A DNA stretch of 37,354 bases, from IMG/VR virus record IMGVR_UViG_3300036770_005606, positions 1-37,354 of that record. One strand, written 5' to 3'. The position numbers and the translations under genes were made by a program. This DNA is from a virus. Within the stretch, counting starts at the first letter, position 1. Each line of letters begins with the position of its first letter. Below are positions 1 to 37,354 of this stretch, one piece after another. The notes beneath the pieces were generated by a model. That model had not been told where the DNA came from. It ran no database searches and was given only the letters and a program-made list of their open reading frames with translations.

Positions 1-127
1 TCCCGCTGTGCGGCCATGTTGTCCACGACGCGAAGGCGGTTGCCTTCAGTTTTGTACTGCACATCCAGGATGCCAGGGATCTGCATTTTCAGCGTGCCGA
101 GCATGATGTCGGCATAGTCGGATGCGA
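1..127. repeat. 127-bp terminal direct repeat (circular contig overlap)
   Basis: Bases 1-127 are identical to 37228-37354. The length equals a common maximum assembly k-mer (127), so this is best read as the overlap left when a circular molecule is assembled, not as a biological terminal repeat. It lies inside a gene whose reading frame continues perfectly across the join. The real genome would be about 37,227 bp. Confidence 0.95.
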
Positions 128-536
128 GCACATCAGCCAATATTTCAGTCGCAAGCGGCAGTACGCTGGAAAGCCAAGGCTTTTTTGAACGCACTGCGGC
201 GGAGCTGCCTACTTTGCGGCCTTTGCCCACGCCGTGCTCAAGGAAAATGCCGTGCCTTGAGAAGCCAAAGCCTACCGATTCAATCTCGCCCTCCTTCTTG
301 CGAAGCTTGTAGCGCAGCGACCTGAATAGATATGGGTCAGGAACTACTTTCGAGCCTGCTTTGCTTTGTTGTTTTTTCAGGCGAGTTGACACCTTTGCCA
401 ACTCGAGCTTGTCCTGAATGCCAAAGCGAGACAAAGTTTTCAGCAGGTTGTCTTTGGTGCCCAATGCCCACCTGTCTATCAGCGCATCCATCGCTTCCAG
501 GCGATCACCGAGACGGACTTGTTCTGTAGGGGTCAT
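1..536 (-). CDS. Conserved neck/tail protein upstream of tape measure, N-terminal part (split by linearisation)
   Basis: Start ATG at 536-534 on the minus strand; the frame is open to base 1 and continues at 37227 to a stop at 37128, giving 211 aa. The N-terminus reads MTPTEQVRLGDRLEAMDALI, followed by a lysine-rich segment and a GFGFSRHGIFLEHGVGKGR stretch near residues 96-114. A small basic protein directly before the tape measure gene suggests a tail-completion or neck role, by position only. A promoter-like motif (547-581) lies just upstream, so this gene and the tape measure probably form one transcription unit. I do not recognise a named family with certainty. Confidence 0.85.
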   Translation of the reverse strand, partial: MTPTEQVRLGDRLEAMDALIDRWALGTKDNLLKTLSRFGIQDKLELAKVSTRLKKQQSKAGSKVVPDPYLFRSLRYKLRKKEGEIESVGFGFSRHGIFLEHGVGKGRKVGSSAAVRSKKPWLSSVLPLATEILADVLASDYADIMLGTLKMQIPGILDVQYKTEGNRLRVVDNMAAQR

Positions 537-546
537 TTTTTTGTGT

Positions 547-581
547 GCAAGTTAGTTTTGAGCCGCATGGCAAAAAAGGAC
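547..581 (-). promoter_or_regulatory. Promoter-like motif copy 1 (GTCCTTTTTTG, N16, TAACTTGC)
   Basis: On the minus strand GTCC is followed by TTTTTTG, exactly 16 bases, then TAACTTGC, a weak match to the Bacteroidota TAnnTTTG box. The box ends 11 bases before the ATG at 536. It is one of a genome-wide set with the same geometry and would drive the 211-aa gene and the tape measure gene. Promoter activity is inferred. Confidence 0.5.
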
Positions 582-623
582 TTTGACAGATAGTACATAT
601 ATAAGGTCTGTATTTAGAAAAAA

Positions 624-650
624 ATGAAAATATTTTGAAAATATTTTCAA
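624..650. promoter_or_regulatory. AT-rich palindromic tandem, candidate operator
   Basis: The stretch contains GAAAATATTTTGAAAATATTTTC, that is, the perfect 12-bp palindrome GAAAATATTTTC preceded by an overlapping direct half-repeat (GAAAATATTTT twice, 11 bp apart). It sits immediately upstream of the -35-like box of the plus-strand promoter at 657-687, where a regulator would be expected to bind. Confidence 0.45.
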
Positions 651-656
651 AAAGAC

Positions 657-690
657 TTGACAAATACAAATATGCGCCGTATATTTGTAT
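657..690 (+). promoter_or_regulatory. Promoter with overlapping palindrome for the plus-strand three-gene module
   Basis: TTGACA (657-662), a 17-bp spacer and TATATTTG (680-687, a perfect TAnnTTTG box) form a strong promoter reading right. The box is embedded in an inverted repeat: ATACAAATAT (664-673) and ATATTTGTAT (681-690) with a 7-base centre, so a bound regulator would block it. The first gene starts at 727. Confidence 0.65.
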
Positions 691-726
691 CATCAAACAG
701 CAAGAAGTTAACCAGTAAATAATAAA

Positions 727-1101
727 ATGATGAAAAGCAAAAAAATACACAGCATAGCAATGAAAGCAGCATGGACCATCTGGCGCAAAGGCGATGCCGC
801 TACTTGGAGCCAAGCCCTGACCAAAGCTTGGGCCTGGGCAAAAAAACAAAATGACAGCAAGGTGTTAAACATTAGCAAGGTGGTAGTCATGAAGGAGAGC
901 GACAAAGCCGTAGCTTTAAAAGTTCGGGTGGCATGCCCGCATCTGGAAATCGAGAAGTTCGGGATGGTATGGGTGCCTAAGTCAATGATCAGCGGAGGCA
1001 CTATACCACGCTGGCTGTCTGACAAGAAGCTGGAGGAGGCTGCTGAATTTTACGGAAATGGCTACCATGGCCGTTTAGATGTTCGCTTTGTTGCAAATTG
1101 A
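727..1101 (+). CDS. Hypothetical small basic protein, first gene of the rightward module
   Basis: 124 aa; ATGATG allows a start at 727 or 730. The N-terminus (MMKSKKIHSIAMKAAWTIWRK) is basic and probably helical, followed by a tryptophan-rich helix (ATWSQALTKAWAWAKKQ). The C-terminal half contains VWVPKSMI and a terminal RFVAN. I recognise no family. It is one of only five plus-strand genes and lies directly behind a strong promoter overlapped by palindromes. It is followed at short distance by two more small genes ending at a terminator. Expression separate from the structural genes (early or lysogenic) is inferred from the layout. Confidence 0.75.
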   Translation: MMKSKKIHSIAMKAAWTIWRKGDAATWSQALTKAWAWAKKQNDSKVLNISKVVVMKESDKAVALKVRVACPHLEIEKFGMVWVPKSMISGGTIPRWLSDKKLEEAAEFYGNGYHGRLDVRFVAN

Positions 1102-1141
1102 TCATTAAACAAATAATTATTTAACCTTTAAAATTTTTAAG

Positions 1142-1477
1142 ATGAAACGTACATTAGAAATTCGCGACATTAACATTCTTAACAAAGCTATGCAAGCAGG
1201 CTTTGAAGGCAACTTTAACGCAACCATTGAGGAAAATTTGAGTGATGCTCAAGATTACCTGATCGAGTGGGAGGTAGGCCTTTATGAGGCGCAGGCTCAA
1301 GTTACCAGCGTTGGCAGGGGCGAAGAAACATTCTCATGGGCCGACAAAAAAGGCTTTGAAATCATTGGTAATGGACAAATACTTGGTGAAGGATTGGAAA
1401 AACACGGAGATAATGTCTATCACACGACTACCGTCGACACAGACGGCAACGTGGTCAAGCTTTACCATGTTTTGTAA
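1142..1477 (+). CDS. Hypothetical acidic protein, second gene of the rightward module
   Basis: 111 aa, acidic, starting MKRTLEIRDINILNKAMQAG and ending DGNVVKLYHVL. It starts 40 bases after the previous stop, behind an A/T-rich leader without a Shine-Dalgarno sequence. No transmembrane segment, signal peptide or known motif is visible. The even mix of short helical and strand-like segments suggests a small globular cytoplasmic protein. Its function is unknown; it is probably co-transcribed with its neighbours from the promoter at 657-687. Confidence 0.75.
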   Translation: MKRTLEIRDINILNKAMQAGFEGNFNATIEENLSDAQDYLIEWEVGLYEAQAQVTSVGRGEETFSWADKKGFEIIGNGQILGEGLEKHGDNVYHTTTVDTDGNVVKLYHVL

Positions 1478-1498
1478 AAAAAATCTTCATAATTTAAA

Positions 1499-1750
1499 AT
1501 GACTAAAATATACAACATCGAGTACCTCGACTCTCAAGGCCTGGTGACAAGCCAAGCCTACTACACAAGCCTCAAGGGGCTGTACGACAACGAAAAAGAG
1601 AGGTTGCAATGCAGCCTCTCTTTCCTCCAGAAAAAGTTTTGGGAAAATAAAGCCATGTTGAATGGCACTGAGATAGAGTCATCGACAGTCACCGTCCAAA
1701 AAAAAGACGTGTACTGGCGAATCATTCAGTCGTTTGCTCAGCCGGCATAA
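1499..1750 (+). CDS. Hypothetical small protein, third gene of the rightward module
   Basis: 83 aa (MTKIYNIEYLDSQGLVTSQA...), starting 21 bases after the preceding stop and ending 6 bases before a strong terminator stem. The mid part (LKGLYDNEKERLQCSLSFLQKKFWENK) looks helical. No family is recognised. It completes a compact three-gene rightward unit. Confidence 0.72.
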   Translation: MTKIYNIEYLDSQGLVTSQAYYTSLKGLYDNEKERLQCSLSFLQKKFWENKAMLNGTEIESSTVTVQKKDVYWRIIQSFAQPA

Positions 1751-1785
1751 AAAAAAGCCTTCGGGAAACCGAAGGCTTTTTTTTT
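1751..1785. terminator. Bidirectional intrinsic terminator
   Basis: GCCTTCGG (1757-1764), loop GAAA, CCGAAGGC (1769-1776), with an A-run on the left and nine T on the right. Both strands therefore see a stem followed by a U-tract. It separates the rightward module (ends 1750) from the convergent minus-strand secreted-protein gene (ends 1784). Confidence 0.93.
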
Positions 1786-2386
1786 AAGATGCTTCCAAGA
1801 TGACTGTGACCTGTTTCACATATTTCAGCACCTCTTCGAAATCAGTTTTTGAAAGGGAAAACACCGCTCCATTTACCTCCAGAAAAAATGCCTGCTTCTC
1901 AATTCTATCCGGTAGATACTCGCCGCCAAACTTAATGCCGTCGGCATCGCAAATGCAGACGGCATTGTTCGGCTTCTTGTCGAAAGCCATCTGGCCGGAA
2001 GCCTTGTACACGTCGTTGATGCACTTGTATAGCGCTGCCAGCTTTGCTTTGTCCAGGGTTACAGTAGAAGCCTTTGACTTCCTTTCATAAGTAGCGTTCA
2101 CGTTGCTGCCTCCACCGCCAAAGGCGCCGGCGGTAAAGCTGCTCAGTCCAATACTCATGCTGGTCATTTCTGTTTCACTTTCAGCAACCAGCACCTGGAC
2201 GGTGGTGACAGTGTCGCGGCTGCCGATGGTGTAATCTTTCTTCAACGTGAACATGATCAGCGAGCCTTTGCCGCTGAGGATGTTAGTCATGCGCTTCTTG
2301 TAAGTGAGGGAACTTTCAGTGACTTGCTGCGCTTGAAGGTATAGGCAGGAAAATAGTAACAATAGTGCTACGCTTAGGTTTTTCAT
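1784..2386 (-). CDS. Secreted protein with Sec signal peptide, probable moron (cargo gene)
   Basis: 200 aa. The first ~20 residues (MKNLSVALLLLFSCLYLQAQ) are a clear Sec signal peptide with likely cleavage around QA-Q. The mature part has strand-like segments, a glycine-rich stretch (FGGGGSN, about residue 90) and a single CIC pair near residue 143. No lipobox is evident. The gene has its own TATATTTG promoter box (2425-2432) downstream of the terminator of the preceding unit, and its own bidirectional terminator. A self-contained unit inserted between phage units is the classical moron arrangement. A role in altering the lysogen is inferred; no family is recognised. Confidence 0.85.
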   Translation of the reverse strand: MKNLSVALLLLFSCLYLQAQQVTESSLTYKKRMTNILSGKGSLIMFTLKKDYTIGSRDTVTTVQVLVAESETEMTSMSIGLSSFTAGAFGGGGSNVNATYERKSKASTVTLDKAKLAALYKCINDVYKASGQMAFDKKPNNAVCICDADGIKFGGEYLPDRIEKQAFFLEVNGAVFSLSKTDFEEVLKYVKQVTVILEAS

Positions 2387-2424
2387 AAGTTACATTTTTT
2401 TGGTTTTAGAAAATAAATTTTCCA

Positions 2425-2432
2425 CAAATATA
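2425..2432 (-). promoter_or_regulatory. TATATTTG promoter box of the secreted-protein gene
   Basis: On the minus strand TATATTTG matches the Bacteroidota TAnnTTTG element and lies 39 bases upstream of the ATG at 2386, right after the T-run of the terminator at 2432-2460. No clear -33 TTTG box is seen. Confidence 0.5.
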
Positions 2433-2460
2433 AAAAAAGCCCCCTGGCAAGCCAGGAGGC
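2432..2460 (-). terminator. Intrinsic terminator after the portal/connector unit
   Basis: Minus strand: GCCTCCTGGC, loop TT, GCCAGGGGGC, then seven T. It lies 28 bases after the stop of the 356-aa gene and ends the long leftward structural unit before the independent secreted-protein gene. Confidence 0.9.
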
Positions 2461-2487
2461 AGATGACAAATTATAATCCTAGACATA

Positions 2488-3558
2488 CTAAATCCGAGAG
2501 GCGCCTTTTCGCGTAGTACTTCCTGTGGCGGTGCCGACAATGCCGCGGCCGGTAATCAGGAATCCATCATCGGGGATGGACTGCGTGGCAGGCCGTGATT
2601 CCTGATAGGCTTCTTCTGCTTCTGCCAGCTCTGCCTGCCAATCCTTATAATCTTGAAATGCAACATCTTCCAGATTTTCATTCAGGTAGTCGCGCAGGCG
2701 TTTGAGGTGCCGGTTGGCGGTATCGTCGTGGTGCTGATTTTTGACAAAGTATTTTTCGACACCAGCGACCAACTCACTGTTAAGTGCTTCCCCTTGTGTT
2801 TTTGAAACGATGCGATCGCTGCGCATTTCTACAATGTTCATGGCCATAGCCGCAGCGATGGCGTAATGAGCCACCGCGCGATTGATTAGATAGATCACCT
2901 TTTTTTCCTTGGTTTCAGTTGTCCAGGTGTTGGTCTTGCGAGCATTCAGCAGTGCAGCGTGTTGCTGCTCACCCAGGAGCGGAGCAATAACAAACTGCTC
3001 AACATCCTCGACCACTCCTCTGATGGTGTCGAATGTATGTCGGGCCATGCGCTTATTGTGTACATTTCGAAAGTCAGCGGCCGTGTGCAGGAAGATGTTG
3101 TGGTGTTTGTCATAACCAGGTGCAGTTGTCCAGTCAGTGTAAGTTGCTTTGTTTGTTTCGAGAAATAGGATCAGCTTCTCCATCGATTCGTAGCCGTTCA
3201 CGATGGCGTTGTCCATCACGGCCAGCATCTGGTATTTGTAAGCGGATTTCATGTTTTCATTTTCAACGCGGTACATGCCCGCCTCGCTGATCTGCACGGT
3301 GGCATGTGGCATGTATTCGTATAGGGCGAGCCAGGCCAGGGCCTTTCGGTAATAGGGCAAAAGGTTGGTTTCTGCCTGGGTCAGGTTGCTGTTTTCAATG
3401 CCATCAGCCAGGGCATTGTACAAGGTCGTGCCCAGCCAGTCCTCGATATGCCGTTCGTGGGCGATGTCGAAGTACGGCTCGATGCTGTCCAGGTACATCG
3501 AAGCATTCACGCCGCCGCCGATGACATCCTTAAAAGTTCCTATGGTTGGAAAAATCAT
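2488..3558 (-). CDS. Connector-like structural protein (DUF6712-like)
   Basis: 356 aa, directly downstream (24-bp gap) of the portal candidate. The protein is largely helical (MIFPTIGTFKDVIGGGVNASMYLDSIEPYF...) with segments resembling the DUF6712 family of Bacteroidota phages: the early DIAHERHIEDWLGTTLYNAL, the mid EQFVIAPLLGEQQHAAL and the YLINRAVAHYAIAAAMA helix. The tail is Ser/Thr/Arg-rich. A head-tail connector or adaptor role is inferred from its position after the portal. The family assignment is from memory of the sequence style and would need a profile search. Confidence 0.8.
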   Translation of the reverse strand: MIFPTIGTFKDVIGGGVNASMYLDSIEPYFDIAHERHIEDWLGTTLYNALADGIENSNLTQAETNLLPYYRKALAWLALYEYMPHATVQISEAGMYRVENENMKSAYKYQMLAVMDNAIVNGYESMEKLILFLETNKATYTDWTTAPGYDKHHNIFLHTAADFRNVHNKRMARHTFDTIRGVVEDVEQFVIAPLLGEQQHAALLNARKTNTWTTETKEKKVIYLINRAVAHYAIAAAMAMNIVEMRSDRIVSKTQGEALNSELVAGVEKYFVKNQHHDDTANRHLKRLRDYLNENLEDVAFQDYKDWQAELAEAEEAYQESRPATQSIPDDGFLITGRGIVGTATGSTTRKGASRI

Positions 3559-3582
3559 ATTGCAAAAATTTGAATTGTGAAA

Positions 3583-5034
3583 TCAGCCCTCGCCAGTGCC
3601 GGCATCCGTCGGCTGAATGGTGTTGCGCGATGGTACCATCCCGCTCTCGATCAGGTTGCTGGTGGTGTGTGCGGTGTGGTCAACCATGAACCGGACTCCC
3701 CACTGGTTATACCGGCTGATGAAGTTAAGTGGACCCAAGATGTACTCCTGTTCAATGGTGTTGAGGTTGATGGCTGTGTTGTACACCTCCCGCTTGTCGG
3801 AGCCGGAGCCGGCTCCCATGGCGCCGTTTTCGGTCTTGAGTCCGAAATCGGTAGGATGTGCGCCAAGGCCCTGCACTATTTCAAAGTTAGCGCGCTCCGC
3901 ACCAGGCACCCAGCTGTCGCGCTTTATCTTGTCGTCAATTGGAATGATCTGCACTTTGCCCAACTCCTTGGTGTTCAGCGGGTCGAACCTGAACACAGAC
4001 AGGATCGAGGCAAAGCCTTTATCCACGCCGACGAATTTGTCGTTGATGGCATCCTCGAATCTGTCCAGGGCGGCGGAGCGCTGTTCGTTGGTGTAGCTGT
4101 CCCATTCCGGGTGCTCGATTTTGAAATAGCTTTCTTCGACCAGTATCTGGTACTTCAACTGAATCTGGTTCTGCTGCATCGAATTGACGATGCGCGGCAC
4201 GTCGGCGGCCACATCCATCCAGCCATTTGACAGGAACAGGCCCATCCAGGGCGGCCTGGCATAATAGACAGAGCGGCCATACCTAATCCGGCTGTGCCAG
4301 GAGAAGGTATAGCCGCGCAGGCGGTCGAAGAAGCCGCGGGCATCCCACCAGGTGAGCAGGGGGAGCAGGGTCGCGGTGCCGGAAAAGTCGCTTCTGGTGC
4401 TTTCTGAGACGGTGTTGCCGGTGTCGGTTAGTTGCGAATAGCGCTGGTACTGGTTCCAGGCGAAGCGGGCGTCGTAGAGCAGGTATTTGATGGTGCCCAT
4501 GCGATCCTGCTTCGACAGACGGCAAAAAGGCGCTTCTTTGTGGTACAGCCCAACAACGTACTTTCGGCTCAGGCTGAGCTTCATTTCAGAGAAGGTGTTC
4601 CAGTGTCGGGTCCAGTCGAGGCATTGTGGGAAAAACCACTCCGTATTCACCATGTTTTCGGCAAGGAACTCCTCCACGGCCGGGTCGTAGTGGCGTTCGG
4701 GCTGTGCGGTGCGAGCCAGGTCAGCCTCTTTGAAATAGACCAGGCCATTGCCATACATGAGCTTAGCCAGTCGAAGACTGGCCTGTGCTGCAATGCTGAC
4801 TTTGGCGAATTTTGCTTCAATGCGGTTGGGCAGGTTGTCATCTCCATCGAAGGCTCCCCAGGGAGCATAGTCGTAGCCGATGTCTGTCTCGTCCGGGTAA
4901 TCAGATATGGCGGGGCGAGGGCTGCCTGTGCTGTTGTCGTCGGTGGCGGTGCGGCCTGTCAGGCTGCCGGCTACGGCGGGGCGGCGTGCGATGCGCGCTT
5001 TGCCTGCTACCTCGAAGAGATCAAAAGTGACCAT
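3583..5034 (-). CDS. Portal protein candidate
   Basis: 483 aa from the ATG at 5034 (MVTFDLFEVAGKARIARR). An upstream in-frame ATG at 5073 would add a 13-residue Pro/Lys leader but lies inside the promoter motif, so 5034 is preferred. Portal-like features are the size, the alternating helices and aromatic strands, and the C-terminal GSGSDKREVYNTAINLNTIEQEYILGPLNFISRYN block, which resembles the clip/stem end of phage portals. Portals form the dodecameric ring for DNA entry at one capsid vertex. The gene lies about 13 kb downstream of the terminase, unusually far. Alternative: another large head-tail joining protein. Confidence 0.75.
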   Translation of the reverse strand: MVTFDLFEVAGKARIARRPAVAGSLTGRTATDDNSTGSPRPAISDYPDETDIGYDYAPWGAFDGDDNLPNRIEAKFAKVSIAAQASLRLAKLMYGNGLVYFKEADLARTAQPERHYDPAVEEFLAENMVNTEWFFPQCLDWTRHWNTFSEMKLSLSRKYVVGLYHKEAPFCRLSKQDRMGTIKYLLYDARFAWNQYQRYSQLTDTGNTVSESTRSDFSGTATLLPLLTWWDARGFFDRLRGYTFSWHSRIRYGRSVYYARPPWMGLFLSNGWMDVAADVPRIVNSMQQNQIQLKYQILVEESYFKIEHPEWDSYTNEQRSAALDRFEDAINDKFVGVDKGFASILSVFRFDPLNTKELGKVQIIPIDDKIKRDSWVPGAERANFEIVQGLGAHPTDFGLKTENGAMGAGSGSDKREVYNTAINLNTIEQEYILGPLNFISRYNQWGVRFMVDHTAHTTSNLIESGMVPSRNTIQPTDAGTGEG

Positions 5035-5046
5035 GCGTTTTTTTTT

Positions 5047-5081
5047 CAAAAATAGCGGGGGCACAGGCGGCAAAAAAGGAC
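5047..5081 (-). promoter_or_regulatory. Promoter-like motif copy 2 (GTCCTTTTTTG, N16, TATTTTTG)
   Basis: Minus strand: GTCC, TTTTTTG, exactly 16 bases, then TATTTTTG, a perfect TAnnTTTG box ending 13 bases before the portal ATG. A small hairpin (TAAGCA 5083-5088 with TGCTTA 5097-5102) lies just upstream and may terminate the preceding transcript. Confidence 0.65.
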
Positions 5082-5099
5082 ATAAGCAGGCTGTTATGC

Positions 5100-5468
5100 T
5101 TACGGCACCACCTTCATCCCATTGAACTCAACAAACAACGGCGGATGCACCTTCACGATTCTTCCGGTAGGATGGCCGTTGACAAAGACCTCCACGTTCC
5201 TGGTGTACCACAGCCGGTGATTTGGCTTCCGGCTGTTGTCCACCTGGTTGAGTTCTTCCAGCTTCTGCTCGCGCGGTGTCATGGGCCTGCCTTCGATGAT
5301 GGCTTTCGGTTTGTTTTCGGACATGACCAGTCGCGCCTGGATGTCGCGGAGTTCGCCGCCGGTCTTGCGCTTTCGGTCGTATTTAACGTAGCAGAGGGAA
5401 AAGGATGCCCCGGTTTCCATGATGCGGAGGCATTGAGGGAGAGAGATGATTTTTTGTTTTGGGTTCAT
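5100..5468 (-). CDS. Hypothetical basic protein between the tRNA-like gap and the portal gene
   Basis: 122 aa, rich in Lys and Arg (MNPKQKIISLPQCLRIMETGASFSLCYVKYDRKRKTGGEL...). The middle is helical and basic (RPMTPREQKLEELNQ). The C-terminus (NGHPTGRIVKVHPPLFVEFNGMKVVP) is strand-like. It directly precedes the portal gene on the same strand. No family is recognised. A structural accessory or DNA-contacting role near the portal is possible but not shown by any motif. Confidence 0.78.
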   Translation of the reverse strand: MNPKQKIISLPQCLRIMETGASFSLCYVKYDRKRKTGGELRDIQARLVMSENKPKAIIEGRPMTPREQKLEELNQVDNSRKPNHRLWYTRNVEVFVNGHPTGRIVKVHPPLFVEFNGMKVVP

Positions 5469-5563
5469 GGTCTTTTTTTACAGGTTTTGAATAAAATAGT
5501 GCCAGGCGCATGACCCTGGCGAGAAAATAGACTAATCGCATCGCTTATAGCGCTTGATGTTGC

Positions 5564-5636
5564 CACCGGCTGCGGATTCGAACCGCACAACTGGCACCTG
5601 CTGCCAGCCGGTGAATTGCCGGCATCGCTGCCGGCT
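5564..5636 (-). tRNA. tRNA-like element 1 (degenerate tRNA or compact tRNA mimic; CAG in the anticodon position)
   Basis: On the minus strand a textbook T-arm is present: TGCGG, TTCGAAT, CCGCA (5587-5571), followed by GCCGGTG. Two folds fit. In the 50-nt compact fold CACCGGC (5613-5607) pairs perfectly with GCCGGTG (5570-5564) and encloses only one hairpin plus the T-arm, with no D-arm. In the 73-nt cloverleaf-size fold AGCCGGC (5636-5630) pairs over 6 bp and the anticodon arm is CTGGC, AGCAGGT, GCCAG. That loop reads CAG, but the universal U33 is G and the D-stem is poor. No CCA is encoded. A GCCGGCA-GCGA-TGCCGGC hairpin (5635-5618) competes with the second fold. Confidence 0.45.
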
Positions 5637-5667
5637 GAAAAGTAATCAACCAAAAACTAAAGGCTGT

Positions 5668-5750
5668 CGCCGGGGCTGGGGTCGAACCAGCAAATACGCG
5701 CCAAAATCCATGTAAAAAAGACGCGTGCAATTCCCTTCTGCCACCCGACG
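5668..5750 (-). tRNA. tRNA-like element 2 (class II size, TTT in the anticodon position)
   Basis: 83 nt on the minus strand. The acceptor is CGTCGGG with CCCGGCG (7 bp, one G-T). T8, a D-arm GCAG/TTGC with loop AAGGGAA (A14 and GG present) and a perfect T-arm GCTGG, TTCGACC, CCAGC follow the tRNA rules. The anticodon arm CGCGT, CTTTTTT, ACATG has one mismatch; U33 is present and the anticodon would be TTT, but position 37 is T where a purine is expected. The variable region is long (17 nt). A discriminator A follows and CCA is not encoded. It could be a functional unusual tRNA, a decayed tRNA or a mimic. Confidence 0.5.
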
Positions 5751-5850
5751 CTATTATGTAAACGAGCGCCAACCCATGGACAAAATACGCTCTTAACAAA
5801 AACCTGTAAAATAATGATGGCTTTGTTGAGATAATGGTAAGAGAAAAACG

Positions 5851-6744
5851 TCATGTTTTCGATTTTAAAGTCCGCTCCATTTCAGCGCGTAGGCGCTGCG
5901 TTTCCAAAAAGTCAAGCTCCGATAGTACGTCACGCCAATTCAAGCGGGCCACATTTTCAACGGCCGTGATGTTGCCGGCCGCCGATCTGAACACCTCCCA
6001 CCAACCATAGTCGGCGCCGGACTGCTGGCCGCTGCCTCGCTCTTGGAATACTGCCGGAAACTGCCCGATGATGTGCAGCCTGCACGACAGTAACCAGAAC
6101 AAAATCACATTTTTCAGCATCGTCGGCAGCTTGGCTATTTGCTCCTGGCGGGCCGGTATGCTGGCCTCGTTCAGCGGCTGGCGGCGGTCGCCGTACCAGT
6201 TTTCCAGAAGGTTCTCCTCGGTGCCCGGCTTGGATGGCCGGTACATCGTGGCTATCAGCTTGTCAATCGTGGTAGTCTGCTTAGTTGTGGCATACTCCTC
6301 GAAGCCGTTAAACAGCAAAGCCAGCTCGTAAGCAGTTATATTTTCCAGCCCATTGGCCGGAGCGTAGAGATCCATCTTTGTGCCGATCTGAGAGGGCATA
6401 TTTTCAAGCACCGGGAAAGGGCACGCGGTAAGCGTCGGATTCAGCTCTATGGCAGGGCCTTCGCCAGTCGTATTTTCAAGGAACAGGAAGTCGAGCAGTG
6501 ACAGCAGGCTGAGCAAGTGTTCGGGATTTCCTATAAGTTCCTGAGCCAGCTTTTTGTCTTTGTCAGGCACCAGCAGGTGCAGCACTGCAAGACGAATGTC
6601 ACGCGCCGATGCAGGCTGCATCGTGAGCGTGACGGCGGCCATCAGCTTGGCAGCTCCGAACTGCTCAAGCAGCTCGTTCCAGCATGACGGCAGGCTGAAC
6701 TCAATGGCGCCATCCTCCACGCTTTCAATCCTGATCTTTGTCAT
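5851..6744 (-). CDS. Conserved phage protein of unknown function
   Basis: 297 aa, starting in a 4-bp ATGA overlap with the recombinase gene. The N-terminus (MTKIRIESVEDGAIEFSLPSCWNELLEQF) is strand then helix; the rest is mostly helical, with a hydrophobic helix around residues 208-228 (LKNVILFWLLSCRLHIIGQF) and a coiled, charged C-terminus. No catalytic motif is visible. Proteins of this style occur near tail genes in Bacteroidota prophages, and a tail-assembly or chaperone role is possible but only inferred. The tRNA-like gap follows. Confidence 0.82.
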   Translation of the reverse strand: MTKIRIESVEDGAIEFSLPSCWNELLEQFGAAKLMAAVTLTMQPASARDIRLAVLHLLVPDKDKKLAQELIGNPEHLLSLLSLLDFLFLENTTGEGPAIELNPTLTACPFPVLENMPSQIGTKMDLYAPANGLENITAYELALLFNGFEEYATTKQTTTIDKLIATMYRPSKPGTEENLLENWYGDRRQPLNEASIPARQEQIAKLPTMLKNVILFWLLSCRLHIIGQFPAVFQERGSGQQSGADYGWWEVFRSAAGNITAVENVARLNWRDVLSELDFLETQRLRAEMERTLKSKT

Positions 6745-7313
6745 GTTTTCACCCCCCTTGCGCGCAGGTAGCGATAGAGCGTAGCGGAGCTGATATTTAG
6801 CTGCTCGCAGATTTCGCGGGTGCTGAGCTTGTTCTCCTGGTACAAGCTGGCAGCGATGCGTGAAGTAGCCTCCGCCTTTTTGGTCAGGCCCTTTGGCCTG
6901 CCACCTGATTTGCCGCGGCTGCGAGCTGCCGATATGCCGGCCTTTGTGCGCTCCACTATCAGCGAGCGCTCGAACTCCGCCACCGCGCCAAATATTTGAA
7001 AGACCATTTTGCCGGCCGGGGTGCGGGTGTCGATGCCTTCTGAAATGGACCTGAAGTTGATGCCGCGCTGGTGAAACTCCTCAATCAGGCTTATGAGATG
7101 CTTCAGGCTGCGCCCCAGGCGATCCAGGCGCCATACTACCACAATGTCACCAGGCCTGACCACCTGCATGAGCTGTTCCAGCCCTGGACGGTCGGTCTTT
7201 GCGCCCGAGGCTGTGTCTTTGAATATCTGCTGGACGCCTGCTGATTTCAGGGCATCCATTTGCAGGTCAAAGACCTGGTCTGCTGTTGATATACGTGCGT
7301 AGCCTATGATCAT
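6741..7313 (-). CDS. Serine recombinase (resolvase/invertase family)
   Basis: 190 aa. Motifs: MIIGYARIST with catalytic Ser9, DxxSGAKTDRPGL, VVWRLDRLGRSL (active-site Arg residues), GKMVFQIFGAVAEFERSLIVERTKAG (helix E) and a C-terminal HTH (TREICEQLNISSATLYRYL, about 166-184). Length and order match Hin/Gin-type invertases and Tn3-type resolvases. It cuts and rejoins DNA at two short sites through a 5' phosphoserine link. It overlaps dut and the 297-aa gene by 4 bp each, so it is a settled operon member rather than a recent insertion. Its substrate sites are not identified here. Gene inversion or multimer resolution are the options. Confidence 0.93.
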   Translation of the reverse strand: MIIGYARISTADQVFDLQMDALKSAGVQQIFKDTASGAKTDRPGLEQLMQVVRPGDIVVVWRLDRLGRSLKHLISLIEEFHQRGINFRSISEGIDTRTPAGKMVFQIFGAVAEFERSLIVERTKAGISAARSRGKSGGRPKGLTKKAEATSRIAASLYQENKLSTREICEQLNISSATLYRYLRARGVKT

Positions 7314-7807
7314 CCTGCTTTGTGATGTGCTGGAACATTGTCAGCATTATGCTTCGAATCAGAGCTGCCAAAACCACGCTCGCCGCGCTCGCTGGCTTCC
7401 AGCTCGTCCACTTCCACCAGTTCGATGTCAGGCACCGGCATGATGATCAGCTGGGCAACTCGTTCGCCGTTGAAGTACCTTATCCCACGGTTCAGGGAGT
7501 GCTCGTTTGGTATGTACATTTTTACCATAATCTCACCTCTATACCCGCTGTCTATCACTCCGACTGAATTGGCCAACGTCATTCTGGTTTTAAAAATGCT
7601 GGACCTTGGCATAATGAAGCCGGCATATCCGACTGGAATTTCCACAGATATGCCGGTCTTATAAGTGACGCATACAGGGTATGAAGGAAAATCAGTCCCT
7701 GATTCAAAAGAAGTCTCTATGGCATAGAGATCAAAGCCTGCATCGTGCTCATAGGCTTTTGTCGGCAGGATGGCCTGTTCTGACAGACGTTTTACTTTTA
7801 CTTTCAT
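7310..7807 (-). CDS. dut: dUTPase (deoxyuridine 5'-triphosphate nucleotidohydrolase)
   Basis: 165 aa with all five motifs of the trimeric dUTPase family: HDAGFDLYA, PRSSIFKT, NSVGVIDSGYRGEI, GERVAQLIIMP and the C-terminal RGERGFGSS. It hydrolyses dUTP to dUMP and pyrophosphate, keeping uracil out of phage DNA and supplying dTMP precursor. The C-terminal tail after motif 5 is about 18 residues longer than usual (DSKHNADNVPAHHKAG). It overlaps the endolysin and recombinase genes by 4 bp, so all three are translationally coupled. Confidence 0.96.
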   Translation of the reverse strand: MKVKVKRLSEQAILPTKAYEHDAGFDLYAIETSFESGTDFPSYPVCVTYKTGISVEIPVGYAGFIMPRSSIFKTRMTLANSVGVIDSGYRGEIMVKMYIPNEHSLNRGIRYFNGERVAQLIIMPVPDIELVEVDELEASERGERGFGSSDSKHNADNVPAHHKAG

Positions 7808-8415
7808 ACTGCTTCTATTTTTTTGATGGCTTCCACGTGAGCCTGAATGACAGCATCTGCAAAAGTGCTGGTCACCATGATCTTTACTTCCTCCAGGTTG
7901 GAGTAGAAACCGTTTTCCGTTAATATCACCGCGGCACCTTTGGCGTGCTTGTGCAAAAAAAAGCTGGCTGATGACTTAATGCCTCTATCCCTGAAGCCTG
8001 TCTGCTTGACGATGTGCTGCTGGAACACCTGTGCCATCTCCACCTCAACTGCATTGGCGCCGGCTCTGTGCCATACCTCGATGCCTCGTGGAGCAGTCCA
8101 GGAGGCGCCATTGCCAAAGGCATTCGCATGAATCGACAGCAGGACCTTTTCCTGAACAGGCTCAGCTATTTGGTTGAACCTGTTCACTCGAAGCTGCAGC
8201 GAACTGGTCAGGTTCTCCTTCACGCTGTCGGCGATGATGGAGCAGCGAATGCCCAGAGCCAACAGCTGTTCGTGAATGCCCAGGGCGACAAGCCTGTTGA
8301 ATTCATATTCGAGGAACTGCCCTACGTAGGGATGTGGCAGCATGGGTGAACGCTTGCCGGCTTGCCTGGGACCGTGCCCCATGTCAATGGCCCAGTGGTA
8401 CTTTCCTTTGGTCAT
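7804..8415 (-). CDS. Endolysin: N-acetylmuramoyl-L-alanine amidase (Amidase_3 type)
   Basis: 203 aa. Zinc-amidase motifs: IDMGHG (His14), an acidic patch after the FLEYEFN segment, VLLSIHANA (second histidine, about residue 96) and ILTENGFYSN (catalytic Glu). It cleaves the amide bond between MurNAc and L-Ala in peptidoglycan to release progeny. There is no signal peptide, so a holin or another exporter would be needed; the short upstream gene is one candidate. Its start overlaps that gene by 32 bp and its stop overlaps dut by 4 bp. Confidence 0.93.
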   Translation of the reverse strand: MTKGKYHWAIDMGHGPRQAGKRSPMLPHPYVGQFLEYEFNRLVALGIHEQLLALGIRCSIIADSVKENLTSSLQLRVNRFNQIAEPVQEKVLLSIHANAFGNGASWTAPRGIEVWHRAGANAVEVEMAQVFQQHIVKQTGFRDRGIKSSASFFLHKHAKGAAVILTENGFYSNLEEVKIMVTSTFADAVIQAHVEAIKKIEAV

Positions 8416-8638
8416 TTAATCTGCAGTCAAAGAGGTTATGAAATTTTGTGATTGCACTTAATATCTCTGCCAGCATAATGGCACCCACCGTACCGCTGTA
8501 AACAGTTGCATTTCCTTCTTGCCAGGCTCCGTAGCTGGTAAGCAAATCAGCCATGTTTTGAGAGAAGCCAATTGGCAGGTGGACGGATTTGCCGTTAATG
8601 GTCAGCGAGTCGATGTCTTTGATTACTACAAGTTTCAT
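8384..8638 (-). CDS. Hypothetical small protein upstream of the endolysin
   Basis: 84 aa (MKLVVIKDIDSLTINGKSVHLPIGFSQNMADLL...). One moderately hydrophobic helix (GTVGAIMLAEILSAI, about residues 50-64) is too weak to call a transmembrane holin. The C-terminus overlaps the endolysin start by 32 bp. It has its own upstream TATATTTG box, so it begins the lysis/dut/recombinase unit. Its function is unknown; a lysis-control role would rest only on position. Confidence 0.7.
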   Translation of the reverse strand: MKLVVIKDIDSLTINGKSVHLPIGFSQNMADLLTSYGAWQEGNATVYSGTVGAIMLAEILSAITKFHNLFDCRLNDQRKVPLGH

Positions 8639-8702
8639 TTTAGAGTGATTTTAAAAAACGTTGGTTTTTTGAAAACAAACGTCCCTGTTAATGTTGATAC
8701 CA

Positions 8703-8710
8703 CAAATATA
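8703..8710 (-). promoter_or_regulatory. TATATTTG promoter box for the lysis/dut/recombinase unit
   Basis: Minus-strand TATATTTG, a perfect TAnnTTTG box, lies 64 bases upstream of the ATG at 8638 in a strongly A/T-rich leader and downstream of the terminator at 8783-8809. It lacks the GTCCTT element of the other units, so this cluster may be regulated differently. Confidence 0.5.
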
Positions 8711-8782
8711 AGCAATTTGTTTTCATTTTCCTATTTCATTTATCATATTTTCAAAAAAGGTAAAAATGGATACTTTGTAAAA

Positions 8783-8809
8783 CAAAAAAGCCAGGGCAAT
8801 GCCCCGGCT
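8783..8809 (-). terminator. Intrinsic terminator after the tail-tip gene
   Basis: Minus strand: AGCCGGGGC, loop ATT, GCCCTGGCT (one G-T pair), then a run of T. It is placed 29 bases after the stop of the 621-aa gene. Confidence 0.88.
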
Positions 8810-8837
8810 GACAAATAATGCGTAAATTAAACAGCAG

Positions 8838-10703
8838 TTACTTCTCTTGTATAAGCTCCACCAGGGACAGGCCTATGCCCTGGCTGGAGGCTTTGAATTG
8901 CATGCTCTTAATGACGGCATTCACCTGGCCGTCCGGCAGCTTTACCACGCGGCGGGCATTGTCCCATTTTCGGGCGGTCAGGATGTCGGCCACGCTGAGG
9001 CGCATGGTGATGGTCACGGGTTGTCCGTTATTGGTCAACTCCAGTATGACTTTATGATTTTGCTCGTAGATACCGCCCGGGTCGTTAATGTCGAGGCTCA
9101 GGGCGCCCACCGGCGAGCCTGCATAGTTCGTGTAGTCGTGTGAGGCAAAGCTATAGGTCTGGCTGTTGCTGGCCGGCTGCATGCCGCGGTCGAAGAACAG
9201 GCGAAAGCTGAAGGGGTTGTTTCCGAGGCCGCCCTCCGTGCTGCTGCCTGCCTGGTTGATGATGGGAAGTTTTAGCTGGGCATTCACGACGTAGGCAGGT
9301 TGGCTTGAGTAGTGGACTGTGTGAAATGGCAGGGTGATGATTTCCTTGCCCTCGCCCACGACTAATTTAACCAGCTGCGTATTGCTTTCAAATTCGTCCT
9401 CGCTATCGTCGTACTCCAAGGTGTAGCCCTCGCGCTTGTTGCGTGTGGCCGTGTAGTCAGGTTCGCTCTTGTCGGTCCAGTCGATTGGTGTGCCGGTCAG
9501 CTGATCCGCTTTTTTTACAAAGGTCACTGTGGTGCCGGTAATCTTGTACCACAAACCAAAGACAGCGATGAATCGCTCAAGCAATTCTTTCGCTGTCATT
9601 TCAGGCACGTGTTTGTTCAGGTTGATGGTGCTCTGGTAGCCGTTGATGAACTTGGTGGTGTTATCGACGGAAATTTCGTATATGTCTTCAATCAGCTGGT
9701 CAACTGCCCTGTTGTTGAACAGAATCAATTCTTGGACGTCGGCATCGTCAAAGTAGCCGTCCCAAATAGTCACCAGCGAAGTAAAATCAGTGATCCTGTC
9801 AAAAACATACGGCAACTTCACCATGGGAATAAAAGTAGTGGCCCAGCTTGGATCTGCAGAAGGCTGGTTGTTAATTAAGTTGCCACCTACAGCTGCATTG
9901 ATGTAGCTGGTGTAGGTTCTCCGATTGTTTCCCTTATAAAAGTTAAGCCAGTGCAGCATCGGGAAGCAGTGTGAGGCTACCGGCGTGGCATTGATCTCGG
10001 CCACTCTGTTTTGAAATCCTGTTTGCCTGGCCTGTCCGGTAGTGACTACGCTGACCAGGCCAAGCCCTACCAGCGAAAAAATCAGAATAGGGTGCTGATT
10101 GACTTTGTCGCTCTCGAGCTGCAGCTGGGTGTTGCCTGAAGGGTTGTAGCTCATGCCCGGGAAGATGGCGTCGATTGCATTTGACAAGCCGGTAACTATT
10201 TGTGCAGGGGTTTCCCCGGCCGCTGCCGCGTAGGTAATAACATTGCCATCGATGGTGATGGCAAAGGTGTTGGGAGCGCTGAAGAGCAGGTCAAACTTCC
10301 AGACGGCCTTTGGCTGTGGGAAGCTGGCCTGTACGGTTTCCAAAATTTCGTGAATGCGGATGCGCTCCAGGTCATCGAGCAGTGCAGGCACCAGGTTCCT
10401 GTACACGACCCCGATCTCGTCGCGGGTGAACTTCTGCTCATCCAGCTCCAGCACGCCGTTGTCGAAGGGCACGCCTTCGATTTCGAGCACGGCGTCGGTG
10501 TAGGTGGTGATGTTGGAGGAGTTGTCGAGCCGGTTGGCGTAGGAAAGCAAAGAGCGGTTTCGGGGAGTGGCCGGCAGGCTGAATGGAAAGGAATAGAGCG
10601 CCTCGGCTCCGTCCTGGTCGAATAACGGATTGTGCACCGTCAGGGTGACGGCGACGGATGGTGAAAGGTCTAGGTATTCAGAGCCGAGGCGAAGACGGAG
10701 CAT
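8838..10703 (-). CDS. Tail-tip/hub-like structural protein
   Basis: 621 aa, β-rich. The N-terminus (MLRLRLGSEYLDLSPSVAVTLTVHNPLFDQDGAEALYSFPFSLP) is a style I associate with tail-associated proteins of Bacteroidota phages. The mid region includes WLNFYKGNNRRTY, and a LLERFIAVFGLWYKITGTTVTFVKKADQL segment resembles the hub folds that join tail tube to tip. The C-terminus covers ITMRLSVADILTARKWDNARRVVKLPDGQ. It lies at the end of the tail/fibre unit and before the lysis genes. A tail-tip or baseplate-hub role is inferred; no enzymatic motif is visible. Confidence 0.85.
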   Translation of the reverse strand: MLRLRLGSEYLDLSPSVAVTLTVHNPLFDQDGAEALYSFPFSLPATPRNRSLLSYANRLDNSSNITTYTDAVLEIEGVPFDNGVLELDEQKFTRDEIGVVYRNLVPALLDDLERIRIHEILETVQASFPQPKAVWKFDLLFSAPNTFAITIDGNVITYAAAAGETPAQIVTGLSNAIDAIFPGMSYNPSGNTQLQLESDKVNQHPILIFSLVGLGLVSVVTTGQARQTGFQNRVAEINATPVASHCFPMLHWLNFYKGNNRRTYTSYINAAVGGNLINNQPSADPSWATTFIPMVKLPYVFDRITDFTSLVTIWDGYFDDADVQELILFNNRAVDQLIEDIYEISVDNTTKFINGYQSTINLNKHVPEMTAKELLERFIAVFGLWYKITGTTVTFVKKADQLTGTPIDWTDKSEPDYTATRNKREGYTLEYDDSEDEFESNTQLVKLVVGEGKEIITLPFHTVHYSSQPAYVVNAQLKLPIINQAGSSTEGGLGNNPFSFRLFFDRGMQPASNSQTYSFASHDYTNYAGSPVGALSLDINDPGGIYEQNHKVILELTNNGQPVTITMRLSVADILTARKWDNARRVVKLPDGQVNAVIKSMQFKASSQGIGLSLVELIQEK

Positions 10704-10706
10704 AGG

Positions 10707-10967
10707 TTACTCTATTTCGGTTGCGTTGTTGGGCGGTGGCAGTACATTGCCTGCTGTGAGGCGATCGCTAAGGTCTTCGAACACGCCTATGCGTTTGAAG
10801 GACTTGTGGTTCTTGTACTCCTTGCGCATGTTCTGCACGGCCCATTTGTATTTTGCTTGCAAATCCTCTGTGTTGAGTATGCCTTCGATGTTGATGGCAT
10901 GCAAGATCGGCGGCGCCGGATTCGTCTCGGTGAGACGGATTTGAAACAGGATGATCAGTTTTTTCAT
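10707..10967 (-). CDS. Hypothetical small tail-unit protein
   Basis: 86 aa (MKKLIILFQIRLTETNPAPPILHAINIEGIL...). The start looks mildly hydrophobic but is too short and polar for a confident signal peptide. The rest is helical and charged (KYKWAVQNMRKEYKNHKSFKRIG). It overlaps the upstream 79-aa gene by 4 bp (ATGA) and is followed within 4 bp by the 621-aa gene, so it belongs to the tail unit. No family is recognised. Confidence 0.75.
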   Translation of the reverse strand: MKKLIILFQIRLTETNPAPPILHAINIEGILNTEDLQAKYKWAVQNMRKEYKNHKSFKRIGVFEDLSDRLTAGNVLPPPNNATEIE

Positions 10968-11203
10968 TCCTCTGGAATTTCTGCCTCCTGGCTGCCTTCC
11001 TCGTAGGATAGCGTGCCGGTGGCGTGGTTGTACTGTAGCTTGACATCGTCTGGCAGGTACAGAGAAGAGACGTAGCCTGAGACAAGCAGCTCAATGTCGC
11101 GCTTCGTGGCTGCATTGAGTTTTTCGACCTGCTCTACGTAGGCTTGCTGTATTGCAGATATTCCGTTTTGAAGTTTTTGTGGAATTTTTATTTCTTTTGC
11201 CAT
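10964..11203 (-). CDS. Hypothetical small protein with a start region shared with the 153-aa capsid-region gene
   Basis: 79 aa (MAKEIKIPQKLQNGISAIQQAYVEQVEKLNAATKRDIELL...): helical first half, then LYLPDDVKLQYNHATGTLSYEE and an acidic tail. The 21 bases around the start codon (TTTCCGACATGGCAAAAG and three more) are identical to those of the gene starting at 22617, although the proteins differ after MAKE. It lies between a coiled-coil gene and the 86-aa gene, in the tail unit. Its function is unknown. Confidence 0.78.
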   Translation of the reverse strand: MAKEIKIPQKLQNGISAIQQAYVEQVEKLNAATKRDIELLVSGYVSSLYLPDDVKLQYNHATGTLSYEEGSQEAEIPEE

Positions 11204-11225
11204 GTCGGAAAGTTTAAGTTGAATG

Positions 11226-11804
11226 TTACACTATAATCAGCGCGCCGATCGGCACGCCTTGAAATCTTAAAGAGGTGCCCCATACAATGCCTTCGGGCGT
11301 CAACATGCCGTTTGCGATGTAGCCGACGATTTCCTGATAGGTGTTCTTTTTTTCATAGACAGGATCCACCACTGATAAGGCAGCAAGGTCGTTGGAAGCT
11401 TCCTGACGGCTGCTGCGCAGAAATTCGAGTTCCTCCTGCATTTGTGCTTTCTCCTCTCCAAGTTCCATCGGCTCCAGCAGCTTGATCAGTTCCTCAATCT
11501 GCTCGTCGAGGTCTTTTATCATTTGCTCCAGCTCAGTCTTGTCAGCCAGATAAGTATTGTACTCATCCGGGTTGAGGAGCGCGCCGTTGTCGCCGGTTGC
11601 GTCATAGGTTTGGGTGGTCAATTCTTTCACCAGGTTGGTTGTCGCTTTGTCTACCAGGATGAGAGAGATTTTTATTTGCTCTTTGATGTGGTCAATTAAG
11701 TCAACGCGGTAGGACATACCGACCTCGCTCGCCAGGAATAGGGCCTTGCTATATTGGTCAATGGGAATTTCGAGATCCTGTTTCAGGGCAAAAATCTGTT
11801 TCAT
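11226..11804 (-). CDS. Coiled-coil protein of the tail-fibre unit
   Basis: 192 aa, with a long heptad-like central region (about residues 85-140: KTELEQMIKDLDEQIEELIKLLEPMELGEEKAQMQEELEFLRSSRQ) and a hydrophobic, glycine-containing C-terminus (GVPIGALIIV). It sits directly after the 755-aa tail fibre (21-bp gap). The position suggests a fibre chaperone or accessory structural protein. No named family is recognised. Confidence 0.8.
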   Translation of the reverse strand: MKQIFALKQDLEIPIDQYSKALFLASEVGMSYRVDLIDHIKEQIKISLILVDKATTNLVKELTTQTYDATGDNGALLNPDEYNTYLADKTELEQMIKDLDEQIEELIKLLEPMELGEEKAQMQEELEFLRSSRQEASNDLAALSVVDPVYEKKNTYQEIVGYIANGMLTPEGIVWGTSLRFQGVPIGALIIV

Positions 11805-11825
11805 TGTATCGTTATTTTTTGAAAA

Positions 11826-14093
11826 TTAAATTTTGCGCCACTCTGTGCCGTTATACACTAATTGAGCGGCTTCGTACTGCGTGGTCAAAACAAGCGTAGC
11901 AGAGCCGTTGATGTTCTTCCCATTGCCGTCAATCGTCAGGTTGTTGGCCCCGGAGTTGGTGCGCACGATGTAATAGACCTGGCCAGTGACCGGGGCTGCT
12001 GGCAGTGTGAGCGAGAAAGCAGCAGTGGTGGCATTGCCTTCCACGATGTAGTCTGATTTTGTAAGGGTATAGGCGGCCGTCTTGCTGGTGATGTCAACGT
12101 GACGGCCTCCGTTCATTTTTACCACGGCACCGGCCGTAGTGGTGCCCAGGATGGTGCGCTCATTGCTGTCGGTGCTGTCGAGTTGCAGGAATGTGCCGCC
12201 GCCGAGAATGGTTGCAGTGAAAGCATCTACGACATTGTCCTGAACATTCATTACAAACTTCCCGCCTTCCGTCACCTGCCAGACTACGTTGGTGGATGGA
12301 TCCAGGATGCGGAGCTGGTTGTTGTTGGTGTGTATGACTGAAAAGGTCTTGGTGGTGTTGTCGTTCCAGAATCGCAGCTCGGAGGCGGTGCCGGTTGAAA
12401 AGGCGGTGTTGCCGCTGCCTTTTAGCGACAGCACGCCGTTTATCTGGCTCTGTCCGTTGCTTACGAATTTCACACCCGGTGAGCTTTCGCCGATGCCAAC
12501 GTTGCCGTTGTCCTGGACGACAAACAGATCGGTGCCGCCGGCCAGTGCAGAGTTATTGACGGTGAACTTGCCGGAGGCGCCGGAGCTGAGGCCGATTGTG
12601 ACCCATCCCGGCTTTGTGGCGTGGCTGTGTGCGAAGAGGTTGATGGCGCCGCCGTAGTTGGCAGCTTGGGCGCCGGCCTGGATGATAAGGCGGCCGGTGG
12701 CAGTGTTGGTGCCTTCGGTTTGGATGTAGCGGTTAGTGTTGGCGCCTTGTATTTGAAAGTTGCCGTTTATGTCAAGCACTTGGGATGGGGCAATGACACC
12801 AGAGCCGATGCCTAGATTTCCGCGCATATAGTTATACGCAGTGCCATCCATATATAAATTCCACCTGTTAAAATTAGATTCTATCTGACTTCTAAAGCCA
12901 TAAATACTGGTACCTGCAGTCATTGGAGTAACTAAAAATCCTGTATTACTGGTTATTGTTGTTCCTGTCCCTATGTTTCCTTGGTCTGCCCTAAAATGAT
13001 TGTAACCACCCAAGTTAACAGAGGGCCGTGTAATTAATGAGTTCCAATATCCTACTGCTAAACTTGTTACATCAGTTTCTACAGGTCCTAACTGATAAAT
13101 TCCAGACATAATAGTTGCTCCAGTGATAGGAAGATTATTAAGTACATTAGCTAATGTCAGTGAAGTACTATTTAATAATAACCTACCACCTAAATAATTA
13201 GGAGCAGTGCCAGCACCGTATAATCCCCATCTGCTTTGGCCTGTTGCTGATGATAGACTCCATTCTATACTTCTCCAATCAGCTGCTGCTGTTAGTGTTG
13301 GGTTTATGAATAACCCCCTCGTTTGTCCATTTGCTGTACCTGTTTGATTGATAGTGCTTAAAATAGCTATTGTTGCATGTGTATTTGAACCAGTACTTGG
13401 AGCGAAATTGTCATTTAATATAATAAAATTTCTTGATATTGCAGAAGTTGTAGTAGATGCCGGCGCAAATTGAACAGCGGTAGCTATATTAGCATTACCA
13501 TAAACCAAATATCTCCCAACATCAGTCAAGAAAGCAGTGTTCTCACCATTTCGTATAAATCCATTATTTGAAACTCTAAAAAGATTATTCGATAAATTAT
13601 TTTTTATTGTAAAAACATCTACTCCTCCATCACCAACTACTTCAAGTTTTGCCGACGGTGTAATGGTACCAATCCCCACATTCGTCCCGTTGTCAAAAAT
13701 CTGACTATTGCCTTGGGTTGTCGTGCCTGTCCATTTCGATAAATAGTTTGAAGTTCCACTACCCGTAACTATTCCCGCTCCTGCCAATGATGTGGCTCCT
13801 GTCCCCCCATTAGCCACCGGCAGCACGCCAGTCACTTTTGTAGTCAAGTTCACTGCGTTGTTGGCGATCGTCACTACTCCGGTATTGCTCAACATCACAT
13901 CGCCAGATACAGCCACACCAGTGGCTACATTGCTACCATTCCCGACAAATATCTGCCCACTGTTTAAGGTGGTGCCCAGCTTGCCATCCAGCTGGCTTAC
14001 GTTCACGGCGTCACCCGCACTGGTGCCATTAGCAAGGTTCGTCACCTTGTTCGAGGACATGTCTATGTCGGCCAGAAATCGCAAAGTTGCCAT
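11826..14093 (-). CDS. Large tail-fibre/receptor-binding protein
   Basis: 755 aa. The N-terminus (ATLRFLADIDMSSNKVTNLANGTSAGDAVNVSQL) is the common tail-fibre attachment style, followed by glycine-rich β repeats (VLPVANGGTGATSLAGAG, NVGIGTITPSAKLEV, later NVGIGESSPGVKF and LGIGSGVIAPSQVL). Near the C-terminus are ITSKTAAYTLTKSDYIVEGNATTAAFSLTLP and a terminal QLVYNGTEWRKI. The DNA for residues ~104-423 is far richer in A/T than both ends, so the middle was probably exchanged as a module. It probably trimerises and binds the host surface. Confidence 0.9.
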   Translation of the reverse strand: MATLRFLADIDMSSNKVTNLANGTSAGDAVNVSQLDGKLGTTLNSGQIFVGNGSNVATGVAVSGDVMLSNTGVVTIANNAVNLTTKVTGVLPVANGGTGATSLAGAGIVTGSGTSNYLSKWTGTTTQGNSQIFDNGTNVGIGTITPSAKLEVVGDGGVDVFTIKNNLSNNLFRVSNNGFIRNGENTAFLTDVGRYLVYGNANIATAVQFAPASTTTSAISRNFIILNDNFAPSTGSNTHATIAILSTINQTGTANGQTRGLFINPTLTAAADWRSIEWSLSSATGQSRWGLYGAGTAPNYLGGRLLLNSTSLTLANVLNNLPITGATIMSGIYQLGPVETDVTSLAVGYWNSLITRPSVNLGGYNHFRADQGNIGTGTTITSNTGFLVTPMTAGTSIYGFRSQIESNFNRWNLYMDGTAYNYMRGNLGIGSGVIAPSQVLDINGNFQIQGANTNRYIQTEGTNTATGRLIIQAGAQAANYGGAINLFAHSHATKPGWVTIGLSSGASGKFTVNNSALAGGTDLFVVQDNGNVGIGESSPGVKFVSNGQSQINGVLSLKGSGNTAFSTGTASELRFWNDNTTKTFSVIHTNNNQLRILDPSTNVVWQVTEGGKFVMNVQDNVVDAFTATILGGGTFLQLDSTDSNERTILGTTTAGAVVKMNGGRHVDITSKTAAYTLTKSDYIVEGNATTAAFSLTLPAAPVTGQVYYIVRTNSGANNLTIDGNGKNINGSATLVLTTQYEAAQLVYNGTEWRKI

Positions 14094-14117
14094 ATATACA
14101 TTCTTTTTTTTGAGATA

Positions 14118-14138
14118 AGAAAAGCCGGCAAAGCCGGC
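14118..14138 (-). terminator. Possible weak terminator between two tail-fibre genes
   Basis: Minus strand: GCCGGC, TTT, GCCGGC, then TTTTC. The stem is only 6 bp with a 3-base loop and a short T-tract, so it may only attenuate transcription between the 388-aa and 755-aa genes. Confidence 0.4.
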
Positions 14139-14145
14139 AGGTTAA

Positions 14146-15312
14146 TTAGCCAACAACCAGTACACGCACTGTGCGTGTGGCGCCGTTTGCGGCAACAGTC
14201 ACGGTGTTGGTGGTGCTGTGTTTTACTTCGCAGTACAGCTCTTCGTAGGTCGTGTCGTCGTACACGCGCACTGTCACGGAGCGCGTTCCGAGGTTGTGTG
14301 TCAGCGTTTGGGTTCCAGGGCTGTCACCGACGCTAATGGACGTGAACTCGCGGGTCCGCGCCACGTTAGCAGAAGCTACCGGCGTGTAGCCTGGCACGTA
14401 GATGCCGGAAGTGGTTACCTTAATGGTGCTGTCGTCCACCTTCACCTGCAGGCTGTCGGCATTCACGGTGAGGGAGTTGTCGGCAGCGACAACGTCCAGT
14501 GTGTTGCCGGTCTTTGTCATACCGGCGCCGGCAGTAACCTGGCCGGCTCCTGAGAACTGGCTCCAGGTGATGTTGGTGCTGCCGATTGTGCCACCCTGGT
14601 CGCTGGTGCATACCCAGCCGCTGTCGGCGTTGGTAGTGCCCTGCTCCACAAATGTGAAAGCACCCGGCACCTCTGCCCAGTTGTCCATGTCGGTAGCGCG
14701 CGTCCAGGACGAAGCTGCGGCGACATAGATGCCGTTTTCGCTGGCCGTGCTTTGATCCTTCACTAGCACGCGGTCACCGGATACGATGGATACACCGTCA
14801 ATCGTCTGTGCACCAGACAGCGTGATGTTGGCCGTGGTGGCGGCTTTCACCGAAGCTTTCACGTCGATTCCGGAAGCCACGCCGTCCACATAGGCTTTTG
14901 TGGCTACGTGCTGTGCGCTGGTAGGATCTGCAGCGGAAAAATTGCCGCTGCTGTCGCGCAGCACCAGCGTGCTCACGGTGTTGTTGGCAGTGGCATTGTC
15001 CAGCTTGGTTTTGTCGGCAGCAGACAAAGAGCCGGCTGCAGAGGTGGTTGCGGCTGAGATGGACACGGTAGCCACGCCTGTGGTGGCGTTCACGCTGGCA
15101 GCAATCGGCGCGGTGCCTTGCACATCGGTGATGTCGCCATCAATGCGCACCCAGGCGGAGCCGCTGTAGATGTATGGCGCATTGTCGGTAGTATTGAAAT
15201 ATACCTGCCCTGCCACCGGCGAGGATGGCGCGGATGCGAGGTTTTCAATAACCGCTTTCCTTATCTCGTTTTTGTTCAGCTCGAGGTGAGCCAGGTAGTT
15301 GATGGAAGCCAT
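14146..15312 (-). CDS. Tail-fibre protein
   Basis: 388 aa. The N-terminus MASINYLAHLELNKNEIRKAVIENLASAPSSPVAGQVYFNTTDN is a familiar opening of Bacteroidota phage fibres, followed by a YIYSGSAWVRID motif, Ala/Ser/Thr-rich shaft repeats (SGNFSAADPTSAQHVATKAYVDG), a GIYVAAASSWTRATDMDNWAEVPGAFTFVEQGT domain and a C-terminal LTHNLGTRSVTVRVYDDTTYEE jelly-roll-like end. It probably forms a distal tail structure with the 755-aa fibre. It is 2 bp from the 112-aa gene upstream, so the two are tightly coupled. Confidence 0.9.
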   Translation of the reverse strand: MASINYLAHLELNKNEIRKAVIENLASAPSSPVAGQVYFNTTDNAPYIYSGSAWVRIDGDITDVQGTAPIAASVNATTGVATVSISAATTSAAGSLSAADKTKLDNATANNTVSTLVLRDSSGNFSAADPTSAQHVATKAYVDGVASGIDVKASVKAATTANITLSGAQTIDGVSIVSGDRVLVKDQSTASENGIYVAAASSWTRATDMDNWAEVPGAFTFVEQGTTNADSGWVCTSDQGGTIGSTNITWSQFSGAGQVTAGAGMTKTGNTLDVVAADNSLTVNADSLQVKVDDSTIKVTTSGIYVPGYTPVASANVARTREFTSISVGDSPGTQTLTHNLGTRSVTVRVYDDTTYEELYCEVKHSTTNTVTVAANGATRTVRVLVVG

Positions 15313-15313
15313 G

Positions 15314-15652
15314 TTATGCGCATGTGGCAGTGCCGCTTACTGCCTGGTTGAATAATAGGTTGATCTCGTTGTTGCTCAGGACCTGCACCTCGCCAAATAT
15401 GTGTTGCCCGCTGGCGTTGCGGGCAATGACGTTAGGCACTTTGCCCAGGTTGTGGACGATGTTCCAGGTGCTGCTAACACTGCCCTGCGTATGCAGATAG
15501 CTTTTATCTGCAAGGCCTTTGCCCTGCAGATAGGTGACCATTTGCGTGGCAGTGGCTTTCTGCTCGCTGCCTGTGCTGGGTTGGTAGTAGAACTCCCAGT
15601 TGTCGGTCACGTTAGCAGCAAGGTCGAAATTGCGGGGTTTCTTGTTTGCCAT
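15314..15652 (-). CDS. Small tail-fibre tip-like protein
   Basis: 112 aa. The C-terminal half (WNIVHNLGKVPNVIARNASGQHIFGEVQVLSNNEINLLFNQAVSGTA) is the β-domain often found at the end of tail fibres. The corresponding HNLG element also occurs in the neighbouring 388-aa fibre (LTHNLGTRSVTVRV). The N-terminal 40 residues are polar. It may be a stand-alone fibre tip or an accessory subunit. Confidence 0.85.
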   Translation of the reverse strand: MANKKPRNFDLAANVTDNWEFYYQPSTGSEQKATATQMVTYLQGKGLADKSYLHTQGSVSSTWNIVHNLGKVPNVIARNASGQHIFGEVQVLSNNEINLLFNQAVSGTATCA

Positions 15653-15659
15653 TTTGATT

Positions 15660-16973
15660 TTAGTTAAGTTCGAAATAGCCGTTGCCGGTGTTGAGTTCCC
15701 AGTAACCGTTGCTGTTCGTCTCCCAGACGTTGTTGCCTTCCGGCGGTATCAGCCCGGCTTTGATTTTAGTAAATGAGTAAGGGGCCAAAGAGCGCACCGC
15801 ATCAAAATCAAGGTAAACAGGCGACGTGCCTGTTTCAAAAATGTCGTAGTTGTTTTCAGTAAGTCGGAGCCGGTAGTAGTTCTGATCGGTGAATTCGAGA
15901 AGTTTGTTTTCAATCAACAATTCCTGCAGGGCATCCGCATCATCCAGCCGGATGGCGCCGGTGCGGTAGGTGAACAGGTTATTCCAGTTGCGGTCGTGTT
16001 GCAGCACGGCGCCGGTGGTAGGCGTGTAGCCAAAGCCTGTAACGCGCTCTGTCAGCTGGCGGTCTATCTGGAGGCGTTTGCGTTTGCGTCCGGTGGCCCG
16101 CAGGATGTGCGGGTTATTGAAGGACCCGAACCAAATCAAATCCGATGGGTGCGTCTGATACGTGTCGTCTATGTAGTAAGTGAACAGCTGTGACTGTGCA
16201 GTTACCGCCGCCTGAGTCGAGATGTTCATGTCATAGACTCGCACGGTGTATTTTAATGCAGCTGCATCCAGCCCCAACTTTTGCGGCCCTGTGGGAAAAA
16301 CGGCTGCTTGCCAGGCAGCCAGGCTGACGGCATCATCAGGGCTGTCGGCTACTCCCGTGTGCTTGTACAGCGTGGATCCTATCTGCACACCGCTGGCATT
16401 GTACTGCTTCACCTCGAGGCCGAAATACTTGGTTGAGTCGGTGTGGTTGAGGAAGGTAAGCACGTCTTTCTGCGTTCGGTACAAAGTCTTGCCGCTGGGC
16501 ATGAATGTCAGCAGCGCATTGCTGGCGGTTACGTTGTCTAGGAAGGAATACAGCCCAGCATAGTGCCAGTCAGCCCCGCCGTATAACACGCTGTATGCGC
16601 TGGAGGTGGTTGCTGTTTGTGGGGTCTGTGGGTTGCCGTATTTCTCAAAATACTCAAGCTTGTATCGACGAAGCGTATCAGTTTGATACGGGTGAGGATC
16701 CTCCAGGTCAGGCACGCGGAAAGGAGTGTTAAGAGCGCACTCGCTGTCGAGTATTTTTTCAAGGTAAAAATTTGTGAAGCCGTTTGCATCTGGGATGGCT
16801 TCTATCTCTGCAACCTGGGCAAAAGTGTTGGAGTTCCAGACTTTTTCAAAAAGCACCCTGAGCACAACGCGATAATTGTCCAGCGAGGTGTAGCTCGTGG
16901 ACAGTATGCGGGCGTGCACCATGTTCTTCGACAAGCTCACGCTTTCAGGTTGTATGGAAAGAGATATAGCCAT
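15660..16973 (-). CDS. Structural protein of the tail unit with repeated C-terminal WELN-type motif
   Basis: 437 aa, β-rich, with many Asn, Tyr and Thr. It starts MAISLSIQPESVSLSKNMVHARILST and includes DLIWFGSFNNPHILRATGRKRKRLQIDRQL. The C-terminus ends in a repeated aromatic Glu-Leu-Asn pattern (WETNSNGYWELNTGNGYFELN) also seen as FWELNSGG at the end of the next gene upstream. The two genes are 1 bp apart. A tail or baseplate role is inferred from position; I recognise no domain. Confidence 0.82.
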   Translation of the reverse strand: MAISLSIQPESVSLSKNMVHARILSTSYTSLDNYRVVLRVLFEKVWNSNTFAQVAEIEAIPDANGFTNFYLEKILDSECALNTPFRVPDLEDPHPYQTDTLRRYKLEYFEKYGNPQTPQTATTSSAYSVLYGGADWHYAGLYSFLDNVTASNALLTFMPSGKTLYRTQKDVLTFLNHTDSTKYFGLEVKQYNASGVQIGSTLYKHTGVADSPDDAVSLAAWQAAVFPTGPQKLGLDAAALKYTVRVYDMNISTQAAVTAQSQLFTYYIDDTYQTHPSDLIWFGSFNNPHILRATGRKRKRLQIDRQLTERVTGFGYTPTTGAVLQHDRNWNNLFTYRTGAIRLDDADALQELLIENKLLEFTDQNYYRLRLTENNYDIFETGTSPVYLDFDAVRSLAPYSFTKIKAGLIPPEGNNVWETNSNGYWELNTGNGYFELN

Positions 16974-16974
16974 G

Positions 16975-17580
16975 TTATTCGTTTCCTACCCAAAGGCCCC
17001 CGGAATTAAGCTCCCAGAATCCAAGGATTTCAGGCGCGTTGCCATCATACTGAAACGGCGACAACTGCTGCCACGGTGTCACCGGATGACAAGAAAGCCG
17101 GAACTCCTTAGCCGGCTGAAATTCAAAAGTGACCAGGATGCCATCATAGCTTCCATCGCCCGTGTTGATCATGCTCTGAGCATTAATGTTCAGCGATTCC
17201 ATCGTGTCAGCCATGTTGCCAAACAACGGATGCCCGTTGCTGCTATCCCCCAGCATGTGCGTGATGAAATCTGCAGCAATGGTCTCCACTTGGTTCCGGC
17301 AAATAATCCGAACCGCAGCGCCATCGTTTCGCAGGTTTAACTTCTTTCCCACAATGAAGCCTCCCTGCTTGCGCTGGAACTGGTATGCGCCCACTTCTCC
17401 CACTCCCCAGGTGTAGTCTATCAGTCGGAAAAAAAAGCCCGTAGAAGAGACCTGGCCGCGAAAATCGCCCACTGCTTCTTCCACGCTTACCACCTCAAAC
17501 ACCTTGTCCCCCTCCTGGTGCTGAAGGGATGGATGAAGCTGGCAAAGCCATTTGAAATAATCGACGTATAGTTGATACAT
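16975..17580 (-). CDS. Structural protein, first gene of the tail-fibre unit
   Basis: 201 aa (MYQLYVDYFKWLCQLHPSLQHQEGDKVFEVVSVEEAV...), ending ILGFWELNSGGLWVGNE, a tag related to the end of the following 437-aa protein. The start ATG lies 5 bases after the CATATTTG box of promoter-like motif 3. In Bacteroidota prophages genes of this type lie between terminase and fibres. The exact function is unknown. Confidence 0.8.
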   Translation of the reverse strand: MYQLYVDYFKWLCQLHPSLQHQEGDKVFEVVSVEEAVGDFRGQVSSTGFFFRLIDYTWGVGEVGAYQFQRKQGGFIVGKKLNLRNDGAAVRIICRNQVETIAADFITHMLGDSSNGHPLFGNMADTMESLNINAQSMINTGDGSYDGILVTFEFQPAKEFRLSCHPVTPWQQLSPFQYDGNAPEILGFWELNSGGLWVGNE

Positions 17581-17584
17581 GGGG

Positions 17585-17619
17585 CAAATATGAGCTGCTT
17601 CAAAAAAGTAAAAAAGGAC
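17585..17619 (-). promoter_or_regulatory. Promoter-like motif copy 3 (GTCCTTTTTTA, N16, CATATTTG)
   Basis: Minus strand: GTCC, TTTTTTA, 16 bases, CATATTTG. The box ends 5 bases upstream of the ATG at 17580, the same distance as in copies 4 and 5. If it is a promoter the mRNA would be almost leaderless. Confidence 0.55.
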
Positions 17620-17775
17620 AGCAAAACCGGTTAAAGCGGTTCCTTTGCCTTCTTTTTGACTGACAAACTATTAATACCACAAGTCAAAACCCTTATAATT
17701 TTGGTTTGCAGCCGCGCACCTCGGCTTTGCCTGTCTTCGTCCGCGATTCGGGATTGCGGATTTTCAGGATATATG

Positions 17776-19479
17776 CTACGATGCGCTGATTCTTAGTCCT
17801 GGTGAATAGCCGCCTGATGTATTGACAATTGATGAAAACAAGCCAAGAATCGGCTTGTCGTTGGCATCGCTAAGGTCGGTAGCGTGTTGCCTTGGTACCA
17901 GCGATGATCGCTCGCTGCTTTTGTCTTTGTGAATGCCGTACCTGTCTTGCTTCGTCCTGGCGTTACGCATGGACACATATAGCTCTTTGCAGTTGCCCTT
18001 GTTCATGCGGTAGCGCGGGAGTTGCGGGTGGCCTCGGAGCAGATAAGACCAGGTAAGATAGTTCAACTCGTGATTCTCATTGCGCCCGCCAATGGTCATC
18101 AGGCGAGGCTGCCAGCCAAGTGCGCGCAGTTGTTGGGCTGCACGTTGCGCCCTGGTCTCTTTTGTGATACCGGTGGCTACATTGCCTTGGTTGTCGTAGA
18201 AGAGATACAGCTCCTTGTTGCTGGCCTGATGTGGTTGATAGTAGTTGTGGAACTTTGTGAACAGATCGTCCTGGATCTCCTGATTGTCGCCCAGTACAAA
18301 CATGGACTTGATAGTCCGATATTCATTGATAGACTTCAAGTGCTGGTTCACAGTGAGACAGTTGATGACTGCGCCCCAGTCAATGCCCAGTATCAGCGGC
18401 TGCCCTCTGACCAGGTCGCTGTCTCCAAGGCAAGAAGGAGCCTTGCCGACGCCGTCGTAGTAGTCGTAGTCGTAACTGGTGTACATGTGAACCTCTGCAT
18501 CGAGCAGTGAGTAGAAGCCGCCTTTGATACGCTGCGGCCTGATGGATAGATACTCCGCCTTGAACAACATCTCATCGAGGCTGCTTTCCTTGGCACGCTG
18601 GATATAGTTGGCCGGCAGATTCTTTCTGTTCACCTCCCAGGTTGCTTTGATGAACAACATCTCGTTCATGCTGGCCTTTAGTTTCTTGATTTCGTCTTTG
18701 TCGTGGCTCCGCTTCATCTTCTCTACAATGTCCTCGCGGCGCTGGTTGATGCGCTCTTCCATTTCTTCATACCAAATACCAGTGTCGGTGACTGCGGTGG
18801 TGGAGGTGTACAGCTCGTTGAGGTATAGCGGCGTGCCGTCAAATATCTTGTGATTGCTTCCACGCACCCGAGGCCGCTGGTCAGTGTCCAGCTTCTTTTT
18901 GTCCAGCTGGGTGGCTTCGTCGGCAATCAGGCTGTCGGAGTTGAGGGACTTGCCATCTCCCTGAATGTCTTGCGACACCAAGTTATAAACTGCGCCGGTC
19001 CAAAAGTATATCACCTTGTCCCACTTCAGCGGTGGTTTGTATGGCATCGGGAAATTCCAGGATGCAGGCGGGCGCCTCCCAACAAAGAAGTGCAGGTTTT
19101 GGAATAGCCCCAAGGTTTCAAGGCCATGGATGGTAGTGGGCAGCGTGCGGGTGAGTATTTGCTGGTAAGTTTCACCGACCAGCATATTGGCTGATCGTGG
19201 CAGCTCCATGACTATGCGCTGTATGCGGCGGGCTATGCCTGTTGACTTGCCGGAGCCGGCACCTGCTTCGACGTACATCTCCCGGCACTTGTCTGCAAAG
19301 TAGTCCATGGAAACTTGCAGCAGGTTCATCTCTATTTTGCGATAGGACTTGCCTACCTGTCGCAGCAGGCTTTGCCAATCCTTTGAGCCGCGTTCGTGGA
19401 GACGATCAATCTCCTTTCTGATCAGGTCCTCCTGTGACAGGTTCGAAGTCGATGTCTTCTGCTGTTTTTCCATTTTCAA
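17776..19479 (-). CDS. terL: Terminase large subunit
   Basis: 567 aa. ATPase domain: Walker A GAGSGKST (73-80) and Walker B SLIADEA (about 183-189, Asp187-Glu188). Nuclease domain: ILGIDWG (Asp367, first metal-binding aspartate) and the downstream LFYDNQGNVATG segment. The protein powers DNA translocation into the prohead through the portal and cuts the concatemer. The ORF start overlaps the 203-aa gene upstream by 74 bp; a second ATG two codons in (MEKQQ) is equally possible. The length is usual for the family. Confidence 0.93.
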   Translation of the reverse strand: MKMEKQQKTSTSNLSQEDLIRKEIDRLHERGSKDWQSLLRQVGKSYRKIEMNLLQVSMDYFADKCREMYVEAGAGSGKSTGIARRIQRIVMELPRSANMLVGETYQQILTRTLPTTIHGLETLGLFQNLHFFVGRRPPASWNFPMPYKPPLKWDKVIYFWTGAVYNLVSQDIQGDGKSLNSDSLIADEATQLDKKKLDTDQRPRVRGSNHKIFDGTPLYLNELYTSTTAVTDTGIWYEEMEERINQRREDIVEKMKRSHDKDEIKKLKASMNEMLFIKATWEVNRKNLPANYIQRAKESSLDEMLFKAEYLSIRPQRIKGGFYSLLDAEVHMYTSYDYDYYDGVGKAPSCLGDSDLVRGQPLILGIDWGAVINCLTVNQHLKSINEYRTIKSMFVLGDNQEIQDDLFTKFHNYYQPHQASNKELYLFYDNQGNVATGITKETRAQRAAQQLRALGWQPRLMTIGGRNENHELNYLTWSYLLRGHPQLPRYRMNKGNCKELYVSMRNARTKQDRYGIHKDKSSERSSLVPRQHATDLSDANDKPILGLFSSIVNTSGGYSPGLRISAS

Positions 19480-20017
19480 TCAATTCGTTCAGAATAATGG
19501 TGCCGGTGCCCTGAACCAGGGAGTTGAGGACCTTGCGGGTGTCGTCATCCAGCACCAGGGCGTAGGCGCCCGGGTTAAGGCGGTCTGGATCTATGCTATC
19601 TGGTTCCTCTTTGTCGAATCCGCCCAGCATAATGAGATTGCGCAGCGCTGATGACATGGCTTTGCTATCTTCTTTTATCTCTGCCAGACGGTAGGCTTTC
19701 ATGGCGAGCGATTTCAAACGCAGCTTTTCAAATTCCCGGTTCTCTTTTTCTAAGTCGCCAAAAACAGTAGCTAGCCCACGGTAGTCAGTGTAGAATTGCG
19801 CATGACTAATGTCAAATGTCGTCATCATAAATGCCATGGCCTCCTGCATACTCATTCCCGATTGAAGCATACATGTACGCAGCTGCACCAAACGCTCATA
19901 CACCTCCATATCGTTCTTGTGCAGCTTTGGCGCTGATGGCCGCCGCGGATCACCGGAGTAGGTGAGCCATTCGTAGATGCGCAGATAGACTGCCGGCACT
20001 TTGGTGTATCTAGTCAT
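19406..20017 (-). CDS. Probable terminase small subunit
   Basis: 203 aa, mostly helical, immediately upstream of and overlapping terL. The segment MLQSGMSMQEAMAFMMTTFDISHAQFYTDYR (about 49-79) looks like a DNA-binding HTH region, and the later KLRLKSLAMKAYRLAEIKEDSKAMSSALRNLIML resembles the oligomerisation helices of small terminases. The C-terminus is acidic. The call rests on synteny and helix pattern. The small subunit would recognise the packaging site and stimulate TerL. It overlaps the 245-aa gene by 4 bp. Confidence 0.72.
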   Translation of the reverse strand: MTRYTKVPAVYLRIYEWLTYSGDPRRPSAPKLHKNDMEVYERLVQLRTCMLQSGMSMQEAMAFMMTTFDISHAQFYTDYRGLATVFGDLEKENREFEKLRLKSLAMKAYRLAEIKEDSKAMSSALRNLIMLGGFDKEEPDSIDPDRLNPGAYALVLDDDTRKVLNSLVQGTGTIILNELIENGKTAEDIDFEPVTGGPDQKGD

Positions 20018-20751
20018 AGGTCAAGCTCGTTTATCAAGCTATTCAGTTCCGCTTGTTTGTTTAGTATTTTGGCCTCATACTTTGCAATGTCAGCAGCGGT
20101 AATGGGCCGAAATTCGTTACCTTTAAGGTGCACTCTCCCCCTGGTAATTGCAATCTGCATTTTCCTGATTGATTCCTTCAAGCTGGCCGCTTGTTTCATC
20201 TTTGTGGATATTTCATCAATTACCTCTGATCTGGCAGGGCCTGACGGCAACTTGCCTGTTTGTTCCCAAGCTCGTGCCGAGTCGTATATTTTGTCGAGCG
20301 CCGGAATGATTACCTCCATGATTTCAACTGCAGCAGACAAGGTCTTTTTGATTTGGCCTTGTGCTGCATACTCGCAAAGCAGCGCGTGATAATGACTGTG
20401 TTGCTTGTGCAGATTGATGGCCCGCTGATACATGTCCCAAATGTCCTGTGGCACGCTTTCTTTTTCTGCAAACAACGGCCCCCAAAACCCGCCGCTGCCT
20501 CCGTTTTTTGTTTTCACCATGCCAGGCTCAGGCTCGTCATTTGATTGAAATTCTAATCTTGCCAATACCATTTTTAGGGTATCTCTCAAAGAATTTTCGA
20601 GATGGGTAGGTACAAACGGAGACGCCATATAGCGCTGGAACTGCGCCCGTACAGTGTGCTTTACATCAGGACAACGGAGCACAATGGCCACGCCTTCAGC
20701 ATAGTAGCCATTTTCCAAAAACTGCCGAATATCCCTTGCCAGCTTGCTCAT
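20014..20751 (-). CDS. Hypothetical helical protein before the terminase genes
   Basis: 245 aa (MSKLARDIRQFLENGYYAEGVAIVLRCPD...), mainly helical with coiled-coil-like C-terminal segments (ISTKMKQAASLKESIRKMQIAI and KYEAKILNKQAELNSLINEL). No catalytic motif is seen. It is the first gene of the terminase unit, behind promoter-like motif 4, with its stop in a 4-bp overlap with the terS candidate. A packaging accessory role is possible from context only. Confidence 0.8.
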   Translation of the reverse strand: MSKLARDIRQFLENGYYAEGVAIVLRCPDVKHTVRAQFQRYMASPFVPTHLENSLRDTLKMVLARLEFQSNDEPEPGMVKTKNGGSGGFWGPLFAEKESVPQDIWDMYQRAINLHKQHSHYHALLCEYAAQGQIKKTLSAAVEIMEVIIPALDKIYDSARAWEQTGKLPSGPARSEVIDEISTKMKQAASLKESIRKMQIAITRGRVHLKGNEFRPITAADIAKYEAKILNKQAELNSLINELDL

Positions 20752-20755
20752 GCTG

Positions 20756-20790
20756 CAAATTTTCCAGCCTTTTTGTTTTCAAAAAAGGAC
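20756..20790 (-). promoter_or_regulatory. Promoter-like motif copy 4 (GTCCTTTTTTG, N16, AAAATTTG)
   Basis: Minus strand: GTCC directly after the T-run of the terminator at 20791-20821, then TTTTTTG, 16 bases, AAAATTTG. The box ends 5 bases before the ATG at 20751. It would drive the terminase unit. Confidence 0.55.
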
Positions 20791-20821
20791 AAAAAAAGCG
20801 CGAAGTGAAACACTCCGCGCT
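20791..20821 (-). terminator. Strong intrinsic terminator after the secreted-protein gene
   Basis: Minus strand: AGCGCGGAGTG, loop TTT, CACTTCGCGCT (11 bp with one G-T), then seven T. It closes the capsid unit after the 148-aa gene and abuts the next promoter-like motif. Confidence 0.93.
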
Positions 20822-20849
20822 TTCAATCGAATCACATACTGTAAAAGAA

Positions 20850-21296
20850 TCAAAACCCTTCTCGTCTCCTTGCAATGGCGTAAATCCTGAGCCTATGAAC
20901 GCCAGTTCCGCTATTGCTTGATTTCAGCCTGACCCTATATCCCCAAAGATGATTCTGACCAGTAAGAACAGGTATACTTGTCATGCTGTAAGCTTGGTTT
21001 CCGGTCGCGGTAATGGTAGCCACAGTATCAGTTAATACCCAGTCTGAGCAGGTGTTACAGGCTGCTTGCTCTACTGTTACAACGTTCGTGGCAGCGCCTG
21101 ACACCTCGGTGTTCACGAGGACAAAGGTGATGTCGCTGGCATTGTCGAATTTGCGGGCAAATTCATAAGTGCCAGTCTCGGTGTTGGTGAGCGTATCAAC
21201 AGCAAACGCCTGTAGATACATGCTGGTGAATTGCGCATTTGCGGAATTCACATAGAAAATCAAAATGAACAGTTGAAAGAAAAATTTCATCGTCAT
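20850..21296 (-). CDS. Secreted protein with signal peptide inside the head-gene unit
   Basis: 148 aa. The N-terminus (MTMKFFFQLFILIFYVNSANAQ) is a clear Sec signal peptide with a likely ANA-Q cleavage site; Met1 or Met3 may be the start. The mature part looks like a small β-sandwich with a CNTC pair (about residues 79-82) and ends RLRIYAIARRREGF. Its start overlaps the stop of the 99-aa gene by 4 bp, so it is translationally coupled to the capsid unit, which is unusual for an exported protein. It might decorate the virion after export, alter the infected cell envelope, or be cargo. No family is recognised. Confidence 0.85.
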   Translation of the reverse strand: MTMKFFFQLFILIFYVNSANAQFTSMYLQAFAVDTLTNTETGTYEFARKFDNASDITFVLVNTEVSGAATNVVTVEQAACNTCSDWVLTDTVATITATGNQAYSMTSIPVLTGQNHLWGYRVRLKSSNSGTGVHRLRIYAIARRREGF

Positions 21297-21592
21297 GCTT
21301 TTTTGTGATTACCACGCCCCTTTGCTTCGGCGGGCTGGATTTCCGATTCACTTATAGTATTTGCAGCTGCGCTCTTTCGGCGCAGGTAAGGGAAGCCGGC
21401 ATCCACCAGTTGCCCGGCATAGGCCGGCTTCAGGTCTCTAAGGTTAACTCTTCCTCCAGGATGCCCCAAATGGGCATATCCAGGATGATGTATAAGCGGA
21501 CCAAAGTTCCAGCCCACCACAACAAACTGCGCTGCCGTTTCCGGCAGCAGCCATTCGTTGGGGTCAACACCAGGATTTTTGATGCGGCTCAT
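21293..21592 (-). CDS. Hypothetical small protein of the head unit
   Basis: 99 aa (MSRIKNPGVDPNEWLLPETAAQFVVVGWNFGPLIHHPGYAHLGHPGGRVNLRDLKPAYAGQL...). It contains a His/Gly/Pro-rich segment and a basic tail. The start is coupled to the preceding stop by a TAATG overlap and the stop to the next start by ATGA. A role in head completion or as a structural accessory is possible. No family is recognised. Confidence 0.8.
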   Translation of the reverse strand: MSRIKNPGVDPNEWLLPETAAQFVVVGWNFGPLIHHPGYAHLGHPGGRVNLRDLKPAYAGQLVDAGFPYLRRKSAAANTISESEIQPAEAKGRGNHKKA

Positions 21593-22125
21593 TAGGCAGT
21601 CAGATCAATGGTACCAGTGTAGATCGGGCAGGAGTAGCCAGTGTCGGCATATACCCGCATCGCGATTCCCGTTCTGTTCGTCTCAGCACCACCGACGCCG
21701 CCGGTAAGCTGCTCCACGTAACAGGGGTTTTCGAGATTGCCGACTACGCTCACCTTGCCGTCTTTGCCTGGAACAAGGAAGATCAGGCAGCCGCTGTTGG
21801 CGATCATGTCATCCACCAGCATGCGCTGTTCCTTGTTGTAGTCAGGTACGAAGAAAACAAACGCGTTGCGGACATATTGACCGCCGACTTCGCCCTGGAT
21901 GGTGTCCACCACATCACCGGTGGCGATGAGAATGTCCAGCTCCAGCCATTTTTTCCCGGTGTCCAGCGTAAAGTCTTGGTTAAAGACCTTTGTGTCACCG
22001 TATGCGGTGGTCACGTTGCCGGTGGCAAAGGTGGTAATGTCGCCTTTTGGGACGAAGTACACCCGTTGCTTCACACCAGGCACCTGGCCATTGCCGCAGG
22101 CTTTGATTACAGAAGATATAGCCAT
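21592..22125 (-). CDS. β-rich structural protein, possibly the tail-tube protein
   Basis: 177 aa, largely predicted β-strands (QRVYFVPKGDITTFATGN, WLELDILIATGDVVDTIQGEVGGQYVRNAFVFFVPD, CLIFLVPGKDGKVSVVGNLENPCYVEQLTGGVGG). Size and fold style suit a tail-tube or head-decoration protein. A long-tailed phage with a tape measure needs a tube protein and no better candidate is seen. It lies two genes after the major capsid protein. The assignment is inferred. Confidence 0.8.
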   Translation of the reverse strand: MAISSVIKACGNGQVPGVKQRVYFVPKGDITTFATGNVTTAYGDTKVFNQDFTLDTGKKWLELDILIATGDVVDTIQGEVGGQYVRNAFVFFVPDYNKEQRMLVDDMIANSGCLIFLVPGKDGKVSVVGNLENPCYVEQLTGGVGGAETNRTGIAMRVYADTGYSCPIYTGTIDLTA

Positions 22126-22155
22126 CTTTGTACTTTTTGTTGTTAAAAAATCAGC

Positions 22156-22617
22156 TTACGCCTGAATCAAAAACGGGTATTTCTTCTTCACCAGGTCAGT
22201 CAACCACTCAGCGGCTGCTGACTGCGTGATGCTTGCCAAAGCCGGGAATTGCTGAAGCTCTTCCTGTGTTGCCGCGCCGCCTTCAGCCAGTCGCATCAGA
22301 GCCGCGGAAGGAACGATTTCACCGTCGCGATAACGGACCTTTGTTTGCCCATCGGCAAACTTGACCGTTTTCTTGACCGCAGCCCCGGTGAATGGATCGC
22401 GATATTCAGCGGTAAATTCGCCATTAACCGGATCCATCGGCTTGATGATAACAGGCCCTCCGTTGGTGACACTGTTGCGTATGGCTTCCAGTTGTTCAGC
22501 GTGGCGCTGGGTCAGTTGGCGGTTGGCCTCTTCGCAGCGCTTCAGCTTCGCTTTCAGCTTTTCTACCTCATTTTCAAAATTGGCGTTTGCCTCTTGGATT
22601 TGATTTTCTTTTGCCAT
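22156..22617 (-). CDS. Coiled-coil structural protein after the major capsid gene
   Basis: 153 aa. Residues ~10-48 are a coiled coil (ENEVEKLKAKLKRCEEANRQLTQRHAEQLEAI). The middle includes GEFTAEYRDPFTGAAVKKTVKFADGQTKVRYRDGEIVP, and the C-terminus is a helical domain (AAAEWLTDLVKKKYPFL). Its start region is duplicated at the gene starting 11203. A head or neck accessory role is suggested by position. Confidence 0.8.
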   Translation of the reverse strand: MAKENQIQEANANFENEVEKLKAKLKRCEEANRQLTQRHAEQLEAIRNSVTNGGPVIIKPMDPVNGEFTAEYRDPFTGAAVKKTVKFADGQTKVRYRDGEIVPSAALMRLAEGGAATQEELQQFPALASITQSAAAEWLTDLVKKKYPFLIQA

Positions 22618-22695
22618 GTCGGAAAAAATTTAACCGGGAAAAGTGGCCGACAACCGGAGCTGCCGACCACGTTTTCCGGCAGGATAAAAGAAGTC

Positions 22696-23673
22696 TTACA
22701 CTTGCTCGTTCACAAACATGTGTTTTGCCGACTCAAAACCGAAGAATCGGTACATTTCAGCAAAGCACTTCAGCTTGCGGTCTTCGGCTTCGAAACGGAA
22801 AACAGGATAGGGATTGTACCCCAGGCGATTGCCGATGATCATACTGCGAAGGTTCGGATCGTTGAACACGCAGACGATGCGGTCGCTGCCTTCCATGGCC
22901 GTGATGCCCACGATATTCTTGTTGTAGTCATCCACCTTGAGCACCAGGTTGTGCGCTGTGGTCGCCTGCACGTTAATGTCGCGGTGCGGGAAGGCATTCT
23001 TGTACGCATCGCTGTACTGCTGAGCACGCGTCTTGCTCATCAGAATCATGCCCGGCTTGTAGCGGTAGTTGACCGGCAGGGCTGCGCAAAAATCGCGCAC
23101 TTGGTCAACCATGGTGCCGGAAACCAGTTCACCGGTTGTGATCGGCGTCAGCGTGTTGGCTGTAACCAGGTCAGCGATGCCCTTTTTCCAACCCGTGAAG
23201 GTGGTGGTCATTGCGCCGGCAGTGCCAGGAGTCGGAGCAGCATACTCGCCAGCCCAGGCAGACTTGTTGAGGTCCTCACGAACCTGGTAGATCACGTGGT
23301 TGTCGATGATGTAGCGGGCATAGTCCCACATGGTAGGATCGTTGCCGTTGCCAGCCTGGAACCAGGCGTTGTTGAAGCGGGAAAAGAACTTGTTCAATTC
23401 CCCTTCGTCAAACTCAAGGTCCACCTTGCCCACTTGCAGGATGTTGGTGATGCCATTCCAACTCTCCGAGTTGTTTGGCGTGAATGCTTTTTGCCAAGGC
23501 TGCAGCACCGTTCCCCCTTCCATTTGCAAGCCTGTGTAGGCGTAGTCGCACGGCTCAAAGGGCAACATCGTCTCAAACTCCAGCTCCTGCTTCAGGCTCT
23601 GGTGAATGAGCGTGCTGTTTTGGTTGGCAAACTGATTCAAAGCGGTCTGCGCCGCTGCGATAGTAATAGCCAT
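22696..23673 (-). CDS. Major capsid protein
   Basis: 325 aa, starting MAITIAAAQTALNQFANQNSTLIHQSLKQELEFETMLPFEPC. It lies directly after the S49 protease/scaffold gene, the usual place for the capsid gene. Typical features are the length, an early helical segment, the MWDYARYIIDNHVIYQVREDL helix and the long β-rich C-terminal part with FRFEAEDRKLKCFAEMYRFFGFESAKHMFVN. It would assemble the HK97-fold shell. No separate delta domain is obvious; the scaffold is supplied by the upstream gene. Confidence 0.88.
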   Translation of the reverse strand: MAITIAAAQTALNQFANQNSTLIHQSLKQELEFETMLPFEPCDYAYTGLQMEGGTVLQPWQKAFTPNNSESWNGITNILQVGKVDLEFDEGELNKFFSRFNNAWFQAGNGNDPTMWDYARYIIDNHVIYQVREDLNKSAWAGEYAAPTPGTAGAMTTTFTGWKKGIADLVTANTLTPITTGELVSGTMVDQVRDFCAALPVNYRYKPGMILMSKTRAQQYSDAYKNAFPHRDINVQATTAHNLVLKVDDYNKNIVGITAMEGSDRIVCVFNDPNLRSMIIGNRLGYNPYPVFRFEAEDRKLKCFAEMYRFFGFESAKHMFVNEQV

Positions 23674-23710
23674 TTTTAAAATTTGAATAGGTTAAGAAAA
23701 TCGGCCTCGG

Positions 23711-24127
23711 TCAGCGGCGAGCAGCCCGGAGTGCCCTTTCAAATTCTTCAGCAGCGGCCTTCACGGCCGGATCTGCATTCTTTTCTTCTTCCGTCGGATC
23801 CGCGGCGGCCAGTGGCATAGTAGGCGATGCCCCTGGTGTGTGATCTTCCAACAGTTGAATGCGCTGTGCCTGAGCCTCAAGGCGCTCAGTCAGCGTCTCC
23901 AACCGGTGAGTCATGGAGGTCAAGGCAGATCCAATTTCCTCCAGCTCCTCCCGGATGACTGATGGCTGACTGGCAGATCCCTGTTCCTGAATGCTTGCAG
24001 GCGTTGCTTGTGCTTGTGCCAGCGCATTTTCCAGCCTGGAAAGCTCGGCACCTTGCAGATACAGCCCGCCATCCTCGTCAAGCTCGGTGTCGTAGCCGAG
24101 CGTCGCGGTAATTGATTGAAATTTCAT
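23711..24127 (-). CDS. Possible nested scaffold protein (internal start in the S49 gene)
   Basis: An in-frame ATG at 24127 begins MKFQSITATLGYDTELDEDG, 138 aa to the shared stop. The preceding bases are A-rich (AAGCAAAATAGCAACACA), like real starts in this genome, and a basic linker (KKKKALGSRDAAAGRITSNKQNSNT) ends exactly there. This would supply extra scaffold without protease, the lambda Nu3 arrangement. There is no direct proof of internal initiation. Confidence 0.45.
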   Translation of the reverse strand: MKFQSITATLGYDTELDEDGGLYLQGAELSRLENALAQAQATPASIQEQGSASQPSVIREELEEIGSALTSMTHRLETLTERLEAQAQRIQLLEDHTPGASPTMPLAAADPTEEEKNADPAVKAAAEEFERALRAARR

Positions 24128-25048
24128 TGTGTTGCTATTTTGCTTATTTGAAGTGATGCGGCCTGCAGCTGCATCGCGGCTGCCCAGCGCTTTTTTCTTT
24201 TTTCCCAAAGCCACGGCCCGATCGGCGGCCTCTTCCCATGTTTTTATGCCTTCGATCAAGCCTATTTTTTTCGCTCCGTTGGCCAGATAGGTCTGGCCTT
24301 TGAACACTTCGCCGTCGTCATGCAGCTTACTTCTGAACTCTTTCATCCGGCTGATGAATGCAGCGGCGTATGGGTCGAGCACTTTTTTTTGAATAGGTTC
24401 GTAGTTCCCATCTAATGCCTGCTTCCAGTCGTCATTTTTGAGTGTGGAATCTTTTGCATAGATTTCATGAAAGACAATGCCTTCTTTTATGTAGTAAGGC
24501 CGCACATCGGCAAAGGATAACACCACGCCAATGGAGCCAAACTCATCCGTTTTTTCAGAAGCGTAAATTTCATCGGCTGCAGCGGCTAGGTAATATGCTG
24601 CAGAAGCTGCTACGCCGTTCACAATGGCAACCACAGGCTTTTCAAGCCTGCGGATTGCCATGGCCACCGTGTCCACAATGGTTGCCTCCCCACCGCCCGA
24701 GTCTATTTCCATCAGGTGTGCGGTGATGTTGTTTAGCTTGTCTGCTAGCTGCATCTTTTTCATTAGGCTGAGCATGCCAGGGTTGCCGCACTCCTGGTCG
24801 TATTTTGTGAGCGGGCCGGAAACCCGAAAAACAGCCACGCTCTCAGGAGGTGCCTGCTCGAATTCCCCGTACATGGCATTGCCTTTTGGATTCCAAGCTG
24901 CTACGTGATTTCGGCTATCAGCTTGCCCAATCATAGCCCAGTCAGTGCTTTCGCCCTTTGCCAGTTTTGCTATAAACGGCCCGGCCGCTTCCACGGTGCC
25001 TGAGTCCACCATCCAGACTCCCCTCACTATGCTTCTAAGTAGATTCAT
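23711..25048 (-). CDS. S49-family prohead protease fused to a scaffold-like domain
   Basis: 445 aa. The N-terminal ~290 residues are an SppA/ClpP-type peptidase: VAVFRVSGPL, oxyanion-hole region EIDSGGGEA (about 114-122), catalytic Ser149 in GVAASAAYY, GSIGV (171-175) and a probable Lys in the EIYAKDSTLK segment. Residues ~308-445 are low-complexity and helical with a coiled coil (REELEEIGSALTSMTHRLETLTERLEAQAQRIQLLE), like a scaffold. Met308 (ATG at 24127) has an A-rich upstream region and could give a separate 138-aa scaffold, as in lambda C/Nu3. The protein would mature the prohead and digest the scaffold. Confidence 0.9.
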   Translation of the reverse strand: MNLLRSIVRGVWMVDSGTVEAAGPFIAKLAKGESTDWAMIGQADSRNHVAAWNPKGNAMYGEFEQAPPESVAVFRVSGPLTKYDQECGNPGMLSLMKKMQLADKLNNITAHLMEIDSGGGEATIVDTVAMAIRRLEKPVVAIVNGVAASAAYYLAAAADEIYASEKTDEFGSIGVVLSFADVRPYYIKEGIVFHEIYAKDSTLKNDDWKQALDGNYEPIQKKVLDPYAAAFISRMKEFRSKLHDDGEVFKGQTYLANGAKKIGLIEGIKTWEEAADRAVALGKKKKALGSRDAAAGRITSNKQNSNTMKFQSITATLGYDTELDEDGGLYLQGAELSRLENALAQAQATPASIQEQGSASQPSVIREELEEIGSALTSMTHRLETLTERLEAQAQRIQLLEDHTPGASPTMPLAAADPTEEEKNADPAVKAAAEEFERALRAARR

Positions 25049-25057
25049 ATTTGCTTG

Positions 25058-25567
25058 TTAATAGACCGGCACATAGCCAAAAGCCCGCCGCGTCGTAGTT
25101 CCTGTTAGTTGAAAAGCATATCCATTTCTGCCGCCACTGTTGGAGGCCGTCTCTCCGCTTGCGATGAAATCCAGCGGCTGGTCTTGCCGGCCAATCAACC
25201 AGGGGCGATTGTTTTTGTCCGTCAGCCGCACCAGGTAGCGGTGCCTCGACATCCGCTCAAGTTCATGCTCCCGGATGGTGGCCAGCTTTGGGATAATGCC
25301 ATTGATCTCCTGCTGGTATTCATGCCCCTGATCAGTGAGGCGCTGCGCCTGGGACCAGCCGTCGCCACTTGCCGGGAAAAATGGCAGGCTGATCCACTGC
25401 TGCCCTCCCAGTGTCGGATTGATGGCTTTCTGAAAATTCCCGTTGAGAATCACCTCCTCATATTCGCCATCATCCAGCCAGTCAACTGGCAATATGAGCA
25501 AAGACTTCAGCCCCGGGAGGTTAACCTCCCCGCAGTTCAGAGATATGGCTGAAATGATATTGCTCAT
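25058..25567 (-). CDS. Structural protein upstream of the prohead protease
   Basis: 169 aa from ATG 25567 (MSNIISAISLNCGEVNLPGLKSLLILPVDWLDD...). An upstream in-frame ATG at 25597 lies inside promoter-like motif 5 and would add MYGQKMNICH, so the internal start is preferred. The C-terminus contains RLTDKNNRPWLIGRQDQPLDFIASGETASNSGGRNGYAFQLTGTTTRRAFGYVPVY. It is the first gene of the head unit, 9 bp before the protease. Function not recognised; a minor head or tail component is likely. Confidence 0.82.
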   Translation of the reverse strand: MSNIISAISLNCGEVNLPGLKSLLILPVDWLDDGEYEEVILNGNFQKAINPTLGGQQWISLPFFPASGDGWSQAQRLTDQGHEYQQEINGIIPKLATIREHELERMSRHRYLVRLTDKNNRPWLIGRQDQPLDFIASGETASNSGGRNGYAFQLTGTTTRRAFGYVPVY

Positions 25568-25571
25568 GTGA

Positions 25572-25607
25572 CAAATATTCATTTTTTGGCCATACACAAA
25601 AAAGGAC
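25572..25607 (-). promoter_or_regulatory. Promoter-like motif copy 5 (GTCCTTTTTTG, N17, AATATTTG)
   Basis: Minus strand: GTCC is the 3' part of the terminator stem upstream, then TTTTTTG, 17 bases, AATATTTG. The box ends 5 bases before the ATG at 25567, as in copies 3 and 4. It would drive the head unit. Confidence 0.55.
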
Positions 25608-25626
25608 AGCTAAAACTGGCTGTCCT
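25598..25626 (-). terminator. Intrinsic terminator after the 206-aa gene
   Basis: Minus strand: AGGACAGC, 8-base loop, GCTGTCCT, then a T-run. It shares its 3' arm and T-tract with promoter-like motif 5, so terminator and promoter are physically merged here. Confidence 0.8.
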
Positions 25627-25651
25627 ATCCCTTTGAAATTTAGTTGATTTG

Positions 25652-26269
25652 CTAAAACAGTGACCCTTGTACAAAGCCTGAATGCTGCATTTGTGCCGAC
25701 AAGGCGTCCGGGTGGGTTATAAGGCTGGCGGGTGGTGCGGAATTGTCCTCGCTCCCGTCAATGGAATCGCAAAAAAAAGGCGATTTTCGTTGGTTCAAAG
25801 TTGGAATATTCAGCTTTGTCCGCCTCCTGGTACATGCTTTTTTTAAGGAGTCAAAATTCATGTCATATAGCCGGTAGCGGTTGATGAACATGTAAATCGC
25901 CTCTTTCTCCTGCATGCCTTCTGCCGTGAACCAGTCAACCACCTCAAATAAGGTGTAGTACATCATTCGCTGGACGTATGAGTTGAAGCGAATAATTCGG
26001 GTGGGACAAATGAACAAGCGCACGCGATGTGTGTCAGCTGCTGACACTTGGAAATAAAATCGCGATGAATATACATCCTCTTTCACTACATACCTTTTGT
26101 CATCACGCACTGAATATTTTAGTGTCAATATCGAATTCAAATACGCAGCCACCGGCGTGTCGGCATTCAGGTCCAACACATCTCCATCTTTCAAATTCTC
26201 TTTTGTATCCAGGAACAGCTTTAGGTGTGGCTTGATGGGCACCCAGGTGATGATATTCTTTGAGGGCAT
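25652..26269 (-). CDS. Conserved protein of unknown function, possible regulator
   Basis: 205-206 aa from ATG 26269 (MPSKNIITWVPIKPHLKLFLDTKENLKDG). An upstream ATG at 26320 would add an unlikely 17-residue leader. The second half is helical and basic (RIIRFNSYVQRMMYYTLFEVVDWFTAEGMQEKEAIYMFINRYRLYDMNFDSLKKACTRRRTK), which could be a nucleic-acid-binding domain. The C-terminus is disordered. It is a monocistronic unit between two terminators, directly before the head unit, which suits a regulator, but no known motif supports this. Upstream, TAATATTTG (about 26317-26325) is a possible promoter box. Confidence 0.78.
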   Translation of the reverse strand: MPSKNIITWVPIKPHLKLFLDTKENLKDGDVLDLNADTPVAAYLNSILTLKYSVRDDKRYVVKEDVYSSRFYFQVSAADTHRVRLFICPTRIIRFNSYVQRMMYYTLFEVVDWFTAEGMQEKEAIYMFINRYRLYDMNFDSLKKACTRRRTKLNIPTLNQRKSPFFCDSIDGSEDNSAPPASLITHPDALSAQMQHSGFVQGSLF

Positions 26270-26360
26270 ACATATAGGGTTTCGGTGTGTAGTTTCCCCT
26301 GCCGTATGTCTATATTTCAATCAAATATTAGCCCAAATATCAAAATATTTATCAAAAGTG

Positions 26361-26392
26361 AAAATAAAAAAGCCGGCTTTGATAAAGCCGGC
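26361..26392 (-). terminator. Intrinsic terminator after the 104-aa gene
   Basis: Minus strand: GCCGGCTTT, loop ATC, AAAGCCGGC, followed by TTTTTTATTTT. It closes the unit of small genes to its right. Confidence 0.92.
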
Positions 26393-26436
26393 TATGGTAA
26401 ATTCACTCTAAAACCCAAAAATGAAACATGAAAAAA

Positions 26437-26751
26437 TCAACTCAAACGATCAATGCCATTTTGCAAAATCGCAATGATTTTCTTTTTCAAATCATCCTCC
26501 TTCACAATATCAATTACGCCGGCCAGCAAAGTGCTCAGGAGGGCGTCAATTCGCTCGAGGAAAACCGCTTTGACCTGTTTGCCGTTCTCAGGGTCCGAGT
26601 CGGTCAGCTTGTCCGCTGTGATGGCCGCAAATGCGAGCACCAGGGAGAAAAAAGCGGAAAGGTGAATGTTGACCTTCAGGCGCGGCAACAGGTTGGTTTG
26701 AATCAATTCAAGGCCAAGCCGAATAAGGTACTTCCAGGGGATAAATTTCAT
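26437..26751 (-). CDS. Small membrane protein, possible holin
   Basis: 104 aa (MKFIPWKYLIRLGLELIQTNLLPRLKVNIHLSAFFSLVLAFAAITADKL...). One clear hydrophobic segment lies at about residues 31-45, and an amphipathic helix follows (FLERIDALLSTLLAGVIDIVKEDDLKKKIIAIL). Size, single membrane helix and charged tail would suit a type III-like holin or a membrane anchor, but it is 18 kb from the endolysin. It has its own promoter-like motif (copy 6) and terminator. Confidence 0.75.
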   Translation of the reverse strand: MKFIPWKYLIRLGLELIQTNLLPRLKVNIHLSAFFSLVLAFAAITADKLTDSDPENGKQVKAVFLERIDALLSTLLAGVIDIVKEDDLKKKIIAILQNGIDRLS

Positions 26752-26780
26752 AAGGCAATGTATTTTTTGTGATCAAAGTC

Positions 26781-26815
26781 CAAAAATATCTCGCCTTATT
26801 GCTGATTAAAAGGAC
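26781..26815 (-). promoter_or_regulatory. Promoter-like motif copy 6 (GTCCTTTTAAT, N16, TATTTTTG)
   Basis: Minus strand: GTCC, TTTTAAT, exactly 16 bases, TATTTTTG (a perfect TAnnTTTG box), ending 30 bases before the ATG at 26751. The upstream element diverges in its last three bases but keeps the spacing. Confidence 0.55.
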
Positions 26816-26848
26816 GAAAATATCATTTTGCTGACATCAACAAAATGA

Positions 26849-27100
26849 TTAAAATACCGCCTCGACTTTGATTTCTCGCTGCTCTAAGAATTTCATCAGG
26901 TCCCTGTAGCCCATGCCGGCAGCCCAGCTCCACACGCCCGATGGCGTTGTTTTTACTTTCCCTGCTTCATCCAGTATGAATTTCTCGTGCTTGCCATCCT
27001 TGTTGATTGACAGCTCAACCGGTGGCCTTTCTCCGATATTTTTTATCTGATTCCGCAGCGATTCACGCTGTGCTTTCAGATTTTCAAGTCGATTGTTCAT
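26849..27100 (-). CDS. Small coiled-coil protein
   Basis: 83 aa (MNNRLENLKAQRESLRNQIKNIGERPPVELSINKDGKHEKF...). The N-terminal ~22 residues are heptad-like, then a strand-rich part and a C-terminal WSWAAGMGYRDLMKFLEQREIKVEAVF. The start overlaps the stop of the membrane-protein gene upstream by 4 bp (ATGA), so the products may act together. Function unknown. Confidence 0.75.
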   Translation of the reverse strand: MNNRLENLKAQRESLRNQIKNIGERPPVELSINKDGKHEKFILDEAGKVKTTPSGVWSWAAGMGYRDLMKFLEQREIKVEAVF

Positions 27101-27489
27101 ATTGTCTTATTGATGTTTTCTTTAATACTTTCAATTTTCAAGGCAATATGTTCACGGGTGTGATCTATCGTAGTTTTCAATTCCTCGTTCATGTTTATGC
27201 CGGCATCCTTCAGCGCAATCAGATTGTTGCTCAGGTCTTTGAGCGTGCCCACACAGTCCACGTTAAGCTCCACAAGTTGTTCGATGTACTTCTCGTACTG
27301 TACCTGCAACTGCTCAGACTGCCGTTCAGCCTGCTTGTTGTGCTTGTACCACAGCAGCCCAACTGCCGAAGAAAGAACGCTGACGGCCACCGCCATGCTG
27401 CCCAGCAGCAGGCCCAATAGGTTTGAGCCGTCGCTTGTGAAGAACCTTTCAATGGTTTCTGTGCTGTCACTTATTTGAAGGAATATCAT
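27097..27489 (-). CDS. Small membrane protein with coiled coil
   Basis: 130 aa from ATG 27489 (MIFLQISDSTETIERFFTSDG). Longer in-frame ORFs to 27606 would run through the terminator and the promoter-like motif, so this start is preferred. One transmembrane helix (LLGLLLGSMAVAVSVLSSAVGLLWY, about 24-48) is followed by a long coiled coil to the end. The layout resembles spanin- or holin-like phage proteins, or an exclusion protein; nothing decides between them. The start context (ATTAAAATTTGTGAC before ATG) nearly matches that of the gene at 28349. Confidence 0.78.
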   Translation of the reverse strand: MIFLQISDSTETIERFFTSDGSNLLGLLLGSMAVAVSVLSSAVGLLWYKHNKQAERQSEQLQVQYEKYIEQLVELNVDCVGTLKDLSNNLIALKDAGINMNEELKTTIDHTREHIALKIESIKENINKTI

Positions 27490-27512
27490 GTCACAAATTT
27501 TAATATCTGTGA

Positions 27513-27547
27513 CAAAAATCCTTCCCTGACATGGCAAAAGTAAGGAC
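27513..27547 (-). promoter_or_regulatory. Promoter-like motif copy 7 (GTCCTTACTTT, N16, GATTTTTG)
   Basis: Minus strand: GTCC, TTACTTT, exactly 16 bases, GATTTTTG (7 of 8 positions fit TAnnTTTG), ending 24 bases before the ATG at 27489. Immediately downstream an inverted repeat TGTCACA...TGTGACA (27489-27495 and 27508-27514) overlaps the box and the start codon and could be an operator. Confidence 0.5.
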
Positions 27548-27552
27548 ATAGC

Positions 27553-27576
27553 AAAAAAGGCTGCCTCACGACAGCC
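27553..27576 (-). terminator. Intrinsic terminator at the end of the 83-aa gene
   Basis: Minus strand: GGCTG, 8-base loop, CAGCC, then six T. The stem overlaps the last codons and stop of the gene ending at 27566, and promoter-like motif 7 follows within 6 bases. Confidence 0.7.
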
Positions 27577-27817
27577 TTCTTGCCTTCCTCTGCCTCTCCT
27601 TTTCACGGTATGCAGCCTCTTGGGCCGTCTGCAAATGTGCAGGCACTTTCATTTCGTATTGTTCAAATATTGCCCGGAATTGCGGCCAGGCTACAAAGGT
27701 GCTGTATCTATAAAATGTATCAACCAGTGCCGCGTGATGCGGCATGTTAGCAAGGGCCATGTGGTAGTCATACAGCATTCGGCGCGGCACTGGCAGGTTC
27801 AGTAAGTCCTCACTCAT
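27566..27817 (-). CDS. Hypothetical small protein, third of a coupled trio
   Basis: 83 aa (MSEDLLNLPVPRRMLYDYHMALANMPHHAALVDTFYRYSTFVAWPQFRAIFEQYEM...). The C-terminus is highly basic (YREKERQRKARRLS), possibly binding nucleic acid. The start overlaps the previous stop by 4 bp. The trio lies just beyond the iteron field and helicase gene, so a replication accessory role is possible; no family is recognised. Confidence 0.78.
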   Translation of the reverse strand: MSEDLLNLPVPRRMLYDYHMALANMPHHAALVDTFYRYSTFVAWPQFRAIFEQYEMKVPAHLQTAQEAAYREKERQRKARRLS

Positions 27818-28062
27818 GCGGCGTCTGATTTTCTAACCCACTGGGCAGCCTCTGGCATGCCGAACTTGTCAAAAAATGCAGCCGACATAACAGGGCTGAT
27901 ACGTTTCAGCATAAGACCGACGGCGTAGATCACTGCGCCGCGGACAACAGGCGACTGCACGGCTGCCGTTTCCATCATTGCGCTCAAATCCTGGTGGTGG
28001 CCGTCCGTGATGATGCGGACGTTGTCCTCGTCGTCGAGGAGAATGGTGATGATTGCTTTCAT
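27814..28062 (-). CDS. Hypothetical small protein, second of a coupled trio
   Basis: 82 aa (MKAIITILLDDEDNVRIITDGHHQDLSAMMETAAVQSPVVRGAVIYAVGLMLKRISPVMSAAFFDKFGMPEAAQWVRK...): a β-start with an acidic turn, then helices with moderate hydrophobicity. It has 4-bp ATGA overlaps at both ends with its neighbours. Function unknown. Confidence 0.78.
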   Translation of the reverse strand: MKAIITILLDDEDNVRIITDGHHQDLSAMMETAAVQSPVVRGAVIYAVGLMLKRISPVMSAAFFDKFGMPEAAQWVRKSDAA

Positions 28063-28349
28063 AATAACTTCATTTTAAGTTGTTGGTAATTAGCCTCTGC
28101 CCTCACGGCAGCGGCCCGGATGTCGCTTTTATGGTCGAGCCATTCAATCAGCTCAGCCCTTGTTACGCCGGTCTCCTCCATCTTCAGCAGGATGATTTCG
28201 GCATTGACCAGTACCTCGTGCTGGTTGACTGCTACCTGGTAGCTGATCTGCTTATCGTTGTATTTCTGGCGCAGGTGCTTGTGCAGCGCCGCGGATGCCA
28301 CTTTGAAGGCATTTCGGATGTCATCTTGAGTAATTAAGGTTTTTACCAT
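28059..28349 (-). CDS. Hypothetical helical protein, first of a coupled trio beside the repeat field
   Basis: 96 aa (MVKTLITQDDIRNAFKVASAALHKHLRQKYNDKQISYQVAVNQHEVLVNAEIILLKMEETGVTRAELIEWLDHKSDIRAAAVRAE...): all-helical, with a helix-turn-helix-like EETGVTRAELIEWLDHKSD segment that might bind DNA. It starts about 44 bp beyond the TGTTCAA repeats, so it is a natural candidate to act on them, but this is only positional. The start context ATTAAAATCTGTGAC-ATG recurs at 27489 and partly at 28610. Confidence 0.78.
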   Translation of the reverse strand: MVKTLITQDDIRNAFKVASAALHKHLRQKYNDKQISYQVAVNQHEVLVNAEIILLKMEETGVTRAELIEWLDHKSDIRAAAVRAEANYQQLKMKLL

Positions 28350-28392
28350 GTCACAGATTTTAATTTTTGCTTATTTAGAATTTGTCTAAAAC

Positions 28393-28742
28393 TGTTCAAA
28401 TTGAACACCTTTTGAACACCTTTTGAACAGCCAGAACTTAACACTGGCGCGGGTGTTCAGCTTTTGAACAGTTTGAACACTTTGAACACCTGAACACTTT
28501 GAACACCTTTTTTTTGCTTTTTTTCGGCCATTTTTTGCTGTTCAAACTGTGCAAAGTGTTCAAACTGTTCAAAGTGTTCAATTTGAACAGTCTTTGAACA
28601 TGTCACAGATTTTTGATTTTTTGAAGAGCTTCCAGCCTTTTTTCCTTTCTAAAAAAAATATAGTATCTATTTTTTTTAGAAGGGGAAAAGGTGTGCAAAC
28701 TGTTCAAAGTGTTCAAACTGTTCAAAGTGTTCAAATTGAACA
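28393..28742. repeat. TGTTCAA iteron-like repeat field, probable replication origin region
   Basis: Nineteen exact TGTTCAA/TTGAACA heptamers plus at least four one-base variants lie in four modules. Modules C (28539-28589) and D (28692-28742) each have five rightward units spaced 9 bp apart, capped by one inverted unit. Module B (28454-28505) is the same design reversed. Module A (28393-28429) has three leftward units 11 bp apart plus a cap. A and B face left, C and D face right, around a T-rich centre (28506-28538). The field lies between the helicase gene and a trio of small genes and has no credible gene. Iterons of 9 or 11 bp beside a helicase gene suggest an origin or a regulator array. 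Confidence 0.85.
28643..28685. repeat. AT-rich perfect inverted repeat within the repeat field
   Basis: TTCTAAAAAAAATA (28647-28660) and its exact reverse complement TATTTTTTTTAGAA (28668-28681) are separated by 7 bases. Pairing extends imperfectly outwards through CC/GG. It lies between repeat modules C and D. A cruciform or DNA-unwinding element at an origin is plausible; it lacks the GC stem of a terminator. Confidence 0.7.
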
Positions 28743-28756
28743 CCACGCGTAAGGAC
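28722..28756 (-). promoter_or_regulatory. Divergent copy 8 of the GTCCTT motif
   Basis: Minus strand GTCCTTACGCG lies right after the T-run of the helicase terminator. The downstream box is weak (ACACTTTG at spacing 15). No gene starts close by; transcription from here would cross the repeat field, which could matter for origin activation or for expressing the trio of small genes. Confidence 0.35.
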
Positions 28757-28788
28757 AAAAAAAAGGCTGCACATCGTGTTGTGCAGCC
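28757..28788 (-). terminator. Intrinsic terminator after the helicase gene
   Basis: Minus strand: GGCTGCACA, 6-base loop, TGTGCAGCC (9 bp), then eight T. It lies 16 bases after the helicase stop. Confidence 0.95.
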
Positions 28789-28803
28789 TCTCATATCACT
28801 AAA

Positions 28804-30528
28804 CTAAAATGGAACAGTATCAGAAGGATTGTTCGCGGCCGGCGGAGCAGCCTCCGCACTACCCTCTTTGTTATGGCCGGTGAAAACAAAGTTGCCGTTC
28901 GGGTCCAGCTCGTACATCTGCGAGCCTTGCACGTACATCTTGCAGCGCATGATCAGTGTGTTGACTGCGTGCGGATAGCCAATCTCCTGGTGTATCTTTC
29001 GCCAGCCCTTGGTCCAGTCCTTCGCCTTCAGCTCCACCGCCTTCTTAATGTATTCCTCCTGGTCGCCAGCCTCCATAAATGACTTCAAACACTCGTCCTC
29101 GTGTGCCAGCCCGATGAACTCCCAGCTGAGCATATTGTCAATTTTGGAAGTGCGATAGCGAATCACATTCGAAGCTCCAAACACCTTTTCAGAGTTGCGG
29201 GCCTTCAGCTGCTTCAGGTAATAGGTGCCCTCCTCGTTCGCATTTTCGTTGATGCCAAAAATAGTAGGAGCAAAGTCCTGGAAAGCAGAGGCCCCCTTCA
29301 TGGCCGAGAGGGTCAACTGCTCCATTTTGTTTTGGTGTTTCGTTGTGTGGGCAAGCACCAGGATGGTGAGGTTGTAACGAATGCGCAGCCTTTTGAGAAA
29401 GCGCATTATTTTGATCGCGATGTTGATGTCGGAAGCTGACTCGGAGGAAAGGGCTGTGATGTTGTCCACTATAAGCACCTGGGGCATTCGCTGCCGGACC
29501 AGTGTTTCAATTTGCCGGTTGATGTACTTGTCCATGTCTTCCTCTGGGTAGTCCAGAAAGTTCGGGTTTGGGTCCACCCTGTAAAAGTTTGGCGAGAATT
29601 GATACCTGGTTCCCCCTTCCGTGTAGCGCTTCTCCACCTCGCGGTCGAACAGCTCCATGTCGATGAACAGCACCGACAGCTCCTCTGGCTGTTGCTTGAC
29701 TTCGTTGCCCAGTTCGTTCACCAGGATGCCTGGCAGGAAGGATCTGCCAGAAGCGATGGCATTGCCCAGCTGCACCGCGCCGATGGACTTGGCGGAGCCT
29801 GGAGGGCCAAACAGAATGGTGATGCTGTTCTGGTGAAGCAGCTCCCCTGCCAGCCTGAACATCTCAGGCTCCCGGCCGGCGTCCTCGATCACCTGGTTCC
29901 AGGAGCGCACACGAAAAAAGGCGGAAGGGCTGCTCACCAGCAGCTCTTCCGCCATCGTGTTCCTTTCTTCGAAAATGTCGCCCTCCTCTGCATGTGCCCT
30001 CGCAAGTCCCTGATAAAGCTTGCGTATGTAGTCGCGACTAAGGTATTTCTGATACAATATTCGGGCGTGATATTCAAGATTTGCGGTTGACGCAACTATT
30101 TTGGTCAATTCAACTAAATAGAAAGCTCCGCCTATGGCCTCTAGGGCATTAGCAAATCCTTCAGTTTTGTCGATCGTTGAAAAATGCACGTTAAGCTCAC
30201 CAGACATTCGCCACTTCTTCATATTCTTCAAAAAGTCGGTGACTGTAAGCAGGTCGATTGGCAGTTCGCGTTCGTATAGTTGGGAGCAGGCCTCCCAGAT
30301 AATAGCATGTTTGTCGTCGTAGAAATGTGAAGGAAGGAGGAAGTTCACCCTGGGGAAAGCCTCGCGTTCAAGCAGGCAGGCCCCGATAACTGCTTTTTCA
30401 AGCTCAATGTTGTGTGGCTGTGGTGCTCCGAAAACGAGGTTTTCAAGGCCTTTGATGAATTCGTTCTGATCGGCCTGGTTCTTCTTGTAGGCCGCTTTGA
30501 GTTTTGTTGCGGTGTTATTTGTTGACAT
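28804..30528 (-). CDS. Replicative DNA helicase, DnaB-type N-domain with RecA-like ATPase
   Basis: 574 aa from ATG 30528 (MSTNNTATKLKAAYKKN). The longer ORF from 30630 has an unlikely Cys/His/aromatic leader and crosses the GTCCTT motif. Residues ~38-175 match the DnaB N-terminal domain (PHNIELEKAVIGACLLEREAF, HFYDDKHAIIWEACSQLYERELPIDLLTVTDFL, GGAFYLVELT). The RecA-like core has Walker A GPPGSAKS (241-248) and Walker B VLIVD (351-355), followed by ILVLAHTTK (sensor-like). The C-terminal ~60 residues look like a small extra domain ending in an acidic, Pro-rich tail. It would unwind DNA as a hexamer. No primase, polymerase or initiator gene is seen, so host factors must supply these. Confidence 0.92.
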   Translation of the reverse strand: MSTNNTATKLKAAYKKNQADQNEFIKGLENLVFGAPQPHNIELEKAVIGACLLEREAFPRVNFLLPSHFYDDKHAIIWEACSQLYERELPIDLLTVTDFLKNMKKWRMSGELNVHFSTIDKTEGFANALEAIGGAFYLVELTKIVASTANLEYHARILYQKYLSRDYIRKLYQGLARAHAEEGDIFEERNTMAEELLVSSPSAFFRVRSWNQVIEDAGREPEMFRLAGELLHQNSITILFGPPGSAKSIGAVQLGNAIASGRSFLPGILVNELGNEVKQQPEELSVLFIDMELFDREVEKRYTEGGTRYQFSPNFYRVDPNPNFLDYPEEDMDKYINRQIETLVRQRMPQVLIVDNITALSSESASDINIAIKIMRFLKRLRIRYNLTILVLAHTTKHQNKMEQLTLSAMKGASAFQDFAPTIFGINENANEEGTYYLKQLKARNSEKVFGASNVIRYRTSKIDNMLSWEFIGLAHEDECLKSFMEAGDQEEYIKKAVELKAKDWTKGWRKIHQEIGYPHAVNTLIMRCKMYVQGSQMYELDPNGNFVFTGHNKEGSAEAAPPAANNPSDTVPF

Positions 30529-30546
30529 TTCAAAAAAGTTAATGCG

Positions 30547-30581
30547 CGAATTTCTCCGAAAGCAGTCTGAAAAGTAAGGAC
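30547..30581 (-). promoter_or_regulatory. Promoter-like motif copy 9 (GTCCTTACTTT, N16, weak GAAATTCG)
   Basis: Minus strand GTCCTTACTTT is identical to copy 7; 16 bases later GAAATTCG is a poor -7 box. It lies 19 bases upstream of the helicase ATG. Confidence 0.4.
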
Positions 30582-30719
30582 AGCCACCGGCGAAATGCGA
30601 GCAGGTGTGTGTGTAGTAAGGCACGGCCAAGCCTGTTTGAATGCAGGCATTGTGTGCTTATTTCTGCTAAGTATGTGTAGTGTATTTGCTCGTCCTGAGC
30701 CTGGAAGTTTTCTAAAAGT

Positions 30720-30740
30720 GAGGGGAGACAAGCTCCCCTC
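30720..30740 (-). terminator. Hairpin terminator after the membrane-protein gene
   Basis: Perfect 8-bp stem GAGGGGAG, loop of 5, CTCCCCTC, followed on the minus strand by ACTTTTAG. The T-tract is short, so termination may be partial. Confidence 0.65.
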
Positions 30741-30774
30741 TCGTGTTTGTTGTTAGTGCTTGCGAAAATGAGCC

Positions 30775-32118
30775 TCAGGCATCGCCTGTCATTTGAAGGT
30801 ATCGGTCATGTGTTTCGATGATGCGAATTTTCATTTCGTGTGATATTTCAGCCTTGTTCTGCAACACCATGATGGCGGCGAAATCCTCCTTGATGTTCTT
30901 CAGAATGGTCTCAGCCAATCCCCCACCTTTGCCCCGGTGCTGCCATTTGTAGAAATATTGTTTTATTCGTCTCAGCTTCTCGGCAATCTCCCGTTCAGGG
31001 TCTGTCACCACCTCTCTAACCACTGTAACAGAAGCTGTGACAGGCTCCGCTGTCACAGGCGTAACAGCTGTGTTCACAACTGTTACAGGTGTTTCAGCGA
31101 TAGCTGTCACAGGCTTCGTCACAGCGTCAATTGACTTCTCTCGATTGCCTGGTAGGCGGAATCCAATCCGATTATCCGAAAAGGGTAGGGACTGTCCGCG
31201 CTCCGTGTAGGGGTTTGAAGGAATCGCCTGCTTTCCGGGTTGTTTGGGCGAGACCCGATGCGTAGCTCCTTCCTGTGAATTACCTACTTTGCCTTTGTTG
31301 TGTTCATAGCTGATTCGCTCCAGCAGAGCGAGCAAAATGATCAGCAGGATGGTGGCATATTCAGCAATGCCGCCGTATGCCGCCAACTGCTGGGAGCTGG
31401 CCGTTATTTCATTCTGCGAGAGCTGTCGCTTTGCCTCAAAGTCCTGCCTGGCGGTGCTCATCAACTCGTCTTTTTGGCGGAGCAGCGTTTGCTTTGTGGT
31501 CTCTGCCTGCCGCATCGCAGACAGGCCCTCGGTAGTTGGCCGGCCACGCCAGGTGCTTTTCTGCGCCTTTGCTGACATTACCTCCGCAGCGGCTATTTGT
31601 TTGTCTAGTTCAGCTATGCCAGGGGGAGGGGAGAAGGTTTCATGTGTGAGGAGCTGTTCCTGTCGCAGCATCATATTCACAGCCGCGACAGACTTTGTGC
31701 TGATTTCGATGGAGAGCCAGAAGGCCCCGGTCACTATCAGCATTATAATGCTGCTGAAAATTAGCTTTGTGAAGCTGCTCCAGCAGGCGCCCGAACTAAT
31801 GCTGCGGGCAACTCGAAGGCCGAAATAGACCTTGGTTATTTCGATTACCAGGAACCACAAAAGGCTGCCCAGGATGGCAGCCGCACCAAGTCCAAAAGCC
31901 GACTTGAAGATGTGGTAGTGGTAGTACCCGCCAAAGGCCAGGGTGACAAAGACAGCCAGCCCCAGCATGATGCGGGTGGGTAGCAGGAAATCGTCATACA
32001 CCTGGTCAGGATTGTCGAGGTAAGCGGTGCGCACCATGGCGTTTTCCTTAGAGTTCATTTTCTGCCAGAAATCGCCCAGTTGCCTGAACACGTTTGATTT
32101 GTCATTTTTTTGAAGCAT
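30775..32118 (-). CDS. Four-helix membrane protein with coiled coil and PVTA repeat linker
   Basis: 447 aa. Transmembrane segments lie at about residues 49-67, 74-97, 116-137 and 249-268, with a coiled coil between the third and fourth (about 165-245). The cytoplasmic part has a Val/Pro/Thr repeat linker (KPVTAIAETPVTVVNTAVTPVTAEPVTASVTVV, about 335-370) and a basic helical C-terminal domain (EIAEKLRRIKQYFYKWQHRGKGGGLAETILKNIKEDF). The architecture resembles DUF4407-like membrane proteins of Bacteroidota, though I am not sure. It lies at the early end of the leftward genes. Superinfection exclusion or anchoring of replication to the membrane are guesses. Confidence 0.85.
   Translation of the reverse strand: MLQKNDKSNVFRQLGDFWQKMNSKENAMVRTAYLDNPDQVYDDFLLPTRIMLGLAVFVTLAFGGYYHYHIFKSAFGLGAAAILGSLLWFLVIEITKVYFGLRVARSISSGACWSSFTKLIFSSIIMLIVTGAFWLSIEISTKSVAAVNMMLRQEQLLTHETFSPPPGIAELDKQIAAAEVMSAKAQKSTWRGRPTTEGLSAMRQAETTKQTLLRQKDELMSTARQDFEAKRQLSQNEITASSQQLAAYGGIAEYATILLIILLALLERISYEHNKGKVGNSQEGATHRVSPKQPGKQAIPSNPYTERGQSLPFSDNRIGFRLPGNREKSIDAVTKPVTAIAETPVTVVNTAVTPVTAEPVTASVTVVREVVTDPEREIAEKLRRIKQYFYKWQHRGKGGGLAETILKNIKEDFAAIMVLQNKAEISHEMKIRIIETHDRYLQMTGDA
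31018..31130. repeat. Cluster of CTGTNACAG-type repeats inside the membrane-protein gene
   Basis: Within 110 bases the sequence repeats CTGTAACAG, CTGTGACAG, TGTCACAG, CTGTTACAG, TGTCACAG and close variants. They encode the PVTA-type linker. The same palindromic TGTNACA core appears at gene starts (27489-27514, 28347, 28601), so it may be more than codon repetition. Confidence 0.55.
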
Positions 32119-32338
32119 TTTTGCAAAAGTTTTAATGGTTTACCAACACAAGCGCGAAAACTGTCTGGGTTTTCGCGCTTTTTTTTTGCCCGTATCTCAA
32201 AAGCAGCTTAAAAACCGCGGGTCAGATGACCCGCGGCACTATGGATATATGAGAATGAGAAACACAACTTTCGTAGAAAAAGCCGCCGGGACACACACAC
32301 CCAAAACCCGGCGGCACATAGCATAATGTATGATGAAC
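32119..32338. other. 220-bp gap rich in hairpins
   Basis: No gene is visible. Three structures occur in a row: the plus-strand terminator at 32151-32187; a near-perfect palindrome CCGCGGGTCA-GA-TGACCCGCGG (32215-32236); and GCCGCCGGG (32282-32290) with CCCGGCGGC (32307-32315), 16-base loop. The start of the membrane-protein gene lies on the left and the end of the small HTH gene on the right. Confidence 0.7.
32151..32187 (+). terminator. Strong plus-strand intrinsic terminator without an obvious gene
   Basis: AGCGCGAAAAC (32151-32161), loop of 7, GTTTTCGCGCT (32169-32179), then nine T on the plus strand. No plus-strand gene ends near it. It would stop antisense transcription or end a small untranslated RNA. 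Confidence 0.88.
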
Positions 32339-32527
32339 TTAGCTTGAAACAGGATTGAGCAGCTCAGCCACCTCTTCGTCTTTGACATAGTTGGCGCGCT
32401 GGTCGGACAGAGGGAATTTATAGACCTTCAGCTTGCCAGCTTTTTGCAGCAAGTAGGCTTTCTGGTAGGAGATCCCTGTTTTTTCGAGGAATTCCTTGTA
32501 TGAGGTGTAGCCTAAAATTTTCTCCAT
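32339..32527 (-). CDS. Small HTH protein, excisionase- or Cro-like candidate
   Basis: 62 aa from ATG 32527 (MEKILGYTSYKEFLEKTGISYQKAYLLQKAGKLKVYKFPLSDQRANYVKDEEVAELLNPVSS). A longer in-frame ORF to 32575 adds an unlikely leader. The helix-turn-helix followed by a wing-like KVYKF and NYVKDEEVAELL matches the layout of AlpA/excisionase/MerR-type small DNA-binding proteins. It is transcribed away from the repressor gene across a shared 112-bp control region, the place of a Cro- or Xis-like antagonist. Confidence 0.8.
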   Translation of the reverse strand: MEKILGYTSYKEFLEKTGISYQKAYLLQKAGKLKVYKFPLSDQRANYVKDEEVAELLNPVSS

Positions 32528-32639
32528 AAATATTTTATTTACTATTATTGCATATTGTATAAAAACAGTTTGCAATATTAATGAATATTTATCAGAGTTG
32601 AAAAAATTTCATTACTTTTTTTAATAAATTCACTCAAAA
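32528..32639. promoter_or_regulatory. Divergent control region of the lysogeny switch
   Basis: A 112-bp, very A/T-rich gap separates the divergent starts of the small HTH gene and the repressor. It contains TTGCATATTG and TTTGCAATATT, partly inverted copies that could be operator half-sites, and TTTAATAAATT near the repressor. Operators are expected here but I cannot define them precisely. Confidence 0.5.
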
Positions 32640-33086
32640 TTGAAAAAGAACATAAACTTAGGACATAATATCAAGAAGATCAGAGAATTCTGGAGGTATA
32701 GTCAGGATGAGATGGCAAATCTTGTAGGCCAAAAATGTACTAGAGCAATGATAAGCTCTTTCGAGAATGCAGGAATCTTTCCGTCTGCTCAGATTTTGCT
32801 TCGAATTGAAGAAATATCAACCGTTCCTATATATAAACTAATCAAAGAGGATCTTAATCTTTCACAAATACCTATACAACCTATGGCAAATTACAGCACA
32901 CTTCAACACCAGGCCACTGGCACTAATGACTCTGAAGCAGTCAAAACTTACGATTCGATTCCCTCACGCTCAAAAAAAGAGCGAGGCACTACATCGCTGG
33001 ACATGGAAATAAGGATGGAACTACTTGAGGAACAAATGGAGGAAATGCGCGGAATTCTGCGCTTGATTTTGAAGCAAATGCAGTAA
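32640..33086 (+). CDS. XRE-family HTH repressor (probable lysogeny repressor)
   Basis: 148 aa. The start is TTG at 32640 (L/MKKNINLGHNIKKIREF); a stop codon lies five codons upstream in frame and no ATG is available, so TTG is forced. Residues ~8-66 are a helix-turn-helix of the Cro/CI type (IKKIREFWRYSQDEMANLVGQKCTRAMISSFENAG). The middle (80-115) is a Ser/Thr-rich linker. The C-terminus (EIRMELLEEQMEEMRGILRLILKQMQ) is a short coiled coil for dimerisation. It has no LexA/CI-type peptidase domain, so induction must work differently from lambda. Confidence 0.9.
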   Translation: MKKNINLGHNIKKIREFWRYSQDEMANLVGQKCTRAMISSFENAGIFPSAQILLRIEEISTVPIYKLIKEDLNLSQIPIQPMANYSTLQHQATGTNDSEAVKTYDSIPSRSKKERGTTSLDMEIRMELLEEQMEEMRGILRLILKQMQ

Positions 33087-33099
33087 AAATGGAGGCAAA

Positions 33100-33276
33100 A
33101 GCATAGACAAAAGCAATTGTCTATAAAATGGGAAAAGGTGTTGTAATAGGTTGAAATAGAAATTAATAGGAGGGTTCGGGAGTTCTCCCACCTTCGGCAC
33201 AAATTTTCACATTATTCTGTAAATCAACACCTTACAAAAATCTATAGACACCTTTTTCCCATGTTTTTGTCTATGT
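33100..33276. other. Candidate attP: tRNA-end-like core flanked by inverted arm sites
   Basis: The gap between repressor and integrase has matched arms. Left: CATAGACAAAA (33102-33112), TTGTCTATA (33118 on), ATGGGAAAAGGTGTTG (33128 on). Right, inverted: CAACACC (33225 on), CTATAGACA (33242 on), ACACCTTTTTCCCAT and TTTTTGTCTATG ending at 33275. Between them, around 33171-33202, GGGTTCGGGAGTTCTCCCAC followed by CTTCGGCACA looks like the 3' end of a tRNA gene. Core plus arm-type sites next to an integrase gene is the usual phage attP layout. Confidence 0.6.
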
Positions 33277-33289
33277 CGAAATTTGACCT

Positions 33290-34375
33290 ATGGCAAAAGC
33301 AAAAAAAAATTTGTACCTCTACGACGCCCAAAACGACCTGAACAAAAAATGGTTCGTTGCCTACTACGACGAGTACGGAAAAAGGCAGCGAGTGTACGGA
33401 GACATCAACAAGCACACAACACAGCAGGATAGGAGAGAGGCAGCCGCCCTGCTGATGCTCGAAATCCAAAGCAATCTACTCCCCCCACCACAACTACCCA
33501 ACCACGAACAAAGAGAGCAGCTATACTCCGCCCTGGAAGCCTACTCCAAGAAAGTCCGCCGAACTACCTATGTTGCCTACCGTTGGAAACTGAACGACTT
33601 GTTCGAGTACCTGGACGGAAGGCCAATCACCAAGAAATCACTTCAGGAATACTTCGAAAATGCAACTAACAAGCACAGCGTAACCACTGTGCACAACACT
33701 CGCATGATGATGAAGAGAGTGCTGGGACTTGCAAAGTTGGATCACCTGCTGGAGGATATTCACGTGAGAAAGGGACAGAAGCAACCGCTTCGCTACTTCC
33801 AGCCGCACCAGGTGAAACAAATAGTTGAGTATCTCGAGGTGCGTGACCCGAGGCTGCTGCTATGGGCGAAGTTCGTGTACTACTGCTTTCTGAGACCGCG
33901 CTCTGAGCTTCGATTTTTGCGGGTTTCAGACATCTACTTCGAGGAAAAAAAGATACTTGTGAGAGGAGAGTTTTTCAAACACGAGCCTGGCAGCCCCTTG
34001 CCTCCTGGAGCGAAGAATGGCAAGTCGCAATACGTAAGGATCCCGGATGCTTTTATGCCGGATCTCGAACACCTGAAGAGCCTGCCACCTGATTCCTGGG
34101 TTTTTGCCAACACCAAAGGCAAAGTGTTTGGCAAGAATCAACTTGGTGAAAAATTCCGCGCCGTATTGGACCACCTTGGCTATGGCCCGGAGTACCAGGT
34201 CTATTCCTTCAAACACACTGGCGCCGTGGCCTGCGTAAAGGCGGGTATCGGCCTGAAGGAGCTGCAGCTGCAACTCAGGCATCACTCGCTCGACCAGGTG
34301 AACGAATATCTGAGACAGCTGGGGGTGATGGATTTCGAGAATATTGGCAAAAACTTCCCAAAAATGGGGGCATAA
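33290..34375 (+). CDS. int: Tyrosine-recombinase integrase
   Basis: 361 aa. Residues ~1-65 are an arm-binding-like domain (NLYLYDAQNDLNKKWFVAYYDEYGKRQRVYGDIN), ~70-160 a SAM-like core-binding domain and ~165-350 the catalytic domain. Catalytic residues are Arg202 in CFLRPRSEL, His309 in SFKHTGA, Arg330/His332-333 in LRHHSLDQV and Tyr340 in NEYLRQLG. The usual second arginine (HxLR) position is occupied by Lys308, as I recall for many Bacteroidota phage integrases. It would integrate and, with an excisionase, excise the phage. Confidence 0.94.
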   Translation: MAKAKKNLYLYDAQNDLNKKWFVAYYDEYGKRQRVYGDINKHTTQQDRREAAALLMLEIQSNLLPPPQLPNHEQREQLYSALEAYSKKVRRTTYVAYRWKLNDLFEYLDGRPITKKSLQEYFENATNKHSVTTVHNTRMMMKRVLGLAKLDHLLEDIHVRKGQKQPLRYFQPHQVKQIVEYLEVRDPRLLLWAKFVYYCFLRPRSELRFLRVSDIYFEEKKILVRGEFFKHEPGSPLPPGAKNGKSQYVRIPDAFMPDLEHLKSLPPDSWVFANTKGKVFGKNQLGEKFRAVLDHLGYGPEYQVYSFKHTGAVACVKAGIGLKELQLQLRHHSLDQVNEYLRQLGVMDFENIGKNFPKMGA

Positions 34376-34403
34376 AAAAAGCCCCACCCATCATGGTGAG
34401 GCC
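34374..34403 (-). terminator. Terminator of the tape-measure unit
   Basis: Minus strand: GCCTCACC, ATGATG, GGTGGGGC (one G-T), then seven T. It lies 20 bases after the tape-measure stop and against the integrase stop, between convergent genes. Confidence 0.88.
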
Positions 34404-34422
34404 ATAAAACAAATGTTTAACA

Positions 34423-37119
34423 TCAAAGAAGTCTACCCTTGCTTACGCTCACCAGTTCATTCATTCGCTTTTGCATGGCCACCAGCGTGTTGTCGTCCAG
34501 TTGGACGCTTACACCGCGGGTAAGTAACTCGTTCAGCAGGCCCATGTTGCCATCCAGCATATTTTCAAGCCGGCCCGGATCGGCACCGGCGGTTTCAGCC
34601 GGCCCGGTGGCTGGGGGTGGGGTAGGGGCAAAGCCCCCATTTTGCATCTGCCGGTAGCTTACAATGTTGTCGATGGCGCGGACATGGTTCAGCACTTTCG
34701 GATTGCTAAGGTCGCGATGGCTAACATAGTATTCACGCCCGGCCTCGTTGGCCAGGATGTTGTTTGCAGTAAGCACCGGCCCAGGGTAGTCGAGCAGTCC
34801 GGTGGATGGCTGGCCAATCAAGCGAGCCATGTACAGGCGTTTGTCGTCGGCGCCACGCACCGTTGCATAGCCACCCATTTTGCGCTGTGGCACTGAGGCG
34901 CCTTTTATTAAGTTCCTCGCATTCGCGATGTTTGCCAGGATGCGCGCCAAGCCAGTGGCAAACTGAACTACACCGGCCGCGCCAAAGGTTACCGGGTTGG
35001 CTGGGTTGGCTTCGGAGGCACGGGTGAGGGAGGAGATGGCCGCCGCCGTATCAATGGCAATCTGTGCCAGCGTAAGGCCTTTTTGCAGTATTACGAATGC
35101 CCGGCTTTCATTGCCTGTCACATCTATCACGCCTTGTATCACGCTGCCGAGAGCGGTGAAGCTATCCTGCAAAATCTTTGCACGCTCAGCCTGGGACTTT
35201 GCCAAGGCGTCAATCTCTTTCTTTTCATAGTCTTTCAGCAGCTTGTCACGCTGCCGTCGGTAGGCTATTTCAAGGTCATTTGTGTCTATGCCATTTTGCC
35301 GCGCCAACTGGATCAAGTTTTCATAGTATGCTTCCAGGTCAAGCAATGCCTGATCCTGTTCACTTAACACCGTTTCTTTCAAGGCGTCGTTGATTTCTTG
35401 CTCTGCCTCCTTGCGCTGCGCTGCTTTTTCAAAGAATTTTTCAACCTCAAGGGCTGTCTTTTCATCCTGCTCCGCACCAATGCGAGCAAGTTCCTCCTGA
35501 AACATTGTCTCACGCTCAGTTTTCAAGGCATCAGCCTGTAGGCGCTCCAGCTCTATGCGCTGTGCAGTAGCATCCTTAGCTATCTCTTTGTTCTTGGAGG
35601 TTTCCAGTTCTTTCGCCAGGTCTATCTCATCCTGGTAGCGCTTACGGATAGCCTCCAGCCGCTTCTCATCTTCGCTCAGCTGAGCCACGCGATCCTCCTC
35701 TCGTATCTTTTCCATCTCCTTACGTAGTTTCTCTGCCTTTTGCTGCAGCGCCTTCAGTTCAGCTTGTTCCTGCTTCTGCCTGGCTGACTGTGCTTCTTCA
35801 GCAGCTTTCAGCTGAGCTTCTTTTTCAGCTGCTATCCGTGCAGCATCTTGACCAGTTAGACTTTGCAATTGCGTCTTTCCCTTTGTTTTTTCAGCAGCTT
35901 TCTCCGCATCGTTTAAACTATTAAGAAATTCCTGAATATCTATTTCTTGCAATTTCCAATCACGTTTAAGCAATTCAGACAGTCCGTTGAAGGTGCGGAC
36001 CATTGTATTGTAAAAATTTAAATACCCTACTGCTATAAGCTCCAAGGCGGGTGAGATGAATTTTACGAAGTCTGAAAAGACTTCAAAAACAGCCTTAGTC
36101 ACTTCCCATACATTTTTTAGATATACACCTAAAATATCAAGTGTAGCCTGTGCTTTTGTTCCGGCGCTATCGGAAGAGACTAAGCTTTTTACAAAGTCTG
36201 AAAAGGTTCCAATCAAAGGAGTTACTGCTGACAACAATCGTTCATATACAGGTATTAAAGCCACTGCCAGGCTTTCTTGTATGTCGTTAAATTTGGCAAA
36301 TAGCTCAGCTTGTTTACGCACAAGTTCATCGCTATTTTCAGCATAAGCAGCCTGTGCATCGGCAGATTTTTGAGTAATCAGTTCCAGGGTGACGGCTGCT
36401 TTGGCCTGCTCCAGCATTTGTCCGGTAAGATTCTTCATGCCTTTTTCAGCAAGGCGGGCCTGTACATCGGCCTCCGAAATAGAAATGCCGAGGGACTTCA
36501 TTTCTTCACGCTCTCCCAGCAGCGCCTTGGTCAGGATGGCAGATACCTCCTGTGCTGTTTTTTGGCCCCCGGTCCACTCGGAGAGGGCGCCTGAAAGATC
36601 AACCAGGTTAGTGGACAAAGCTGCTGCCTCCTGGCGCTGGAAGCCCATCGGGATCAGCAGGTCGGCAGCAGCAGTGGCAGCCTGAATGTAGGCGTTGGTG
36701 GTAAGGCCCATTGCGGCGGCATTGGCTTCTGCCTGCTCTGTGACCTGTGGCAGGGTGTCCTGAAAAACAGTTTCAGCTTTTTTGCCCAGCGTGTCCATTT
36801 CTACGCCGGTGCGAAACAGCTCCTTGCCATAAGCAATAATGGCATCAGCCGTGAAAGCGATGCCGGCAATTCCGAGGAAGTTAGTAGCACCGGCAGAGAT
36901 TTTTGCCCAGTTGCTTTCAACTTCCTTCATGCTGTTTTTATGCTTCTGAATCACGCCGTCAAGTTGCCGGATGCGGGCAATCTGATCGTTGTACTCCTCA
37001 GAGCCAATCACCATCCGGTTCAGCTCTCGCACCAGCTTTCGCTTTTCGTCGGTGACAGACTTAATGGTGGTGACAGCCTGCTGGCCGTTGATGAATATGC
37101 TGACTTGTCTGCGTGCCAT
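34423..37119 (-). CDS. Tape measure protein
   Basis: 898 aa. The N-terminus (MARRQVSIFINGQQAVTTIKSVTDEKRKLVRELNRM) and early hydrophobic block (FLGIAGIAFTADAIIAYG, about 80-98) fit phage tape measures. A helical domain (100-400) is followed by a very long coiled coil (about 415-660, rich in Glu, Lys, Ala). A hydrophobic Gly/Ala-rich stretch (FVILQKGLTLAQIAIDTAAAISSL and GAAGVVQFATGLARILANIA) comes next, then a C-terminal GGYATVRGADDKRLYMARLIG domain. It sets tail length and aids DNA entry. The moderate length suggests a short-to-medium non-contractile tail. Confidence 0.93.
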   Translation of the reverse strand: MARRQVSIFINGQQAVTTIKSVTDEKRKLVRELNRMVIGSEEYNDQIARIRQLDGVIQKHKNSMKEVESNWAKISAGATNFLGIAGIAFTADAIIAYGKELFRTGVEMDTLGKKAETVFQDTLPQVTEQAEANAAAMGLTTNAYIQAATAAADLLIPMGFQRQEAAALSTNLVDLSGALSEWTGGQKTAQEVSAILTKALLGEREEMKSLGISISEADVQARLAEKGMKNLTGQMLEQAKAAVTLELITQKSADAQAAYAENSDELVRKQAELFAKFNDIQESLAVALIPVYERLLSAVTPLIGTFSDFVKSLVSSDSAGTKAQATLDILGVYLKNVWEVTKAVFEVFSDFVKFISPALELIAVGYLNFYNTMVRTFNGLSELLKRDWKLQEIDIQEFLNSLNDAEKAAEKTKGKTQLQSLTGQDAARIAAEKEAQLKAAEEAQSARQKQEQAELKALQQKAEKLRKEMEKIREEDRVAQLSEDEKRLEAIRKRYQDEIDLAKELETSKNKEIAKDATAQRIELERLQADALKTERETMFQEELARIGAEQDEKTALEVEKFFEKAAQRKEAEQEINDALKETVLSEQDQALLDLEAYYENLIQLARQNGIDTNDLEIAYRRQRDKLLKDYEKKEIDALAKSQAERAKILQDSFTALGSVIQGVIDVTGNESRAFVILQKGLTLAQIAIDTAAAISSLTRASEANPANPVTFGAAGVVQFATGLARILANIANARNLIKGASVPQRKMGGYATVRGADDKRLYMARLIGQPSTGLLDYPGPVLTANNILANEAGREYYVSHRDLSNPKVLNHVRAIDNIVSYRQMQNGGFAPTPPPATGPAETAGADPGRLENMLDGNMGLLNELLTRGVSVQLDDNTLVAMQKRMNELVSVSKGRLL

Positions 37120-37127
37120 GTTGTATG

Positions 37128-37354
37128 TTATCTGAGTTGAAGTTGTGAGCGCAGATAGGCCTTCGCCATTTCGCGCTCGTCGGCCTGGAGTGCTTTTTCA
37201 AAGTCGCTCTGAACCCTGTTTTCGAATTCCCGCTGTGCGGCCATGTTGTCCACGACGCGAAGGCGGTTGCCTTCAGTTTTGTACTGCACATCCAGGATGC
37301 CAGGGATCTGCATTTTCAGCGTGCCGAGCATGATGTCGGCATAGTCGGATGCGA
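37128..37354 (-). CDS. Neck/tail protein upstream of tape measure, C-terminal part (continues at 536-1)
   Basis: This is the end of the 211-aa protein whose start is at 536 in this linearised window. Bases 37228-37354 repeat 1-127, so the unique part is 37128-37227. The C-terminus (NMAAQREFENRVQSDFEKALQADEREMAKAYLRSQLQLR) is a helical, charged tail. The stop is 8 bp before the tape-measure ATG, indicating close coupling. Any annotation starting the gene at the internal Met at 37331 is an artefact of the contig end. Confidence 0.85.
   Translation of the reverse strand, partial: ASDYADIMLGTLKMQIPGILDVQYKTEGNRLRVVDNMAAQREFENRVQSDFEKALQADEREMAKAYLRSQLQLR
37228..37354. repeat. Second copy of the 127-bp terminal repeat
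   Basis: Identical to bases 1-127; see the entry at 1-127. It should be removed once when the genome is circularised. Confidence 0.95.

Follow-up and report, generated by a model that had tools for sequence, protein, structure and literature searches.

Ring-shaped helicases of the DnaB type are normally brought to an origin of replication by initiators and loaders that are separate proteins. In phage P4, a single protein, alpha (a primase fused to an SF3-type helicase), unwinds DNA and also binds the origin iterons (type I), which are TGTTCACC-like, through its C-terminus. In the RepA/RepB'/RepC system of RSF1010, the iterons are bound by RepC, a separate protein. In classical iteron plasmids, direct repeats near an AT-rich region recruit an initiator and then a helicase (review PMC4980987). 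An eLife 2020 paper (PMC7581432, citing Ubeda et al. 2007) describes iterons directly downstream of the helicase gene that are recognized by the C-terminal domain of the protein, SaPI Rep or SCCmec Cch2.

We describe here a phage locus in which a helicase gene of the DnaB/RepA type is followed by a field of TGTTCAA iterons. Judging from sequence comparisons and structure prediction, the field is probably the replication origin of the phage and the adjacent helicase its own initiator. SaPI Rep and Cch2 would be the nearest functional analogues. In that paper (PMC7581432), the SaPI rep-ori and SCCmec Cch2 with its putative origin also pair a mobile-element helicase-initiator with short iterons right after its own gene, often with a primase alongside. 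The likeness appears to be one of logic and not of membership, as the helicase families are unrelated: SaPI Rep, Cch, and Cch2 are D5-type/Primase_Cterm or DUF927 helicases, whereas the present protein is a DnaB/RepA-type RecA-fold helicase (SF4) with a small predicted HTH tail and a Bacteroidota setting. The likeness to P4 alpha is functional as well; the latter is a primase fusion of SF3 type and the present helicase belongs to SF4, while the P4 iteron resembles the TGTTCAC class described below. RSF1010 shares an SF4 RepA-type helicase and an iteron origin, but the HTH of the present system seems to belong to the helicase itself. Similarly, classical iteron plasmids have a separate Rep initiator (Rep_3, RepA_N, and the like), whereas here a single protein appears to serve as both helicase and initiator. 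In lambda O-type origins the iterons lie inside the initiator gene, upstream of the helicase/loader, whereas the present ones are intergenic and past the helicase stop.

The iteron field and its setting

The window (the whole 37.4-kb stretch of DNA that was analysed) is the virus record of a temperate siphophage-like virus. A tyrosine integrase gene lies at 33290-34375, and a head maturation protease and a tail tape-measure protein are among the genes. At 6741-8415, genes for a serine resolvase, a dUTPase, and an amidase are crowded in with structural genes. The helicase ORF has 608 codons; the gene that follows it on that strand, at 28059-28349, encodes a 96-aa protein. The gap of 450 bp between the helicase stop and this gene is occupied by a terminator hairpin and then by the iteron field, which is intergenic and starts 62 bp past the stop. 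The features are as follows.

28393-28429, no strand: module A; TGTTCAA (plus), one base, then three inverted units at an 11-bp step
28454-28505, no strand: module B; variant TGTTCAG (plus), then five minus-strand units (one a variant) at steps of 9/9/8/9 bp
28506-28538, no strand: T-rich centre, 67% AT, separating left- from right-pointing modules; possible unwinding element
28539-28600, no strand: module C; five plus-strand units (one TGTGCAA) at a 9-bp step, one-base closure to an inverted unit, then another inverted unit
28593-28620, minus: 82% match to 28341-28368, where the 96-aa gene has its leader and start codon; trace of segmental duplication, adjoining module C
28636-28692, no strand: AT-rich near-perfect palindrome between modules C and D, with 8 A / 8 T arms
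28692-28742, no strand: module D; five plus-strand units (the first TGTGCAA) at a 9-bp step, one-base closure to an inverted unit
28761-28792, minus: intrinsic-terminator-like hairpin ending the helicase transcript, between stop and field
28804-30630, minus: helicase, proposed initiator; DnaB_N at aa 71-193, AAA_25/RecA-like core at aa 250-433, predicted C-terminal winged HTH
28882-29070, minus: predicted C-terminal winged HTH, proposed iteron reader; aa 521-583, moderate pLDDT, HTH families in relatives
30052-30420, minus: DnaB N-terminal domain of the helicase, aa 71-193

Counted on both strands, TGTTCAA occurs in 19 exact copies within the 350 bp of 28393-28742 and in 27 copies in the whole window. 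The eight copies outside the field are at the chance level, as 100 shuffles gave a mean of 8.15 and a maximum of 17. The 19 heptamers reported in an earlier note on this DNA are thus confirmed by the count. The 'about four variants' of that note correspond to one-mismatch units near 28454, 28490, 28548, and 28692, besides isolated ones; the leftward orientation of modules A and B, the rightward orientation of C and D, and the T-rich stretch between them were also found as described. The proposed spacing held in the main: the steps are 11 bp in A and 9 bp in B, C, and D, apart from one 8-bp step within B. The one-base closure proposed for every module (TGTTCAA-W-TTGAACA) holds exactly in A, C, and D, but not in B, where the closing unit is the variant TGTTCAG at three-base spacing. 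Module C has an extra inverted unit at 28594, making two inverted units.

The mirror symmetry that had been proposed for the entire field is not what relatives conserve; the conserved design is that of convergent arms inside each cluster. In the helicase orientation, every module is such a convergent cluster, with forward units followed by reverse units (F1R5, F2R5, F5R1, and F3R1). The two clusters nearest the helicase are separated by the strong AT-rich palindrome, and an A/T-rich centre lies in the field. The palindrome (dG of -14.3 kcal/mol as ssDNA, z of -4.7) had been missed at first reading, as had the terminator-like hairpin and the duplicated leader of the 96-aa gene (an 82% direct repeat) inside the field. 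It is a candidate that could be an unwinding element, a stem-loop, or a terminator. The leader copy suggests that the field may have expanded via segmental duplication. GC skew, which had been suggested as a check, showed no origin signal in the window.

The helicase and its relatives

The helicase is of the DnaB/RepA type (SF4), with Pfam matches to DnaB_N and AAA_25 and with DnaB as the best Foldseek matches. The probable translation start is an internal ATG near 30528. In the AlphaFold2 model, three C-terminal helices (521-537, 543-550, and 554-567) are followed by a beta hairpin (573-583); the layout appears to be that of a winged HTH, at moderate model confidence (pLDDT about 55-75). Unlike some of its relatives, the window helicase has no Pfam HTH match. 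A fold search with its C-terminal domain gave no significant PDB match, and many of the weak ones were winged-HTH regulators (MntR, CggR, DtxR, Lrp-type).

When viral contigs were searched with the window helicase as a single protein, no close relative was obtained. Two loci found through the repeat itself, L011 (viral) and L040 (a Bacteroidia MAG), encode a related helicase, and an alignment of these with the window protein uncovered a large helicase family. It includes 27 viral loci and plasmids of Bacteroides and Butyricimonas, and matches in Bacteroidota genome sets numbered 24/395, 14/395, 75/390 (one order), and 25/384. About 90 related mobile elements (phages, IMEs, and plasmids) made up the comparison set. 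The window helicase is at best ~33% identical to any relative. These Bacteroidota-like relatives are the sole taxonomic pointer to the host, and it is on this footing that the virus would be titled a Bacteroidota phage.

Pfam scanning of 15 members showed the AAA_25 core in all and HTH_23 in nine (best E 1.1e-6). DnaB_N was present besides AAA_25 only in the window and in L055, its nearest relative, a locus of 11.3 kb. A search with the alignment of these two returned L055 itself and otherwise mostly weak DnaB_N-domain matches. The DnaB_N of the window shares 41-47% identity with N-domains of DnaB-like proteins from Bacteroidota genomes; its fusion to a RepA-type core could possibly reflect capture of the domain from a host. 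We define the HTH-tailed AAA_25 helicase family by three features: a homologous RecA core, an HTH at the C-terminus, and convergent iterons located at the 3' end of the helicase gene. The window has the core and the iterons together with a predicted HTH, the latter being the least certain.

In the relatives, arrays lie at or just past the helicase stop, and typically consist of three units in direct and three in inverted orientation, with steps of 9-10 bp; the four-module field of the window is more elaborate than these usual 3+3 arms. Downstream arrays, called by an automatic rule blind to the protein (the unit call assumes a GT start), were present at 59 of 102 loci; control stretches taken within these loci gave 5 of 102 (Fisher p=3e-17), and one of the five is the true array of L040, which is about 2 kb from its helicase. 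Hence, relatives of the helicase hold iterons, usually in convergent arms, at the position equivalent to that in the window, and this supports the earlier suggestion of a replication origin. After the helicase stop, the median start of the array is +2 bp and its end 82 bp; in some elements the array is within the 3' end of the helicase ORF, and in a few it is upstream. The rule found no array near the gene in about a third of the HTH-tailed relatives. Relatives from large phages (100-413 kb) are missing both the HTH tail and downstream arrays. Among tail-less relatives, 0/4 had a downstream array after removal of near-identical ones (Fisher p=0.05, a weak contrast).

The unit is TGTTCAA in L011, L040, and L065; TGTTCAC in L057, L060, L095, and L099; TGTAACA in L056, L063, L094, L104, and L127; TGTCCCA in L053, L074, and L110; TGTGCCA in L124 and L126; TTCGTAC or TGCGTAC in L096, L101, and L130; TGTTTCA in L055; and TGTTCCA in L125. 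The TGTTCAA array was also tried as a marker of the family and rejected: the motif alone is not diagnostic, and most matches in the collection were coding repeats or unrelated arrays. It may be noted that tandem TGTTCAA arrays also occur in unrelated contexts (L014, L017, L027, and L048). Those at L014 5283-5420 and L017 2650-2795, from Magnetococcales, are two-armed TGTTCAAG arrays with divergent arms, away from this helicase family. In L011, TGTTCAA arrays at 1819-1916 and 2241-2367 flank the start of a primase-like gene, one of them being within its 5' coding region.

In about half of the helicase loci checked, the iterons adjoin a DUF6371 gene, whose product has a zinc ribbon at its N-terminus and may be a primase-like protein; among the open papers searched, DUF6371 was mentioned in one on an unrelated subject. 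Tn4555-like cfxA elements of Bacteroides (CP103278, NZ_CP032820) carry a related helicase with a C-terminal HTH, TGTCCCA iterons that lie within or behind its 3' end, and then a DUF6371 gene. They differ from the window in being mobilizable elements and not phages, in a helicase without DnaB_N, and in the TGTCCCA unit. In L082 (3980-6196, CP103278) and L083, both cfxA-bearing and Tn4555-like, the helicase-iteron-DUF6371 module is annotated merely as 'AAA family ATPase' and DUF6371. Neither the window nor the 11.3-kb L055 locus contains a DUF6371 gene; many genome loci were read with a 1.5-kb flank, where absence of DUF6371 is uninformative. DnaB_N of bacterial DnaB contacts DnaG. From these two members, the window and L055, we infer that an own priming gene may have been traded for the host DnaG: a primase gene would be missing by the origin in both because DnaB_N would recruit that enzyme.

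Covariation of the recognition helix and the iteron unit

Recognition-helix similarity was compared with unit identity by a partial Mantel test, with helicase-core relatedness partialled out. The partial r was 0.39 (p=2e-4) for a blind set of 30 and 0.38 (p=1e-4) for an enlarged blind set of 50; blindness had one exception, the pooling of GTGAA with GTTCA (two strands of GTTCAC). A hand-curated set of 42, labelled by someone who could see the proteins, gave r=0.45 (p=2e-4). When about 335 ten-residue stretches of the helicase were scanned, the recognition helix ranked best, and stretches of the core averaged 0, with a maximum of about 0.15-0.18. A second peak, at about position 334 and just ahead of the HTH, may represent helix 1 of that domain.

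For new loci with helix identity of at least 70%, the unit was correct in 10 of 15 cases when taken from the helix versus 3 of 15 when taken from the nearest whole core. With downstream arrays only, the same out-of-sample test gave 9 of 11 by helix and 3 of 11 by core. In the misses with SHQKADR-like helices (L184, L191, and L194), GTCCG-type sites are present and were outscored by another nearby repeat, which is an after-the-fact reading. Moreover, a natural swap was found between L196 and four loci (L065, L183, L188, and L190) whose cores are 81-83% identical to that of L196. Six homologous aligned sites are TTGAACA-type in the four and TGGAACA-type in L196, having changed together, and the accompanying change in the helix is SVGSVNR to GVGSVNR. 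L190 is mixed at two of the six sites. These comparisons suggest that the helicase reads the iterons with its DNA-binding tail, and that each element would comprise a matched helicase and origin.

The recognition helix of the window is GYPHAVNTLIMR, of which A-V-N also occurs in TGTTCAC-type members. An attempt to predict the unit of the window from its HTH by the family code failed; the nearest class was TGTAACA, and the TGTTCA class scored lower. The HTH of the window is too divergent for the family code to give TGTTCAA. Since the code alone does not predict the unit, the case for the window is built on place and architecture together with the family rule, which its divergent HTH would be expected to obey.

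The proposed origin and its alternatives

According to our proposal, copies of the helicase would bind the TGTTCAA iterons via the C-terminal winged HTH, and the convergent arms would gather enough helicase for ring assembly beside the T-rich centre and the AT-rich palindrome. The DNA would open there, two rings would load, and replication would proceed outward. The DnaB-type N-terminal domain would then recruit the host primase (DnaG).

The field could also be an origin at which some other protein, either a small one of the phage or one of the host, binds the iterons and then loads the helicase. The divergent HTH of the window, with the failure of the family code to predict TGTTCAA, fits such an arrangement, as do the several unannotated small proteins adjoining the field; the earlier note had favoured the 96-, 82- or 83-aa protein as the binder. 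However, these proteins have no homologue at any iteron-bearing locus, and the covariation across the family maps to the helicase HTH. A small protein as the iteron binder is probably wrong, and the window ORFs scanned, which include all neighbours of the field, gave no Pfam match to a Rep-type initiator. On balance, we consider loading by another protein unlikely.

Alternatively, an array of operators might be expected where the field is placed, between a terminator and the next operon, and its one-base palindromes are operator-like. Such operators could serve, for example, the downstream operon led by the 96-aa gene, possibly with autoregulation by the helicase HTH. This is quite improbable, as the repressor/integrase region of the window has no TGTTCAA-type sites, and the arrays of relatives follow the helicase whichever gene comes next, often within its 3' coding end. 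The field region also has no sigma-70-like promoter, a type from which Bacteroidota promoters differ. The omega protein of pSM19035, an RHH protein, has a centromere of direct and inverted heptads, which those of the field resemble. Yet the window ORFs scanned gave no partition-protein Pfam match and the arrays accompany the helicase, integrated elements included, which makes a partition centromere for a ParB-like or ribbon-helix-helix protein very unlikely. A neutral or selfish tandem repeat without a replication role would agree with the TGTTCAA arrays in unrelated contexts, but is hardly to be expected, given the conserved helicase-linked place, the two-armed design, and the covariation with the HTH.

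Beyond the single phage, it seems likely that the origin with its own helicase-initiator represents a widespread, apparently undescribed class of replicon in Bacteroidota mobile elements. In this class, a DnaB/RepA-type helicase would recognize its own origin, the helix-heptamer code would be readable, and the presence of DnaB_N or of the DUF6371 gene would set the mode of priming. Among the open papers searched (subscription journals being outside the search), there was no earlier description of such a class, and no paper combining iterons, Bacteroides, helicase, and primase. If the proposal is true, a helicase with its own origin-reading tail beside its own origin would make a compact, self-contained replicon, and the strategy of SaPI and Cch2 would have been invented independently a second time. 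With the recognition code, protein sequence could then point to the origins of many Bacteroidota phages and mobilizable elements that lack annotation, and origin specificity and incompatibility could be tested directly in a phylum for which few replicons are known. In L127, a second iteron type (CGTTTCA/TGAAACG) is present right behind the TGTAACA arms, ~100-170 bp past the helicase stop, and the locus looks as if two origin specificities were placed side by side.
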